This document shows positions 1 to 53,396 of a stretch of DNA of 53,396 bases, one piece after another. The position numbers and the translations under genes were made by a program. Position 1 is the stretch's first letter. Every line of letters starts with the position of its first letter. Origin of the DNA: Cytophagales bacterium (GTDB taxonomy: Bacteria > Bacteroidota > Bacteroidia > Cytophagales > Cyclobacteriaceae); the NCBI GenBank assembly GCA_020403045.1, contig JADBYK010000068.1, positions 1 through 53,396 on the forward strand. Reading direction: 5' to 3'. The notes under the pieces were generated by a model, which searched no databases, was not told the origin of the DNA, and was given only the letters and a program-made list of their open reading frames with translations.

Positions 1-173
1 AAGTATTTGAGAAAGAATCGGCTGTCCGACAAATTTTTTACCTTTATTCATGGCTATGTGAAGTGTGGTAACTAAACGTAACCATAAAGGGCGACCTTAA
101 AAAGGACGCCCTTTTAAAATTTTAGTCGGACAATAGTGAAACTTAATCTATAAAAATACGGCTCCTTATTTTT
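1..173. other. Left-edge intergenic region with possible 3' end of an upstream gene
   Basis: No complete gene. Two plus-strand frames stay open from base 1 to stops near 72-75 (frames 1 and 3), so the tail of an upstream plus-strand gene may end here; neither peptide is recognisable. An 8-bp inverted pair, TGTCCGAC at 23-30 and GTCGGACA at 125-132, brackets the hairpin at 86-114. Confidence 0.3.
86..118 (+). terminator. Rho-independent terminator-like hairpin
   Basis: AAAGGGCG (86-93) pairs with CGCCCTTT (107-114). After one A-A mismatch, CCTT pairs with AAGG around an AAA loop. TTTT follows on the plus strand, so it best serves an upstream plus-strand gene. It could also stop the minus-strand lipoprotein gene that ends at 174. 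Confidence 0.65.
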
Positions 174-644
174 CTAATTGCTCATCGTAAAGACATGAAC
201 TCCTGCAAGAGAAGAATTCCTTCCAGGGCCAAATGTATTTTGCGCCCAAGTTAAAGTAACAATTAACGAGGTAGCTGTAACTTCCGTTAAGTTCACCACC
301 ACGTCATCACCGCGCTTAATCGATGTAGCATTATCGTCCGTAAATTTCCACGTTCCACTAGAAGGCCAAACCACACCGCCATTTGATGAAGTAAACCCTG
401 TAGCAGAAAAAACTAAGCTCATATTCTTGTAAGCTATTGTCTGATCAGTACCAGCAACGCTGACAGTTTTAATCTTCCACTCATTTGCTGTCAATTTTTT
501 AGTCATTAGTTCTGCCGGAGTAGGCGAAGAATCGCTACCACAGCTACTAAAAAATAGAAGTGAGGAAAATAAAGTACAGTAGAAAAAGAGGCTGATAATC
601 TTTATGACCAGACTTTCACTTTTTATGTTGTTAATCGCTTTCAT
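174..644 (-). CDS. Lipoprotein, lipocalin-like, 156 aa
   Basis: Predicted outer-membrane or periplasmic lipoprotein. The N-terminus has a basic start, a hydrophobic stretch at about residues 13-33 and a lipobox ending FFSSC, followed by a Ser/Pro-rich linker. The rest (about residues 48-156) is predicted beta-rich, with the 'NEWKIKTV...GTWKF' pattern of Bacteroidota lipocalin-like lipoproteins that form a small beta-barrel. It starts 12 nt after the stop of the giant T9SS protein gene on the same strand, so the two are probably co-transcribed. The ligand is unknown. The lipoprotein call is firm; the lipocalin resemblance rests on pattern only and would need a profile search. Confidence 0.7.
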   Translation of the reverse strand: MKAINNIKSESLVIKIISLFFYCTLFSSLLFFSSCGSDSSPTPAELMTKKLTANEWKIKTVSVAGTDQTIAYKNMSLVFSATGFTSSNGGVVWPSSGTWKFTDDNATSIKRGDDVVVNLTEVTATSLIVTLTWAQNTFGPGRNSSLAGVHVFTMSN

Positions 645-656
645 AATCGAATTTCT

Positions 657-3600
657 TTATTTTTTAATAAATCGTTTTGTAAGTTTCGTTTTACCCTGCT
701 CAACCAGCAACACGTATTGCCCCGAAGTAAAATGTCGGATGTCAATCTTTACCTCTGTTTTTCCGATTGAAGATGTTTGATGCTGATCTCTGCCTTGGAT
801 ATCCATAATCGATATTTGTATAGGAACGACTCGGTCAAATCCACCAAGTCCAACCACCAGCTCTTCGACAGCTGGATTTGGGTATAGCGCCAATTCGTTT
901 ACCAGCATAGGTTCCAAGGCTGTTATGACATAAGTATATTCCGAAGAAAACGGACTGACGCAGCCTTGTTGTGTTACTCGAACTGTAAATACTCCGGCTT
1001 GTTGGATTACTAATGTGCTAGCGGTGGCACCACTGATAGCGACAGCATCTCTGAACCATTGATTGCCGTTGGCGCTGCTAGAGGTTAGCACTGGTGCAAC
1101 AGGATTGGTATTGTTAGCCGAGATTGTTGGACGTGGAGGAGTTGCGTTGATGGTCGCTACAACGGCCGTGCGTGTTGATGTACAACCGTTGTTCGTTACT
1201 GCAACATAGTAGGTGGTAGTAGTTGTCAACAAAGGCGTGATAAAACTATTGCCAGTACCTATGGCATTGCCACCGGTAGCTGCAGCAAACCAACTGATGG
1301 TTCCTGCAGCGGCAGTAGCACTCAATGTTACCGAACCCGAATCGCAGGTAGCTGCAGATGCTGGTGTCGTTGTCGCAATAGATGGTACCGCGTTGATAGT
1401 GGCTACAACGGCTATTCGGGAAGAAGCACAGCTGTTAGCGGAAGTTTCAACATAAAATGTAGTAGTAGTCGCAATCGAAGGAGTGGTAAAATCATTCCCG
1501 CTTCCTAATGAAGTTCCACCCGTTGCAACATCAAACCAATTTAATATCCCCGCTGATCCACTGGCCGAAAGCGTGACTGTTCCAGTGCCGCAACGGCTTG
1601 CAGGTGTAGTAGCCATGATCGTTGGCGTAGCGTTGATGGTGGCCGCCACCGCAGTTCGTACAGAAGTACATCCATTGTTTGCGGCTTGCACGTAGTACGT
1701 TGTGGTCACAGAAATTGTTGGAGTGGTAAAGTTTGTTCCGGTGCCTAAAGTAGTTCCTCCGGTCGCATCTGCATACCAGCTAATGATCCCTCCATTGGCA
1801 GTTGCGCTAAGGGAAATGCTTCCCGAGTTGCATTGGCTCCCCCCTAACGTAGAGGTTATGGTTGGTGTTTCGTTTACTGTAGCAAGAACTGCCACGCGCG
1901 CAGAACGGCAACCATTTTGCGATGCTTCTGCGTAATAGGTGGTGCTACTGGTAATTGTTGGCGTAATGAAGTTAGCACCTGTTCCTAATGATGTTCCGCC
2001 TGATGCTACGCTATACCAATTGATTGCTCCAAAATCTGCGGAAGCGTTTAGGGTTGTCGTTCCACTATCGCAGTTAGCAACTGTGGCGGGTGTCGTGTTG
2101 GTTATACTGGGCACAGGATTAATTGTTGCGATTACGGTAGATCGCGCAGAGGTGCATCCATTGCTGACCGATTCAACATAGTAAGTTGTGGTATTGGCAA
2201 TGGTAGGAGTAGTAAACGTGGTTCCGCTGGCAAGTGAACTTCCACCTGTTGCTGCGGTGTACCAGTTCAACATTCCGGCACTAGCAATGGCACTTAAGTC
2301 TACTGTTCCGGCACCACAGCGACTTGCCGGTGTTGTGCTCGTAATAGTAGGTGTAGGAGTAATGTTGGCCACGATAGCTGTACGAGGTGAAGTACATCCG
2401 TTGTTCGTAACCTCTACATAATACGTAGTGGTAGACGTAATCACGGGAGTAGTAAACGTTGCCCCTGTTCCAAGAGAAGGCCCGCCAGTAGGTAAACCGA
2501 ACCAATTCAATGTACCAGCGCTAGCAGTAGCACCGATGGTTACAGTACCTGCATCGCAGCGAACATTACTTGTTGTTGATGTGATCGTAGGGATCGGATT
2601 AATCGTTGCTATTACCCCGGTGCGTGCGGAGGTACAGCCATTGTTGGTTACATCAACATGATACGTAGTAGTTGTAGTAATACTTGGGGTAACAAACGAA
2701 GTTCCTGTTCCAAGCGAAGTTCCGCCTGTGGAAGCAGCGTACCAATTCAATGTGCCAGCCCCCGTGGTTGCTCCAAGAGTAATCGTTCCCGGGCCACATC
2801 GGTTGGCTGGGGTCGTTACGGTAATAGTTGGAACAGAATTGACGGTTGCCACTACTGCCGTACGCGCTGAAGTACAACCATCGGTGACATCCACAAAATA
2901 GGTAGTAGTGTTGGTGATACTTGGAGTGGTGAAGGATAAACCTGTTCCCAATGCTGCTCCTCCGGTGGATGCTGCATACCAATTCAAAGTACCGGCACTA
3001 CCCGTAGCACTTAAAGTTACCGTTCCTGTTCCGCAGCGTGTGCCTGGTGTGGTACCTGTAATGGTTGGCACTGCACTGATCGTTGCCACAACAGCGGTGC
3101 GGGCAGAAGTACAACCGGTATTGGTTGCCTCTACATAATACGTTGTGGTGGCTGATAAAGATGGAGTAATAAAGCTCGTGCCGGTTCCTAAAGAAGCACC
3201 ACCGCTTGAGGCTGCATACCAATTTAACGTTCCGGCACTAGTGGTTGCGCCAAGGGTGACTGTTCCTACATCGCACCTGCCAGAAGGTGTAGTGCCCGAG
3301 ATGGTGGGAATATTGATCGTTGCCACCACTGGTGTGCGCGCGGAAGTACAACCACTATTCGTTGCATCTACAAAAAACGATGTGGTAGTGGCAATACTTG
3401 GGGTGTTAAATGTTGGTCCAGCACCAAGAGAAACCCCACCTGTGGGACCGGCATACCAATTTAATGTTCCACCTCCCGTAGCAGCTCCCAGTGAAACGGT
3501 TCCAGCTCCACAACGCGTACCAGGTGTTGTGCCCGTGATGGTTGGGATCGTTTTCACGGTTGCAACTACAGCGGTGCGTGCAGAAGGACAGCCATTATCA

Positions 3601-6305
3601 GTAACGTCTACATAATACGTTGTTGTATTGGCGATGCTGGGGGTAATGAAGTTCGTGCCAGTTCCTAATGAACTTCCACCCGAAGCCGCTGCATACCAAT
3701 TTAACGTTCCCACACTTGCGGTAGCGCTTAACGTGAGTGTGCCTGTGCCGCAGCGCGAGGAAGGAGTGGAGCCTGTGATCGTTGACGTGGCGCCCACTGT
3801 TGCTACCACAGCGGTGCGTCCGGAGGTACAGCTGTTATCTGTGGCATCCACAAAATACGTTGTGGTAGTGCTAATGCTGGGCGTTACAAAACTAGTTCCG
3901 GTTCCTAAAGAAACACCACCGGTTAAAGCACTATACCAATTTAAAGTGCCTGCGCTGGCGGTTGCATTTAATGTAACCGTACCGTTGCCGCAGCGGCTGC
4001 CTGGCGTAACGGTGGTAATAGTTGGCGCTTGACAAATGGATATTTTCGCTATTCTAAATCGAGTAACTCCGTTGTAACTAAAAAACAAGCCACCAATAAT
4101 GACTCCATCAGCTTGGGGGGTTAAGCTATAGATAGGATTGTTGGCTCCTGTTCCGGGGTTAAATGTTGCGTCTAGGCTTCCATCGCTACTGAGCCTTGCA
4201 ATGTAATTTCTTAGAATTCCATTCACCAAGTTAAAATCACCTCCGATGATGATTTGCCCATCTGGTTCAATTGCAAAAGTATTTACTCGAAGATTTGGTC
4301 CTGTACCGGTATTAAATGAATTATCAACGCTACCATCAGAATTCAATCTTGCCAGTTTATTTTTTGCAGTTCCATTTACCGTAGTGAAATCCCCACCGAT
4401 TAATACTTTTCCATCAGACTGAAGAGCGGCAGCGGTAATGCGTAGGTTGGTACCTGAGCCTGCAAAGCTTGTATCAAATGTGCCATTCGTATTCAATCTT
4501 GCGACTGCAATTTTAGCTTGTCCATTATAAAATGCAAAATCACCCGCCACCACCACCTTTCCATCTGCCTGCAGGGCAAGCATTCGAACAACGGAATCAA
4601 ATCCTGAACCTGTTACAAAGCTTGTATCTAAGGTGCCATCAGAGTTAAGCCGCGCGATTCGGTTGATCGCTGTGCCATTGTAGTTTGTAAAAACGCCACC
4701 GATTAAAATTTTACCATCGCTTTGAATTACGATCGAGTAGATTCCACTGTTCGCTCCGGTGCCTGGCGTAAAACTGGTGTCTAACGAGCCATCACTATTC
4801 AACCGTGCAATGCCGGACCTTGCCACACCATTATAAGTTGCAAAGTCACCAACAATAATAATTTTCTGATCAGATTGAATGGCGACATCTCTTACTGCGA
4901 AATTGGCACCACTACCCGTAGTGAAACTTGCATCGGTGTTTCCGTTTGCTAAAAGCCGAACGATACGGTTCGCTACTCTTCCATCAAATCCGGTAAAATC
5001 CCCTACTACCAGAACTTTGCCATCAGCTTGCACTTTAGCATTTCGAATGGTGTTATTTGCACCAACGCCACCGTCATGATATGAGCCGTCCTCATTAATT
5101 CTACCGACACGTGGGCGTCCAACGGAGTTATACTGCGTAAAAGCACCTCCAATAAACATCTTTCCATTGTTATATCGGGAAATATTGAAAATGACATTGT
5201 TAGCACCAGAACCCGGATCAAATGAAGTATCTAAACTCCCATTACTATTGATGCGCGCAATTCTGATACGCATCACGCCATTGTATTCCGCAAACCCCCC
5301 AACAATTACAAACCGATCATCGCTTAACATTGAAATGTCTTCAATGCTGGTGTTAATACTCACGTTGCAACCTATGCTAGCGAAAGTGGCATCCCGCGTG
5401 CCATTAGTGTTAAGTCGGGTGATATAATTCACAGTTGTACCATTAAAAATGGTAAATGTTCCTCCCGCGATAATTTTGTCAGTGCTTTGTAAGGCAATAC
5501 TTCGCACCTCTGCATTAAAGCCAGTACCAGGATCGAAAGATGTATCTAAAGCTCCCGTGGTAGTAACACGAGCAATGCGACTCCTAGCGGTACCAGCATA
5601 ATTTAGAAAATTTCCAGCGATTATTATTTGTCCATCGGATTGAATCGCGACTGCCTGAATGGTCGCATCAGCCCCGGTACCAGGGTCAAAAGTAGTATCA
5701 AGTGAACCATTTGAGTTGAGCCGGGCAATCCTATTTCTTGATACACCATCATAAGAAGTAAAAGCCCCGATAATAATTATCTTACCGGTGCTTAAAGGTA
5801 TTGCCTTATAAACGCCACCATTCGCGCCCGCGCCTGTACCAAAACTTGTATCTACAGAACCATTTGAATTAAGCCTAACGAGACCTATTTCGGGAAGGGT
5901 ACTGAAGGATGTGAAATCTCCACTGACTAAAATCTTACCATCTGTTTGTATCGACACATGCCTTACAATAGAATTTGCCAATGTACTTCCACCCCATGCA
6001 TCAATATCTCCGCTTTCATTTAGACGTGCAACTCTGTTCTTACTAAGACCATTATAACTCGTAAACTGGCCACCTATAATAACTTTGCCATCGCTTTGAA
6101 TTGCACTGGCTGTCACTGTCGCACTAGGACCGGTGCCCGCATTCGTAAAACCAACATCACCCGTATTAAACGTGGCATCGTTTTGCCCGTCTTGTGCCAA
6201 TGCGCTCGCGAATGGTAGTAGCGTAACGATACAAAGGATTAGATAAGAACAGAATTGCTTCGTGTTACTATCCAGGATGAATGTTCTGAATTTTGAAAGT
6301 TTCAT
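657..6305 (-). CDS. Giant T9SS-secreted protein: 14 delta-60 repeats, 12 Ig-like repeats, type A sorting tail
   Basis: 1,882 aa secreted or surface protein. After a signal peptide (about residues 1-37), residues 40-755 hold 14 copies of a roughly 50-residue delta-60 repeat (DUF5122 type, core pattern 'QSDGKIIIGGDF...NGxxxxRIARLNSDGSLDTSF'), predicted to fold as beta-propellers. From about residue 758, 12 copies of a roughly 80-residue Ig-like module follow (pattern RCGxGTVTLxA...GTLNWY...TTTYYV...GCTSARTAVVATI, two conserved Cys each), then a diverged Ig-like unit. The C-terminus (about 1805-1882) is a Por secretion tail (ALYPNPA... FIKK), so export is by the type IX system. The modules suggest adhesion or a cell-surface role; ligand unknown. 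The ATG at 6305 precedes a clear signal peptide. Confidence 0.92.
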   Translation of the reverse strand: MKLSKFRTFILDSNTKQFCSYLILCIVTLLPFASALAQDGQNDATFNTGDVGFTNAGTGPSATVTASAIQSDGKVIIGGQFTSYNGLSKNRVARLNESGDIDAWGGSTLANSIVRHVSIQTDGKILVSGDFTSFSTLPEIGLVRLNSNGSVDTSFGTGAGANGGVYKAIPLSTGKIIIIGAFTSYDGVSRNRIARLNSNGSLDTTFDPGTGADATIQAVAIQSDGQIIIAGNFLNYAGTARSRIARVTTTGALDTSFDPGTGFNAEVRSIALQSTDKIIAGGTFTIFNGTTVNYITRLNTNGTRDATFASIGCNVSINTSIEDISMLSDDRFVIVGGFAEYNGVMRIRIARINSNGSLDTSFDPGSGANNVIFNISRYNNGKMFIGGAFTQYNSVGRPRVGRINEDGSYHDGGVGANNTIRNAKVQADGKVLVVGDFTGFDGRVANRIVRLLANGNTDASFTTGSGANFAVRDVAIQSDQKIIIVGDFATYNGVARSGIARLNSDGSLDTSFTPGTGANSGIYSIVIQSDGKILIGGVFTNYNGTAINRIARLNSDGTLDTSFVTGSGFDSVVRMLALQADGKVVVAGDFAFYNGQAKIAVARLNTNGTFDTSFAGSGTNLRITAAALQSDGKVLIGGDFTTVNGTAKNKLARLNSDGSVDNSFNTGTGPNLRVNTFAIEPDGQIIIGGDFNLVNGILRNYIARLSSDGSLDATFNPGTGANNPIYSLTPQADGVIIGGLFFSYNGVTRFRIAKISICQAPTITTVTPGSRCGNGTVTLNATASAGTLNWYSALTGGVSLGTGTSFVTPSISTTTTYFVDATDNSCTSGRTAVVATVGATSTITGSTPSSRCGTGTLTLSATASVGTLNWYAAASGGSSLGTGTNFITPSIANTTTYYVDVTDNGCPSARTAVVATVKTIPTITGTTPGTRCGAGTVSLGAATGGGTLNWYAGPTGGVSLGAGPTFNTPSIATTTSFFVDATNSGCTSARTPVVATINIPTISGTTPSGRCDVGTVTLGATTSAGTLNWYAASSGGASLGTGTSFITPSLSATTTYYVEATNTGCTSARTAVVATISAVPTITGTTPGTRCGTGTVTLSATGSAGTLNWYAASTGGAALGTGLSFTTPSITNTTTYFVDVTDGCTSARTAVVATVNSVPTITVTTPANRCGPGTITLGATTGAGTLNWYAASTGGTSLGTGTSFVTPSITTTTTYHVDVTNNGCTSARTGVIATINPIPTITSTTSNVRCDAGTVTIGATASAGTLNWFGLPTGGPSLGTGATFTTPVITSTTTYYVEVTNNGCTSPRTAIVANITPTPTITSTTPASRCGAGTVDLSAIASAGMLNWYTAATGGSSLASGTTFTTPTIANTTTYYVESVSNGCTSARSTVIATINPVPSITNTTPATVANCDSGTTTLNASADFGAINWYSVASGGTSLGTGANFITPTITSSTTYYAEASQNGCRSARVAVLATVNETPTITSTLGGSQCNSGSISLSATANGGIISWYADATGGTTLGTGTNFTTPTISVTTTYYVQAANNGCTSVRTAVAATINATPTIMATTPASRCGTGTVTLSASGSAGILNWFDVATGGTSLGSGNDFTTPSIATTTTFYVETSANSCASSRIAVVATINAVPSIATTTPASAATCDSGSVTLSATAAAGTISWFAAATGGNAIGTGNSFITPLLTTTTTYYVAVTNNGCTSTRTAVVATINATPPRPTISANNTNPVAPVLTSSSANGNQWFRDAVAISGATASTLVIQQAGVFTVRVTQQGCVSPFSSEYTYVITALEPMLVNELALYPNPAVEELVVGLGGFDRVVPIQISIMDIQGRDQHQTSSIGKTEVKIDIRHFTSGQYVLLVEQGKTKLTKRFIKK
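1130..4035 (-). repeat. Twelve tandem in-frame repeats of about 240 bp encoding Ig-like modules
   Basis: Within the giant secreted-protein gene, 12 head-to-tail units of about 234-246 bp encode the Cys-containing Ig-like module. Units differ by many substitutions but share phrases such as GTLNWYAA and TTTYYV. The periodicity also creates a ladder of open frames on the opposite strand (about 1213-4032), which I regard as by-products. Arrays like this can gain or lose units by recombination, so copy number may vary between strains. Confidence 0.9.
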
Positions 6306-6834
6306 AGGATTAGGCCGACTATGGTTTAGGATATTGACACCAAAAGTGAGTACAAGGCTTAGGAGTTGCTTTACTACTTTCTGAATGGTATCGATTAGTT
6401 TATGAGTAGCTTCACCAACCAGCGTAATAGTACTTTACATTAATAAACAGTTTTCCAACCTAAGATTTATTCAGGTCTCGAAACCTAAAGGCAAAAATTT
6501 CAGCTACCACCAATCATTAAACAGTTAACCCCACTCAGCAAGTGAATTGAAAAGTAAGGGAACGGTTTACGGTCTTCCAGAAATTCATTTACTGAAAAAT
6601 TCAAGTTTGTCTTTGAGTTCGACCATATATCCCTATGCAGAAACTGGTTGTTATACTAACAGTAGTGCTTTGGCTTTATGGCATATTGCCTTTTGCTTCA
6701 ATACTTCCATTTTCAATTATTCCACCATCCGTTAAGCGATTGTGGTCATTCAATAACTAAATAAACCCATTCATTAAGTCTTGCCATTTATACATGAGGT
6801 TATCAAGACTTTTGAGTTCATAAAATAAAAAACT
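6306..6834. other. 529-bp divergent intergenic region
   Basis: Separates the minus-strand T9SS gene from the plus-strand modular lipoprotein, so it must hold both promoters. I see no clean TAnnTTTG box in the last 60 bases before either start. A 62-codon open frame at 6547-6735 has no family signature and is probably not a gene. No hairpin, repeat or RNA gene was recognised. Confidence 0.5.
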
Positions 6835-8520
6835 ATGTCTAAACTATTCCATCAAACAAAAAAAACAGTACTGTTATTTTTGATTCCAATCATGTTTACC
6901 GTTTTTCTCTTCTCGTGCGGTGACAAAAAAGAAGACGTGCAACCTCAACCTACTGTTGCTTCATTAAGTATAAGCGAGGGTGTGGTTGGAACCAACGTTA
7001 CCATTACAGGTACAAACTTCGGCACATTAGCAGCAGATGTGGAAGTAACTTTTAACAACACCAAGGCGGTGGTAACCAATGTAACAGCAACAGCCATTGC
7101 AACCACTGTGCCCACTGGGGCCACCTCGGGTAGCGTAAAAGTAAAAGTAAAATTGCTACAAGCTAGCGGGCCAAGTTTTACAGTACTAGCACCTATTACG
7201 GTGAGTGCTTCCGCTTTTACTGCTACGATAGCCGAAAACCTATCACCTGGCGCGGTGATTGGCACCGTTTCCGCAAGTACCAATCGTGGTAGCTTGAGCT
7301 ATTCGTTGGTATCGCAATCACCAGCTGGGGCAATGGCCATCAATTCATCGACTGGCCAGCTTACAGTAGCCCTGGCTGGTGTTTATGATTTTGAGTTAAC
7401 CCCAACTGTTACTGGCGTTGTTTCTGTTGCTAACGGAAACGAAACGGCTACTGCCAATGTAACACTTACCATTACAAATGTAATAGAAGTAAACCTTTCG
7501 AATTTCACTGGGTCGATCCCTGAGAATTCGATTGCAGGAACGGTTATCGGTCAAATGACTTCCGAGTCCTCTGGAGGAACATCTGTGTTTTCATTAAATA
7601 ACCAGTCTGTTGCAGGAGCGCTGGCCATCAATAGTGCAACAGCCCAAATAACAGTTGCAAATGCCAGCGCGTTTAATTTTGAGACAACTCCGACTATCAC
7701 CGCACAAGCCACTGTAACCAATAGGTCAGAGGTAAAAACCGCCTCCGTAACAATAACGGTAACAGATGTAGCTGAACCTACTGTAACTGTAAGCAACTTC
7801 ACCGCGAGCATCGCTGAAAATGCAGCCGCAGCCAGCGTTTTGGGCACTCTCACGGCTACCGCAACACTGGGCACAGCCACATTCTCAATTTCCTCTCAAA
7901 CCCCGGCTGGTGCCATTGCAGTGAATGCCACTACTGGCCAACTAACCGTAGCTGATGAATCCAAATTCAACTTTGAACTATTTCCAACAATTACCGCAAA
8001 CGTGCTGGCAACTAACAGCTCAGCTACAGCTACTGCCATAGTGACTATTACACTTACAGATGTAACCGAAACCGTTCAAAAAAGATTGGACGATGGTGAA
8101 ACTCCTTTGCAGATATACAATAGTGACAATTCACTGCTGAATCAGATTTATGGCAAAACGTACCGAGGTGGATTAATTGCCACATTTAATACAGCAAATG
8201 GTACTGGTGTTATTATGACAGCAGCTGCCATTGCCGGTGGACCGTTTACGTATACCAACGCAGTAAGTGCTGCAAACAACTTAGTCTTGAATACTTTCGA
8301 AGACTGGCGATTACCAACTGAAACAGAAGTGAATTCTATTTGTGGAATTTTGGCAAGTGTTCCAAATCTTTGGCAACCAACCTTGGTACCTTATTGGGGG
8401 CAAACGACTTGCTGCGGGGGCGGTGGTGCAAATAACTATTCCTTTGCAAATGGTGGCTGTAGTGGAGGTTTTAGCCCTATCAGCCAGTTGTCTGAAGCCA
8501 GAGCAGTACGCAATTATTAA
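6835..8520 (+). CDS. Modular lipoprotein: IPT/TIG, three cadherin-like modules, DUF1566-like end
   Basis: 561 aa. Signal peptide with lipobox LFSC (about residues 25-28), then a Lys/Glu/Gln-rich linker. Residues about 40-118 resemble an IPT/TIG domain (pattern SEGVVGTNVTITGTNFG...V.FNN). Three related cadherin-like units follow (about 120-215, 220-310, 315-405), each with 'F.A.IAEN...G.V.GT' and ending in a 'VTITVTDV'-type strand. The last roughly 150 residues carry EDWRLPTETEV, the hallmark of DUF1566/Lcl C-terminal domains, plus a Cys/Gly-rich stretch. Predicted surface-exposed lipoprotein, perhaps adhesive or calcium-binding. A strong terminator follows the stop, so it is probably monocistronic. 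Confidence 0.8.
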   Translation: MSKLFHQTKKTVLLFLIPIMFTVFLFSCGDKKEDVQPQPTVASLSISEGVVGTNVTITGTNFGTLAADVEVTFNNTKAVVTNVTATAIATTVPTGATSGSVKVKVKLLQASGPSFTVLAPITVSASAFTATIAENLSPGAVIGTVSASTNRGSLSYSLVSQSPAGAMAINSSTGQLTVALAGVYDFELTPTVTGVVSVANGNETATANVTLTITNVIEVNLSNFTGSIPENSIAGTVIGQMTSESSGGTSVFSLNNQSVAGALAINSATAQITVANASAFNFETTPTITAQATVTNRSEVKTASVTITVTDVAEPTVTVSNFTASIAENAAAASVLGTLTATATLGTATFSISSQTPAGAIAVNATTGQLTVADESKFNFELFPTITANVLATNSSATATAIVTITLTDVTETVQKRLDDGETPLQIYNSDNSLLNQIYGKTYRGGLIATFNTANGTGVIMTAAAIAGGPFTYTNAVSAANNLVLNTFEDWRLPTETEVNSICGILASVPNLWQPTLVPYWGQTTCCGGGGANNYSFANGGCSGGFSPISQLSEARAVRNY

Positions 8521-8543
8521 TAGCTCCTTTAGTCAATAAATTT

Positions 8544-8578
8544 AGGGCTGTTTTACAATCTGTAAGACAGCCCTTTTA
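8544..8578 (+). terminator. Strong Rho-independent terminator
   Basis: AGGGCTGT (8544-8551) pairs with ACAGCCCT (8567-8574). The stem continues inward with TTTACA against TGTAAG (one G-T) around an ATC loop, giving about 14 base pairs, then TTTT. It ends the modular lipoprotein gene. Confidence 0.85.
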
Positions 8579-8612
8579 TTACTTTCTGCTTTATGCGTAT
8601 GTTTATTTTTAG

Positions 8613-11531
8613 ATGAAAATTATAGTCATTGCTTCACTTATTGCAATTGCCCAAGTTTGTTCTGCACAAGAGCGAAGCAGCTTCAACATTACACAACAAA
8701 ATGGTCTTCCCTCCAATACGGTATATGACTTATTTCACGATAGCCGTGGCTTTTTGTGGGTTGCCACTGAAAATGGGGTTGCTCGCTTTAATGGTACCGA
8801 GTTCACTTCCTACGACCATAAAAAAGTGCGCTCAAAAGCCGTTAGTGGTTTGTTTGAAGACAAATTCGGTCGAATTTGGTGTCATAACTTTTATGGCGAA
8901 ATTTTATTTATCGAAAATGACACACTCCGAAAATTAGACTCCTGGGAAAGTAGATATGAGGAGGGTTTTCCAACTATTTCTAACTTGGGAGATAGCCTTC
9001 TCATTAGCACACAGCGACACATTTACTCATACGATCTTCTAAAAAAGCAGTGGCGCTTGTTAGACTCAAAAATTGCCAACCTGCCTACCCTTATACGTTA
9101 TCATGCAGTTCATGACCGCGAAACGTGGGTATGTGCCACAACGGGAACACAAACCTTCATTAAGTCGTTATCCACAGGCGGGCGAGCGCTAGAGATGCCC
9201 AAACGAAATAGATCTAAATCCCCTACGCTATTTCAATTGAATTACTGGAAAGGGAAAACCCGGATTCTCAACATTGTGGATAATGAATTGTACGAACTTC
9301 GATATGATACTATTGTGGATGTCAGTTCAGCTTACAGAAAGCAATTGGCAAAATCAAGATCTATTAAATCACTAGGTGACTCTATTTTAGCACTCTATGG
9401 CAACCAGGGAATCGAACTGTTTTTTAAGAATAGCTGGATAGAGTTACTAAACGGAAAAAATGTAAGTGCAATTACCAGCGATCGAGAAGGCGGTTTATGG
9501 GTATCAACCCTCAACGAAGGACTATTCTTTTTTCCCAATCTCTTTACCACGATTTTTTCCAAAACGAAGTACGGGCTTTTTACAAAACTTGCGTTTGATT
9601 CTATTCACCACCGGTTGTTTGCTGGAAAATACAATGGGCAAGTAGCTGTTATCGATTCGTCTGTAATTGTAAAAACCATCTTCACATCCAACCAAAAAGA
9701 AATTCAAAGTCTTTACGTGGATCAAGAATCAAACCAGCTCTTGGTATTTTCAGATCGCCTTTATTTTTTTGATCTAACTAGTTTTCAAAAAAAAGGACAA
9801 GTAGAAATCGGTGCCGTTAAGTCCATTGTTAAACTAAAAGGATTTTTTTATTTGGCTACCTCCGGTGGTGTTTATTTGTTAAACCCATCTTCCAATTTAA
9901 CAACTCGTTTACCCTTTGACTACCGAACCTCGCGTATGGCTTTTGTGCCCACAACCAACGAGTTGTGGATTGGCACACAGAAAGGTGTGATGATCTTCTC
10001 TTTTGAAACAAACAAACAGACCTGGTGGAAACCCGATTCCACGAGTATCTCTCCAGGAGTTTCTGCTATGGAACTACTGCCTGACAATCAATTACTCATA
10101 GGTACACTGACAGATGGCGTATACCAGCTTAGCGGCCATAGGCTGTTGAACAAAATAACCAAAATGAAAGGACTGCCGTCCGATCATATTACTGCGCTAT
10201 CATACGATCAGGGAAAACTATGGATTGGAACGGATCGTGGTCTTTGTTCATATACTCTTAAGGACAAAACTTTCTTCACTTTGGATGCTGCCAAAGGGTT
10301 GGCCGGCAACGAAGTATATTCACTCGTTGCTTCGTCAATGGGCCTTTGGGTCAGCCACTCAGAGGGGCTTCAATATTTTAAACGGCTTCCTGGTAAGAAC
10401 ACCTCGAAACCATTGATCCATCTAAAGCAAGTCACTTCTGATGGAAAGTCGATTAATAACTTCACACGAGAAATCAGGTTGCAGCCATTCTCGCGCCAAT
10501 TGACCATTACTTTTGATGTTTCTAACGACTTGAAAGGACGCGGAACAACAATGATTCGGTATAGAGTCAAAGGATTAGATCTAGACAGATGGAATGAAGT
10601 ATCGCTGGCTACTCCCGTAGCAAATTTTCTATCCATCCCGTCCGGAAATTATACATTAGAAGTTGTTGCTCTTAATGAAGATGGTGTCCTTTCGTCCAAT
10701 AGGCTTCTTATTCCGGTTATCGCGATGGCACCATTTTGGGAAACAACTTGGTTTATTTTTTTCGCTGCATTACTTTTACTAACAGGAATCTCTTCAATAC
10801 TCTATTTCCGATTAAAAAGGCTGAGCGAAATAAACCAAGCCGCGCTGGTACAGCAAAATCTCAGCCAAGAGCTTCGTATTGCCCAACTAACTTCAATTCG
10901 AGCGCAAATGAATCCACACTTTGTTTTCAATACACTAGCGCACATACAAAGTCAAGTGTTGAATGGAATGAAAGAAGCAGCCAACCAAAGCATTCAGGAC
11001 TTCTCAAGCCTACTCCGCAAAGTACTTGATTTTTCATCCAAAGAGTTGATCCCCTTACAGGATGAGATTGAAGTACTTCAAAAATATTTAAGTATTGAAA
11101 AAGACCGGTTTGATGGATCATTGCAGTACGAAATCGCTGTTGCAGAATCCGTTCGAAACGAAATAGTGCATATTCCATCTTTACTCACCCAGCCATTCGT
11201 GGAAAATGCGCTGCGTCATGGACTCATGCACAGAACCGGAGAGAAAAAACTATCGATTCGTTTTGATCTGGAGAACGACTGCTTAGTTATTTTAATTAGA
11301 GATAACGGGATCGGCCGCAAAGCCTCAGCCGAATTTAACAAAGCAAGAAAAAAAGAGCATCAGTCATTTGCCCTTGAAGCTTATAGCCGGAGAATTGATC
11401 TTCTGAATGCATCGCGTGACAGGAAGATAGAGTTAGCCATCAATGATCATTACAATGAACTGGGGGCGGCCACTGGCACCTCGGTTTTTATAACTATACC
11501 CCTTGAAGATGAGCCTGCAAGAAAAAAATGA
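8613..11531 (+). CDS. Two-component sensor histidine kinase: Reg_prop propeller, Y_Y_Y, LytS-type kinase
   Basis: 972 aa inner-membrane sensor. Signal peptide (about 1-18), then a periplasmic propeller of Reg_prop repeats (for example NGLPSNTVYDLFHDSRGFLW near residue 30, GLPSDHITALSYDQGKLWIG near 520), then a Y_Y_Y domain (about 625-705) and one membrane segment (about 710-735). The cytoplasmic part is the His_kinase (PF06580) type: QMNPHFVFN with the phospho-accepting His, then an HATPase with N-box VENALRHGL and RDNGIGR. It overlaps the response-regulator gene by 23 nt, so they are translationally coupled partners. Unlike hybrid SusC/D-linked sensors it has no fused receiver, and no polysaccharide-utilisation genes are nearby, so the stimulus is unknown. 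Confidence 0.93.
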   Translation: MKIIVIASLIAIAQVCSAQERSSFNITQQNGLPSNTVYDLFHDSRGFLWVATENGVARFNGTEFTSYDHKKVRSKAVSGLFEDKFGRIWCHNFYGEILFIENDTLRKLDSWESRYEEGFPTISNLGDSLLISTQRHIYSYDLLKKQWRLLDSKIANLPTLIRYHAVHDRETWVCATTGTQTFIKSLSTGGRALEMPKRNRSKSPTLFQLNYWKGKTRILNIVDNELYELRYDTIVDVSSAYRKQLAKSRSIKSLGDSILALYGNQGIELFFKNSWIELLNGKNVSAITSDREGGLWVSTLNEGLFFFPNLFTTIFSKTKYGLFTKLAFDSIHHRLFAGKYNGQVAVIDSSVIVKTIFTSNQKEIQSLYVDQESNQLLVFSDRLYFFDLTSFQKKGQVEIGAVKSIVKLKGFFYLATSGGVYLLNPSSNLTTRLPFDYRTSRMAFVPTTNELWIGTQKGVMIFSFETNKQTWWKPDSTSISPGVSAMELLPDNQLLIGTLTDGVYQLSGHRLLNKITKMKGLPSDHITALSYDQGKLWIGTDRGLCSYTLKDKTFFTLDAAKGLAGNEVYSLVASSMGLWVSHSEGLQYFKRLPGKNTSKPLIHLKQVTSDGKSINNFTREIRLQPFSRQLTITFDVSNDLKGRGTTMIRYRVKGLDLDRWNEVSLATPVANFLSIPSGNYTLEVVALNEDGVLSSNRLLIPVIAMAPFWETTWFIFFAALLLLTGISSILYFRLKRLSEINQAALVQQNLSQELRIAQLTSIRAQMNPHFVFNTLAHIQSQVLNGMKEAANQSIQDFSSLLRKVLDFSSKELIPLQDEIEVLQKYLSIEKDRFDGSLQYEIAVAESVRNEIVHIPSLLTQPFVENALRHGLMHRTGEKKLSIRFDLENDCLVILIRDNGIGRKASAEFNKARKKEHQSFALEAYSRRIDLLNASRDRKIELAINDHYNELGAATGTSVFITIPLEDEPARKK

Positions 11532-12291
11532 GTCGATATCAGTGCTTTTGGTCGATGATGAAAAATCAGTTCGAGCTGCACTAAAGGAGCTTCTGCATCC
11601 TTTCTCTTCGATCACCATCGTAGGCGAGGCGGCTAATATTCCGGAAGCGGTGAAAGAAATCCATCTGCACAAACCCGATCTTATTTTCCTGGATATTGAA
11701 ATGCCAGGCTACACAGGCCTTCAGCTACTTGAATTTTTCAACCCAAACGAAGTCAACTTTGACATCATTTTTGTAACCGCTTTTAATGAATATGCAATAC
11801 AAGCTTTTAAGGTTTCTGCATTTGATTATCTATTAAAACCTGTTAACCAGCAAGAGCTCGAACAAACCCTGCAGCGTTATATGGATAGTGTGCGAAACGT
11901 AAAACTCCCTGAGCGGGTAAACCTTTTAAAAGAGGTGTATGCAAAAGAAGAAATGCCAAGTCAAATTGCTGTTAGTTCGTTGCAAGGCATCGACTTCGTC
12001 CAGTTGGATAATATTATTCTTTTTGAAGCTTCGGGTGCCTACACGAACATTATTCTAAGGGCAGGAGAACCCCTTTTAGCTAGTAAACCCCTTGGAGAAT
12101 TTGAATTAGTTCTTCAAAAAAATCCGCGCTTCTTCAGAGCACACCGCTCATATCTTATCAACTTGAAACAGGTACGAAAACTTTCAAGCAAAGAGGGCGA
12201 TGTAATTATCATGGAAAAAGAGATAGAAGTACCCCTTTCGAGATACCGCAAAAAGGAGTTTGAACACGCCATCGCAGGGTTAAAGATTTAA
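11509..12291 (+). CDS. LytTR-family response regulator
   Basis: 260 aa cytoplasmic transcription regulator paired with the kinase upstream. Residues about 10-125 are a receiver domain: acidic pair VDDE, phospho-acceptor Asp62 in LIFLDIEMPG, T in FVTAFN, and the Lys of LLKPV. Residues about 155-258 are a LytTR DNA-binding domain (DNIILFEASGAYTNI, FFRAHRSYLINL, VPLSRYRK). The ATG at 11509 was chosen over the in-frame TTG at 11503; either way the start lies inside the end of the kinase gene. LytTR regulators usually bind paired direct repeats ahead of targets. No obvious target is adjacent. Confidence 0.93.
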   Translation: MSLQEKNESISVLLVDDEKSVRAALKELLHPFSSITIVGEAANIPEAVKEIHLHKPDLIFLDIEMPGYTGLQLLEFFNPNEVNFDIIFVTAFNEYAIQAFKVSAFDYLLKPVNQQELEQTLQRYMDSVRNVKLPERVNLLKEVYAKEEMPSQIAVSSLQGIDFVQLDNIILFEASGAYTNIILRAGEPLLASKPLGEFELVLQKNPRFFRAHRSYLINLKQVRKLSSKEGDVIIMEKEIEVPLSRYRKKEFEHAIAGLKI

Positions 12292-12395
12292 CAAGAAAAT
12301 GTCATTTGACTTGTTGCTCTTTCAATGACCATTGAAAATGAATCTATTGGAATGTTTCCCTTTTTTAGCTTTTCAATAATTTAGGTTAAAACGAG

Positions 12396-12403
12396 TATTT
12401 TTG
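12396..12403 (+). promoter_or_regulatory. Candidate -7 box TATTTTTG ahead of the first alpha/beta hydrolase
   Basis: TATTTTTG fits the Bacteroidota -7 consensus TAnnTTTG. Transcription would start near 12410, which puts the GTG at 12409 outside the message and favours the ATG at 12436. No clear -33 TTG lies at 19-nt spacing. Confidence 0.5.
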
Positions 12404-12435
12404 GAGCTGTGGTCATTAAAAAATCTATTAAACGC

Positions 12436-13224
12436 ATGCTATTTTTTATTGGGCTAGTGCCACTATTGGTGGTGGTATCTACTGGGCTATTTTATCTCTT
12501 TCCAGAAAAATTTATTTTCCAACCAAAGATGCTGGCTGCTGAGCACCTCTTTCAATTTGACCAGCCCTTTGAAGAATATTTTATTAAAACACCTGATGGA
12601 GAAACCTTAAACGCGCTTCTCTTTAAATCCCCCAACACACCTAAAGGGTTCATCCTATACTTTCACGGTAATGCTGGCAATTTACAGCGTTGGGGTAACT
12701 ACGCCATCGACTTCACTGAACTTGATTATGATATTTTAATGGTAGAATACAGAGGCTATGGAAAAAGTACTGGCACGCCAAGCGAAGTCGACTTTTATGC
12801 GGATGCTCAAGTGGTTTTAGACTGGGCAAAAGCAAACATTCCATTCTCCCGTCTGATCATTTACGGGCGATCACTAGGCTCTGGTGTAGCCACACAACTC
12901 GCTATTAAGAATTCTCCCGACCTACTCATTCTTGAAACACCTTTTGACGAGTTGAAAGGGGTTATTAATACACCACTACGACCGTTGCTATCACTATTTC
13001 CAGCGCGATATCATTTTCCAAATGATAAAAACATTCCACTTCTAAAGTGTAAAAAAGTAATTTTTCACGGAACACTTGATTGGGTTGTTCCCTTGTCATC
13101 GGCACTCAAGTTAAAACCATTGTTGAGTCAAGAAGATCGCTTTTTTATTATTGAAGGTGGTGGACATAGAAACCTAAACAAGTTTAAAGAATTTCGAGAG
13201 GGGCTTGCTGAAGTGTTGAATTGA
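12436..13224 (+). CDS. Membrane-anchored alpha/beta hydrolase (BEM46-like)
   Basis: 262 aa. An N-terminal hydrophobic anchor (about residues 1-22) precedes an alpha/beta-hydrolase fold. Visible: oxyanion-region FHGNAGN, nucleophile elbow GRSLGSG with catalytic Ser, Asp in HGTLDWVVP and His in GGGHRNL, a full Ser-Asp-His triad. It belongs to the serine-hydrolase group annotated BEM46-like or 'lysophospholipase'; the substrate is not predictable. An in-frame GTG at 12409 would add nine residues (KKSIKR-rich). I prefer the ATG because the paralogue downstream also begins directly at the anchor and a -7 box sits at 12396-12403. The pair probably arose by duplication. Confidence 0.85.
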   Translation: MLFFIGLVPLLVVVSTGLFYLFPEKFIFQPKMLAAEHLFQFDQPFEEYFIKTPDGETLNALLFKSPNTPKGFILYFHGNAGNLQRWGNYAIDFTELDYDILMVEYRGYGKSTGTPSEVDFYADAQVVLDWAKANIPFSRLIIYGRSLGSGVATQLAIKNSPDLLILETPFDELKGVINTPLRPLLSLFPARYHFPNDKNIPLLKCKKVIFHGTLDWVVPLSSALKLKPLLSQEDRFFIIEGGGHRNLNKFKEFREGLAEVLN

Positions 13225-13336
13225 ATTCAACTTGAATCACTTTGAGTCTTATCAAACTGAGTTTGTCGAATTCCATTAAGTTCTGAGGTATTTATTGCAA
13301 GTCGACATTCGGAAATATTTTCCTATCTTGGCTTAA

Positions 13337-14134
13337 ATGGTCTGGCTATTTTCTATCGCGGGTATTTACGTAGGCTTCTGCCTCTTTTTCTATTTTTTTC
13401 AGCACCTTTTTTTCTTCAGACCGGAAAAGTTAACCCGGGCGTTCGAATATAAATATGCTTTTCCGTTCGAAGAATTAGATTTTGAAATGGAAGACGGAGG
13501 GCGCATCAATGCCATCTACTTTAAAGTACCGAACTCAAGAGGAGTTGTCTATTATCTGAAAGGAAATTCTAAAAGCATCAAAGGGTGGGGAAAATTTGCC
13601 AAGGACTTTTTGAGCAATGGATATGATTTTTTTATGATGGATTATCGAGGCTTCGGAAAAAGTCAAGGAAAGCGAAGTCAAGAGAAAGTATTTAATGATG
13701 CGCAATTCATCTACAAATGGCTCACCAAAACATATGCTGAAGATAAAATCGTTTTATATGGCCGGTCGTGGGGTAGCGGCATCGCAGCCCGAATTTCATC
13801 TTGGAACAAGCCACGCATGCTAATTCTGGATTCTCCCTATTTTAGTTTCTTCTACAACATTAATCGGTATATATTTTTTACTCCTCTTCGATGGATGCTG
13901 AAGTATGATATCAGAACAGATCAATATTTGAAAACTACGGAATGCCCTGTCCATATCATTCATGGAACCAAAGATCGACTCGTTTCTTTTGAACAGAGCG
14001 AAAAATTAAAGGCTTTGTATCCAACTAAAATTGAGTTACATGCTATTGAGGGGGCTCGGCATAATAACTTGCCCGACTTCTCTGAGTTCTTTGAGATTCT
14101 CTATTCTGTTTTGTATGTAAAGCCAAATTCATAA
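13337..14134 (+). CDS. Second membrane-anchored alpha/beta hydrolase, paralogue of the preceding gene
   Basis: 265 aa, with an N-terminal hydrophobic anchor (about residues 1-25) and hydrolase fold. It aligns along its whole length with the gene upstream: YRGFGKSQG versus YRGYGKSTG, nucleophile elbow GRSWGSG, acid in HGTKDRLVS, His in GARHNNLPD. The triad is complete, but the oxyanion-region HG motif of the paralogue (YFHGNAGN) reads YLKGNSKS here, so the His-Gly pair is lost and substrate handling may differ. It lies 13 nt ahead of the acyl-CoA ligase gene and may be co-transcribed with it, hinting at lipid or ester metabolism. A weak -7-like TATCTTG lies at 13324-13330. Confidence 0.85.
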   Translation: MVWLFSIAGIYVGFCLFFYFFQHLFFFRPEKLTRAFEYKYAFPFEELDFEMEDGGRINAIYFKVPNSRGVVYYLKGNSKSIKGWGKFAKDFLSNGYDFFMMDYRGFGKSQGKRSQEKVFNDAQFIYKWLTKTYAEDKIVLYGRSWGSGIAARISSWNKPRMLILDSPYFSFFYNINRYIFFTPLRWMLKYDIRTDQYLKTTECPVHIIHGTKDRLVSFEQSEKLKALYPTKIELHAIEGARHNNLPDFSEFFEILYSVLYVKPNS

Positions 14135-14147
14135 AAACTGAATCCCG

Positions 14148-15947
14148 ATGGCCATCGTAACCAAAAAAGTTGATTTCACCCGGGTGTTTGAATTGATTCA
14201 TTATCAAAAGGAAAAATACCCTAATCAAAAGTCTTTAAACTATTTTTTACAAGGCCAATGGAAAAGTCAAACAACAGAGGAAATTCAAAACAAAATAAAT
14301 GCACTATCCTGTTGGTTTTTGGCAAATCAATTTAAACCAAGAGAAAAAATTATTTTGGTTCCTGTTATTGGCAGTCCTGATTGGATGATATTGGACTTCG
14401 CTTGCCAGCAAGTAGGTCTTGTTGTAGTACCCATTCATCCCACATTGAACGAAAATGAGTTTAATGCCATTGTTACCGAAACGGAAGCTAGACTATGCAT
14501 CACACTGGATGAAGGACTTTATTTCAGGTTTTTCGCTTTCAAAGAAAAAGTAAATACTGGCCTCCAACTATTTCATCTGCAACCCGATAAAGTAAATTTC
14601 TTTAAGCCTATTCAAGATTCCAAAACAAGTCATGAACTCATGACAATGGTGAACTCCTTTCGAAATACGATCGGGGAAGACGATATCGTCACCATACTTT
14701 ACACATCGGGGAGTACCGGGCTATCAAAAGGTGTAATGCTTTCACACCGAAACATTGTACACAACATCAAAGCAGTGTTAACTATTCTGCCGCTCGAGCC
14801 GGGAGATCGAGTGTTAAGCTTCCTTCCGTTCAGTCACATCTTCGAAAGAGCCTCCTGCTATGTATATATTGCTTTTGGCGCATCGCTCTATTTTAGCCAA
14901 AATAAAGAAAGCTTTGTAAACGATTTTAAAACGGTTCGTCCCATTTTTTGTAGTAGCGTGCCGCGCGTGCTTGAAAAGATGTATGACTATATGGAAGAGC
15001 AAACGCTGGGAAAAAATATTCTTAAAAAGAAGTTGATTACGTGGGCAATGAATGTAGGCAAGCACTACGGACCAGAAAAAAAACTAAAACCAATATACCA
15101 GTTAGAGCTCATCATGGCACGTTTGCTCGTCTTGCGGCAATGGAGAAAACGTTTGGGCGGAAAAATAAAATACATGGCGGTAGGTGCGGCCTCCCTACGA
15201 CCGGATATAGGAAGGCTTTTTTCTGCTGCCGGTATATACATCGTTGAAGGATATGGTATGACGGAGGCTGCTCCACTTATTTCTATGAACCGATTTGAGC
15301 CGGGCCTCAATCGATTTGGTACTGTCGGTTTGCCACTACCTGGCGTTGAAGTGAGAATAGACACCCCAAATGAAAACAACGAAGGAGAAATTCTCGTGAA
15401 AGGTCCCAATGTAATGAAGGGCTATTACAAAAAAACAGAATTAACAGGTGAGACAATCACACCCGATGGCTGGTTTCATACAGGCGACATCGGCAAATTC
15501 GTTTATAAGCGTTTTTTAAAAATAACTGATCGAAAGAAAGATATTTTTAAAACATCCTCCGGAAAATATATAGCGCCACAACAACTTGAAAATCATCTGA
15601 AGCAATCTCTTTTTATCGAACGCTGTATGATTATCGGCTTTCAGCGTCCTTATGTCACTGCCTTACTAGTCCCTCAATTTGAAAGCGTAAGATCATGGTG
15701 CGATCAAAATGATATTCACTGGACGGCTCCACAATTTATGGTTCACAATATCAAAGTGCGCGCAAAATTTCAACAAGAGATAGACAAGCTCAATAAAGAA
15801 CTGCCACACTATGAAACCATTAGAAGTTTTGTTTTATGTCATCAGGATTGGAGTATCGAGAAAGGAGAAGTAACGCCCACCTGGAAACCCATCAGAAAGC
15901 AACTCGAGAAAAATTATGAATTAGATATTGATAAATTGTATCGATAA
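14148..15947 (+). CDS. Long-chain fatty-acid-CoA ligase (AMP-forming)
   Basis: 599 aa adenylating enzyme of the FadD15-like, eukaryote-type long-chain acyl-CoA synthetase group: fatty acid + ATP + CoA to acyl-CoA. Motifs in order: P-loop ILYTSGSTGLSKGVMLSH (about residue 184), EGYGMTEAAP (about 366), GWFHTGDIG with the ribose-binding Asp, and ITDRKKDIFKTSSGKY carrying the hinge and a likely catalytic Lys. The size is typical for the group. It follows the second hydrolase by 13 nt and precedes ridA by 24 nt, consistent with one transcript. It probably activates exogenous or turnover fatty acids; chain-length preference cannot be read from sequence. Confidence 0.92.
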   Translation: MAIVTKKVDFTRVFELIHYQKEKYPNQKSLNYFLQGQWKSQTTEEIQNKINALSCWFLANQFKPREKIILVPVIGSPDWMILDFACQQVGLVVVPIHPTLNENEFNAIVTETEARLCITLDEGLYFRFFAFKEKVNTGLQLFHLQPDKVNFFKPIQDSKTSHELMTMVNSFRNTIGEDDIVTILYTSGSTGLSKGVMLSHRNIVHNIKAVLTILPLEPGDRVLSFLPFSHIFERASCYVYIAFGASLYFSQNKESFVNDFKTVRPIFCSSVPRVLEKMYDYMEEQTLGKNILKKKLITWAMNVGKHYGPEKKLKPIYQLELIMARLLVLRQWRKRLGGKIKYMAVGAASLRPDIGRLFSAAGIYIVEGYGMTEAAPLISMNRFEPGLNRFGTVGLPLPGVEVRIDTPNENNEGEILVKGPNVMKGYYKKTELTGETITPDGWFHTGDIGKFVYKRFLKITDRKKDIFKTSSGKYIAPQQLENHLKQSLFIERCMIIGFQRPYVTALLVPQFESVRSWCDQNDIHWTAPQFMVHNIKVRAKFQQEIDKLNKELPHYETIRSFVLCHQDWSIEKGEVTPTWKPIRKQLEKNYELDIDKLYR

Positions 15948-15971
15948 AATCTAAAATAAACAACAAATCCT

Positions 15972-16355
15972 ATGGAGAAAGTTTTTACAAATGCAGCCCC
16001 TAAAGCTATCGGGCCTTATTCCCATGCCATGAAATCAGGTAATCTGGTTTTTTGTTCTGGACAAACTCCTTTGAATCCGGAAACCATGTTGATTGAAGGA
16101 GCAACGGTAACTGAACAAACCACTTTAGTGCTAACTAATCTTGAAGCAGTATTGATTGCGGCAGGCTGCACGCGCGCCAATGTTTTGAAAACATCAGTAT
16201 TTTTAAAAAACTTTGCTGATTTTGAAAAGATGAACAAATCCTATGAGGCCTTTTTTGGAGATCATAAACCTGCAAGAACCACAGTGGAAGTCAGCCGACT
16301 TCCACGTGAAGCCCTGGTTGAGATTGAATGTATAGCCGAGGTGCCGAAGATCTAA
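15972..16355 (+). CDS. ridA: RidA/YjgF family reactive-intermediate deaminase
   Basis: 127 aa, the usual family length. RidA hydrolyses reactive enamine/imine intermediates released by PLP enzymes such as threonine dehydratase, and works as a cytosolic trimer. Visible: the N-terminal [11 protein letters not shown] signature, SGQTPL, and [11 protein letters not shown] carrying the substrate-carboxylate-binding Arg, followed by VEIECIA. Its stop overlaps the stop of the convergent cyclophilin gene (4 nt shared). RidA subgroups differ in substrate; this one has the full active set as far as can be judged by eye. Confidence 0.93.
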
Positions 16356-16798
16356 GCGGCCACTTCTTCTTTAATTACCACTTTCTCCATTACATCTCCT
16401 TGGCGGATGGCATCAACGATGTCCACGCCTTCCACAACTTTACCAAATACCGTGTGATTGCGGTCTAAGTGTTTGGTATTATCACGTGAATGGCAGATAA
16501 AGAATTGAGAGCCTCCAGTGTTTCTTCCGGCATGTGCCATTGAAAGAACGCCACGATCGTGGTATTGATTATCACCCGTGAGTTCGCAATCAATTTTATA
16601 GCCAGGGCCTCCATTTCCTATTCCATTTGGGCACCCCCCCTGAATCATAAAGTTGGGAATCACCCTGTGAAAGGTGAGTCCATCATAGAACCCTTTCTCA
16701 GCCAAAGTGATAAAATTTTTAACTGTGTTCGGGGCATCTTTCTCAAAGAAATTAATCTTCATAATTCCCTTTTTGGTGTGAATTTCTGCTATCTTCAT
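16352..16798 (-). CDS. Peptidyl-prolyl cis-trans isomerase, cyclophilin type
   Basis: 148 aa, a single compact cyclophilin domain with no signal peptide, so cytoplasmic (PpiB-like). Catalytic and binding motifs: [13 protein letters not shown] with the catalytic Arg, [15 protein letters not shown], and the [10 protein letters not shown] region. It lacks the Trp of eukaryotic cyclosporin-sensitive forms (LDRNHTVFG has His), so cyclosporin binding is probably weak. Convergent with ridA (overlapping stops) and divergent from the zinc-ribbon gene 57 nt away. Confidence 0.94.
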
Positions 16799-16855
16799 TG
16801 GTGTATTTAAATTTTGCGCAAGGTACTAGCAGATTCTCCAATTGCCAACAACTAT

Positions 16856-17116
16856 ATGAAAACCTGCCCGAGTCAAAAAAGGATGTATCCTACAGAAGAA
16901 ATTGCAGAAGATGCTCTAATCGAGGCACATATGCGGTTCGAATACGGAAAACAGGGTGGCCCTATCGCGGTCTATCTTTGTGGCGATTGCGGGCACTTTC
17001 ATTTCACCTCTCAGGGAATCCCTAATAAAAAGTTAAGGGAACACATAGAAAGCGGCAAGATGAAAACACAAAAGCTGGCTCATCAATGGGAATCAAAAAT
17101 CAAAAAAAGGTTTTGA
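16856..17116 (+). CDS. Small zinc-ribbon-like protein
   Basis: 86 aa, cytoplasmic. One CPSQK motif near the N-terminus and one CGDCGHFHFTSQG motif near residue 57 supply Cys/His ligands for a likely zinc ribbon, with a basic, helical C-terminal tail. The pattern (CPSxK...Y.T...A....AVYxCxxCGxFHLTSxG) recurs in small uncharacterised bacterial proteins; function unknown. The ATG at 16856 is preferred to an in-frame TTG at 16814, because that TTG lies within a -7-like box (TAAATTTTG, 16808-16816) that would start transcription near 16823. Confidence 0.75.
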   Translation: MKTCPSQKRMYPTEEIAEDALIEAHMRFEYGKQGGPIAVYLCGDCGHFHFTSQGIPNKKLREHIESGKMKTQKLAHQWESKIKKRF

Positions 17117-17345
17117 CTTGGTCGAATCCCAATAAAAAAAAGAGTCTCCAAGACCAAAACGTTTGAAACTACGCTGCAAAGGCCAAAAAGTGGCATTGAA
17201 AAAAAGTATGGTTAGCTTGGTTTCATTTCGAATTGACAGTGGATAGATACCCAAATTCACAAAGGCATGTAACCAACTACTATTGTTGCCAGTTTGAGAC
17301 TTTCAGGTCTCCGTTTTTTTCACATTTAATTTAACAAACTTAATT
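17117..17345. other. Leader region ahead of the small membrane protein and SPFH gene
   Basis: 229 bp without a recognised gene. Near its end GAGAC (17296-17300) pairs with GTCTC (17307-17311), followed by seven T (17314-17320): a short hairpin that could be a weak terminator or attenuator for the 17346 transcript. No convincing promoter box was found. Confidence 0.35.
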
Positions 17346-17468
17346 ATGATCAGACTAGCTCTCGCGGTCGGGTTTCTGGCCGTATTCGGTATTGTCGCGT
17401 ATGCAACTGTGTTGCTACTGACGAACTATTTTTCAAACAAAAACAATTCTACTAAAAACAAAAACTAG
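17346..17468 (+). CDS. 40-residue single-pass membrane protein upstream of the SPFH gene
   Basis: ATG at 17346 opens 40 codons ending in TAG at 17466-17468. The product has an Arg at residue 3, one hydrophobic helix (about residues 4-25, rich in Ala/Leu/Val/Phe) and a polar Asn/Lys/Ser tail, as expected for a small inner-membrane protein with a 'positive-outside tail' or short cytoplasmic end. It stops 4 nt before the ATG of the SPFH/band-7 gene, typical of coupled genes, so it may be a partner or assembly factor of that protein. I know of no named family; the call rests on composition, start and spacing. Confidence 0.6.
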   Translation: MIRLALAVGFLAVFGIVAYATVLLLTNYFSNKNNSTKNKN

Positions 17469-17472
17469 ACTC

Positions 17473-18717
17473 ATGGACACAAACAACCCAATCATTTCAA
17501 GAAAAACCATTGCCTTTGGCGTGGTCGCCATCATCTTTTTGATTTTTTTCCTCATCGTCAATCCATTTTCATGGAATGATGCCGGTAACAGAACAGTCGT
17601 GGAGCGCACCAATGGACAGCAGATTGTTCAATTTGCACCGGGAATATTCTATGCGGGATTTTTCGCAAAGGAAAAAGAGTGGCCTAATCAAATTTCTGTA
17701 ACTTATCAAGAGGTAAAACCCAATCTAGATATTGAGGACAATGGAATTGAAGTAGGTCAGATCATGATCCGCTTTAGTGACGCTACTACAGCAGATGTCC
17801 GTGGTATCACACAATTCATTTTACCATCTGATGAAAAGGAAATGATCTTAATTCATAACACCCATCGTACTCCTCAGTCGTTGGTGGTAAAAAGGCTTGC
17901 TCCGTACACGAAAGAGTGTTTACAATCATCGGCTCAATTGATGAGTAGCGAAAAACACTACGGTGGTGGCCGCGCTCAAATGGCTCAGGATTTTTTAGAT
18001 CAGCTGAAAGAAGGCGTGTATCTGCTCAAAACAGAAGAGAATCTTGTATTCGATTCTATGGAAATGGAAAAGAAAAGAGTGTATCAGACAGAAATCCAAT
18101 TCGACAAAAAGACAAATGTCCCTAAACGTAAACTTTCTTCCATTAAGGAATACGGAATTACTGTCGCGGATGCCGCGATTACTGACGTAGATTATGAAAA
18201 TAAGGTTGATGAAAAATTAGTGAAGATTATCGATGCAGTTACTAAGTCATCTATTTCAAAACAAGAATTGATGACAGCCCAACAACAAACTCTTACCGCA
18301 AAAGCGAAAGGTGAACAAGCATTGGTTGAAATTGAATATCAACAAAAACAAGATCAAACAAAGCAAGTCGTTGAGGCACAAACCAAAGTAAAGGTAGCTG
18401 AACAGGATAAGCTGCAACAAAAAATTGCCTACGAAGGATCTATTCTGGAAGCTAAAAAGATCAAAGAGTTAGCAGATGCCAATGCTTACGCCAGACAACG
18501 AATTATGCAGGCTGACGGTGCGTTGGAAATGAAGTTGAAAGCTCAGGTAGAAGTGCAAAAAGTGTGGGCCGATGCTTTTAGCAAATACACGGGAGCAGTG
18601 GTGCCACAAATCCAAACAGGAGGCGGCCCAACAACCAATGGCGCACTAAACTTCATGGATATAATGACAGCAAAAACGGCCAAAGATTTTGCGCTGGATT
18701 TGAAAAACAAAAATTAG
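17473..18717 (+). CDS. SPFH/band 7 (prohibitin-like) membrane protein
   Basis: 414 aa. One N-terminal membrane helix (about residues 11-33), an SPFH/band-7 domain (about 38-245, starting NRTVVERTNGQQIVQFAPGI), then a long Gln/Lys/Ala-rich coiled coil (about 255-350) and a Gly/Pro-containing tail. Prohibitin- and flotillin-like proteins form ring or cage oligomers at the membrane and often modulate FtsH-type proteases or membrane microdomains. Here the direct neighbour is only the 40-residue membrane protein 4 nt upstream. A good terminator follows. The exact subgroup cannot be set without comparison. Confidence 0.88.
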   Translation: MDTNNPIISRKTIAFGVVAIIFLIFFLIVNPFSWNDAGNRTVVERTNGQQIVQFAPGIFYAGFFAKEKEWPNQISVTYQEVKPNLDIEDNGIEVGQIMIRFSDATTADVRGITQFILPSDEKEMILIHNTHRTPQSLVVKRLAPYTKECLQSSAQLMSSEKHYGGGRAQMAQDFLDQLKEGVYLLKTEENLVFDSMEMEKKRVYQTEIQFDKKTNVPKRKLSSIKEYGITVADAAITDVDYENKVDEKLVKIIDAVTKSSISKQELMTAQQQTLTAKAKGEQALVEIEYQQKQDQTKQVVEAQTKVKVAEQDKLQQKIAYEGSILEAKKIKELADANAYARQRIMQADGALEMKLKAQVEVQKVWADAFSKYTGAVVPQIQTGGGPTTNGALNFMDIMTAKTAKDFALDLKNKN

Positions 18718-18738
18718 GCGCAAAACAATGAGCACAAA

Positions 18739-18768
18739 GGAGCGGGAGAAACCTCGCTCCTTTTTTAT
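18739..18768 (+). terminator. Rho-independent terminator of the SPFH gene
   Basis: GGAGCG (18739-18744) pairs with CGCTCC (18755-18760), with a possible GG/CC inner extension, followed by six T (18761-18766). Confidence 0.8.
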
Positions 18769-18795
18769 TTTCAGAATAGTCGCATTTTCTAACTT

Positions 18796-19215
18796 TCATT
18801 TCATCAAATACTTCTCCAGAAATGATCGAGAATCTAGCACTTCTATATCCGAAAAGAAAAAATCATCTGCGTCCTCCGAAACAATGCATTTGCATTTAAC
18901 CGCCTCTGCCGAGTAATATTCAAGGCCATCTTCAAAATCACGAATGGCTTTATTCTGAATTGTCTTCCGTACCGCTGCTGCATCGGCTGCAGCGATATTC
19001 AGTTTATCAGAGAGAATTTCCAGTTTTTTTTTTGCCACCGAGGTGCCGTTCTTTTTTTCAGCAAAATAAAAAGCAATAGCCAAACATATAGGTGATGTGT
19101 AAACCTGAAAACTTGGATTGCTGGCTAAACTCAAAACCCGCGATGAGTACGTGAAGAGTGGATATTCTTTGTTAAGAACTGACACCAAAATATTCGCGTC
19201 CAAGAACAACTTCAT
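18796..19215 (-). CDS. PIN-domain toxin (VapC-like, PIN_3 type)
   Basis: 139 aa predicted RNase toxin. Acidic metal-binding residues: Asp in FLDANILV at the N-terminus, Asp/Glu in RDFEDGLEYYSA near residue 93, and Asp in SEDADDF near residue 115, matching the PIN_3 arrangement (DxN...DFEDxLxYxxA...DxxDF). PIN toxins cleave tRNA or rRNA when freed from the antitoxin. Its ATG overlaps the TGA of the antitoxin gene (ATGA, 19212-19215), the usual coupled order antitoxin then toxin. No stop or missing acidic residue is seen, so it may be active. Confidence 0.88.
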   Translation of the reverse strand: MKLFLDANILVSVLNKEYPLFTYSSRVLSLASNPSFQVYTSPICLAIAFYFAEKKNGTSVAKKKLEILSDKLNIAAADAAAVRKTIQNKAIRDFEDGLEYYSAEAVKCKCIVSEDADDFFFSDIEVLDSRSFLEKYLMK

Positions 19216-19469
19216 TTCTTAGTTTTGAAATATTCTTTTTTTAATGACTGACGAGAACGTACTTTTCTATGGTATTGTACTTGTCCCTCTGCCACCATAC
19301 TTACCCAATCAGCTACCGGTAAATCTTCCAGTTGCTTGTATCTTGCTTGGGTCATTTTAGAATAAAGAAACTCAGTCAGTCTTGATAAGCTAATGTTATT
19401 GGCATCGGCAAATTTCTTGGCCCGCATAATGGTGGCTTCATCAAAACTTAATGTGATCTTGGCATCCAT
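19212..19469 (-). CDS. Ribbon-helix-helix antitoxin (DUF6364-like)
   Basis: 85 aa. The N-terminus (DAKITLSFDEATIMRAKKFA, then NNISLSRLTEFL) has the beta strand plus two helices of a ribbon-helix-helix DNA-binding domain as in DUF6364 antitoxins; the basic C-terminal tail (KVRSRQSLKKEYF) would bind the PIN toxin. I chose the ATG at 19469 over that at 19481 because family members start at the MxxKxTL strand and the mapped promoter leaves a better leader. Antitoxins of this type usually repress their own promoter. The TATACG repeats at 19486-19517 are the likely operator. Confidence 0.82.
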   Translation of the reverse strand: MDAKITLSFDEATIMRAKKFADANNISLSRLTEFLYSKMTQARYKQLEDLPVADWVSMVAEGQVQYHRKVRSRQSLKKEYFKTKK

Positions 19470-19485
19470 AATTAAATCCATTTAT

Positions 19486-19523
19486 TATACGACAAAATTA
19501 TTTATTCTATACGTATAAAAAAA
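19486..19523 (-). promoter_or_regulatory. Toxin-antitoxin promoter with TATACG operator repeats
   Basis: On the minus strand TAATTTTG (plus 19493-19500) is a perfect -7 TAnnTTTG box; a T-rich TTTT sits 19 nt upstream at plus 19520-19523. The palindrome TATACGTATA (19508-19517) lies in the spacer, and a second TATACG lies at 19486-19491, exactly 22 bp from the first, about two helical turns. That layout suits RHH-dimer binding and repression. Confidence 0.6.
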
Positions 19524-19530
19524 TTTCACT

Positions 19531-19538
19531 TAATTTTG
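19531..19538 (+). promoter_or_regulatory. -7 box TAATTTTG for the phosphodiesterase gene
   Basis: Perfect TAnnTTTG match 18 nt before the ATG at 19557. Its -33 region overlaps the TATACGTATA palindrome of the divergent toxin-antitoxin operon, so the antitoxin could affect both promoters. Confidence 0.6.
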
Positions 19539-19556
19539 CCTTTGAAATAAATAGGA

Positions 19557-20060
19557 ATGAAAATAGGTCTTCTGTCGGATACACATAGCTTTTTAGACCC
19601 AATGATTTTTGAGTACTTCAAAAACTGCGATGAGATTTGGCATGCAGGTGACATCGGAGATCCGGAAATAATTCATTCAATAGAACAAGTAAAAACATTA
19701 AAAGCCGTGTTTGGGAACATCGATAATAAAGAGCTACAAGATTCACTCCCGGAAGACCTATGGTTTGACTGTGCAGGATTGAAAATATGGATGACTCACA
19801 TTGGCGGTGCACCTCCCAACTACAATCCTCGAGTAAAAAAAATTCTAAAAGAAAAAGTACCCAATATTTTTATTTGTGGTCATTCACATATTCTGCGAGT
19901 AAAGAAAGATCCTGCCTATAAGGACATGCTCTACATCAACCCAGGAGCGGCAGGCAATCATGGATTCCACGCAATAAAGACTGTCATCCGATTTGAAATA
20001 AAAAAAGCTTCCATCATTAACATGGAAGCCATTGAACTCGGAAAAAGGGGTGCTCTCTAA
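19557..20060 (+). CDS. YfcE/MJ0936-type metallophosphoesterase
   Basis: 167 aa single-domain calcineurin-like phosphodiesterase. All metal-binding motifs are visible in order: LSDTH (DxH), HAGDIGD (GD), FGNID (GN[HD]), THIGG and CGHSHI (GHxH). Members of this group hydrolyse phosphodiesters in vitro with Mn; the physiological substrate is unsettled. It is convergent with pdhB (5 nt gap) and divergent from the toxin-antitoxin pair, with its own promoter at 19531-19538. Confidence 0.92.
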   Translation: MKIGLLSDTHSFLDPMIFEYFKNCDEIWHAGDIGDPEIIHSIEQVKTLKAVFGNIDNKELQDSLPEDLWFDCAGLKIWMTHIGGAPPNYNPRVKKILKEKVPNIFICGHSHILRVKKDPAYKDMLYINPGAAGNHGFHAIKTVIRFEIKKASIINMEAIELGKRGAL

Positions 20061-20065
20061 ATCCG

Positions 20066-21046
20066 CTAATCTCTATACAAAACTGCCTTAACTGCTTTCA
20101 CCGTTCTAGCAACATTTGGCAGAATAGCGTCAATCAACGTAGGCGCATAAGGTAGCGGTACATCAATGCTGTTGATACGGTGGATTGGGGCATCCAGATA
20201 ATCAAAAGCATGTTTTTGGATATGGTAAGTGATCTCAGAAGAGATGGCCGCAAGTGGCCATGCCTCCTCCACAATAACCAGGCGATTTGTTTTTTTAACG
20301 GATTCGACTATTGTAACATAGTCGATAGGCCTCACACACCGTAGATCGATTACTTCAGCAGAAATACCATCCTTCTCCAACTCAATAGCCGCTGCCAAGG
20401 CGACTTTCATGATCTTCCCGAAAGAAACGATTGTTACGTCAGTACCGGCTCGTTTTATATCTGCAACTCCAAATGGAATTAAATACTCTTCTGTTGGCAC
20501 CTCGCCCTTGTCTCCATACATCAGTTCCGATTCCATAAAGATGACTGGATCATTATCTCGAATGGCTGTTTTTAAAAGTCCTTTTGCATCATAAGGTGTA
20601 AAGGGCACAACTACTTTCAAGCCTGGGGTATTTGCAAACCAGTTTTCAAAATTTTGCGAATGCTGTGAGCTAAGCATACCGGCATTTCCGGTAGGCCCGC
20701 GAAATACAATTGGAATATTAAACTGACCGCCTGACATCGACAGCATCTTGGCGGCAGAGTTGATTATTTGATCGATGGCTACTAAAGAAAAATTAAAGGT
20801 CATAAACTCAATTATCGGCCGAATGCCATTCATCGCTGCACCAACTCCGAGTCCTGCAAATCCCAATTCAGCAATGGGGGTGTCAATAACCCTCTTGGCA
20901 CCAAACTCATCCAGCATACCCTGGCTTACTTTATACGCACCATTGTATTCAGCTACCTCTTCGCCCATCAAAAACACGCTCGGATCCCGCCTCATCTCTT
21001 CGCTCATGGCCTCGCGCAAAGCTTCTCTAAACTGAATCTCTCTCAT
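20066..21046 (-). CDS. pdhB: Pyruvate dehydrogenase E1 component, beta subunit
   Basis: 326 aa, the standard length. E1 alpha-beta heterotetramers use thiamine diphosphate to decarboxylate pyruvate and acetylate the E2 lipoyl group. The N-terminus REIQFREALREAMSEEM, GEEVAEYNGAYKVSQGM and TPIAELGFAGLGVGAA are diagnostic for the E1-beta pyrimidine-binding domain, and the C-terminal transketolase domain (about residues 200-320, RCVRPIDY) is complete. The alpha subunit, E2 and E3 are not adjacent; E1 alpha with E2 encoded elsewhere is common in Bacteroidota. Branched-chain keto-acid specificity cannot be fully excluded. Confidence 0.92.
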   Translation of the reverse strand: MREIQFREALREAMSEEMRRDPSVFLMGEEVAEYNGAYKVSQGMLDEFGAKRVIDTPIAELGFAGLGVGAAMNGIRPIIEFMTFNFSLVAIDQIINSAAKMLSMSGGQFNIPIVFRGPTGNAGMLSSQHSQNFENWFANTPGLKVVVPFTPYDAKGLLKTAIRDNDPVIFMESELMYGDKGEVPTEEYLIPFGVADIKRAGTDVTIVSFGKIMKVALAAAIELEKDGISAEVIDLRCVRPIDYVTIVESVKKTNRLVIVEEAWPLAAISSEITYHIQKHAFDYLDAPIHRINSIDVPLPYAPTLIDAILPNVARTVKAVKAVLYRD

Positions 21047-21143
21047 ATCAATCGAATTATTAGTTACTATACCAAGTCTGTAAAATTAATGGCAGAACAG
21101 TCACAATGAAAGTTTTGACTTCTTTTTTAATGCTGTCTGAATA

Positions 21144-21177
21144 AAAAACCCCCGTCAGACCGCTGACGAGGGTTTTT
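21144..21177 (-). terminator. Terminator of the OmpA/TPR lipoprotein gene
   Basis: AAAAACCC pairs with GGGTTTTT and CGTCAG (21153-21158) with CTGACG (21163-21168) around loop ACCG, with one C-A mismatch. The A-run at 21143-21148 gives a U-tract on the minus strand. It would also work on the plus strand. Confidence 0.85.
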
Positions 21178-21198
21178 AATCAAATTGATAATTATCGC

Positions 21199-22968
21199 CT
21201 ATTTCAGCGCATTGCGGAATGAATCCGTAGTGTTGAACTTAGCAAACTCTAGATCGGTAAGCGCTTTTTCTTTCAACGCTGAGTCAATCTTAACAGCATT
21301 GACCAAATTACTAACCACTGCGTCTCCATTGCCAGATCTCGCTGCTGCTACCGCAGCACCATAATACGCAATCGCATAGTTTGCATTTGAACGGATCGAC
21401 TCAGCAAAAGAAGAAGAAGCATTGCTAAAATCTTTGCTTAATACTTGAGCCAACCCTTTATTGAACAGGTTCACTGCATTGGCATTTGCCGAAGAAGTAG
21501 AACTGACCGCAGCACCATAGTTGGCCATATAAATTTCACAAGCTCCTTTTACTCCATTCACGCCACGAGTTACGTCATTGTTCGCACCAGAAAGAGATGC
21601 ACGAACATGGCTGTAGGCTTTATAGGGGTTACCTCTCATTAGCGCAACAGAGGCAAGATTTGCATGGACTTCCGGAGAAGGATTTAATTTTGCTGCAATT
21701 TCCAGTTGAGCTGCCGCTTTGTCAATCAAATCGGATTTTGCCGGATTCTCAATTACAGCTTGCAGATAAGCTGCTCCCAAATTGTTGTGGGCGGCCCAGT
21801 TGGTTCCTTTTTTGGTTGCTGCTTCATAGATCGCTGTTTTTTCCTCCAGCGAAGGAGTCAATGTAGCAGAATACATAAGTTCATCGAATGTCAATGCATC
21901 TAGCCCAGCTTGGCCTGTTGTGATTTGCTTAGCTAAAACGGAAATCTCGGCCTCTGTCTTTTTCACCTTGATCGTTAAAATCTCAGTTTTCGCTGTACGT
22001 AAACCAGGATAAACGTCTTTAAACACTTTGTTATAGGTTGCTAATTTCTTCAATTGTTTCTCCTGATCTTCAAAAGAACCACCATTATTTACGACATTTA
22101 AATAAGCCGCTTTTTCGTCTGCAGAAATGCCCGAATACGCTGCTAAAGCCGTTTTAAACTCTGACCAGTCTTCAAAAATTGGCTTCAAAATAAAGTTGAT
22201 CTTTTCAGCCTCGCCCTTGTAGTCGTATTTCTTCATCTGCGCGCGATAGAATTTTTCTATCGCAGCTGCACGCTCTTTTGAAAGATTGGTATTGATTCGC
22301 TCCAAACCTTCAGGAGAGTGTGTACCTGTTATTGTTACCGTGCGAGTTACGTTCTTTGATGCAATAAACGCGTCCAGTTGTTTTCCTTTTGGAGCTTTGG
22401 TCTCAGAGGTTCGTAAAACGGATTTGCCCCTTTCGAAAATAAAATCAGGGATAACAACCGGAATCAATTCTTCTTGTGGATTATAGCTGTGAGAAGCAAA
22501 TGCAGCGTAGTAAGAGTTTTGAACCAATTTAGATGTTGTGATGATGCCCGTAGCATATGACAATCTCGGGGTTGTCTTAGATTTGGTACCTTTTGATGCT
22601 ACACCTTGAATTTCCACCGTCCCTGTTTTGTAGGCGTCTTTATAAGGAAACATAAAGGCTTTTGTAACTTTAGTCTCTTGGGTAGCACTATTGGGATAAT
22701 CTTCAGCCTTCAACGGAAGAGCTGGAAGTGCTAACTCGTTTTCGCCATACTTGTAAAAAGTATTGAGTGTATAAATAGTTCCTTTTTTTAGAAGCTTAAC
22801 CGGTAGATTTCCTGCCAGGTCAAAACTCACAGTGTCTTTGTGCACTTCTAGCGGATTTGGCTTAATTTCGAGCTTCTGCTCTTTAGCCATTTTAATCATT
22901 TGCGGAAGCGTACAACTTGTGAAAGTCAAAGTCCCGATGATCAGCAGTGAATAAACTAGTTTTCTCAT
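21199..22968 (-). CDS. OmpA-like/TPR lipoprotein
   Basis: 589 aa. MRKLVYSLLIIGTLTFTSC is a lipoprotein signal with lipidated Cys19. Residues about 150-260 include VVIPDFIFERGKSVLRTSE and ITGTHSPEGLERINTNLSKERA, matching the OmpA-like peptidoglycan-binding fold; the C-terminal third (about 380-570) is a series of TPR-like helical pairs (for example NNLGAAYLQAV, AIAYYGAAVAAARSG). Likely an envelope protein linking the outer membrane to peptidoglycan, with TPRs for partner binding; similar architectures occur in T9SS/gliding accessory proteins, but I cannot assign it to one. The ATG at 22968 was chosen; an in-frame TTG at 23004 would put 12 residues before a complete lipoprotein signal. Confidence 0.8.
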   Translation of the reverse strand: MRKLVYSLLIIGTLTFTSCTLPQMIKMAKEQKLEIKPNPLEVHKDTVSFDLAGNLPVKLLKKGTIYTLNTFYKYGENELALPALPLKAEDYPNSATQETKVTKAFMFPYKDAYKTGTVEIQGVASKGTKSKTTPRLSYATGIITTSKLVQNSYYAAFASHSYNPQEELIPVVIPDFIFERGKSVLRTSETKAPKGKQLDAFIASKNVTRTVTITGTHSPEGLERINTNLSKERAAAIEKFYRAQMKKYDYKGEAEKINFILKPIFEDWSEFKTALAAYSGISADEKAAYLNVVNNGGSFEDQEKQLKKLATYNKVFKDVYPGLRTAKTEILTIKVKKTEAEISVLAKQITTGQAGLDALTFDELMYSATLTPSLEEKTAIYEAATKKGTNWAAHNNLGAAYLQAVIENPAKSDLIDKAAAQLEIAAKLNPSPEVHANLASVALMRGNPYKAYSHVRASLSGANNDVTRGVNGVKGACEIYMANYGAAVSSTSSANANAVNLFNKGLAQVLSKDFSNASSSFAESIRSNANYAIAYYGAAVAAARSGNGDAVVSNLVNAVKIDSALKEKALTDLEFAKFNTTDSFRNALK

Positions 22969-23084
22969 GGATTTGGTGTTAGTGGTCTTTTTTAAGAGTA
23001 GCAAATTTAGGTGTAACCCTTTTTTTTTGCAATAATACCAAAAAAAATAGAAAATTAGGCGGCAAAAAGCCCCTTTGGAACGCT

Positions 23085-23092
23085 TATATTTG
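23085..23092 (+). promoter_or_regulatory. -7 box TATATTTG ahead of the PspC gene
   Basis: Perfect TAnnTTTG, about 70 nt before the ATG at 23159. No TTG at the 19-nt position; a TTTG at 23074-23077 is too close. Confidence 0.5.
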
Positions 23093-23158
23093 TGGTTTGA
23101 AAGAATAATCGGTTAAAAGCCGATTTACTCTGGCAAAGAATCAAATTATTTGAATTTT

Positions 23159-23383
23159 ATGCGGTTCGTTGAGCCAATCAAACATTATTTTGAAAGACAC
23201 GCGTTTGGTGTTTGTTCTGCATTAGGGGATAAGCTTGGAATCGCAACCTCCTCGATACGATTATTTTTTATTTACGCCTCTTTTTTGACCCTTGGGTCGC
23301 CCATTATCATCTACCTTTCCCTTGCTTTTGTCATGAATATGCGGGCGCATCTTCGGAAACGAAGCACTATCTGGGATCTCTAA
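23159..23383 (+). CDS. PspC-domain membrane protein
   Basis: 74 aa. It contains the short PspC domain: FGVCSALGDKLGIATSSIRLFFIYASF with the conserved Gly-Val-Cys/Ala start and an amphipathic helix, followed by one or two membrane-embedded stretches (about residues 33-60). PspC proteins sense envelope stress with PspA/PspB in enterobacteria. In Bacteroidota stand-alone PspC genes are common and their role is not settled. The ATG at 23159 replaces an upstream in-frame TTG at 23150. The 3' end overlaps the convergent glycosyltransferase gene by 4 nt. Confidence 0.85.
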   Translation: MRFVEPIKHYFERHAFGVCSALGDKLGIATSSIRLFFIYASFLTLGSPIIIYLSLAFVMNMRAHLRKRSTIWDL

Positions 23384-24396
23384 AACCGCAGCTCGTTGAA
23401 CCTGATTTTGCCAAGAAGGAAATAATCTACCACCAACCATTTGGGGTAAATTTGGGTAACGTTAAAATTATTGAGTTTTCTAGCCAGCCCCCTGCGTTTA
23501 CGGATTTCAATTTGAATGTTCTTGAAGAAATCGAATTGAGCCTTCAAAACTGCTAAAAAGTCCTTTGGCGAAGGCTGCAAAAGGAATTTGACTGCGGCAG
23601 CCCAATCCAATAGTACTCTTAGGGGCAGCTTCCAGATCAATTGGGAAGGAGGCAAATGTTTGAAAATAAGGCTCATTCCATTGCGAAAGTTTAAATAGGT
23701 TTTTTTCGGACTCGCTGAAGATAGCGTCCCCCCGCCTACGTGATAAACTGTGCTTCCCCCCTCAAAATAAATCTGATAACCCGCACGCTTTAGCCTCCAA
23801 CAAAAATCAATCTCCTCCATGTGTGCAAAATAATCTTCATCGAGCCCACCCATTTCATGAAAAACGGTTGATCGCACAAAATGACAGGCACCGGTGGCCC
23901 AAAATATTGGAACAGTATCGTTAAATTGTCCGTGGTCTTCTTCCAATTTGTCAAATATTCTTCCCCGGCAGAATGGATACCCCAATGCATCTAAATACCC
24001 TCCGGCTGCACCTGCATATTCAAAACACGTTTTCCGCCTGAATGATAAAATTTTTGGTTGGATAGCAGCAATAGTCGGATTCCTATTGAACAATGAAACG
24101 ATTGGATGCAACCAACCATTGGTAACTTCTACATCTGAATTAAGAAGAACATAGTAAGTGGCTGAGACTTGTTTCAGTGCAAAATTATAGCCACCACAGA
24201 AACCTAAATTGCGTTCGATACTAATTAACTGAACGGATGGGAAAAAACTCCGGATGAAATCAACGGAGTCATCAGAGGAGCCGTTATCCGCGACAACAAT
24301 AAGTGCACCTTCGCTATGTAAAATGACCGTTGGTAGAAATTGTTCTAAAAATTTCTTTCCATTATAATTTAGGATAACAACGGCAAGCTCACTCAT
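23380..24396 (-). CDS. Family 2 glycosyltransferase
   Basis: 338 aa GT-A fold transferase, probably making cell-surface polysaccharide or glycolipid. Nucleotide-sugar motifs: VVILNYNGKKFL at the N-terminus, VADNGSSDDS, the DxD-like LLNSDVEV (about residue 88), and EEIDFCWRLKRAGY (about residue 195) with the catalytic-base acidic pair. It resembles rhamnosyltransferase-like GT2 proteins (WbbL type). The C-terminal roughly 100 residues are basic and amphipathic, possibly for membrane association. Its ATG overlaps the ebfC TGA (ATGA), so the two are co-transcribed, although no functional link is known. Confidence 0.9.
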   Translation of the reverse strand: MSELAVVILNYNGKKFLEQFLPTVILHSEGALIVVADNGSSDDSVDFIRSFFPSVQLISIERNLGFCGGYNFALKQVSATYYVLLNSDVEVTNGWLHPIVSLFNRNPTIAAIQPKILSFRRKTCFEYAGAAGGYLDALGYPFCRGRIFDKLEEDHGQFNDTVPIFWATGACHFVRSTVFHEMGGLDEDYFAHMEEIDFCWRLKRAGYQIYFEGGSTVYHVGGGTLSSASPKKTYLNFRNGMSLIFKHLPPSQLIWKLPLRVLLDWAAAVKFLLQPSPKDFLAVLKAQFDFFKNIQIEIRKRRGLARKLNNFNVTQIYPKWLVVDYFLLGKIRFNELRF

Positions 24397-24728
24397 CCCA
24401 TCAAATTACTAAGATCAAGTCCGGGAATATTTGGTAATAATCCCTCTGTGCTTTTCTTCAATTCTTCTTTCGCTAATGCATCGGCCTTTTCAGAAGCAAT
24501 GTTGATAGCGGCAATCACTAAATCCTGGATGAGTATCTTGTCCGTTGACGTCAATATCGCAGGATCAATATCCAACATCACTACTTGTTTTTTTCCATTC
24601 ACAGTTGCCTTCACCATACCTCCACCAGATTCTCCAACGGCTGTTACAAAAGCAAGCTTGTCTTGGGCTTCTTTCAGGCGGGCTTGCACCTCCTTCATTT
24701 TGCCCATCATTTTCATCATATCAAACAT
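24393..24728 (-). CDS. YbaB/EbfC family nucleoid-associated protein
   Basis: 111 aa. MFDMMKMMGKMKEVQARLKEAQDKL is the classic YbaB start, then the beta sheet GGGMVKATVNGKKQVVMLDIDP and the C-terminal helices ending in an NxPGLDL-type tail. The family forms tweezer-like dimers that bind DNA. The ATG at 24728 was chosen; an in-frame TTG at 24782 would add an unrelated 18-residue extension. It overlaps the glycosyltransferase gene by 4 nt rather than lying beside dnaX/recR as in many other bacteria. Confidence 0.92.
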   Translation of the reverse strand: MFDMMKMMGKMKEVQARLKEAQDKLAFVTAVGESGGGMVKATVNGKKQVVMLDIDPAILTSTDKILIQDLVIAAINIASEKADALAKEELKKSTEGLLPNIPGLDLSNLMG

Positions 24729-24808
24729 AACACTGCATTTAAGTAGGCAAAGGTACAGTTTAGTTTGGGGGAAAAAGCTCAAAAATATAAAAAGGAGAGA
24801 GTGAATAA

Positions 24809-26704
24809 CTACTTCCGAAGCAATACAACTGTCCCCGTGCGCTTAAACGAGCGACCTGCTAAATCAGTGATCGTTGCTGTCCAAACATAAGATGCCAAGG
24901 GCATTGGCAACCCAAGTTGGGTGCCATCCCACGGCTCATTTTTGTCAGAATAAAATACTAGTGCGCCCCACCGATCAAAAATCGATAATTCTAGTCGAGC
25001 AATAAATTGACCCCTCAACTCAAACGCTTCATTTTCTGTGGGCCCTCTCCCATCGGGGGTAAAGGCTGTTGGATAAACCAGATTTATCGATTTGGTAAAT
25101 GTCACTTGATTGGAAGCAGAGGCAATCACACCAGCTTGGTTAGCTCTTGCAACTACCCGATACGAAACAATCTGATTCTTTGTGTCGGGCTGATCATCTA
25201 TGAATGTAGTGGTCTTGCCGACATTGAAAGTTCGAACGAGTACACCCGCTTTGTCGTATTTCTCGAGCGAGTAACTTTGAACACCCAAACTCCAACCCGT
25301 ATAATCTGACCAAGTAAGTGTTATTTCGTTGCTATTACTTATCGTTCCTTGCAGTCGTATGGGACATATCGGTTCACTGTCATCACTTCTATTTTTACAC
25401 TCATCTATATAATTGATCTTATAGCAAAATGAGCCATTGGTGGTGTATGTGTCATCAACCAACTTAGGCGGAATTGTGGTTGAAATTGGGGTAAAAATTC
25501 CTTGATTAGAAGAACGCAGAATGGTATACGTAGATGCCTTGAATGCAGGTTCCTGAATCCAATCTAATTGAACACCCGATGAAGATACAACTGCACTCGT
25601 ATTTAGAACGGTGGTTGGCTTTGTGGTCGTAACTGAAATACCACATTTTTCGAGCGAAGTGCTAGTAGCCCCACCAACAAAGGTGCTTCGAACCTGGTAA
25701 CAGTAGGTCACGTTACAATCCACATCCACATCGGCAAATGTTATCGGAGCGCCCGGAATGCCGGTATACAAATTTTTATTGCGAAATATGTCAACCCTTG
25801 TTACCCCCGCAGACGATGTTCGCCAATCCAATCGATTGACGTCACTGAGTAATGTAAGATCAAAATTATGACTGCACACAGGTTGTGAGAAATTCAGACT
25901 TTGGCCACTGCAGGGATCAAACGAACTTAGTCTAAAACAATAATAGTTGTCGTCCAATCGCAAACTCGGTATTGTAATTGTATTTACTCCATAAAGTGTC
26001 TGAAACTGCTGAAAGTTGGTTGAGTTGATCGCGATTTCTAATTTGTACTGGATATTCGTTTGTGGGGTAAAGTCCAACCTGAGTGTTGAGGCATCAAGGG
26101 TCGTCAACGAACTTATCTGCGTAGTCGGTAAACCAGGTATCGCCTGGAAGGGCTTACTAAGTGAATTGCAGTTATTGGCTGCATTGAGTTTCTTCCCCCG
26201 AACAGAAATAGTAAAATTTCCGGGAGCTGCGTACGCATACTGTGCAATTTGATTGTTGCTGAATGGAATTTGAACGACTGGAGAACCGTCACCAAAATCA
26301 ATCGCGTACTGATCGTAGCTCTTGTCAGTTACCTTAACAGAAACCTGCGAATTCGTGCAGGTATATAATTCGAACGCAGGCTGGATGTTTGGATCAACGG
26401 TGACGGTTATATCGTCATTCAAAATGCTTTGGTAAAAAACAGAAAGTTTGTAGGTTCCAGGATTTGTATAAGTAAAAGAGAACTGATTTTGTTGCTGTGT
26501 ATTGTTACCAAGAAAATCCATCAAGCATGGCTTTCCGGGTGTGCATTCTCCATCAGTAATCAAATTCGCATTTGTAATCGTAATCGTAAATGGCGCACAG
26601 CCTCTCACTTGGTCTACTTGAAATCGACCTAAACGGCTAACATATTGAGCTTGCCCCGCAATTGCCAAAAAAAGCATAGCCAGTAAAATGAACTGCTTTC
26701 TCAC
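24809..26704 (-). CDS. Secreted protein with T9SS type B (CHU_C) sorting domain
   Basis: 631 aa. Signal peptide (about 1-20), a PKD-like N-terminal domain (about 25-110, ending DITVTVDP), several fibronectin/Ig-like beta domains, and the C-terminal gliding-motility-associated CHU_C domain (about 545-631: YPTAFTPDGRGPTENEAF...IFDRWGALVFYSDKNEPWDG). Type B tails direct export by the type IX system, usually to the cell surface or medium and often with PorP/SprF-type partners, which are not adjacent here. The start is GTG at 26704, inside the hutH stop (GTGA overlap), so it is translated behind hutH. No enzymatic domain was recognised. Confidence 0.88.
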   Translation of the reverse strand: MRKQFILLAMLFLAIAGQAQYVSRLGRFQVDQVRGCAPFTITITNANLITDGECTPGKPCLMDFLGNNTQQQNQFSFTYTNPGTYKLSVFYQSILNDDITVTVDPNIQPAFELYTCTNSQVSVKVTDKSYDQYAIDFGDGSPVVQIPFSNNQIAQYAYAAPGNFTISVRGKKLNAANNCNSLSKPFQAIPGLPTTQISSLTTLDASTLRLDFTPQTNIQYKLEIAINSTNFQQFQTLYGVNTITIPSLRLDDNYYCFRLSSFDPCSGQSLNFSQPVCSHNFDLTLLSDVNRLDWRTSSAGVTRVDIFRNKNLYTGIPGAPITFADVDVDCNVTYCYQVRSTFVGGATSTSLEKCGISVTTTKPTTVLNTSAVVSSSGVQLDWIQEPAFKASTYTILRSSNQGIFTPISTTIPPKLVDDTYTTNGSFCYKINYIDECKNRSDDSEPICPIRLQGTISNSNEITLTWSDYTGWSLGVQSYSLEKYDKAGVLVRTFNVGKTTTFIDDQPDTKNQIVSYRVVARANQAGVIASASNQVTFTKSINLVYPTAFTPDGRGPTENEAFELRGQFIARLELSIFDRWGALVFYSDKNEPWDGTQLGLPMPLASYVWTATITDLAGRSFKRTGTVVLLRK

Positions 26705-28197
26705 ACGTCTAGCTTTACCTGCTTCAAAAACTTCTCCGCTTTCACCATATCGTCATGCAATAAGCGGTCTGTTTTTATAAACGGAACTGCGTCCCTAAAA
26801 GTATCTACAAATGCAGCAAGCTTGTCAGACGTCTTTGCTGGCTTTCTGAAATGCAATGCTTGCGCTGCTGTAATTAATTCGATGGCCAAAATAGAATACA
26901 AATTATTGACGACCCGAAATGCTTTTGTTGCTGCATTGGCGCCCATACTGACATGATCTTCTTGCCCATTGGATGATACGATCGAATCGACCGAGGCGGG
27001 GCTACAGAGTTGTTTATTCTGACTGACTAACGAAGCTGCCGTGTATTGTGGGATCATCAAGCCCGAGTTAATACCGGGATTAGCCACTAAGTAATTGGGC
27101 AGATCACGTGATCCAGAAATCAACTGATAGGTTCTTCTTTCGGATATGCTACCCAATTCAGCCAAGGCAATTGCCAAAAAGTCCAGTGAAAGTGCCAAGG
27201 GTTGACCATGAAAATTACCCGCTGAAATTATTTTATCCTCTTCCGGAAAAATATTGGGATTATCAGAAACACTATTGACTTCCGTTAAAAATGTGCTGGT
27301 TACAAATTCAATAGTGTCAAGACTTGCTCCGTGCACCTGAGGTATGCAACGAAACGAATAGGGGTCTTGAACATGTTTTTTATACTGAGAAATAATGCCA
27401 CTGCCAGCTAGTAACCGCTGGATCTCTTTTGCCACTTTAATTTGTCCATGGTGTGGGCGAATTTGATGCACTAGTCCATCAAAAGGTTCGATGCGACCAT
27501 CAAACGCATCCAGCGAAAGAGCGCCAATACTATTTGCCAAACGTAGGAGGCGCTGCGCATGCAAACAACACCAAACACCATAGGCGCTCATAAACTGTGT
27601 TCCGTTCAACAGCGCCAACCCTTCTTTTGCTTTAAAGTGGATGGCATTCCAGCTCAAAAGTTTTAAAACCTCGGCACTAGGATATACTTTTCCAAGATAA
27701 TGCACTTCTCCTTTACCTATTAAAGGGAGCGCCAGGTGCGCAAGAGGAGCCAAATCTCCTGAGGCGCCCAAAGAGCCCATTTCAAAAATTCGAGGTAAAA
27801 CACGTTCATTGAACATAGCAGCCAATCGCTCAGCGGTTTCCGACTGAACACCGGAATGACCGTATGAAAGGGATTGCACTTTTAAAAACAACATGAGTAG
27901 AACAATCTCTCGGGGCACCTCTTGTCCTGCACCGCAGGCATGAGACATCACCAAGTTCTCTTGCAATTTTTCAAGTTGATCTTTTGGGATGTTGCGATCA
28001 TACAATGAACCAAATCCAGTATTTATTCCATAAATTGGAGCGGTCGATGAATTGATTTTTCGGTCTAGGTACTCACGGCAACGAACAATCTTCTTTTTTG
28101 AATCAGTCGACAACACAATTTTCGAATGACCATGAAGAATCTGATCTAAATCTTCCAGGGTCAATCGTTTATCGGATATGATATGGGCTGATTGCAT
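26701..28197 (-). CDS. hutH: Histidine ammonia-lyase
   Basis: 498 aa. Deaminates L-histidine to urocanate, first step of histidine degradation. The MIO-forming tripeptide is Ala145-Ser146-Gly147 in GSLGASGDLAPLAH. Tyr56 in YGINTGFG is the catalytic Tyr. The selectivity pair reads Ser85-His86 (LVMSHACG), the histidine-lyase type rather than the tyrosine-lyase (xHL) type. QYTAASLVSQNK and the SQEDHVSM-like stretch (NGQEDHVSMGANA) are typical. hutU, hutI and ftcD/hutG are not next to it. It sits between hisS (57 nt upstream) and the T9SS protein, an unusual setting for a hut gene. Confidence 0.92.
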   Translation of the reverse strand: MQSAHIISDKRLTLEDLDQILHGHSKIVLSTDSKKKIVRCREYLDRKINSSTAPIYGINTGFGSLYDRNIPKDQLEKLQENLVMSHACGAGQEVPREIVLLMLFLKVQSLSYGHSGVQSETAERLAAMFNERVLPRIFEMGSLGASGDLAPLAHLALPLIGKGEVHYLGKVYPSAEVLKLLSWNAIHFKAKEGLALLNGTQFMSAYGVWCCLHAQRLLRLANSIGALSLDAFDGRIEPFDGLVHQIRPHHGQIKVAKEIQRLLAGSGIISQYKKHVQDPYSFRCIPQVHGASLDTIEFVTSTFLTEVNSVSDNPNIFPEEDKIISAGNFHGQPLALSLDFLAIALAELGSISERRTYQLISGSRDLPNYLVANPGINSGLMIPQYTAASLVSQNKQLCSPASVDSIVSSNGQEDHVSMGANAATKAFRVVNNLYSILAIELITAAQALHFRKPAKTSDKLAAFVDTFRDAVPFIKTDRLLHDDMVKAEKFLKQVKLDV

Positions 28198-28254
28198 TCG
28201 AACGATTAAAATTCAAGTATTAAAATTCCAAAAAACAAAATTTCACTATCCGTT

Positions 28255-29619
28255 TTATCCTCTCAACTTGAAAAGCAATTCTTCCACTGAAAGCTTTACC
28301 TGTTCTCCCTTGTCCATATCCTTTACAGTTAGCATTCCGTCTTTCATTTCATCGGTGCCAACAACAACAACAAAAGGTATCTCTTTTCGATTGGCGTAGT
28401 CCAGTTGCTTTTTCAACTTAGTTACATCCGGATAAACTTCTGTAGAGATTCCACTTTCGCGAAGCTGATTCGCGACATTCAATGAATAGCGTAATGTAGC
28501 ATCATCAAAGTGCGCCAACATTACGTTCGAAGACACCTGTGCCTCCTTTGGGAAAAGTTTCAGTTCTTCCATGGCATCGTAAAGGCGATCAACACCAAAC
28601 GAAATCCCCACGCCCGAAACATCGGGCAGACCAAAAACACCGGTTAGATTATCATAACGACCGCCACCGCTTACACTGCCAATAGCCACATTATTTATTT
28701 TTACTTCAAATATGCAGCCTGTGTAATAGCTCAAGCCACGGGCGAGGGAAATATCAAACTCCACATGCTGCTCTGTCGCTCCATAGCTTTGCAATAAGCT
28801 CAACACTTCTTCAAAATCAGCAATTCCTTTTTTTCCGTTTTCAGAATTAGAGAATTTAGATTTTAAAAAATCAATTTTCTGTTGAGTACTGCCTTTGAAA
28901 TTCAGAATAGCAAAAACCGAATCGATGCCTTTATCTTCAAATCCGCGGGAGCGCAATTCTTCTTTTACTTTTTCTTCACCAATCTTATCCAGTTTATCAA
29001 TAGCAACGAATAGAGAGGACTCGTTTTGAGAACCCGTTAATTCAGCCAAGCCAGAAAGGATTGCCCGATGATTTATCTTGATGGTAAAATCTTTAATGCC
29101 AAGAGATTTAAAAACTTCTTTGATCATCAACACAATCTCCGCTTCGCAGACTAACGAATCAGTACCTACTACATCGGCATCGCATTGGTAAAATTCGCGG
29201 TAGCGTCCTTTCTGTGGTCGATCTGCCCGCCACACGGGTTGGATTTGGTAACGCTTAAAGGGGAAGGCAATCTCACCTCGATTCATCACAACGTATCGGG
29301 CGAAGGGTACGGTAAGGTCGTACCTCAACCCTTTTTCAGAAATATCTTGAATTAAAAGTTTCGAGTTTCGAGTTTCGAGCATTGAGCTATCGACATCTTT
29401 CAAATAATCACCAGAATTCAACACTTTGAACAACAACTGATCGCCTTCTTCACCATACTTGCCCGTGAGGGTCGAAAGGTTCTCCATGGTGGGAGTCTCC
29501 AATGGCTGAAAGCCGTATTTCTGAAACACCTTACGGATATTATCAAATATAAACTGCCGCTTGGCCATTTGTGCCGGGCCGAAGTCGCGGGTGCCTTTTG
29601 GAATAGTAGGTTTGTCCAT
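28255..29619 (-). CDS. hisS: Histidyl-tRNA synthetase
   Basis: 454 aa class II synthetase charging tRNA-His. Visible: PKGTRDFGP start, motif 2 with PVWRADRPQKGRYREFYQCD, the HisRS-specific LARGLSYYTGCIFEV, motif 3 GISFGVDRL, and the C-terminal anticodon-binding domain (about 360-454). The ATG at 29619 is preferred to an in-frame TTG at 29634. Residues about 81-88 (LETRNSKL) are encoded by a tandem heptamer and sit in a loop before the conserved ISEKGLRYDLTVPF. The gene precedes hutH on the same strand. Confidence 0.95.
   Translation of the reverse strand: MDKPTIPKGTRDFGPAQMAKRQFIFDNIRKVFQKYGFQPLETPTMENLSTLTGKYGEEGDQLLFKVLNSGDYLKDVDSSMLETRNSKLLIQDISEKGLRYDLTVPFARYVVMNRGEIAFPFKRYQIQPVWRADRPQKGRYREFYQCDADVVGTDSLVCEAEIVLMIKEVFKSLGIKDFTIKINHRAILSGLAELTGSQNESSLFVAIDKLDKIGEEKVKEELRSRGFEDKGIDSVFAILNFKGSTQQKIDFLKSKFSNSENGKKGIADFEEVLSLLQSYGATEQHVEFDISLARGLSYYTGCIFEVKINNVAIGSVSGGGRYDNLTGVFGLPDVSGVGISFGVDRLYDAMEELKLFPKEAQVSSNVMLAHFDDATLRYSLNVANQLRESGISTEVYPDVTKLKKQLDYANRKEIPFVVVVGTDEMKDGMLTVKDMDKGEQVKLSVEELLFKLRG
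29358..29379. repeat. TTTCGAG heptamer, three tandem copies inside hisS
   Basis: GTTTCGA repeats three times in phase with the coding strand (minus-strand unit CTCGAAA). 7 nt is not a multiple of 3, so each copy is read in a different frame; three copies total 21 nt and keep the gene open. It encodes LETRNSK. Confidence 0.7.
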
Positions 29620-29725
29620 GTTATAAACCCCCAAATCTAAGGCTTTCGGATAGCAGTTACCAGTTCCGAGTTGTCAGTTTTTGGCGTGAATGAACCGGAA
29701 ACCGGAAGCCAGAAACCGCCACTGC
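29620..29725. repeat. Degenerate word-like repeats upstream of the 49-residue protein gene
   Basis: Two short runs of near-repeats: CAGTTA/CCAGTT/CCGAGTT/TCAGTT around 29655-29680, and CCGGAA/ACCGGAA/GCCAGAAACC around 29695-29720. They are non-coding and resemble low-complexity intergenic words. No gene or stable hairpin is seen. Confidence 0.4.
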
Positions 29726-29726
29726 C

Positions 29727-29756
29727 TTGTATTATGAGAAATGATGCTTATTTTTG
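29727..29756 (+). promoter_or_regulatory. Promoter, TTG-19 nt-TATTTTTG
   Basis: TTG at 29727-29729, then exactly 19 nt, then TATTTTTG at 29749-29756: a full match to the Bacteroidota primary-sigma promoter (-33 TTG, -7 TAnnTTTG). Start of transcription near 29763, giving a leader of about 20 nt to the ATG at 29782. Confidence 0.75.
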
Positions 29757-29781
29757 TCCCTCGTTTTTTAACCATTACACC

Positions 29782-29931
29782 ATGTCAGTTACCAGATTAA
29801 AAAGAAAGAACCGTAAAGACAAAGCCAAATCAGCTCGTAGAAGAACAGCGTTGAAGACAGAAGGCTTCAAACCAGTGGCTAAGTCGGTGGATATCGAAAA
29901 GATCAAAGAAAGCTTTAAGAAAAAAGCATAA
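29782..29931 (+). CDS. 49-residue very basic protein
   Basis: MSVTRLKRKNRKDKAKSARR begins a 49-residue protein with about 18 Lys/Arg and almost no acidic residues until the tail (DIEKIKESFKKKA). I recall similar small proteins across Bacteroidota but know no function; a role in RNA, ribosome or nucleoid binding is plausible from charge. A textbook promoter upstream and a strong terminator downstream define a single-gene transcript. A longer in-frame version from 29671 is rejected because it would start before the promoter. Confidence 0.8.
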   Translation: MSVTRLKRKNRKDKAKSARRRTALKTEGFKPVAKSVDIEKIKESFKKKA

Positions 29932-29967
29932 AAAAAGGGACAGCTTTTCAGCTAGTCCCCTTTTTTT
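29931..29967 (+). terminator. Strong bidirectional terminator
   Basis: GGGAC (29937-29941) pairs with GTCCC (29955-29959), AGCT with AGCT around a TTTC loop with one bulged A, flanked by A-runs on the left and seven T on the right (29961-29967). It serves the basic-protein gene and, read the other way, the convergent Hc1-like gene that ends at 29986. Confidence 0.88.
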
Positions 29968-29985
29968 GATTCCAAAACTAAGTAT

Positions 29986-30162
29986 TTACTCCTTATTTTT
30001 TAGTTCCTGAACTTCAGCGCGGATAGCCTGTGCTATGTTTTTTAGGTCTTGCATACCCTTTCTCACGCGGGTTCCTGCCGCACTATTTGCTTTGTTATAA
30101 AACTTGTCTGCATCGCCTTCTAGTGATGCGATCAATGCTTTTAATTCATCGAATTTTTTCAT
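29986..30162 (-). CDS. Histone H1-like (Hc1-type) small DNA-binding protein
   Basis: 58 aa from ATG at 30162 to TAA at 29986-29988. It begins MKKFDELKALIASLEGDADK and contains NSAAGTRVRKGMQDLKNIAQ, the signature of the Bacteroidota Hc1/histone H1-like family, which in longer forms carries Lys/Ala repeats. This is the short form: helical core with the TRVRK basic patch, without a long basic tail. It is likely to bind or bridge DNA. It is convergent with the 49-residue basic-protein gene across one shared terminator. Confidence 0.85.
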   Translation of the reverse strand: MKKFDELKALIASLEGDADKFYNKANSAAGTRVRKGMQDLKNIAQAIRAEVQELKNKE

Positions 30163-30248
30163 TGTTATAGTGTGTTTAGTTTTTTGTAATCTATTGCTAG
30201 TGCCAAATTAGCTAAAAACCTTCAAAAACAATCAAAAAACCCAACTTT

Positions 30249-31502
30249 TTAAAATTTGGTCACGCTTACAAGCTCTTCCTTCTTATAAAAACCACTATCT
30301 AGCTTCGTTTTTAATGCTGAAAACGCGGTTAGCGTCTCTTCCACATCCTTCAAAGAATGTGATGCCGTGGGGATAATCCGGAACATAATCACGTCCTTGG
30401 GCACTACGGGATAGATGACCACGGAGCAGAAGATGCCGTAGTTTTCGCGCAATTCCATGGACATATTGGCTGCCTCTCCGACTCCACCTTTAAAAAGTAC
30501 GGGAGTTGGTGGTGTATTTGTTTCATTAATTGCAAAGCCTCGGTCTTTTAATCCCGTTTTTATTGCCTTCATAATGGTGTGAAGATTGGTGCGAAGCTCA
30601 GGATGTTTTTTTACTAACTCCAGCCTTTTCATACCGCCAATCACTAATGGCATCGGCAGACTCTTAGCATAAATCTGTGACCGGACACTGTACCTTAAGA
30701 ACTTAATAATTTTTTTGTCACCTGCTACGAAAGCTCCAATACTGGCCATAGCTTTTGCAAATGTGGAAAAGTACAAATCGATGTCATCCTGAACGCCCTG
30801 CTCCTCTCCAACACCTGCACCTGTTGCGCCCATGGTTCCAAAACCATGCGCATCATCAACCAACAGACGGAAGTTATATTTTTTCTTCAACGCTACCACT
30901 CCTTTCAGATCGCCCATATTACCTGACATTCCAAAAACTCCTTCGGTAATGACCAAAATTCCTCCTCCGGTCTCATTCGCTAACTTGGTGGCCCGCTGCA
31001 ACTGTTTTTCCAGGTTCTCCATGTTATTATGCGGATAAACAAATCGCTTTCCCATATGAAGTCGAACACCGTCTATTATACAAGCGTGCGATTCTGAGTC
31101 GTACACAATTACATCTTTGCGATCGACCAATGCATCAATAATCGACAGCACACCTTGATATCCAAAGTTCAATAGCATTGCATCTTCTTTGGATACAAAA
31201 TCAGCCAACTGCTTTTCAAACTCTAAGTGATACACCGAATTACCGGACATCATGCGTGCTCCCATCGGAGAAGCTAATCCAAACTGAGCCGCAGAATCGG
31301 CATCTGCCTTACGAACTTCAGGGTGATTGGCTAAGCCCAAATAGTTGTTTAAACTCCAGTTTAAAACGGTTTTTCCATTGAACTTCATGCGCGGGCCTAT
31401 TTCGCCCTCCAATTTTGGGAAGAAGAAATAATCGTCAGGTAAGTGAGAGTACTTGGCCAACGGGCCCTCTTCCATGCGGAGTTTTTCGAATAAATCAACC
31501 AT
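30249..31502 (-). CDS. PLP-dependent alpha-oxoamine synthase (serine palmitoyltransferase or cysteate acyltransferase type)
   Basis: 417 aa fold-type I PLP enzyme of the KBL/BioF/SPT family that condenses an amino acid with an acyl thioester. Visible: WSLNNYLGLANHPEV, SHACIIDGVR with the stacking His, VDDAHGFGTMG with the PLP Asp, and FSTFAKAMASIGAF with the Schiff-base Lys. The N-terminus (KLEGEIGPRMKFNGKTVLNW) matches the Bacteroidota group that includes sphingolipid- and sulfonolipid-forming enzymes. No biotin or threonine genes are adjacent, so BioF or KBL roles are less likely. Choosing serine (sphingolipid) or cysteate (capnine sulfonolipid) needs closer comparison. The ATG at 31502 is well supported. 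Confidence 0.85.
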   Translation of the reverse strand: MVDLFEKLRMEEGPLAKYSHLPDDYFFFPKLEGEIGPRMKFNGKTVLNWSLNNYLGLANHPEVRKADADSAAQFGLASPMGARMMSGNSVYHLEFEKQLADFVSKEDAMLLNFGYQGVLSIIDALVDRKDVIVYDSESHACIIDGVRLHMGKRFVYPHNNMENLEKQLQRATKLANETGGGILVITEGVFGMSGNMGDLKGVVALKKKYNFRLLVDDAHGFGTMGATGAGVGEEQGVQDDIDLYFSTFAKAMASIGAFVAGDKKIIKFLRYSVRSQIYAKSLPMPLVIGGMKRLELVKKHPELRTNLHTIMKAIKTGLKDRGFAINETNTPPTPVLFKGGVGEAANMSMELRENYGIFCSVVIYPVVPKDVIMFRIIPTASHSLKDVEETLTAFSALKTKLDSGFYKKEELVSVTKF

Positions 31503-31787
31503 TCTTTTTTCGTTTTCGGTTATAAGATACTTTACATTTAAGCCCTAAAATGACATATCTGTTATTGGCTAGAGCTTTAAAGTGGCGCAAAAATAAGAAA
31601 ATTAGATGGCAAAAATTCATAAACTTCTTAACCCCAAACTGATTAGTGATTGCTTAGATTAAATACTTTTTAAAGGTAGGCTAGGTAGCTCGTAAATGGC
31701 ATTGGAAAACAAAGCCAAACGATCAATTAATTTTTTAACTTTGGCTTGACCGTTTCGAAAAACAATCACCTTCTCATTCTATCGAAT
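31503..31787. other. Intergenic region with a promoter for the toxin-antitoxin pair
   Basis: 285 bp divergent region. TAACTTTG at 31736-31743 is a perfect TAnnTTTG box about 45 nt before the antitoxin ATG at 31788. An in-frame TTG at 31746 falls just after the box and is probably not used. Nothing else was recognised. Confidence 0.5.
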
Positions 31788-31970
31788 ATGATAACGAAGA
31801 CCCAACTCAAGCAATCCATTGACAACTTACCAGAGAAATTCACACTGGATGAATTGATGGACAAGATTATCTTAATTGATAAGATTGAAAGGGGCAACGA
31901 TCAATCGGAAAAAGGGGAGACATTCTCTGAGGAAGAACTTGATATTGAGCTGGCAAAATGGTTCAAATAA
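31788..31970 (+). CDS. Putative antitoxin of a ParE/RelE-type module
   Basis: 60 aa, acidic and helical (MITKTQLKQSIDNLPEKFTL start; FSEEELDIELAKWFK end). Its size and position 13 nt overlapping a RelE/ParE-like gene make it the antitoxin; the C-terminal helices would wrap the toxin. The N-terminal half (KFTLDELMDKIILIDKIERG) resembles small Bacteroidota antitoxins without a clear DNA-binding fold. The ATG at 31788 was chosen over an in-frame TTG at 31746 that sits next to the -7 box. Confidence 0.65.
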   Translation: MITKTQLKQSIDNLPEKFTLDELMDKIILIDKIERGNDQSEKGETFSEEELDIELAKWFK

Positions 31971-32257
31971 AGTGGACAAAATTGGCCGTGAATGATCTAA
32001 AAGGAATTTATGCCTACATCGCACTAGACTCCGAGAAATATGCAAAAATTCAGGTACTCAGAATCCGAAATAGAACAAGCATCCTTAGTAAACATCAATT
32101 AGCTGGGAAACCCGTAAAAGAATACGAAAGCAGCACTTACAGATAGATTAACGAAGGACGCTACAGAATTATTTATAAAGTTATTAATAAAACCCGATTT
32201 GATATTTTAACAATTCATCATTCAGCAAGAATGCTATCCGGAAAGGTAATTGAGTAA
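31958..32257 (+). pseudogene. ParE/RelE-family toxin interrupted by an in-frame amber stop
   Basis: Reading from ATG at 31958, 62 codons (VQIKWTKLAVNDLKGIYAYI...) end at TAG 32144-32146. The same frame then continues without a shift for 36 codons, INEGRYRIIYKV...FDILTIHHSARM, to TAA at 32255-32257, giving the usual 99-codon length. The lost segment holds the conserved Arg (GRYRIIY) and His-rich IHHSAR strand of the family, so the truncated product should lack toxicity. One base change (for example GAG or CAG to TAG) explains it. It overlaps the antitoxin gene by 13 nt. A sequencing error or stop read-through cannot be ruled out. Confidence 0.85.
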
Positions 32258-32262
32258 TCCAA

Positions 32263-33756
32263 ATGAAAAAAATTCATAAACTTCTAATCGCAAATCGTGG
32301 GGAAATCGCGCTTCGGATTATGAGGAGTGCCAAAGAAATGGGAATAAAAACGGTTGCCGTTTTTAGTGAGGCGGATCGAAATGCATTACATGTACGATTT
32401 GCCGATGAGGCATATTGTATTGGCCCTCCGCCCTCGTCTGAATCTTACCTGCGAAAGGACAAGATTATTGAGGTTGCGAAAAAATCAGGGGCAGACGCCA
32501 TCCATCCTGGGTATGGATTCCTTTCAGAGAATGAAGAATTTGCTGATTTGGTAAAAAAAGAGGGACTCATCTTTATCGGGCCTTCGGCCAAGTCCATGGA
32601 AACGATGGGCGATAAATTGGCAGCAAAGGAGGCAGTCTCAAAATTCAATGTGCCGTTGGTGCCCGGTACTAAAACGGCAATTACAGATATCGCAGAAGCA
32701 AAGGGCATTGCAAAAAAGATTGGGTACCCTATTTTGATCAAAGCCAGTGCTGGCGGTGGCGGCAAAGGAATGCGCGTGGTAGAGAATGAGGCGGATTTTC
32801 AAAATCAAATGGAACGAGCCATCAGCGAGGCTACCTCCGCTTTTGGTGATGGAGCGGTGTTTATCGAGAAATACATTATGAAACCGCGCCACATTGAATT
32901 CCAGATTTTTGGAGATCAACATGGAAATGTGGTTCATTTGTTTGACCGTGAATGCTCCATTCAACGAAGACATCAAAAAGTAGTTGAGGAAGCGCCATCG
33001 TGTGTGCTGACTCCTGAACTTAGAAAAAAAATGGGAGAGGCTGCTGTAAACGCAGCGAAAGCAGCCAACTATTACAATGCGGGCACCATCGAATTCATTC
33101 TGGATGAAGACATGAGCTTCTATTTTCTGGAGATGAATACGCGTTTGCAAGTGGAACATCCCGTTACGGAAATGATTACGGGTCTCGATCTGGTAAAGCT
33201 ACAAATCAAAATAGCAGAAGGAGAAAAGCTCCCCTTCACACAGGAAGATCTAGCCATTCATGGACACGCCATTGAAGTGCGGGTGTGTGCAGAAGACCCT
33301 ACAAATAATTTTTTGCCCGATATAGGAACATTGCAAACCTATCGCGTGCCGCAAGGGCATGGTGTACGAGTAGATGGAGGGTTTGAAGAAGGAATGACCA
33401 TTCCTGTGCAGTATGACCCCTTGTTGGCCAAACTTGTTGTGCATGCAGAAACACGCGACTTGGCCATGGATAAAATGAAAAGAGCCATAGATGATTTTGA
33501 AATAAGCGGGGTAGCCACTACACTTGGCTTTGGCCATTTTGTAATGGGACACGAGGCCTTCCGATCGGGCAACTTCAATACACGATTTATCGAAAATTAT
33601 TTCAAACCTGAATACTTGAACGTGAAGGAAGATCCGTTTGAGAAACTTCTCGCTGCGGCTTTTGCAGTTGAGGTCATCAACGCATCGAAGGCTGAAGTGT
33701 CTAACGAGGCAACGCAATCAACCACCACCAGCAAATGGAGAAAAAATAGGTTGTAG
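32263..33756 (+). CDS. accC: Biotin carboxylase subunit of acetyl/propionyl-CoA carboxylase
   Basis: 497 aa. Carboxylates biotin on its carrier protein with ATP and bicarbonate. Motifs: LLIANRGEIALRI, HPGYGFLSEN, the ATP-grasp glycine loop KASAGGGGKGMRVV, and EMNTRLQVEHPVTE with the catalytic Glu/Arg set. It has about 45 residues more than typical AccC (about 450 aa), with a C-terminal tail ending TTTSKWRKNRL, and no biotin domain. That fits the stand-alone biotin carboxylase of acyl (often propionyl)-CoA carboxylases in this phylum, so the symbol accC is provisional. The DUF1015 gene follows after 2 nt. Confidence 0.85.
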   Translation: MKKIHKLLIANRGEIALRIMRSAKEMGIKTVAVFSEADRNALHVRFADEAYCIGPPPSSESYLRKDKIIEVAKKSGADAIHPGYGFLSENEEFADLVKKEGLIFIGPSAKSMETMGDKLAAKEAVSKFNVPLVPGTKTAITDIAEAKGIAKKIGYPILIKASAGGGGKGMRVVENEADFQNQMERAISEATSAFGDGAVFIEKYIMKPRHIEFQIFGDQHGNVVHLFDRECSIQRRHQKVVEEAPSCVLTPELRKKMGEAAVNAAKAANYYNAGTIEFILDEDMSFYFLEMNTRLQVEHPVTEMITGLDLVKLQIKIAEGEKLPFTQEDLAIHGHAIEVRVCAEDPTNNFLPDIGTLQTYRVPQGHGVRVDGGFEEGMTIPVQYDPLLAKLVVHAETRDLAMDKMKRAIDDFEISGVATTLGFGHFVMGHEAFRSGNFNTRFIENYFKPEYLNVKEDPFEKLLAAAFAVEVINASKAEVSNEATQSTTTSKWRKNRL

Positions 33757-33758
33757 CG

Positions 33759-35060
33759 ATGGCAGAAATAAAACCTATTCGGGCTTGGCGATATGCGTCA
33801 ACACTCGGTGCCAACATAGAAGACTTAACCGCGCCTTTATTTGATGTGGTCTCGGACAAACAACGAGAAAAGCTCTACGAAAATCCATATAACTCTATTC
33901 ACTTATCAGTACCTCAAGGTCTGCATCCTGCCGAAGAAGCAAAACAATTGCTCAGCGTGTGGAAAACAAATGGGACGATCCAGCAAGATGTGATTCCAGG
34001 AATTTATGTGTACTACCAATATTTTAAGTTAGCAGGCTCGTCAAAAAATTTTTGCCGAAAAGGGTTTGTCACTCACATTCGGGCCTATGACTGGAAGGAG
34101 AATGTTATTCTCCGGCACGAGAACACGATTCCCAAAGCGGTAAATGACCGAGTCGAACTTCTAGAAAAAACAGAGCTCCATGTAAGTCCTACACATGGGC
34201 TCTATACAGACCCTACGTTTGAACTTGAAAAATACATGGATGAGGCTATCCAGATACCGATTTATGAAACCGAAGACTATCAGGGTGTACGTGATGTATT
34301 AGCAGTTATACAGGATGCAAAAATCATCCAACGATTTATCGATGTGATCGCTCCATTAAAAATAATCTTAGCCGATGGCCACCATCGGTATGAGAGTTCA
34401 TTGGAACTAAAACATCGCCTCGAAAAAGCAAATCCACATTCGACAGGGAAAGAAGGTTATCATTTTCACTTGATGTACTTGACTAATACGGAAGCGGGCG
34501 ACCTGTGCATTCTGCCCACCCATCGGCTGATCAATGGAATAAAAGGTTTTAGCGAGACTGAGGTTATCAATAAATTATTAACAGATTTTGAAGTCAAAAT
34601 AGTTGAAAACCCAGATTCGCTTCATGAAATCATAATGGGAAAGAAATGGGCCTTTGGGATCATTTTAAAAAACCATGCCTTGAAGATTCGGCTGAAGCTG
34701 GAAGCCCTTGAAAAAATGACGTGGCACTTTCCTGAAGAAATAAAGAACCTTGATCTGACTGTATTGCATTATTTCATTATTGAACGGATTCTTGGGATTC
34801 CTGGTAAAGACCAACGCGGTTCTGACAACATTTCCTTTGAGCGGAATTTTTCGGTTTGCATGGCTAAAGTGAATCAAGGTGAGCAACAAATGGCTATCAT
34901 CACACAAGAAGTGAGCATCGAAGAGATCAAGCAAGTTTGTGCCAGTGGGTATACGATGCCTCAAAAGTCAACCTATTTCTATCCTAAAGTGATCAGCGGT
35001 TTCCTGTTTAGTTCTATTAACGAAGATGAATTTCAAACGCCCCCTTATTCTCGCTTCTAG
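33759..35060 (+). CDS. DUF1015 family protein
   Basis: 433 aa, predicted cytoplasmic. It shows the DUF1015 layout: IKPIRAWRYA at the N-terminus, APLFDVVSDKQREKLYENPYNSIHL, YVYYQYF, the central LADGHHRYESSLELK motif (about residue 205), and ILPTHRLIN. The biochemical role is not established; the ADGHHR stretch resembles a catalytic or metal site and the family is often found near serine/phosphoserine or nucleotide genes. It starts 2 nt after the biotin carboxylase stop and overlaps maf by 35 nt, so all three are likely one transcript. Confidence 0.9.
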   Translation: MAEIKPIRAWRYASTLGANIEDLTAPLFDVVSDKQREKLYENPYNSIHLSVPQGLHPAEEAKQLLSVWKTNGTIQQDVIPGIYVYYQYFKLAGSSKNFCRKGFVTHIRAYDWKENVILRHENTIPKAVNDRVELLEKTELHVSPTHGLYTDPTFELEKYMDEAIQIPIYETEDYQGVRDVLAVIQDAKIIQRFIDVIAPLKIILADGHHRYESSLELKHRLEKANPHSTGKEGYHFHLMYLTNTEAGDLCILPTHRLINGIKGFSETEVINKLLTDFEVKIVENPDSLHEIIMGKKWAFGIILKNHALKIRLKLEALEKMTWHFPEEIKNLDLTVLHYFIIERILGIPGKDQRGSDNISFERNFSVCMAKVNQGEQQMAIITQEVSIEEIKQVCASGYTMPQKSTYFYPKVISGFLFSSINEDEFQTPPYSRF

Positions 35061-35592
35061 TTCACCACGCAGGCAATTTCTGTTGAAAGAAGCTGGTTTT
35101 GTGTTCACTATCGATTCGCCCGATATCGATGAATCTTTTCCGGAGTCAATGCCGCATGATCAGGTACCTGGTTATCTGGCGGAAAAAAAAGCAAAAGCAC
35201 TTTCATCCAAAATCAACGATGAGATTGTCATTGCCGCAGATACAGTTGTGATACTCGGTAAAAAAATACTCAACAAGCCAGCAAATAGAGATGAGGCAAT
35301 TCAAATGTTAAGTCTTTTGAGTGGCGCAACCCATCGCGTGATCACAGCTGTCTGTCTTTTAAGCAAAAATAAGGTCATTACTTTTGACGATTGCACAATG
35401 GTTAGTTTTGTCGAACTGACACCTTATGAGATTGAATTCTATATCGACAACTATAAGCCTTTTGACAAAGCTGGATCTTATGGTGCGCAAGATTGGTTGG
35501 GAATGGTAGGCATTGAAAAAATCAATGGAAGCTATTTCAACGTAATGGGTCTTCCCATGCACAAAGTGTATCAACAGCTTATCCAATTCTAA
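35026..35592 (+). CDS. maf: Maf-family nucleoside triphosphate pyrophosphatase
   Basis: 188 aa. Maf enzymes hydrolyse dTTP/UTP or modified pyrimidine NTPs to the monophosphate, a house-cleaning step. Motifs: LILASSSPRRQFLLKEAG at the N-terminus, DESFPE, the catalytic AADTVV, and YKPFDKAGSYGAQDW. The last, with AG(S/A)YG(A/I)Q, matches the dTTP/UTP (YhdE) subgroup rather than m7GTP (YceF). It overlaps the 3' end of the DUF1015 gene by 35 nt, a strong sign of coupling. Confidence 0.92.
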   Translation: MNFKRPLILASSSPRRQFLLKEAGFVFTIDSPDIDESFPESMPHDQVPGYLAEKKAKALSSKINDEIVIAADTVVILGKKILNKPANRDEAIQMLSLLSGATHRVITAVCLLSKNKVITFDDCTMVSFVELTPYEIEFYIDNYKPFDKAGSYGAQDWLGMVGIEKINGSYFNVMGLPMHKVYQQLIQF

Positions 35593-35640
35593 AATTCATC
35601 CAGCAATTTTTGTCCATTCGTAAAAGGTATCAGAACTTGT

Positions 35641-35648
35641 TACCTTTG
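35641..35648 (+). promoter_or_regulatory. -7 box TACCTTTG ahead of the S41 protease
   Basis: Perfect TAnnTTTG, transcription start expected near 35655, ATG at 35675. A TTTG at 35609-35612 is too far away to be the -33. Confidence 0.5.
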
Positions 35649-35674
35649 TTCAATCAATTTCGTAGACAAAGAAG

Positions 35675-37324
35675 ATGAGAAGAATCAGGAAAATACATTT
35701 TGCGCTGGTAGCCTTGGTTTTACTTTGTGTATTGGCTTTTTCACCTGCAGAACGCTATTTCGAGATTGCTAAAAGCATAGACATTTTTGCTTCATTATTC
35801 AAAGAAGTAAATAAACTCTACGTGGATGATATCAGTCCTACGAAAATCGCCCATAACGGGATCGATCAAATGCTTAACTCACTTGATCCTTATACCAATT
35901 ACATTTCCGAGGACCAAGTAGAAGACTATCGAACGCAGAATACGGGACAATATGGCGGCATTGGAGCGTTGACTAGGGTATTTAACAAAAAGACAATGGT
36001 AACCATGGTGTACGCAGACTACCCAGCGTACAAAAACGGTCTTCGAATAGGAGATGAAGTGATAAAAATGGATGGCATCGAACTTTCAAAGTTATCTCTG
36101 GAAGAAGCAAACCACCTGATGAGAGGTCAAGTAGGTACACCTGTTAAGCTTTCAATTAAGAGATACGGACAAGATCAGCCATTTGATCTTGAATTTAAAA
36201 GGGAGAAGATAAAGATCAACAACGTCCCTTATTCCGGCTTGTTAGCCGATAACGTTGGGTATATACAACTTACCGAATTCACACCCGATGCTGGTAAAGA
36301 AGTAAAAACAGCACTGGTCAGTTTAAAAGAAAAAGGCGCAAAAAATATAATACTCGACTTGCGAGGAAATCCAGGGGGTCTTCTCTTTGAAGCGGTCAAT
36401 ATCTGTAATCTCTTTGTGCCCAAGGGTAAAAAAATTGTCGATACAAAGGGCAAGCTGGCAGAACACAATGTGACTTACGAAACCCTCAATAATCCAGTAG
36501 ATACCGAAATCCCGGTTGTGGTTTTGATTAATCGTGGTAGTGCTTCAGCATCTGAGATTGTGGCGGGCACGTTGCAGGATTACGACAGGGCTGTTATAGT
36601 TGGTGAACGTTCATTTGGAAAAGGTCTCGTTCAACTCAGCAGGCCACTGCCCTATCATGCGCAGGTAAAAATTACCACTGCTAAATATTATACGCCTACA
36701 GGCAGGTGCATTCAAGTTTTAGACTACACCCATCGGAGAGAAGATGGCAGTGCGGGTTCCGTGCCGGATTCTTTAAAAAAGGAATTCAAAACTTCTAAAG
36801 GAAGAAAGGTGTATGATGGTGGAGGCATTGATCCGGATGTCAAATTACCTGCCCAAGAAGCTGCTTCGATTACTCAGGCTCTCCATGCTAATGGCTTTAT
36901 TTTCGATTTTGCAACACAGTACGCTTTTAACCACGCAACTATTCAAGATCCAAAAACTTTTGCATTGACCGATAGGGAGTATGACAATTTTATTCAATGG
37001 ATGAAGGATAAAAACTATACTTACCATACTGCGCTTCAAAGCGAATTGACTGCCTTGGAGGAAGAGGCTAAGAGAGAAAAGTACTTCGATCAACTAAAGC
37101 CATCGATCGAAACGCTACAAGCAAAATTAAAAGAAAGTCGAAAAAACGATCTGATGAACTTCAAAGATCAAATCAAAACTCTGTTAGAAGAAGAAATAGC
37201 TGCACGCTACTATTTAGAAAAAGGTGCGGTTGAGGCAAGGTTCAAATATGATCTTGAAATTAAAAAAGCAGTGGATATTTTTCACGATCAATCCTTCTAC
37301 AAAAAGATTCTTGGCGGCAACTAG
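35675..37324 (+). CDS. S41 family C-terminal processing protease
   Basis: 549 aa periplasmic or membrane-anchored serine protease (CtpA/Prc-like). Signal anchor at about residues 5-22, N-terminal helical region, PDZ domain (about 85-175, YADYPAYKNGLRIGDEVIKMDG), then the catalytic core with LDLRGNPGG, the Ser in NRGSASASEIVAGTL and the Lys in GERSFGKGLVQ: a Ser-Lys dyad. The C-terminal roughly 160 residues are helical and charged. Such proteases trim or degrade envelope proteins by their C-termini. It is followed 58 nt later by the broken kinase gene. Confidence 0.93.
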   Translation: MRRIRKIHFALVALVLLCVLAFSPAERYFEIAKSIDIFASLFKEVNKLYVDDISPTKIAHNGIDQMLNSLDPYTNYISEDQVEDYRTQNTGQYGGIGALTRVFNKKTMVTMVYADYPAYKNGLRIGDEVIKMDGIELSKLSLEEANHLMRGQVGTPVKLSIKRYGQDQPFDLEFKREKIKINNVPYSGLLADNVGYIQLTEFTPDAGKEVKTALVSLKEKGAKNIILDLRGNPGGLLFEAVNICNLFVPKGKKIVDTKGKLAEHNVTYETLNNPVDTEIPVVVLINRGSASASEIVAGTLQDYDRAVIVGERSFGKGLVQLSRPLPYHAQVKITTAKYYTPTGRCIQVLDYTHRREDGSAGSVPDSLKKEFKTSKGRKVYDGGGIDPDVKLPAQEAASITQALHANGFIFDFATQYAFNHATIQDPKTFALTDREYDNFIQWMKDKNYTYHTALQSELTALEEEAKREKYFDQLKPSIETLQAKLKESRKNDLMNFKDQIKTLLEEEIAARYYLEKGAVEARFKYDLEIKKAVDIFHDQSFYKKILGGN

Positions 37325-37382
37325 GCGGTGAAAAATTGCCGCAGATTGTATTTTCGTATGAGCATTATCAGTTGGGCGTGTG

Positions 37383-38657
37383 ATGTTCATGGCAAGTCGT
37401 CCGAATATGTTTTTTGCGGCCGGGCTCACCGTTTTGATTATCGTATTTCAGCTGCTGGAGTTATACCGCTGTACTTCGCCAACCAATCGTAAGCTTACCC
37501 GCTCTCTGGAATCGGTTAAGTATTCTGATTTTATTTCAAGATTCGCCAACGATAATAAACCAGGCAAAAGCTCTCGAGAGTTAGATACGGCTTTCAATGA
37601 AGTGCTTGAGGGCTTCAGAAAAGCGCGATCAGAGAAAGAGGAAAGTTGGCAATACCTTAACATGGTAGTCCCACAAGTGAGAACATGCATTTTATCTTTT
37701 GACGCAGATGGCGATGTACAATTGATGAATGCCAATGCAAAACGATTTGTTGGTGTGAGTAATCTAAAGAATCTAAAAGAACTCCGGGCCACCAACCCCA
37801 AACTGTATGAATCGTTGAGTGAAACCGAAGCAGGAAAAAGTACATTGTATAAATCCGGTAACGAGTTTCAGTTGACTATACAAGCAACTGAACTTCGTAT
37901 TCGAGGAAACACCGTTAAGTTGGTGACGCTACAAAACATTCAGACTGAATTACAAAAACAAGAGCTGGAGGTGTAGCAAAACCTCACTCGTGTACTTCGA
38001 CATGAAATCATGAATTCAATCACTCCTATTTCTTTCTTTACCTCTACCATGCGCGAAATACCGTAAGAAGATTTAGTCATAAAAGAAAGTCACTATGAAT
38101 TACGGGGAGAAGCTGTCGATGATTTGTGTGAAGGACTAGGTAGCATTGAAAACAGGAGCAAAGGATTACTAAAATTTATTGATGCGTACAGAGACTACAC
38201 TTCCTTGCCACAGCCCAAACTCAAAACGACTAAATTAAAAGACCTATTGGAAAATGTAGCCAACCTGATGAAGCTTGAGATAAAACACTCGACTATTTAG
38301 TTTTCGTCAATCTGCCAATTCAATTACTTGACCATAGAAATAGATGAAGAAATCATTAGTCAGGTTTTAATCAACCTGCTTAAAAACGCATTTGAAGCGC
38401 TCTATCAAACAGAAAATCCAAAAGTAGAGTTAACTGGATTATATACTGGAAACTCGATAATTGTTCAAGTGACCGATAACGGGCCGGGTATCATTCCAGA
38501 AGCCATCCAGCGGATTTTTGTTCCCTTCTTCACCACCAAAAAAACCGGATCCGGAATCGGTCTTGCGCTTTCCCTACAAATCATGCAGATGCATAATGGA
38601 TCATTGAGTGTGGAGTCAGAGCTGGATGTAAAAACAGTTTTTACGCTTCGTTTCTGA
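37383..38657 (+). pseudogene. NtrY-like sensor histidine kinase disabled by three in-frame stop codons
   Basis: One reading frame runs 1,275 bp without any indel but is cut by TAG 37974-37976, TAA 38064-38066 and TAG 38298-38300. Along it: one membrane segment (MFFAAGLTVLIIVFQLLELYR region), a PAS-like domain (near 37650-37900), the H-box RVLRHEIMNSITP with the phospho-His codon at 38001-38003, and an HATPase with NLLKNAFEAL, DNGPGI and GSGIGLAL. In family members as I recall them a Trp stands just before QNL (EAWQKL), so the first TAG is probably TGG mutated. Part of the expected N-terminal membrane region is also missing. It ends 1 nt before the convergent helicase gene. No response-regulator partner is adjacent. 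Confidence 0.88.
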
Positions 38658-38658
38658 T

Positions 38659-41094
38659 TCATTCGGCACCATACTCCAATTTCATCTTTTTGATCCTGTC
38701 TTCTAGCTTTTCAGAAGTCAGCTTCTCTCGGGTTCTATCTACCATGATTGGAAAAGCAAAGGGAGTTGGCTTTTCCGGTTGGGTGATGATTATCTTTTGC
38801 GTAGCTATTCTTTCCAGCGCTTGCCGCAATCGTGCTTCTTCTAATTGAAAGTCCATGACTTCCTCTAAGGATTGAAGTAACAAAAGATTATCTGACTCAT
38901 ATTCATGAAATACATTGAAAAAAAGTTGTGACGAAGATTGCAGATGTTTGTCTTTCATTCGTTTTCCGGGCATCCCTTTAAATATTAGCCCGGAAATCGC
39001 TGCGATATCGCGAAACTTCCTTCTTGCCATTTCGGTGGAGTTGATACTGGCATAAATATCGGTTGACAAATTTTCCATGCCTAAAACATTGGTTTCAACC
39101 GCCTCAAAGATCGGAATGGGTTGATCTGACAGCAACTCAAAACCATAGTCATTCATCGCAATTGAAAAGGTGATGTGAATAATCCTGGCAATGCGGTACG
39201 CAACCAACGCACCCAGCCCTTCGTGTACATTCCTCCCTTCAAAAGGATACATCATTACATGGTATCCTTCACTGCTTTGAAAATACTCAATGAGAAATTC
39301 ACTTTTGGTGGGAAGATGCGAGCGGTTTTTTTGCAAATCCATCAACGGTTTTAAAAAACACATCTCTTCATCCGATTCGTTATTGCTGGCAGACTCATCT
39401 ATTTTCAATCGGATCATTTCACTTAGCTGAGATGAAAGCGGCATCCTCCCTCCTTGCCATGAAGGAACCTTGCCCGACTTGCGTTTTGATTTTCGCACAT
39501 GCGCTTCCATTTCTTTGATGCGCACCAATTCTAAACATTGGCCGGCAAACCAAAACACATCACCAATGTGCAAACTGGAAATAAAATATTCTTCGATAGT
39601 GCCCAAGTATTTTCCCGTGGCATATTTTACGTGCATCAATGTATCTCCCACAATAGTTCCAATGCTTAGCCGATGCTTGTGGGCAATCTGTTTACTCTCT
39701 ACTTTATATACACCGTCCTGCACTATCACTTTTCGATATTCGTCATATGCAGTAAGCGCCTCGCCACCAGACGTAATAAAATTTAAACACCATATCCATT
39801 CTTCATCTGTGACCGATGAATAGCTAACCGTTCCTCTTACTTCACTTAAAATTTCTTCTGGTTTGAATCCATCGCCCACCGCAAGCGTCACCAGGTATTG
39901 CACCAGCACATCAAACGATCGAATGTATGGGAAACGATCTTCTACAATTTTTTGATGGATCGCTTCGCGCAAAGCTGCAGCTTCCGTCAATTCTAATGAG
40001 TTGGTCGGTAGAAAATAAATTCTGCTGGTAGCTCCCGGCTGATGGCCACTCCTACCCGCCCGCTGCAAAAACCTAGCGACACCTTTCGGGCTGCCAACTT
40101 GTATGATCGTTTCCACCGGACGAAAGTCAACTCCCAGATCTAAACTAGAAGTGCAAACCACTGCTTTCAGATTTCCTTCATGCAGTTGGTCTTCCACCCA
40201 ATTTCTGGTGGCAGCACTGATCGATCCATGATGCATGGCTAATATACCAGATAGTTCGGGCGCTTTGGCCAATAGTTTCTGATACCAAATCTCAGCAAAG
40301 GAACGCGTGTTAGTAAATATCAACGTGCTCTTGCTGTTGTTAATGATAGGAATGACTTTGTCAAGCAACTGAATACCCAGATGACCCGACCAGGGCATTC
40401 GCTCCAGCTCATCCGGAAAAATGGAAATGATCTCAACCTTCTTCTCAATCTGCGCTTTGATGACTTTGAATCGATTTGCCTCGTAAAAATTTCCCAATAA
40501 TACCTGCAACGATTGATCCATGTTGCCGATGGTGGCTGAAATACCCCAAACTTTGAGTGAAGGGCAGATTCCTTTCAATCGAGAGAGTGCCAACTCCATC
40601 AATACGCCACGCTTGGAGCCAATGAGTTCGTGCCATTCATCAACTACAATGGCGCGTAAGTTTTCGAAATAGGTAGTCCCTCCTTTTTGTGAAAGTAATA
40701 GGTGTAAACTCTCAGGCGTTGTGATGAGAAACTCTGGAGGGTTTTCCTTTTGCCTGGCTCGTTCCTTTGTCGAGGTATCACCTGAGCGAACGCCCACTCG
40801 CCATTTGGTGCCCAGCCCGTTATTCGCCTTTTTTGCCGACAACTCAATTTCTTTTGCCAACGCACGGATCGGGGTTATCCAAATCGCCAAAGGGCCTTTT
40901 GACTTGCGGCCTGAGGCGTTCTCCAGTAAAATCGGAATAAGTAAAGAGTATGTCTTTCCGCTGCCGGTTGGGGCGTTTACCATTCCACTATAGCCGGCTC
41001 CATAGGCTTGCCAGGCCTCTCGCTGAAATTCGAATGAACTCCATCCTTGCGTCTTAAACCAACTCTCCCCTTTTTTCCAAGTAGTAGGATCCAT
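38659..41094 (-). CDS. Lhr-like DEXH-box helicase, ligase-associated type
   Basis: 811 aa superfamily 2 DNA helicase. Motifs: Q-like GWSSFEFQREAW, Walker A NAPTGSGKT, TPIRAL, DEXH box VVDEWHEL, motif III GISATIG, then HHGSISAATR, VVCTSSLDLGVDF and QRAGRSGHQPG for domain 2, followed by the winged-helix and Lhr core (about 400-790). Length and composition match the 'ligase-associated DNA damage response' helicases normally encoded with an ATP-dependent ligase, an exonuclease and the PdeM phosphoesterase. None of those partners is adjacent here, so it is an orphan member. The ATG at 41094 is well supported. Confidence 0.9.
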   Translation of the reverse strand: MDPTTWKKGESWFKTQGWSSFEFQREAWQAYGAGYSGMVNAPTGSGKTYSLLIPILLENASGRKSKGPLAIWITPIRALAKEIELSAKKANNGLGTKWRVGVRSGDTSTKERARQKENPPEFLITTPESLHLLLSQKGGTTYFENLRAIVVDEWHELIGSKRGVLMELALSRLKGICPSLKVWGISATIGNMDQSLQVLLGNFYEANRFKVIKAQIEKKVEIISIFPDELERMPWSGHLGIQLLDKVIPIINNSKSTLIFTNTRSFAEIWYQKLLAKAPELSGILAMHHGSISAATRNWVEDQLHEGNLKAVVCTSSLDLGVDFRPVETIIQVGSPKGVARFLQRAGRSGHQPGATSRIYFLPTNSLELTEAAALREAIHQKIVEDRFPYIRSFDVLVQYLVTLAVGDGFKPEEILSEVRGTVSYSSVTDEEWIWCLNFITSGGEALTAYDEYRKVIVQDGVYKVESKQIAHKHRLSIGTIVGDTLMHVKYATGKYLGTIEEYFISSLHIGDVFWFAGQCLELVRIKEMEAHVRKSKRKSGKVPSWQGGRMPLSSQLSEMIRLKIDESASNNESDEEMCFLKPLMDLQKNRSHLPTKSEFLIEYFQSSEGYHVMMYPFEGRNVHEGLGALVAYRIARIIHITFSIAMNDYGFELLSDQPIPIFEAVETNVLGMENLSTDIYASINSTEMARRKFRDIAAISGLIFKGMPGKRMKDKHLQSSSQLFFNVFHEYESDNLLLLQSLEEVMDFQLEEARLRQALERIATQKIIITQPEKPTPFAFPIMVDRTREKLTSEKLEDRIKKMKLEYGAE

Positions 41095-41127
41095 TCAATT
41101 ATTTAATCAGCTCAAAGTAACAATTTA

Positions 41128-41149
41128 TATTTTTGGGTGTTTTTGTTTA
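41128..41149 (+). promoter_or_regulatory. Promoter and candidate operator of the CarH/LitR-like regulator
   Basis: TATTTTTG at 41128-41135 fits TAnnTTTG (start near 41142). TTTTGTTTA at 41141-41149 sits on the start site and recurs three times in front of the neighbouring sigma-factor gene, so it may be an autoregulatory site. Confidence 0.5.
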
Positions 41150-41166
41150 AAGTTTGGCTGCAAAAT

Positions 41167-42045
41167 ATGGGCAAATATTCAATAAAAGAGTTAGAACAGC
41201 TTTCGGGGATTAAAGCCCACACCATTCGTATCTGGGAAAAACGCCACAGACTTATTGAACCCAAGCGGTCCACCACCAACATCCGGTCTTACTCGGATGA
41301 TGACTTAAAGAAAATTATCAACGTAGCTGTCCTTAACAACAACGGGGTAAAAATTTCGAAAATAGTACAGTTAAGTCTGGCTGAAATAAATCAGCAAGTA
41401 GTAGATCTCAGTGAGTCGAAAAATGATATCGACATCTTTATTGAGCAGCTTATCGTGGCCATGGTTGACATGGAAGAAGAGGTGTTTGAGAAGCTACTGG
41501 GATCACTGACCCTTAAGTTCGGTTTTGAAAAAACCATGCTGGAGATTGTGTATCCCTTCATGGAAAAAATTGGGGTACTTTGGCTGACCGACAACATTAC
41601 CCCCGCACAGGAGCATTTTATCTCACATCTGATCCGCCAAAAAATAATTGTAGCCATCGATGCGCTACCTATTGCGCCCAAAACAGAGAAAAAAGCTGTT
41701 TTGTTTTTGCGCGAAACGGAACTCCATGAGTTAGGACTGCTCTTTTATCATTACATGGTCAAGAAAATGGGAATCCGCACCTATTACTTGGGTCAAACTG
41801 TACCTCATAAATCACTGGTTTCAGCGTGTAGCGAACATCAACCCGACTTGATTATTACAGCTCTGACGGCTGGACCTAAACCATCTGAAATGCAAAAGTA
41901 TCTGGATCAACTTTCATCTGATTTCCCTAATTCCCGACTATTAATTACGGGGTATGCCTTGAAAAAAACGGATGTAAACCTGCCCAAGAACATTTCAATC
42001 TTCCCGAATGTATTGATTCTCAAGGAGATACTTTCAAAAAATTAA
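41167..42045 (+). CDS. B12-binding MerR-family regulator, CarH/LitR type
   Basis: 292 aa. Residues 1-75: MerR winged helix (MGKYSIKELEQLSGIKAHTIR...). About 85-165: helical bundle with W139-x9-E149-H150 (signature Wx9EH), which in CarH caps the upper face of adenosylcobalamin. About 175-290: cobalamin-binding Rossmann domain with E185-L-H187-E-L-G190, the ExHxxG motif whose His is the lower cobalt ligand. CarH/LitR proteins bind AdoB12 and repress carotenoid promoters in the dark; light breaks the Co-C bond and releases DNA. Position next to an ECF sigma gene and crt genes strongly supports that role. Leu140 replaces the His132 of Thermus CarH. The ATG at 41167 replaces an in-frame GTG at 41137 that lies before the transcription start. 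Confidence 0.88.
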   Translation: MGKYSIKELEQLSGIKAHTIRIWEKRHRLIEPKRSTTNIRSYSDDDLKKIINVAVLNNNGVKISKIVQLSLAEINQQVVDLSESKNDIDIFIEQLIVAMVDMEEEVFEKLLGSLTLKFGFEKTMLEIVYPFMEKIGVLWLTDNITPAQEHFISHLIRQKIIVAIDALPIAPKTEKKAVLFLRETELHELGLLFYHYMVKKMGIRTYYLGQTVPHKSLVSACSEHQPDLIITALTAGPKPSEMQKYLDQLSSDFPNSRLLITGYALKKTDVNLPKNISIFPNVLILKEILSKN

Positions 42046-42070
42046 TTGTTCACTCTTTCTTTAATAATAT

Positions 42071-42142
42071 TAAACAAAATGTTGCTATTGTCAATATAAA
42101 AGGTACTTTTGTTTATCATTTCACATAAATAGATAAACAAAA
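42071..42142 (+). promoter_or_regulatory. Sigma-factor promoter with three TTTTGTTTA motifs and an 11-bp inverted repeat
   Basis: TTG (42082-42084), 19 nt, TACTTTTG (42104-42111): full Bacteroidota promoter. TAAACAAAA at 42071-42079 and 42134-42142 and its complement TTTTGTTTA at 42107-42115 surround it. TTTTGTTTATC (42107-42117) and GATAAACAAAA (42132-42142) form a perfect 11-bp inverted repeat that covers the -7 box and touches the start codon. A repressor bound here would block the promoter; the adjacent MerR protein is the natural candidate. Confidence 0.6.
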
Positions 42143-42645
42143 TGACCGCAATTGACTTCGATCAGCAGCTTGCAAGCATGAGGCCGACACTCAGAAGTTT
42201 CACCCATCGCTTCACTCGCGATCGGGAAGAGTCGTTGGATTTAGTACAAGACACCATTTTAAAAGCGTTAACCTACAGAAATAAATTTCGCGAAGACACC
42301 AACTTAAAAGGCTGGCTTTTCACCATCATGCGAAATACATATATCAACACCTATCGCAAGTCAAAGAGGGAAAGAACTTCTACAGACAGCACCAAAGAAC
42401 TATACCACCTTAACGTGGAGGACATGCATACTTTCAACCGTCCGGAAGGTAGCATTGAGTTCAAGGAAGTATGGCGTAATGTCAATTCGGTGAAGGATGA
42501 GTTGTTGATTCCCTTCAAAATGCACACAACTGGTTATAAATACCATGAAATTGCAGAGCATTTGAAACTTCCCATTGGAACTGTAAAGAATAGAATTTTC
42601 CATGCTCGCAAAGAGATTCAGAAAAAACTAACAGGCTACGAGTAG
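42142..42645 (+). CDS. ECF-type RNA polymerase sigma factor (LitS/CarQ-like role)
   Basis: 167 aa sigma-70 family, ECF group. Region 2 spans about residues 10-80 (DLVQDTILKALTYRNKF, GWLFTIMRNTYINTYRK), region 4 about 110-165 (YKYHEIAEHLKLPIGTVKNRIFHARKEI). No anti-sigma gene follows; instead the MerR-B12 regulator lies upstream and crtI downstream, as in the Streptomyces LitR-LitS-crt arrangement where the sigma factor drives carotenoid genes. I infer the same here. The protein would recognise a promoter ahead of crtI or the SRPBCC-crtZ operon. A clear terminator follows, so crtI has its own promoter. Confidence 0.9.
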   Translation: MTAIDFDQQLASMRPTLRSFTHRFTRDREESLDLVQDTILKALTYRNKFREDTNLKGWLFTIMRNTYINTYRKSKRERTSTDSTKELYHLNVEDMHTFNRPEGSIEFKEVWRNVNSVKDELLIPFKMHTTGYKYHEIAEHLKLPIGTVKNRIFHARKEIQKKLTGYE

Positions 42646-42668
42646 GATAAAATTCGTTCTCATTTTGA

Positions 42669-42697
42669 AATCCTTTCAACACTGAAAGGATTTTTGT
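42669..42697 (+). terminator. Terminator of the sigma-factor gene
   Basis: AATCCTTTCA (42669-42678) pairs perfectly with TGAAAGGATT (42683-42692) around loop ACAC, followed by a T-run (42691-42695). Confidence 0.85.
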
Positions 42698-42723
42698 GTT
42701 TTAAGGGGTATTATTGAGCATGA

Positions 42724-42770
42724 AATGGCCAATCCACTCTTGACACTTGATCACCATTATCTTGGCCATT
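42724..42770 (+). promoter_or_regulatory. crtI upstream region with AATGGCCAA inverted repeat
   Basis: AATGGCCAA (42724-42732) and TTGGCCATT (42762-42770) are a perfect 9-bp inverted repeat separated by 29 bp, ending 30 bp before the crtI ATG. TATCTTG at 42758-42764 is a weaker -7-like match; TTGAC at 42740-42744 lies between the arms. It could be an operator or the ECF promoter. Confidence 0.4.
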
Positions 42771-42800
42771 CCATCTGGCGCTAAAAAATAAAAATAGCAG

Positions 42801-44276
42801 ATGAAAAAAGTAGCAGTGATCGGTTCAGGATTTGCGGGTTTGGCAGCAGCATCTTGCCTTGCCAAAAATAAATTTGATGTAACCGTCTTTGAAAAAAATG
42901 CATCGGCTGGTGGCCGTGCTCGCAAATTTGAAACCAATGGTTTTGTTTTTGACATGGGCCCCAGTTGGTACTGGATGCCGGATATCTTCGAAAAGTATTT
43001 TGCCTTATTTGGCAAAACGCCCGCTGATTTCTACCAACTGAAAAGACTTGATCCCTCCTACCGCGTATTTTTTTCTGAAACCGATTACAAAGACATCCCT
43101 GCGGGAGAAAAAGCATTATTCGATTTTTTTGAAAGTATTGAGCGAGGAAGCAGCATTCACCTTGCTCAATTTTTGAAGGAAGGAAAATACAAATATGACA
43201 TTGGAATCAATAAGCTGGTTTACAAACCCGGATTATCCATTTTGGAACTTGCTGATCTTGAATTACTAAAGGGTGTATTTCAGCTACATGTTTTTGAATC
43301 AGTTACCGCCTACGTAAAAAAGTATTTCAAAGATCCTCGGCTTATTCAATTGCTAGAATTTCCGGTTTTATTTCTAGGTGCTCCTGCCGACAAGACTCCT
43401 GCACTTTACACCTTAATGAATTATGCAGACATGGCGCTTGGTACGTGGTATCCCATGGATGGCATGCACAAAATCGTAGAGGGAATGGTAAAGGTGGCTG
43501 AGGATTTGGGAGTAAAATTTGAGTTTAACAGTGAAGTAGAGAAAATAAATGTAAGTGAAACGTTGGCACAAAGCCTTCAGGTCAAAGGAATCCAAAGAGG
43601 TTTCGATTATGTTGTGGCGGGAGGCGATTATCACCACATTGAACAGAACCTTTTGCCTGAAACACATCGCAGGTACACTGAAAGTTATTGGCAAAATCGA
43701 GTGATGGCACCTTCCAGCTTGATTTATTATCTGGGCGTTTCCAAAAAAGTCAAAAACCTAATACACCATAATTTATTTTTTGACCGTGATTTTGGAAAGC
43801 ACGCTCAAGAGATATACACGAGCCCTCAGTGGCCAACGGATCCATTGTTCTACGTTTCAGTACCATCCAAAACCGACCCATCTGTTGCCCCCGAAGGGCA
43901 TGAAAACATTTTCTTGTTGATGCCGGTAGCGCCCGGCCTCCAAGATGACGAAGCCACCCGAGAAAAATATTTCAACCTCATGATGGATCGAATCGAAAAA
44001 CTAACAGGTGACAGCTGGCGAGAATACATTGTTTTTAAAAGAAGCTATGCGCATGCCGACTTCGAGTCTGACTATCATGCATTTAAAGGAAACGCGTACG
44101 GTTTAGCGAACACCATCACGCAGACAGCGAATTTGAAGCCTTCGATGATAAACAAAAAGGTAAAAAACCTGTTTTATACGGGTCAGTTAACTGTGCCTGG
44201 ACCAGGTGTTCCGCCTTCGCTGATTTCAGGGCAGGTGGTAGCTAGTGAATTGACAAAAGCGGACGTTCGACTATAA
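42801..44276 (+). CDS. crtI: Phytoene desaturase (CrtI type)
   Basis: 491 aa FAD-dependent desaturase turning phytoene into lycopene, membrane-associated. The N-terminal dinucleotide-binding motif VAVIGSGFAGLAAASCLA and GGRARKFETNGFVFDMGPSWYWMPD are diagnostic; the C-terminal stretch LFYTGQLTVPGPGVPPSLISGQVVA is the conserved FAD/substrate signature of CrtI. The size is normal. It is followed by crtB after 47 nt, and crtB by idi with overlapping codons: one crtI-crtB-idi transcript. Related enzymes act on other carotenes (CrtN, CrtD), but synteny with crtB and the cyclase favours phytoene desaturase. Confidence 0.93.
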   Translation: MKKVAVIGSGFAGLAAASCLAKNKFDVTVFEKNASAGGRARKFETNGFVFDMGPSWYWMPDIFEKYFALFGKTPADFYQLKRLDPSYRVFFSETDYKDIPAGEKALFDFFESIERGSSIHLAQFLKEGKYKYDIGINKLVYKPGLSILELADLELLKGVFQLHVFESVTAYVKKYFKDPRLIQLLEFPVLFLGAPADKTPALYTLMNYADMALGTWYPMDGMHKIVEGMVKVAEDLGVKFEFNSEVEKINVSETLAQSLQVKGIQRGFDYVVAGGDYHHIEQNLLPETHRRYTESYWQNRVMAPSSLIYYLGVSKKVKNLIHHNLFFDRDFGKHAQEIYTSPQWPTDPLFYVSVPSKTDPSVAPEGHENIFLLMPVAPGLQDDEATREKYFNLMMDRIEKLTGDSWREYIVFKRSYAHADFESDYHAFKGNAYGLANTITQTANLKPSMINKKVKNLFYTGQLTVPGPGVPPSLISGQVVASELTKADVRL

Positions 44277-44323
44277 GCAAAATAGTTAAATTTGCTAGTT
44301 ATCCGCCCGCAAAACCGAAGACC

Positions 44324-45163
44324 ATGAGTAAGGAATTATTTGATAAGGTATCAGCAAAATGTAGCCGCATAACTACACGCGCCTATAGCACTTCTTTTTC
44401 TCTTGGCATTAAATGTTTAGAAAAGGAACTTCGTGAACCCATTTATGCAATTTATGGGTTCGTACGTTTTGCTGATGAAATAGTGGATACGTTCCATGAT
44501 TACAATAAAGAGTTGCTTCTATCTCGTTTCAAAACAGAAACATACCAAGCCATCGAAGAGAAAATTAGTCTCAATCCAATTCTAAATAGCTTTCAAAAAA
44601 CAGTTAATTTTTACGGAATAGAGCCAGCCCTTTATAACCAGTTCCTGAAAAGTATGGAAATGGATTTGATGAATACCTCATACGATGAAAAAGGGATTAG
44701 TGAATATATCTTAGGTTCCGCAGAAGTGGTAGGTCTGATGTCATTGCGGGTATTTTGTAAAAATGATAAGGAAATGTATGAGCGCTTGAAGCCTTCCGCG
44801 ATGAAGCTAGGTTCAGCCTTCCAGAAAATCAATTTTCTACGTGATTTGAACGCAGATTACAATCAAATGGGGCGCACATATTTTCCTGGTGTTGACCTGT
44901 CCCACTTCGATGAATCAACAAAAAAGCAATTAGAACAAGATATTGCTGCTGATTTCAAAGCAGGATACGAAGGCATTAAACAGCTTCCAAAGTCAGCACG
45001 ATTTGGCGTTTACGTTGCCTATGTTTACTATCTGGCACTATTTGAAAAAATAAAAAATACACCCAGCAGCACGGTGTTGACTAAAAGAATCAGGGTTAGA
45101 AATAGAAGGAAGTTATCTATCCTGGCTTATTCCTACGTCAGACATCAGTTAAATCTCATTTGA
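44324..45163 (+). CDS. crtB: Phytoene synthase (squalene/phytoene synthase family)
   Basis: 279 aa. Joins two geranylgeranyl diphosphates into phytoene with Mg. The two Asp-rich motifs are clear: FADEIVDTF (about residue 49, DxxxD) and FLRDLNADYNQMGRTYFP (about residue 172), plus YSTSFSLG near the N-terminus. The stop TGA shares a base with the ATG of idi (TGATG), so the two are translationally coupled. Squalene synthase function is less likely given crtI upstream. Confidence 0.93.
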   Translation: MSKELFDKVSAKCSRITTRAYSTSFSLGIKCLEKELREPIYAIYGFVRFADEIVDTFHDYNKELLLSRFKTETYQAIEEKISLNPILNSFQKTVNFYGIEPALYNQFLKSMEMDLMNTSYDEKGISEYILGSAEVVGLMSLRVFCKNDKEMYERLKPSAMKLGSAFQKINFLRDLNADYNQMGRTYFPGVDLSHFDESTKKQLEQDIAADFKAGYEGIKQLPKSARFGVYVAYVYYLALFEKIKNTPSSTVLTKRIRVRNRRKLSILAYSYVRHQLNLI

Positions 45164-45690
45164 TGGACTCAGTGATACTTGTGGATGAAGAAGATAACGC
45201 CATTGGTATCATGGAAAAAATGGAAGCTCACGAAAAAGGACAATTGCATAGAGCCTTTTCGGTAGTCGTTTTTAATTCGCAAGGGCAAATGCTCATCCAG
45301 AAAAGAGCAGCGAAAAAATATCATAGCGGAGGCCTCTGGACAAATGCGTGCTGCAGCCATCCCACACCAAAAGAAGAAATTGAGCTGACAGTCAAAAAGC
45401 GACTTCTATATGAAATGGGCATCGAACTTTCCCCTCAATTCATTTACAAATTCGTATACCAAATAAATCTCGATCAAAACCTGATTGAGCACGAAGTCGA
45501 CTATGTCTTTAAGGGTATTTATGATGGAGAGCCCAGTGTTAACGCTGAGGAAGTGGAAGATTGGAAATTTATTTCAATAGCCGATCTGGTAAATGAAATG
45601 GAAGCGAATCCTGATCAATACACGTATTGGTTCAAGTTGATTGTTAACCATCCTGAGTTTCAGTATTTGGCATCCTATCCGAGTAAATAG
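45163..45690 (+). CDS. idi: Isopentenyl-diphosphate delta-isomerase, type I
   Basis: 175 aa Nudix-fold enzyme balancing IPP and DMAPP, supplying the isoprenoid chain for carotenoids. Active-site NACCSHP with the catalytic Cys (residue 64), HRAFSVVVFNSQGQMLIQKRA at the N-terminus, and the EExE-like SVNAEEVEDWKF with the catalytic Glu are all present. The ATG at 45163 overlaps the crtB stop; a TTG one codon earlier is not needed. Type I Idi does not use FMN, unlike type II. Confidence 0.93.
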   Translation: MDSVILVDEEDNAIGIMEKMEAHEKGQLHRAFSVVVFNSQGQMLIQKRAAKKYHSGGLWTNACCSHPTPKEEIELTVKKRLLYEMGIELSPQFIYKFVYQINLDQNLIEHEVDYVFKGIYDGEPSVNAEEVEDWKFISIADLVNEMEANPDQYTYWFKLIVNHPEFQYLASYPSK

Positions 45691-45791
45691 CGAGCGTTTG
45701 CCGTTAAAATAAAACTGATTCGATCTCTAAAAATGTTCAGATAAAAGTCAAATCTCTTTTCTACCTTTTGCTCAAGCAACCGTTAAAAAAC

Positions 45792-48700
45792 ATGAGATAC
45801 TTACTAGTCGTACTGTGTTGGTTTATAACCACAACACTATTCTGCCAGTCCTTCGACCCTAAAACATTTTCTAATCTCAAATTCCGTTTCATTGGGCCGG
45901 ACGGCAACCGCATGATATCAACAGTTGGTGAACCGGGAAATCCGATGGTGTCGTACGCAGGTGCTGCAAGCGGAGGTATCTGGAAAACCGAGGACATGGG
46001 CACCACCTGGAAGTCGATTTTTGATGATACTGAGGATTCGTCCATCGGGGCGTTGGCTATCGCGCCCTCCAACCATAAACAAGTTTGGGCTGGCACAGGT
46101 GAAACTTTTTTGATCCGCCCCGCGCATGCCGTTGGTAATGGAGTTTATAAATCTTCTGACGCGGGCAATACGTGGAAGAATCTTGGCTTAGAAAAAACGT
46201 TTCGTATCAGTCGTGTCATTGTGCATCCGACCGATACGAACACCGTTTATGTCGCATCACTGGGTCACACACATGGCCCCCAGCAAGAACGTGGTGTTTA
46301 CAAAACTGTTGATGGTGGAAAAAACTGGGAGCGTGTTTTCTTCGTGAATGAATATACAGGTTGTGCAGATTTGGCGATCGATCCCCAAAATCCGGATGTG
46401 TTGTATGCTGCGATGTGGGAAGTGGAAATAAAAACATGGAAGTTAAATAGTGGTGGCGCAGGCAGCGGCATCTATCGCACCAAAGATGGTGGTAAGACGT
46501 GGCAACCTCTGCGTAATGGAATAGAGAGTGGACCTACCCATCCGGTTGGGAAAACATCCGTGGATGTTGCTTACTCCAACCCAAAAGTGGTGTATGCGTT
46601 GGTAGAAGATAAAGAACCACGGCTGTATCGATCTGAAGACGGTGGTGACAGTTGGAAGTTAATGCACCAACACCACGGCATGGGACAACGCGCGGGCTAT
46701 TACACTCGCCTTCGGGTTTCGACCGCTGATGAAAATACCGTCTACACCATTTCAGTAGGCATCATGAAAACTACAGACGGGGGTAAAACATTCGACAAGA
46801 AATTCAATCAATGGGCGCCTGGTGGCGATAATCATGACATGTGGTTTGATCCCAAGAATGGCAAACGTATTTTATGTGCACACGATGGTTGCCTCAACAT
46901 GACCTTCAATGAAGGTAAAACCTGGAGCAATATTAACCTGCCCATAGCTCAAATGTATCACGTGGCCGTTGATAATCAGATTCCCTATTACATATATTCC
47001 AATCGACAAGACGGATGGAGCTATCGAGGGCCGAGTAGATACCTGGGCGGCTACAACATTCCATTGGGCGCATGGCATGGAGTAGGCGGTTGTGAAAGTG
47101 GATTTGCACAGCCTGATCCGTTTGACAATACGATTGTATGGAGTGGTTGCTACGATGGAGGTCTGGATGTGTTTGATTTGAAAACGATGCACCCACGCGA
47201 TGTGCGCGTGTGGCCACAAACGCAAATTGGTTCTAAGCCGGCAGATGCAAAGTATCGTTGGCATTGGAATTTTCCGATGGTGTTAAGCAAACACGTAAAA
47301 GGTCGTGTGTGGGTTGGCAGTCAGTTTGTTCATGAGACAAATAGCGTTGGCCAAAACTGGCAAGTGATAAGTCCTGACTTAACCACCAACGATAAAACGC
47401 ACCAACAAAACTCGGGGGGAATTGCCAATGATAATTTAATGACCTGGGATGGATGCACACTTTACTCGATGGCAGAATCTCCTGTGAAGGAAGGAGTGTT
47501 ATGGACGGGCAGCAATGATGGTCAGGTGAACGTGACACAAGACGGTGGTAAAACATGGTCAAATGTTTCTGCCAATATTTCAGGCTTGCCCAAATGGAGC
47601 ACTATTCGAAATATCGATGCCTCTAATTTTGATGCGGGCACTTGCTACCTATCGGTAGACGCACATCACGTCAATGATTTTGGCTCTTATGTTTTTAAAA
47701 CTACCGATTTTGGAAAGTCATGGACGCGTTTGAAAATTGAGTTATCTACATCGAACTCAAACTTTGTCAATCAAATAAAAGAAGATCCAGCGCAGGCAGG
47801 CCTGTTGTGGTTAGGAACTGACAAGTCGTTGTATTTTTCACCCGATGATGGAAAAAACTGGATTCATCTGAAAAACAATTTACCGCCTGTTCCGATTTAC
47901 GGAATTGAAATCCAAAAGAATTTCAGAGACCTGGTGATCGGTACTTATGGGAGAGGCATTTACATCTTGGATGACATTACACCTATTCGCGAGTTTAGTG
48001 AGCAAGTAAAAAATGGAGAGGCTCATTTATTTTCACTCAGGCCCACTTACCGCTTTCAGGATGTAAATGGCATCAAAACAGATCGCAGCTTTGTGAATGG
48101 ACAAAATCCACCTGATGGCACAGCTATTTCTTATTACCTGAAAGAAAAGTCGAAAGACAGTGTAGAACTTTTGGTGTACAACTCGAGCGGTGAACTTGTT
48201 CAGAAGTTGAAGGCTAAGAATCAACCCGGCATCCAACGGGTATGGTGGAACCTGAGACTGCAAGAACACACTATGCCCAAGTTGCGCACAAAACCACGAG
48301 GTAAAGACTGGGTAGCATTAGATGAGAAAGGAGAACGCAATTTGTTTATACCTGATTTAGATATTGGCCCTGGATTAACACCTCCTATGGCTCCGGTGGG
48401 TAACTACACCATTGTATTTAAAGCAAATGGAAAAGAGTATAAACAAGTGCTACCTCTTCTTAAAGATCCCAACACGCCATCTACTGACGAGCATATGGCT
48501 AAGCAGTATGCACTTGGAGTAAAACTCTATACCGCCACCAAGACAGCTCTACAGCTGATTGACGAAATGGAAAAAATGCGAAGTGTTTTGCTGGGAAAAA
48601 AGGGCGACCGCAAAGCAGCAGCGTTGGAAGAAAAAATCTATCAGCTCGAAGCTGTGTTGTTTGACATTAATCAAACCGGTGCCCGATGGGATATTTTTAG

Positions 48701-48893
48701 AAGTGGTGCACAGGTGCTGGAACGATTGCTTGCGCTTGGCAAAGAAAGCCAGGTATTTAGTGCAGACGCCCCACCGACAAATCAGCAGGGTGAAGTATAT
48801 GAACTCACTGTAAAACGATTAGAAGAGGTACAAAGCCAGTTTGAATTGATCCGAAAAAACCCTGAAATCAAGCGAATTGAGCAGAAAAAGTAA
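45792..48893 (+). CDS. Secreted BNR/Asp-box (sortilin-like) beta-propeller protein
   Basis: 1,033 aa. Signal peptide (MRYLLVVLCWFITTTLFCQS). Repeated Asp-boxes of the form S/T-x-D-x-G-x-T-W run through the first 750 residues, for example KTEDMGTTWKS, SSDAGNTWKN, KTVDGGKNWER, RTKDGGKTWQP, RSEDGGDSWKL, typical of VPS10/sortilin-like and exo-glycosidase propellers. The last 280 residues are helical and charged with no recognised sorting tail. Related proteins are annotated glycosyl hydrolases without proof; I saw no catalytic signature. The ATG at 45792 replaces an upstream in-frame TTG at 45768 that lies in a -7-like TACCTTTTG. It separates idi from the rest of the crt genes and is probably unrelated to them. 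Confidence 0.85.
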   Translation: MRYLLVVLCWFITTTLFCQSFDPKTFSNLKFRFIGPDGNRMISTVGEPGNPMVSYAGAASGGIWKTEDMGTTWKSIFDDTEDSSIGALAIAPSNHKQVWAGTGETFLIRPAHAVGNGVYKSSDAGNTWKNLGLEKTFRISRVIVHPTDTNTVYVASLGHTHGPQQERGVYKTVDGGKNWERVFFVNEYTGCADLAIDPQNPDVLYAAMWEVEIKTWKLNSGGAGSGIYRTKDGGKTWQPLRNGIESGPTHPVGKTSVDVAYSNPKVVYALVEDKEPRLYRSEDGGDSWKLMHQHHGMGQRAGYYTRLRVSTADENTVYTISVGIMKTTDGGKTFDKKFNQWAPGGDNHDMWFDPKNGKRILCAHDGCLNMTFNEGKTWSNINLPIAQMYHVAVDNQIPYYIYSNRQDGWSYRGPSRYLGGYNIPLGAWHGVGGCESGFAQPDPFDNTIVWSGCYDGGLDVFDLKTMHPRDVRVWPQTQIGSKPADAKYRWHWNFPMVLSKHVKGRVWVGSQFVHETNSVGQNWQVISPDLTTNDKTHQQNSGGIANDNLMTWDGCTLYSMAESPVKEGVLWTGSNDGQVNVTQDGGKTWSNVSANISGLPKWSTIRNIDASNFDAGTCYLSVDAHHVNDFGSYVFKTTDFGKSWTRLKIELSTSNSNFVNQIKEDPAQAGLLWLGTDKSLYFSPDDGKNWIHLKNNLPPVPIYGIEIQKNFRDLVIGTYGRGIYILDDITPIREFSEQVKNGEAHLFSLRPTYRFQDVNGIKTDRSFVNGQNPPDGTAISYYLKEKSKDSVELLVYNSSGELVQKLKAKNQPGIQRVWWNLRLQEHTMPKLRTKPRGKDWVALDEKGERNLFIPDLDIGPGLTPPMAPVGNYTIVFKANGKEYKQVLPLLKDPNTPSTDEHMAKQYALGVKLYTATKTALQLIDEMEKMRSVLLGKKGDRKAAALEEKIYQLEAVLFDINQTGARWDIFRSGAQVLERLLALGKESQVFSADAPPTNQQGEVYELTVKRLEEVQSQFELIRKNPEIKRIEQKK

Positions 48894-48899
48894 TCCAAT

Positions 48900-48920
48900 G
48901 TTAAGTTTTTTTAACTTTTT
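48900..48920 (+). terminator. Weak AT-rich terminator-like hairpin
   Basis: GTTAA (48900-48904) pairs with TTAAC (48911-48915), followed by five T (48916-48920). It overlaps the -33 region of the next gene, so its role is uncertain. Confidence 0.4.
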
Positions 48921-48949
48921 GGTAATATATGGGTAACATTCTATTTTCG
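48918..48949 (+). promoter_or_regulatory. Near-consensus promoter TTTG-20 nt-TATTTTCG
   Basis: TTTG at 48918-48921, 20 nt, then TATTTTCG at 48942-48949 (one mismatch to TAnnTTTG). Expected start near 48956, ahead of the ATG at 48973. Confidence 0.45.
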
Positions 48950-48972
48950 TGTTCACACTAGCCAAAAACGTT

Positions 48973-49218
48973 ATGGAAAAACTCATCTTAAAAGGAAAAA
49001 AAGAAGTAAAAAATTTATTGGTTGACTCTTTACACCAAACGATTCAAGCATTGGGAGTTTCGAAAGCCACTAAGAAGACTGACAAACTTGTGGAGCGCAG
49101 TGCGAAGAAAATTGCGGCTGTTGTGGGAAAGCAAATGAAAAAAGACTCAAGGAAGATCAACAAAATGAAAAAGAAAGTTGAGTCGAAGAAATTAACCAAA
49201 GAAGCAGTAGCTGCGTAA
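48973..49218 (+). CDS. 81-residue basic Lys-rich protein
   Basis: MEKLILKGKKEVKNLLVDSL begins an 81-residue protein with about 24 Lys and few aromatic residues (VGKQMKKDSRKINKMKKKVE near the C-terminus). Helical, likely cytoplasmic and nucleic-acid binding; no family name is known to me. The ATG at 48973 replaces an in-frame GTG at 48949 that lies on the -7 box. A shared terminator at 49245-49278 separates it from the convergent crtYcd gene. Confidence 0.7.
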   Translation: MEKLILKGKKEVKNLLVDSLHQTIQALGVSKATKKTDKLVERSAKKIAAVVGKQMKKDSRKINKMKKKVESKKLTKEAVAA

Positions 49219-49244
49219 TTAGTCTAGCGTCCAAATAATAAAAG

Positions 49245-49278
49245 AGCGTCAGGAATTAGTCTTGACGCTTTTTTTTTG
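49245..49278. terminator. Shared bidirectional terminator
   Basis: AGCGTCA (49245-49251) pairs with TGACGCT (49263-49269), with a G-T and G-C inner extension, then a long T-run on the plus strand. The minus-strand crtYcd stop lies inside the stem (49249-49251), so the two convergent genes share it. The U-tract is poor on the minus strand. Confidence 0.75.
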
Positions 49279-49956
49279 AAAGACCTCGAAAAGTGAAATA
49301 TTCAACAAGATTAGCAGCATACCATAAAAAGTATCCTCTACAGGTATAGTACCCAAGCGAATGTCCAAGTTCTCCGAATTATTGTACCAAATAATGGGTT
49401 CTTCAATTCCTGTCCCTGTCAAGACACCGTTCACAATAAAAAAAGGAATTAAAATAAAAGAGAACGCTAAGTAGAACCGTCCTAAGAAAATTGGTTTCCA
49501 AATCCATTGGACAAAAAAGAGAAAAATCGAAAGCGCAAAGAAAGTAACAGACGTATATAGTCTACCATAATTTAACGAGCCAACGACTGCCAGGAAGAAA
49601 ATAATCAGGACTGAAAAAAAAACTGCCTTCTTGTTCAGTATATCCTCTCTGAAATAATAGTTAACAGCCTCGTAGGAAAAAATACAAGCATACGGAATAC
49701 ATATAAACCAAAGCACCTCTTCTAAAGGTAGATGAAAGAAATATATGCCAATGATATATTTTTGATTGAATCCCCAAACACCCCACGAGGCAAACAAATT
49801 ATCCCAAAACAAAAAAAGGATACCTGGAATTAGAATGGCGGGTACTATCGCTCTCCATTTTTTGTAGACTGGATTGATCGGTAAAAAACTTAGAACAAGT
49901 GGAAAAATGATTGTTAGAAAATCAACGATGGCGTAGAGGTAATTGTCTGGGATCAT
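49249..49956 (-). CDS. crtYcd: Lycopene cyclase, fused CrtYcd type
   Basis: 235 aa integral membrane protein with about six hydrophobic segments. Two copies of the CrtYc/CrtYd-type motif: HLPLEEVLWFI (about residue 75) and IPVEDTFYGML (about residue 210), the P-(L/V)-E-(E/D) signature of the heterodimeric cyclase family fused into one chain, as in many Bacteroidota and some archaea. It cyclises lycopene ends to beta-ionone rings, giving beta-carotene. It lies downstream of crtZ on the same strand with a 76-nt hairpin-containing gap. Its stop lies in the shared terminator. Confidence 0.88.
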   Translation of the reverse strand: MIPDNYLYAIVDFLTIIFPLVLSFLPINPVYKKWRAIVPAILIPGILFLFWDNLFASWGVWGFNQKYIIGIYFFHLPLEEVLWFICIPYACIFSYEAVNYYFREDILNKKAVFFSVLIIFFLAVVGSLNYGRLYTSVTFFALSIFLFFVQWIWKPIFLGRFYLAFSFILIPFFIVNGVLTGTGIEEPIIWYNNSENLDIRLGTIPVEDTFYGMLLILLNISLFEVFQKKSVKTNS

Positions 49957-49974
49957 TTCTTTCGATAGCTATGC

Positions 49975-50020
49975 GCCTCAGGCTACACGCCACAAGCTGG
50001 CAGCCTGTAGCTTGCGGCTT
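49975..50020. repeat. REP-like imperfect inverted repeat between crtZ and crtYcd
   Basis: GCCACAAGCT and AGCTTGCGGC form a 9/10-bp inverted repeat around GGCAGCCTGT; GGCTACA/TGTAGC adds a second, overlapping pairing. The sequence looks like an intergenic REP/word repeat and could set the crtZ/crtYcd ratio by stopping or protecting RNA. Confidence 0.45.
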
Positions 50021-50032
50021 AAAGCATATGAT

Positions 50033-50527
50033 TTACTGCGTTTCAGAACGCTCCTTTCTTAAAATAAATTTCCTGGGCTCAAATTTTTTAGGTGCATACA
50101 AAAACCCAAAGGCTTCGCAATCTTCTTTGGTGTGCTTGCTGTGATGGATGTAGTGGGCGTGAATCATCCGCTGCAGGTAACTTCCTCTTTTTTTGGGAAG
50201 CCATTTAATGCGCTGGTGAACAATTACATCATGAAAAACAAAATAGAAAATACCATAGCAAATAATACCAATGCCTATGGAGAAAACATAAACACTGTGA
50301 AACAGAGTGGTAGACATAACCATCAACGTCATGGCAGGAATACTGAATACGACCGCAAACAAATCATTCCTTTCAAACGTGTGCGTGTGTACGCGGTGGT
50401 GTGATCGGTGCCATGTCCACAAAAAACCGTGCATGATATATTTATGGGAAAACCAAGCCACTCCCTCCATCGCTAGGAACGTGCCGATGATGATGAGTAC
50501 GCAAAGAAATATTGAGAAACCGTCCAT
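50033..50527 (-). CDS. crtZ: Beta-carotene hydroxylase (CrtZ type)
   Basis: 164 aa membrane non-haem di-iron hydroxylase of the fatty-acid hydroxylase superfamily, converting beta-carotene to zeaxanthin. All His clusters are present: HKYIMHG, HRSHH, FHDVIVHQR and HAHYIHH, with three to four hydrophobic segments. The start ATG at 50527 shares one base with the stop of the SRPBCC gene (TAATG), so they are coupled. No ketolase (crtW) is in the window, so the product should be zeaxanthin rather than astaxanthin. Confidence 0.92.
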   Translation of the reverse strand: MDGFSIFLCVLIIIGTFLAMEGVAWFSHKYIMHGFLWTWHRSHHRVHTHTFERNDLFAVVFSIPAMTLMVMSTTLFHSVYVFSIGIGIICYGIFYFVFHDVIVHQRIKWLPKKRGSYLQRMIHAHYIHHSKHTKEDCEAFGFLYAPKKFEPRKFILRKERSETQ

Positions 50528-50988
50528 TACCGCTTAAAGTAGCGCTCCAACACTTGGTAGCGATGGTCAAAAATACGATTTACCTCTTTGCCAACAAAAA
50601 GCCAGTGTGCCAGCCTACCGATCAACCCATACCCAATAGCATAGTTCACTTCGTCAGTCATTTCTACCCCTCCTTCAACTTCTTTGAAATGGTGCTGATG
50701 GTGCCAAAGTGTATAGGGTCCAAAGCGCTGCTCGTCAATAAAATGAAGGGGCTCTTTTACTTGGGTAATTTCAGTAACCCAATGCAGTTTAACACCCGGC
50801 AATACACTCACATTGTATCTAATTATTTGGCCGGCATATGCTTTTTCACCTCCGGAAATGTACAATATTTCGAAACCCATATGTTCGGGTGTAATTTTCG
50901 AAAGATTTTTAGGAGTGGAAAAAAAATCCCAAGCTTCTTTCAATGATATCGGCAATAGCTGTTTTCGCTGGAGGTTGTATATCTTCAT
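50527..50988 (-). CDS. SRPBCC (START-like) protein in the carotenoid operon
   Basis: 153 aa. MKIYNLQRKQLLPISLKEAWDFFSTPKNLSKITP is the typical start, and the hot-dog-like SRPBCC core holds a hydrophobic cavity; YTLWHHQHHFKEVEGGVEMTD is a conserved stretch. The function in this operon is unproven: it may bind or carry a lipophilic carotenoid, or act in a cyclisation step. It is first in the SRPBCC-crtZ-crtYcd transcript. The ATG at 50988 was chosen over that at 51063, which would prepend 25 residues lacking in relatives as I remember them. Confidence 0.82.
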   Translation of the reverse strand: MKIYNLQRKQLLPISLKEAWDFFSTPKNLSKITPEHMGFEILYISGGEKAYAGQIIRYNVSVLPGVKLHWVTEITQVKEPLHFIDEQRFGPYTLWHHQHHFKEVEGGVEMTDEVNYAIGYGLIGRLAHWLFVGKEVNRIFDHRYQVLERYFKR

Positions 50989-51074
50989 CACTGTGAAAAA
51001 CAGCAAAAATGAAAATTTGTTTTGAAGCGGAAAATAGATAATCATCATTAACTTTACTCTCATAATAGCACCTG

Positions 51075-51275
51075 ATGACCGAACGAGAGCTCATTAAATT
51101 GGAAGCCACTATACGGAATAAAATGGAGGAAATCAGAAAACAACGCGTAAGCTTAAGAGACTCGGGCATTGGCGGACTGATGAACTCCCTGAAGAAAGTA
51201 GACGAAGCACTGTACGAGAGAATACTGCCGGAGTATAAAAAAATGGCGATCGAAAGTAATATTTTTAAAAAGTGA
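51075..51275 (+). CDS. Conserved small protein of unknown function
   Basis: 66 aa, charged and mostly helical (MTERELIKLEATIRNKMEEI, then RDSGIGGLMNSLKKVDEALYERILPEYKKMA). Not recognised; it resembles short hypothetical proteins of Bacteroidota. It is divergent from the SRPBCC-crtZ-crtYcd operon, 86 nt away; a -7-like TAACTTTA lies just upstream. Could be a regulatory partner of that operon, but there is no direct evidence. Confidence 0.65.
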   Translation: MTERELIKLEATIRNKMEEIRKQRVSLRDSGIGGLMNSLKKVDEALYERILPEYKKMAIESNIFKK

Positions 51276-51457
51276 CTTTGTAAGCTCTTTCAAGCTAGCC
51301 GCTTTCAAATAACCCAGTAATTATGCTTTAATAAGACATGCAAGGCTTGGCGTGGCGCAGGTAACGCTTTCCTCCACCCTTCACTCACCCTCCTTCTATT
51401 TTAATTTCGACAGGAATTCAATACTTTGGCGACCCTTTTTAACGAACCGTTGAAATA

Positions 51458-52429
51458 ATGGCCAATGCCTTAGATTCGAATAGAATGACCTTCAAACTAC
51501 AATTTCACTACTGGTTTAGCGATAAATCACATACGATGGACGCCTTGATCCACAATAAATGTGAGCGTGAACTACTTGAATTGACCAAAGCAGTTACAAA
51601 AATCTGTGGGGTAAACATAAAAATGGAGACCGAACCTTCGGGCAAAGGCGGGCTAAAAAACTGGCTGACTATAACCGCGAAATCTCCTAAAAAAACAGCC
51701 GTGACTAAAATTGCGTTGGTCAACACAGTAGTGGCAGCGTGTGTTGCCACGCCTGGCCAAACATCAATGAGTGAAGTGGGAAATGCCTTGCTGGATTCAC
51801 TTGCAGGTAAAGTATCCCAAGAGGCCGGCAAGGAACAGCTTCAAAAAGACGTCCATGCGTTGAAGATCGAGTTTGCCAATCTGTTGCCATTACTAGACCA
51901 AAGCAGTGTTGTAAAGAAACGCAGATCAACCTTTTATGATCTGCTACGCAAATATCAAAAAGTGAAAAGCATCTCTGTAGCGTTGACTGATGAAACAAAG
52001 AAACCCATTACAGAAGAACAATTGGTAGCCAGGGAAGAATTTAAGTCATTTATTGTTAGTTCAAATACCGTAGCTCCGCAAATTATTGAAAACGCGGAGA
52101 TTGAAATCATATCGCCAGTATTGATGAAAGGCAAACACAAATGGCGGGGTATGTACAAAGGCGAGCCAATTTCATTTGTAATGAAGTCAGATGACTTTAT
52201 GACACTTGTGCAATCTGGTAAAGTAGAGTTCAAGAGCGGCTCTACCATCGCCTGCACCTTGCAAATCGAAAAGAAGATAAACGGTGTTGGCGTAGAAAGA
52301 ATTATGGGATATAATATTCTTGGCGTTGGCAGCTATTCTGAAAATGGAAAAACAATCGAAACGCCAGAAGCTAAGCAAAAACAAAAGCAGGCCGTTGTAA
52401 GCAAAAGGCAATTGGATCTTTTTGGATAA
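51458..52429 (+). CDS. Uncharacterised 323-residue protein with C-terminal sliding-clamp-binding motif
   Basis: 323 aa, not recognised. N-terminal alpha/beta part (FSDKSHTMDALIHNKCEREL, about 1-75), a hydrophobic stretch (about 79-99, IALVNTVVAACVATPG), a helical middle (about 105-185) and a beta-rich end with HKWRGMYKGEPISFVMKS (about 225-300). The last six residues, QLDLFG, match the bacterial beta-clamp-binding consensus QL(S/D)LF, found at the tails of replication and repair proteins. That suggests recruitment to DNA during replication. A TACTTTG -7-like box lies about 30 nt upstream. It is convergent with the PLD nuclease gene (55-nt gap). Confidence 0.7.
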   Translation: MANALDSNRMTFKLQFHYWFSDKSHTMDALIHNKCERELLELTKAVTKICGVNIKMETEPSGKGGLKNWLTITAKSPKKTAVTKIALVNTVVAACVATPGQTSMSEVGNALLDSLAGKVSQEAGKEQLQKDVHALKIEFANLLPLLDQSSVVKKRRSTFYDLLRKYQKVKSISVALTDETKKPITEEQLVAREEFKSFIVSSNTVAPQIIENAEIEIISPVLMKGKHKWRGMYKGEPISFVMKSDDFMTLVQSGKVEFKSGSTIACTLQIEKKINGVGVERIMGYNILGVGSYSENGKTIETPEAKQKQKQAVVSKRQLDLFG

Positions 52430-52484
52430 AATACATTGAGAAGTCAAGCGTGCAATTGTGCTGCACTGACCCGCAGGTTTCCGA

Positions 52485-53162
52485 CTAGTCGATCTTCTTC
52501 ATTTCATTCCATAGCTTTTCAAATTCACTGGCAAATGATTTGATTACGTTTACCTCCCGCGTCAACAAAATATTTTCATGATTGTACCTGGCTGCACTCA
52601 ATGTCCAGTTGTAACTACCAGTAATCAACGTGTGCTGATCGGCAATCATGAATTTATGATGCATGTGATTGGACGTGATATCCATTTTAACTGCAATACC
52701 TGCTCGTGCCAATTGATCGATATCAGAACCCTGATCTAAACTTTTGTCATTGTCTGTAATCACGTTAATCTGAACTTTTCTTCGATGGGCAGCCAAGAGG
52801 CTCTTGGTGATGCTATCGTCACTAATGGTAAATACACAAATTTGCAATTGTTTGATCGCACCGTCAATGCGCTGAATGATCGTATTGCGACATGCATCGC
52901 CCGGGCTAAAAAACGCATCGGTTGTTGAAGCCGTTGATGGCACCAATGCACTGGTTGCTGTTTTTATCCAATCCATAATAAAGGGGTAGTTGGCGGGAGT
53001 GATCTTGGCATTGGCCAACTCAAATACTTTGCCGCGCAGAGTGTTCAATTGATTTATATCCAATGCTCTTTCCTCCACCATCGATTTGAGAGTTCGCTTT
53101 TCTTCCTTTGAAAGGATTTCATCAGCAATAGTTCGTTGAAGGTAATCGATCAATTCATCCAT
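52485..53162 (-). CDS. Single-HKD phospholipase D-like nuclease
   Basis: 225 aa. Residues about 85-225 form one PLD domain with the HKD signature HHKFMIADQHTLITGSYNWT (His, Lys, Asp and GSxN), so the active enzyme would be a dimer, as in Nuc endonuclease and mitoPLD. About the first 80 residues are helical and acidic (LSKEEKRTLKSMVEERA), a TerB-like feel but not assigned. No signal peptide, hence cytoplasmic: a nuclease acting on DNA or RNA is more likely than a secreted lipase. Not operonic with its convergent neighbour. Confidence 0.85.
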   Translation of the reverse strand: MDELIDYLQRTIADEILSKEEKRTLKSMVEERALDINQLNTLRGKVFELANAKITPANYPFIMDWIKTATSALVPSTASTTDAFFSPGDACRNTIIQRIDGAIKQLQICVFTISDDSITKSLLAAHRRKVQINVITDNDKSLDQGSDIDQLARAGIAVKMDITSNHMHHKFMIADQHTLITGSYNWTLSAARYNHENILLTREVNVIKSFASEFEKLWNEMKKID

Positions 53163-53396
53163 GCCTCTAAGCTACCAAGTTGCCTGGCATTGCGCAAGCA
53201 GCCTAACAGGAAGACCCATGCATTTTTGTAACATTCCGCAAACAAAAAAACCGTATATCAATTTGGCTTATTTTATCCCAAACTATGCATTAGGAATGCA
53301 TAGTTTGCCCAGGGGGTTGACGATCCGCCTAAGGCGGATGTCAAGGTTAAACCTCGTGACGCTTTCGGTCAGAGTCAGACATTTATCGTCTGACCT
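53163..53396. other. Right-edge intergenic region with three hairpins
   Basis: No gene is visible in the last 234 bp. CAAACTATGCAT (53279-53290) pairs perfectly with ATGCATAGTTTG (53296-53307). ATCCGCC (53323-53329) pairs with GGCGGAT (53333-53339), extended by TTGAC/GTCAA with one bulged G. GTCAGAC (53374-53380) pairs with GTCTGAC (53388-53394). The set may be a REP cluster, a structured RNA or the edge of an element that continues beyond the window. Confidence 0.55.

Follow-up and report, generated by a model that had tools for sequence, protein, structure and literature searches.

A predicted CarH/LitR-type B12 regulator and a conserved 34-bp inverted repeat at a carotenoid locus of Bacteroidota

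Comparison with described light-responsive systems

The closest described systems are those of CarH from Thermus thermophilus, Bacillus megaterium and Myxococcus xanthus and of the class I LitR proteins. Like these, the MerR-type protein encoded in the window (the whole stretch of DNA that was analysed, 53,396 nt) has a MerR DNA-binding domain, a four-helix cap with Wx9EH and a Rossmann B12 domain with ExH, and carotenoid genes adjoin its gene. Unlike CarH, it has TG in place of GG, Ala in place of Ser, and Leu rather than His after the Trp. The operator of T. thermophilus CarH is given as 11-bp direct repeats, nAnnTnnACAn, in the accessible part of PMC8156234, whereas the candidate operator described here is a wide inverted repeat. 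An assignment to that direct-repeat type was rejected, because the element is inverted and only the TnnACA core is common to both. CarH operators are described as plastic in the available text of PMC9304148.

The Streptomyces LitR system likewise pairs a light regulator with an ECF sigma factor, encoded nearby, that serves carotenoid genes. In 2005, Takano reportedly described Streptomyces LitR together with the ECF sigma factor encoded in the crt cluster. In Streptomyces this factor is named LitS. In comparison with Streptomyces LitR, the present system has Bacteroidota proteins, a candidate operator of its own, a putative promoter of the primary-sigma type before the ECF gene and a proposed regulon that would reach rhodopsin. 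The first-pass annotation had seen the logic of both the Streptomyces and the Myxococcus CarQ-type circuits at this locus. The gene order fits a Streptomyces-type LitR-plus-ECF circuit. A CarQ-type circuit works with a membrane anti-sigma factor; no anti-sigma gene adjoins the ECF gene in the window, its flanking genes being MerR and crtI.

The light regulon of class II LitR in Pseudomonas includes folE and photolyase/cryptochrome genes, as does the regulon proposed below in type; that LitR does not have a complete B12 domain and acts together with LOV proteins, and the available part of the account mentions no rhodopsin or ECF link (PMC9758184). MliR, a Bacteroidota MerR regulator, was considered and then set aside, being without an effector domain according to the accessible part of PMC9478572.

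Within the Bacteroidota, a MerR gene with a B12-binding domain lies upstream of zeaxanthin genes in the Muricauda-like strain GF1 (PMC6974559), and a MerR gene precedes crt genes in Sediminicola YIK13 (PMC4732338) and Flavobacterium TH167 (PMC5887021). These strains resemble the present case in having MerR before zeaxanthin/beta-carotene genes, and two of the three also have proteorhodopsin; the portions of these accounts available to us name no ECF sigma factor, operator or rhodopsin regulation. The placement of a MerR-B12 gene upstream of Bacteroidota crt genes is therefore in print (PMC6974559) and not new in itself. What is new is the 34-bp inverted repeat TTTGTTTAA-N16-TTAAACAAA and its spread. 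A search of one open-access library, with subscription papers mostly outside its scope, found no report of this operator and no CarH/LitR protein linked to a rhodopsin promoter. Speaking against the circuit proposed below, the crt genes of Chryseobacterium lacus are light-induced without a car or lit operon, according to the authors (PMC7064467), which points either to a further light regulator or to one that was overlooked.

Genes and gene products of the locus

The following genes and one further element were located.

41167..42045, + strand: MerR-type regulator with B12-binding domain, CarH/class I LitR-like, 292 aa (motifs, family models, predicted fold)
42142..42645, + strand: ECF sigma factor, 167 aa (sigma-70 regions 2 and 4 by family models; orthologues)
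42667..42694, + strand: terminator-like hairpin ending in a T tail, located between ECF and crtI (no more hairpins than expected by chance)
42801..44276, + strand: crtI; top NCBIfam model, bifunctional phytoene desaturase/3,4-desaturase CrtID
44324..45163, + strand: crtB, phytoene synthase family (Pfam model)
45163..45690, + strand: idi, isopentenyl-diphosphate isomerase, ATG at 45163 (NCBIfam model)
49249..49956, − strand: CarR-domain lycopene cyclase with two repeats, two-domain (Pfam, NCBIfam)
50033..50527, − strand: crtZ-like hydroxylase (histidine boxes; 42% identity to a crt-linked homologue)
50527..50988, − strand: small protein, earlier labelled SRPBCC, family unconfirmed (Pfam, NCBIfam and PDB comparisons)

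The MerR gene most likely starts at the ATG at 41167, and M-x-x-Y-S-I is the N-terminus of most complete homologues. The frame is also open from a GTG at 41137. The protein matched the Pfam models MerR_1 (50.2 bits, cut-off 21.6) and B12-binding_2 (35.2 bits, cut-off 23), and its score of 26.2 bits with the Pfam B12-binding model was under the cut-off of 32.1. The top-scoring NCBIfam model was the CarH equivalog NF052513, at 76.6 bits against an unreached cut-off of 400, which is a naming threshold and not a biochemical feature. Both CarH signatures reported earlier were found with the same numbering: W139, E149 and H150 of Wx9EH and E185 and H187 of ExH were unchanged in all 61 aligned Bacteroidota homologues, and therefore the motif did not arise by chance. 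G190 is present, with Gly in 34/61 homologues at this position. The spacing of the CarH B12 motif, D/ExHx2G-x41-SxT/V-x22-27-GG, is exact (G190-x41-A232-L-T234-x26-T261-G262), with AxT for SxT and TG for GG. The residue after W139 is Leu here and Gln in 37 of the 61 homologues, with no His. In the predicted structure the B12 domain has the CarH fold, and sequence identity with T. thermophilus CarH over the structurally matched region is about 18–21%. An adenosyltransferase (PF01923) is encoded in the genome of the window; it is necessary but not specific, being present in 35 of 39 genomes. The motifs and the predicted fold support the assignment of the protein as a predicted CarH/class I LitR-type regulator.

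The ECF gene between MerR and the crt genes proved to be real and conserved. Conservation of the gene order in related genomes, which the first-pass annotation had named as a check, was found: MerR and ECF were adjacent in 53 of 80 retrieved loci, and the order MerR-ECF-crtI was kept in all 31 loci with crtI. The terminator scan found one hairpin against 1.6 expected. No tRNA or Rfam match was found across the window.

The succession crtI-crtB-idi after the ECF gene was placed correctly, and all three products were confirmed by family models. The second operon lies on the opposite strand as described, about 3.6 kb beyond idi, but it is convergent rather than divergent. An unrelated gene of 1041 aa sits between the two. 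Among the second operon's labels, the two-domain lycopene cyclase was confirmed by family models. For CrtZ, neither Pfam nor NCBIfam gave a match at E 0.001; its crtZ-like label follows from 42% identity to the crt-linked homologue of another genome and from histidine boxes, which we take to be those of the family. SRPBCC could not be confirmed, with no supported Pfam, NCBIfam or PDB match (best PDB E 0.91). The carotenoid genes themselves are thus confirmed, but zeaxanthin as the pigment is uncertain, because CrtI passed the cut-off of the bifunctional phytoene desaturase/3,4-desaturase model (732 bits, cut-off 640).

The candidate operator and its distribution

Two copies of the inverted repeat precede the ECF gene, the second of which overlaps a putative promoter. 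The promoter elements were assigned with TTTG (−33) and TAnnTTTG (−7), which we take to be the consensus.

42045..42078, + strand: operator copy 1, 15/18 arm positions matching TTTGTTTAA-N16-TTAAACAAA; its first base doubles as the final base of the MerR stop codon
42081..42084, + strand: putative −33 element of the ECF promoter, GTTG for TTTG (sequence, scored)
42104..42111, + strand: putative −7 element TACTTTTG of the ECF promoter, overlapping operator copy 2 (sequence, scored)
42108..42141, + strand: operator copy 2, 16/18 arm positions matching; 63 bp from copy 1 and reaching up to the ECF start codon

The repeat was found in 53 of 54 MerR-ECF gaps examined, which supports a conserved dyad within the promoter of the ECF gene. 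Its arms are 25 bp apart and its copies 44 or 63 bp apart. With at most one mismatch, the 63 sites counted in 30 MerR-positive genomes compare with a single one for the reversed-pattern control and with 4 in 30 MerR-negative genomes. The genes behind the 63 sites were ECF (22), rhodopsin (15), folE (6), fasciclin (4), crtI (3) and others. The MerR-positive genomes were hand-picked, several of them for an already observed rhodopsin site, which inflates the rhodopsin count; no genome was chosen for a folE, fasciclin or crtI site. Labels came from Pfam for 10 proteins at 7 loci (all 4 fasciclin genes, one PTPS, one folE, one flavin reductase and DPRP pair, one DUF2452 and one FAD oxidoreductase), from coordinates for most ECF, rhodopsin and MerR genes, and the rest were assigned by eye.

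Rhodopsin genes were scanned at 97 loci from 95 genomes, i.e., 88 of the 96 rhodopsin genomes of one set (8 genomes and the G011 rhodopsin fragment being left out) and 7 from another. After 3 loci with less than 150 bp upstream were dropped, the operator was present in 42 of 94 upstream regions (shuffles, mean 1.07) and missing from 52; some of the operator-bearing regions belong to genomes without ECF. In the genome of the window, a weaker copy lies before a rhodopsin-cyclase-blh operon. The earlier reading of the locus thus probably missed a wider regulon of rhodopsin, folE, fasciclin and direct crtI control.

Sites were lacking in several places. MerR loci without an adjacent ECF often had no operator nearby (0/7 in L018–L024), and none was found at one MerR locus with ECF (L025), in two clusters with rhodopsin and MerR as neighbours (L318, L319), or at the photolyase genes that contig C33 of the window's genome carries. 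That genome has no site at one mismatch or less, and its 20 sites at three or fewer do not exceed the control's 22; two sites at this level in the window alone also arise in 5 of 100 shuffles. The case for the operator therefore rests on its conservation.

Proposed circuit and alternative explanations

We favour, at a probability of roughly two in three, a class I LitR/CarH-type light-released repressor whose regulon joins carotenoids (here via ECF), rhodopsin and photoprotection. We infer that MerR binds the operator, depends on B12 and light and represses rather than activates, and we likewise infer the targets of ECF. With adenosylcobalamin bound in the dark, MerR would occupy the inverted repeat as an oligomer, the repeat usually being present once or twice over or next to the promoter; light would cleave the cofactor and release MerR. 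Since the strongest copies in the own genome cover the ECF promoter, we propose that light would switch on ECF, which would then drive or amplify the carotenoid genes. Screening 12 candidate upstream regions from the window's genome for recurrent words and spaced word pairs gave no convincing ECF promoter motif. In other Bacteroidota the operator would act before rhodopsin, folE, fasciclin and, where ECF is missing, crtI.

A MerR protein with a B12 pocket could instead sense cobalamin supply or redox state, or act as an activator. In favour of this, the operator lies over or next to the −7 box, MerR proteins often act inside promoters, and many Bacteroidota import cobalamin. However, the Wx9EH cap that sets CarH apart from other B12 domains is invariant and the genes behind the operator are light-linked, which makes this explanation unlikely. 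That the repeat is bound by another protein, either ECF itself or an unrelated regulator travelling with these genes, appears somewhat less probable again: the sites track the ECF gene closely, even where it lies 0.7–1.2 kb from MerR, but perfect sites occur in MerR-positive genomes without an ECF orthologue (G274, G233) and sites are nearly absent from MerR-negative genomes. Dyad symmetry is also unusual for ECF promoters.

Control of the CarQ type, in which an anti-sigma factor holds ECF until singlet oxygen frees it and MerR plays a minor part, shares the logic of the Myxococcus light pathway (PMC8156234, in its accessible part). With MerR and crtI, rather than an anti-sigma gene, as the neighbours of ECF in the window, and with crtI following ECF in 31 loci, it is very unlikely. 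That the carotenoid cluster is an ordinary one, expressed constitutively, and its regulator a relic would agree with the altered SxT/GG positions, and yet the motif residues and the operator spacing are strictly conserved over many genera, so that we give this explanation hardly any weight.

Extended to the Bacteroidota as a whole, the light-released repressor would be one CarH-type B12 photoreceptor atop a light regulon marked by one 34-bp operator, a generalization that we consider somewhat better than an even chance. Its members would be the rhodopsin photopump with the retinal pathway, folate and photolyase-related genes, secreted fasciclin proteins and carotenoid synthesis, the last reached either directly or by way of an ECF sigma factor of its own, so that phototrophy and photoprotection would be united as one light regulon. 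A candidate photoreceptor, its expected DNA target and its expected genes are now named in culturable strains, for example Algoriphagus mannitolivorans DSM 15301 (= G417, 100% over 3834 bp). If the proposal is true, rhodopsin phototrophy would be tied to vitamin B12, the CarH family would gain an operator design and a sigma-factor relay, and cobalamin supply would decide whether these Bacteroidota can time phototrophy to daylight.

Gene order around the regulator

The regulator gene encodes a MerR protein resembling CarH and class I LitR, and it is followed by a sigma factor (ECF) gene and carotenoid genes. The window also contains two copies of an inverted repeat, a candidate MerR target.

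Features of the window
41167-42045: MerR regulator with B12-binding domain, first of the series
42045-42078 and 42108-42141: operator copies, 63 bp apart
42142-42645: ECF sigma factor gene, after MerR
42801-45690: crtI, crtB and idi, after ECF
49249-50988: SRPBCC-crtZ-lycopene cyclase, opposite strand, convergent, about 3.6 kb beyond idi

The last operon had been described as divergent in the first-pass annotation, but it is convergent, on the other strand. A helicase-like gene (38659-41094) diverges from MerR, with a homologue close to MerR in six loci (L029-L034), and a secreted repeat protein of 1041 aa (45768-48893) sits between both crt operons.

MerR was present in 26 of 39 genomes, own genome counted. 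A scan of named genomes gave at least 590 relatives, from which the best 80 loci (L029-L108) were retained. The conserved gene order that the first-pass annotation had named as support for its CarH-type circuit was found in these best 80 of at least 590: ECF lay within 1.5 kb after MerR in 53 loci, and all 31 loci having crtI showed the order MerR-ECF-crtI, although these, coming from the closest-related loci, are not phylum-wide rates. The distance between ECF and crtI was mostly 20-55 bp, and therefore, judging from the spacing, the pair looks co-transcribed in most relatives. In the window, this gap is 155 bp and contains a terminator-like hairpin, from a hairpin scan that was not above chance.

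Among the same best 80 of at least 590, photolyase-family genes adjoined the MerR locus in 11 (two checked with Pfam); such a gene lies within the cluster in L030-L034, L087 and L101. A PF04240 carotenoid biosynthesis gene was near MerR in 27 of the 80 (one member checked) and TspO genes in 7 (one checked). In L060 and L100, folE follows ECF, with no crt genes nearby. The MerR-linked ECF gene occurs as two tandem copies in genomes G256, G276, G065, G135, G292 and G343.

The residues W139, E149, H150 and H187 had been correctly assigned, and together with E185 they were invariant in 61/61 aligned homologues. Residue 140 is His in light-exposed CarH_Tt, but Leu in the window's MerR and Gln in 37/61 homologues. 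Spacing within the B12 motif is retained, with AxT in place of SxT and TG in place of GG. As for the proposed zeaxanthin cluster, the crt genes are present, but whether zeaxanthin is the sole product is uncertain because CrtI scored 732 bits, above the cut-off of 640, with the NCBIfam model for bifunctional phytoene desaturase/3,4-desaturase.

A 34-bp inverted repeat before ECF

The repeat was recognised by reading the MerR-ECF gaps, of which 54 (53 loci and the window) were examined. Its averaged form is TTTTGTTTAA-nn-tTT-n6-AAa-nn-TTAAACAAAA, with 18 arm positions. Sites with at least 15/18 arm matches were most numerous when the spacer was exactly 16 (78, versus 0.5 in shuffles); a spacer of 17 gave 37, mostly the same repeats read in a shifted register, and spacers of 4-7 gave 13-14 each. 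At least one site was found in 53/54 gaps and two or more at 14/18 in 30 gaps, the copies being 43-45 bp (12 pairs) or 62-64 bp (11 pairs) apart. Taken alone, the window's two copies barely exceed chance in shuffles. The Bacteroidota -7 consensus is TAnnTTTG. In the 33 gaps having a called promoter, the start of the -7 box, counted from the proximal copy, was at +16/17 (20), +6 (8), -4 (4) or -14 (1). Successive positions differ by roughly one helical turn, which would suit a protein that has to face the polymerase.

Operator and MerR across genomes

With up to one mismatch allowed, 30 hand-picked MerR-positive genomes held 63 sites versus 1 for the reversed pattern, and 30 MerR-negative genomes 4 versus 0. 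Five of the 30 MerR-positive genomes, own genome among them, had no site at this stringency. Three of the 4 sites belong to one fragmented assembly (G383), which has a rhodopsin gene with one site upstream. Speaking against such a link with MerR, no site was found at L025, where MerR and ECF are present, nor within 1.5 kb of MerR at seven loci where ECF does not adjoin it (L018-L024).

The ECF orthologue (E below 1e-53, remaining matches above 1e-43) occurred in 69/80 genomes tested. It is absent from G274 and G233, both MerR-positive, in which the operator stands twice before rhodopsin and also directly before crtI; on this genomic distribution, the sites are not explained by ECF. DUF2452-type proteins lie behind near-perfect operators in these two genomes (L307 and L299, respectively; one Pfam-checked). 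No ECF target motif was found in 12 candidate upstream regions of own genome.

Rhodopsin and other genes behind the operator

On contig C33 of own genome, a rhodopsin gene followed by lycopene cyclase and a beta-carotene dioxygenase gene (blh) has a 16/18 copy immediately 5' of it. The surrounding light island (L128, C33 12295-28611) also holds an mpaB/Lcp-type oxygenase, fasciclin-like genes, two flavin reductases, two photolyase-family genes and one photolyase-related protein. A second dyad, with the same arms (16/18) and a 27-bp spacer, about one helical turn above the usual 16, lies some 136 bp before the rhodopsin start.

A copy stood upstream of intact rhodopsin in 6/6 scanned MerR-positive relatives (own genome counted) and 0/2 MerR-negative ones. 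Class-wide, 42/94 rhodopsin upstream regions had the operator (shuffles: mean 1.07, maximum 4 in 100), versus 0/94 coding-region starts as control. The other 52 therefore need another explanation, and would be served by ECF or a diverged operator, or have no light control. In a 396-genome sample, MerR occurred in 95/96 rhodopsin genomes versus 180/300 without rhodopsin, a comparison uncorrected for kinship in which MerR is common anyway. Rhodopsin adjoins MerR, with folE beside, in G164 (also crtI and crtB) and G187, and the operator was not found in these two clusters.

A regulator plus ECF sigma factor for carotenoid genes is reportedly known from a Streptomyces study. A literature search of one open-access library found no mention of the 34-bp operator, nor of rhodopsin promoters with a regulator of the CarH type. 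MerR with a B12 domain next to crt genes is described for a Bacteroidota strain (PMC6974559) and MerR next to crt genes for two further members (PMC4732338, PMC5887021); light-induced crt genes are shown for Chryseobacterium lacus (Bacteroidota), in which the authors saw neither a car nor a lit operon (PMC7064467). By analogy with CarH, as described in PMC8156234 and PMC9304148, an adenosylcobalamin-bound MerR oligomer would sit on the operator in the dark and keep the promoter closed; in light, the cofactor would be cleaved and the promoter would open. An adenosyltransferase gene is present in own genome.

Downstream of the 63 sites were ECF (22, in 20 genomes), rhodopsin (15), folE or PTPS-folE (6, not counting one more folE whose site is tallied under ECF), fasciclin (4), crtI (3), DUF2452 (2), MerR (1), and a flavin reductase with a photolyase-related protein (1); the remaining 9 had other genes or were unassigned. 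Fasciclin-domain proteins of algae can bind carotenoids. With fasciclin included, light-linked genes lie behind 52/63 sites. In Pseudomonas putida, class II LitR likewise has folE and photolyases in its regulon (PMC9758184).
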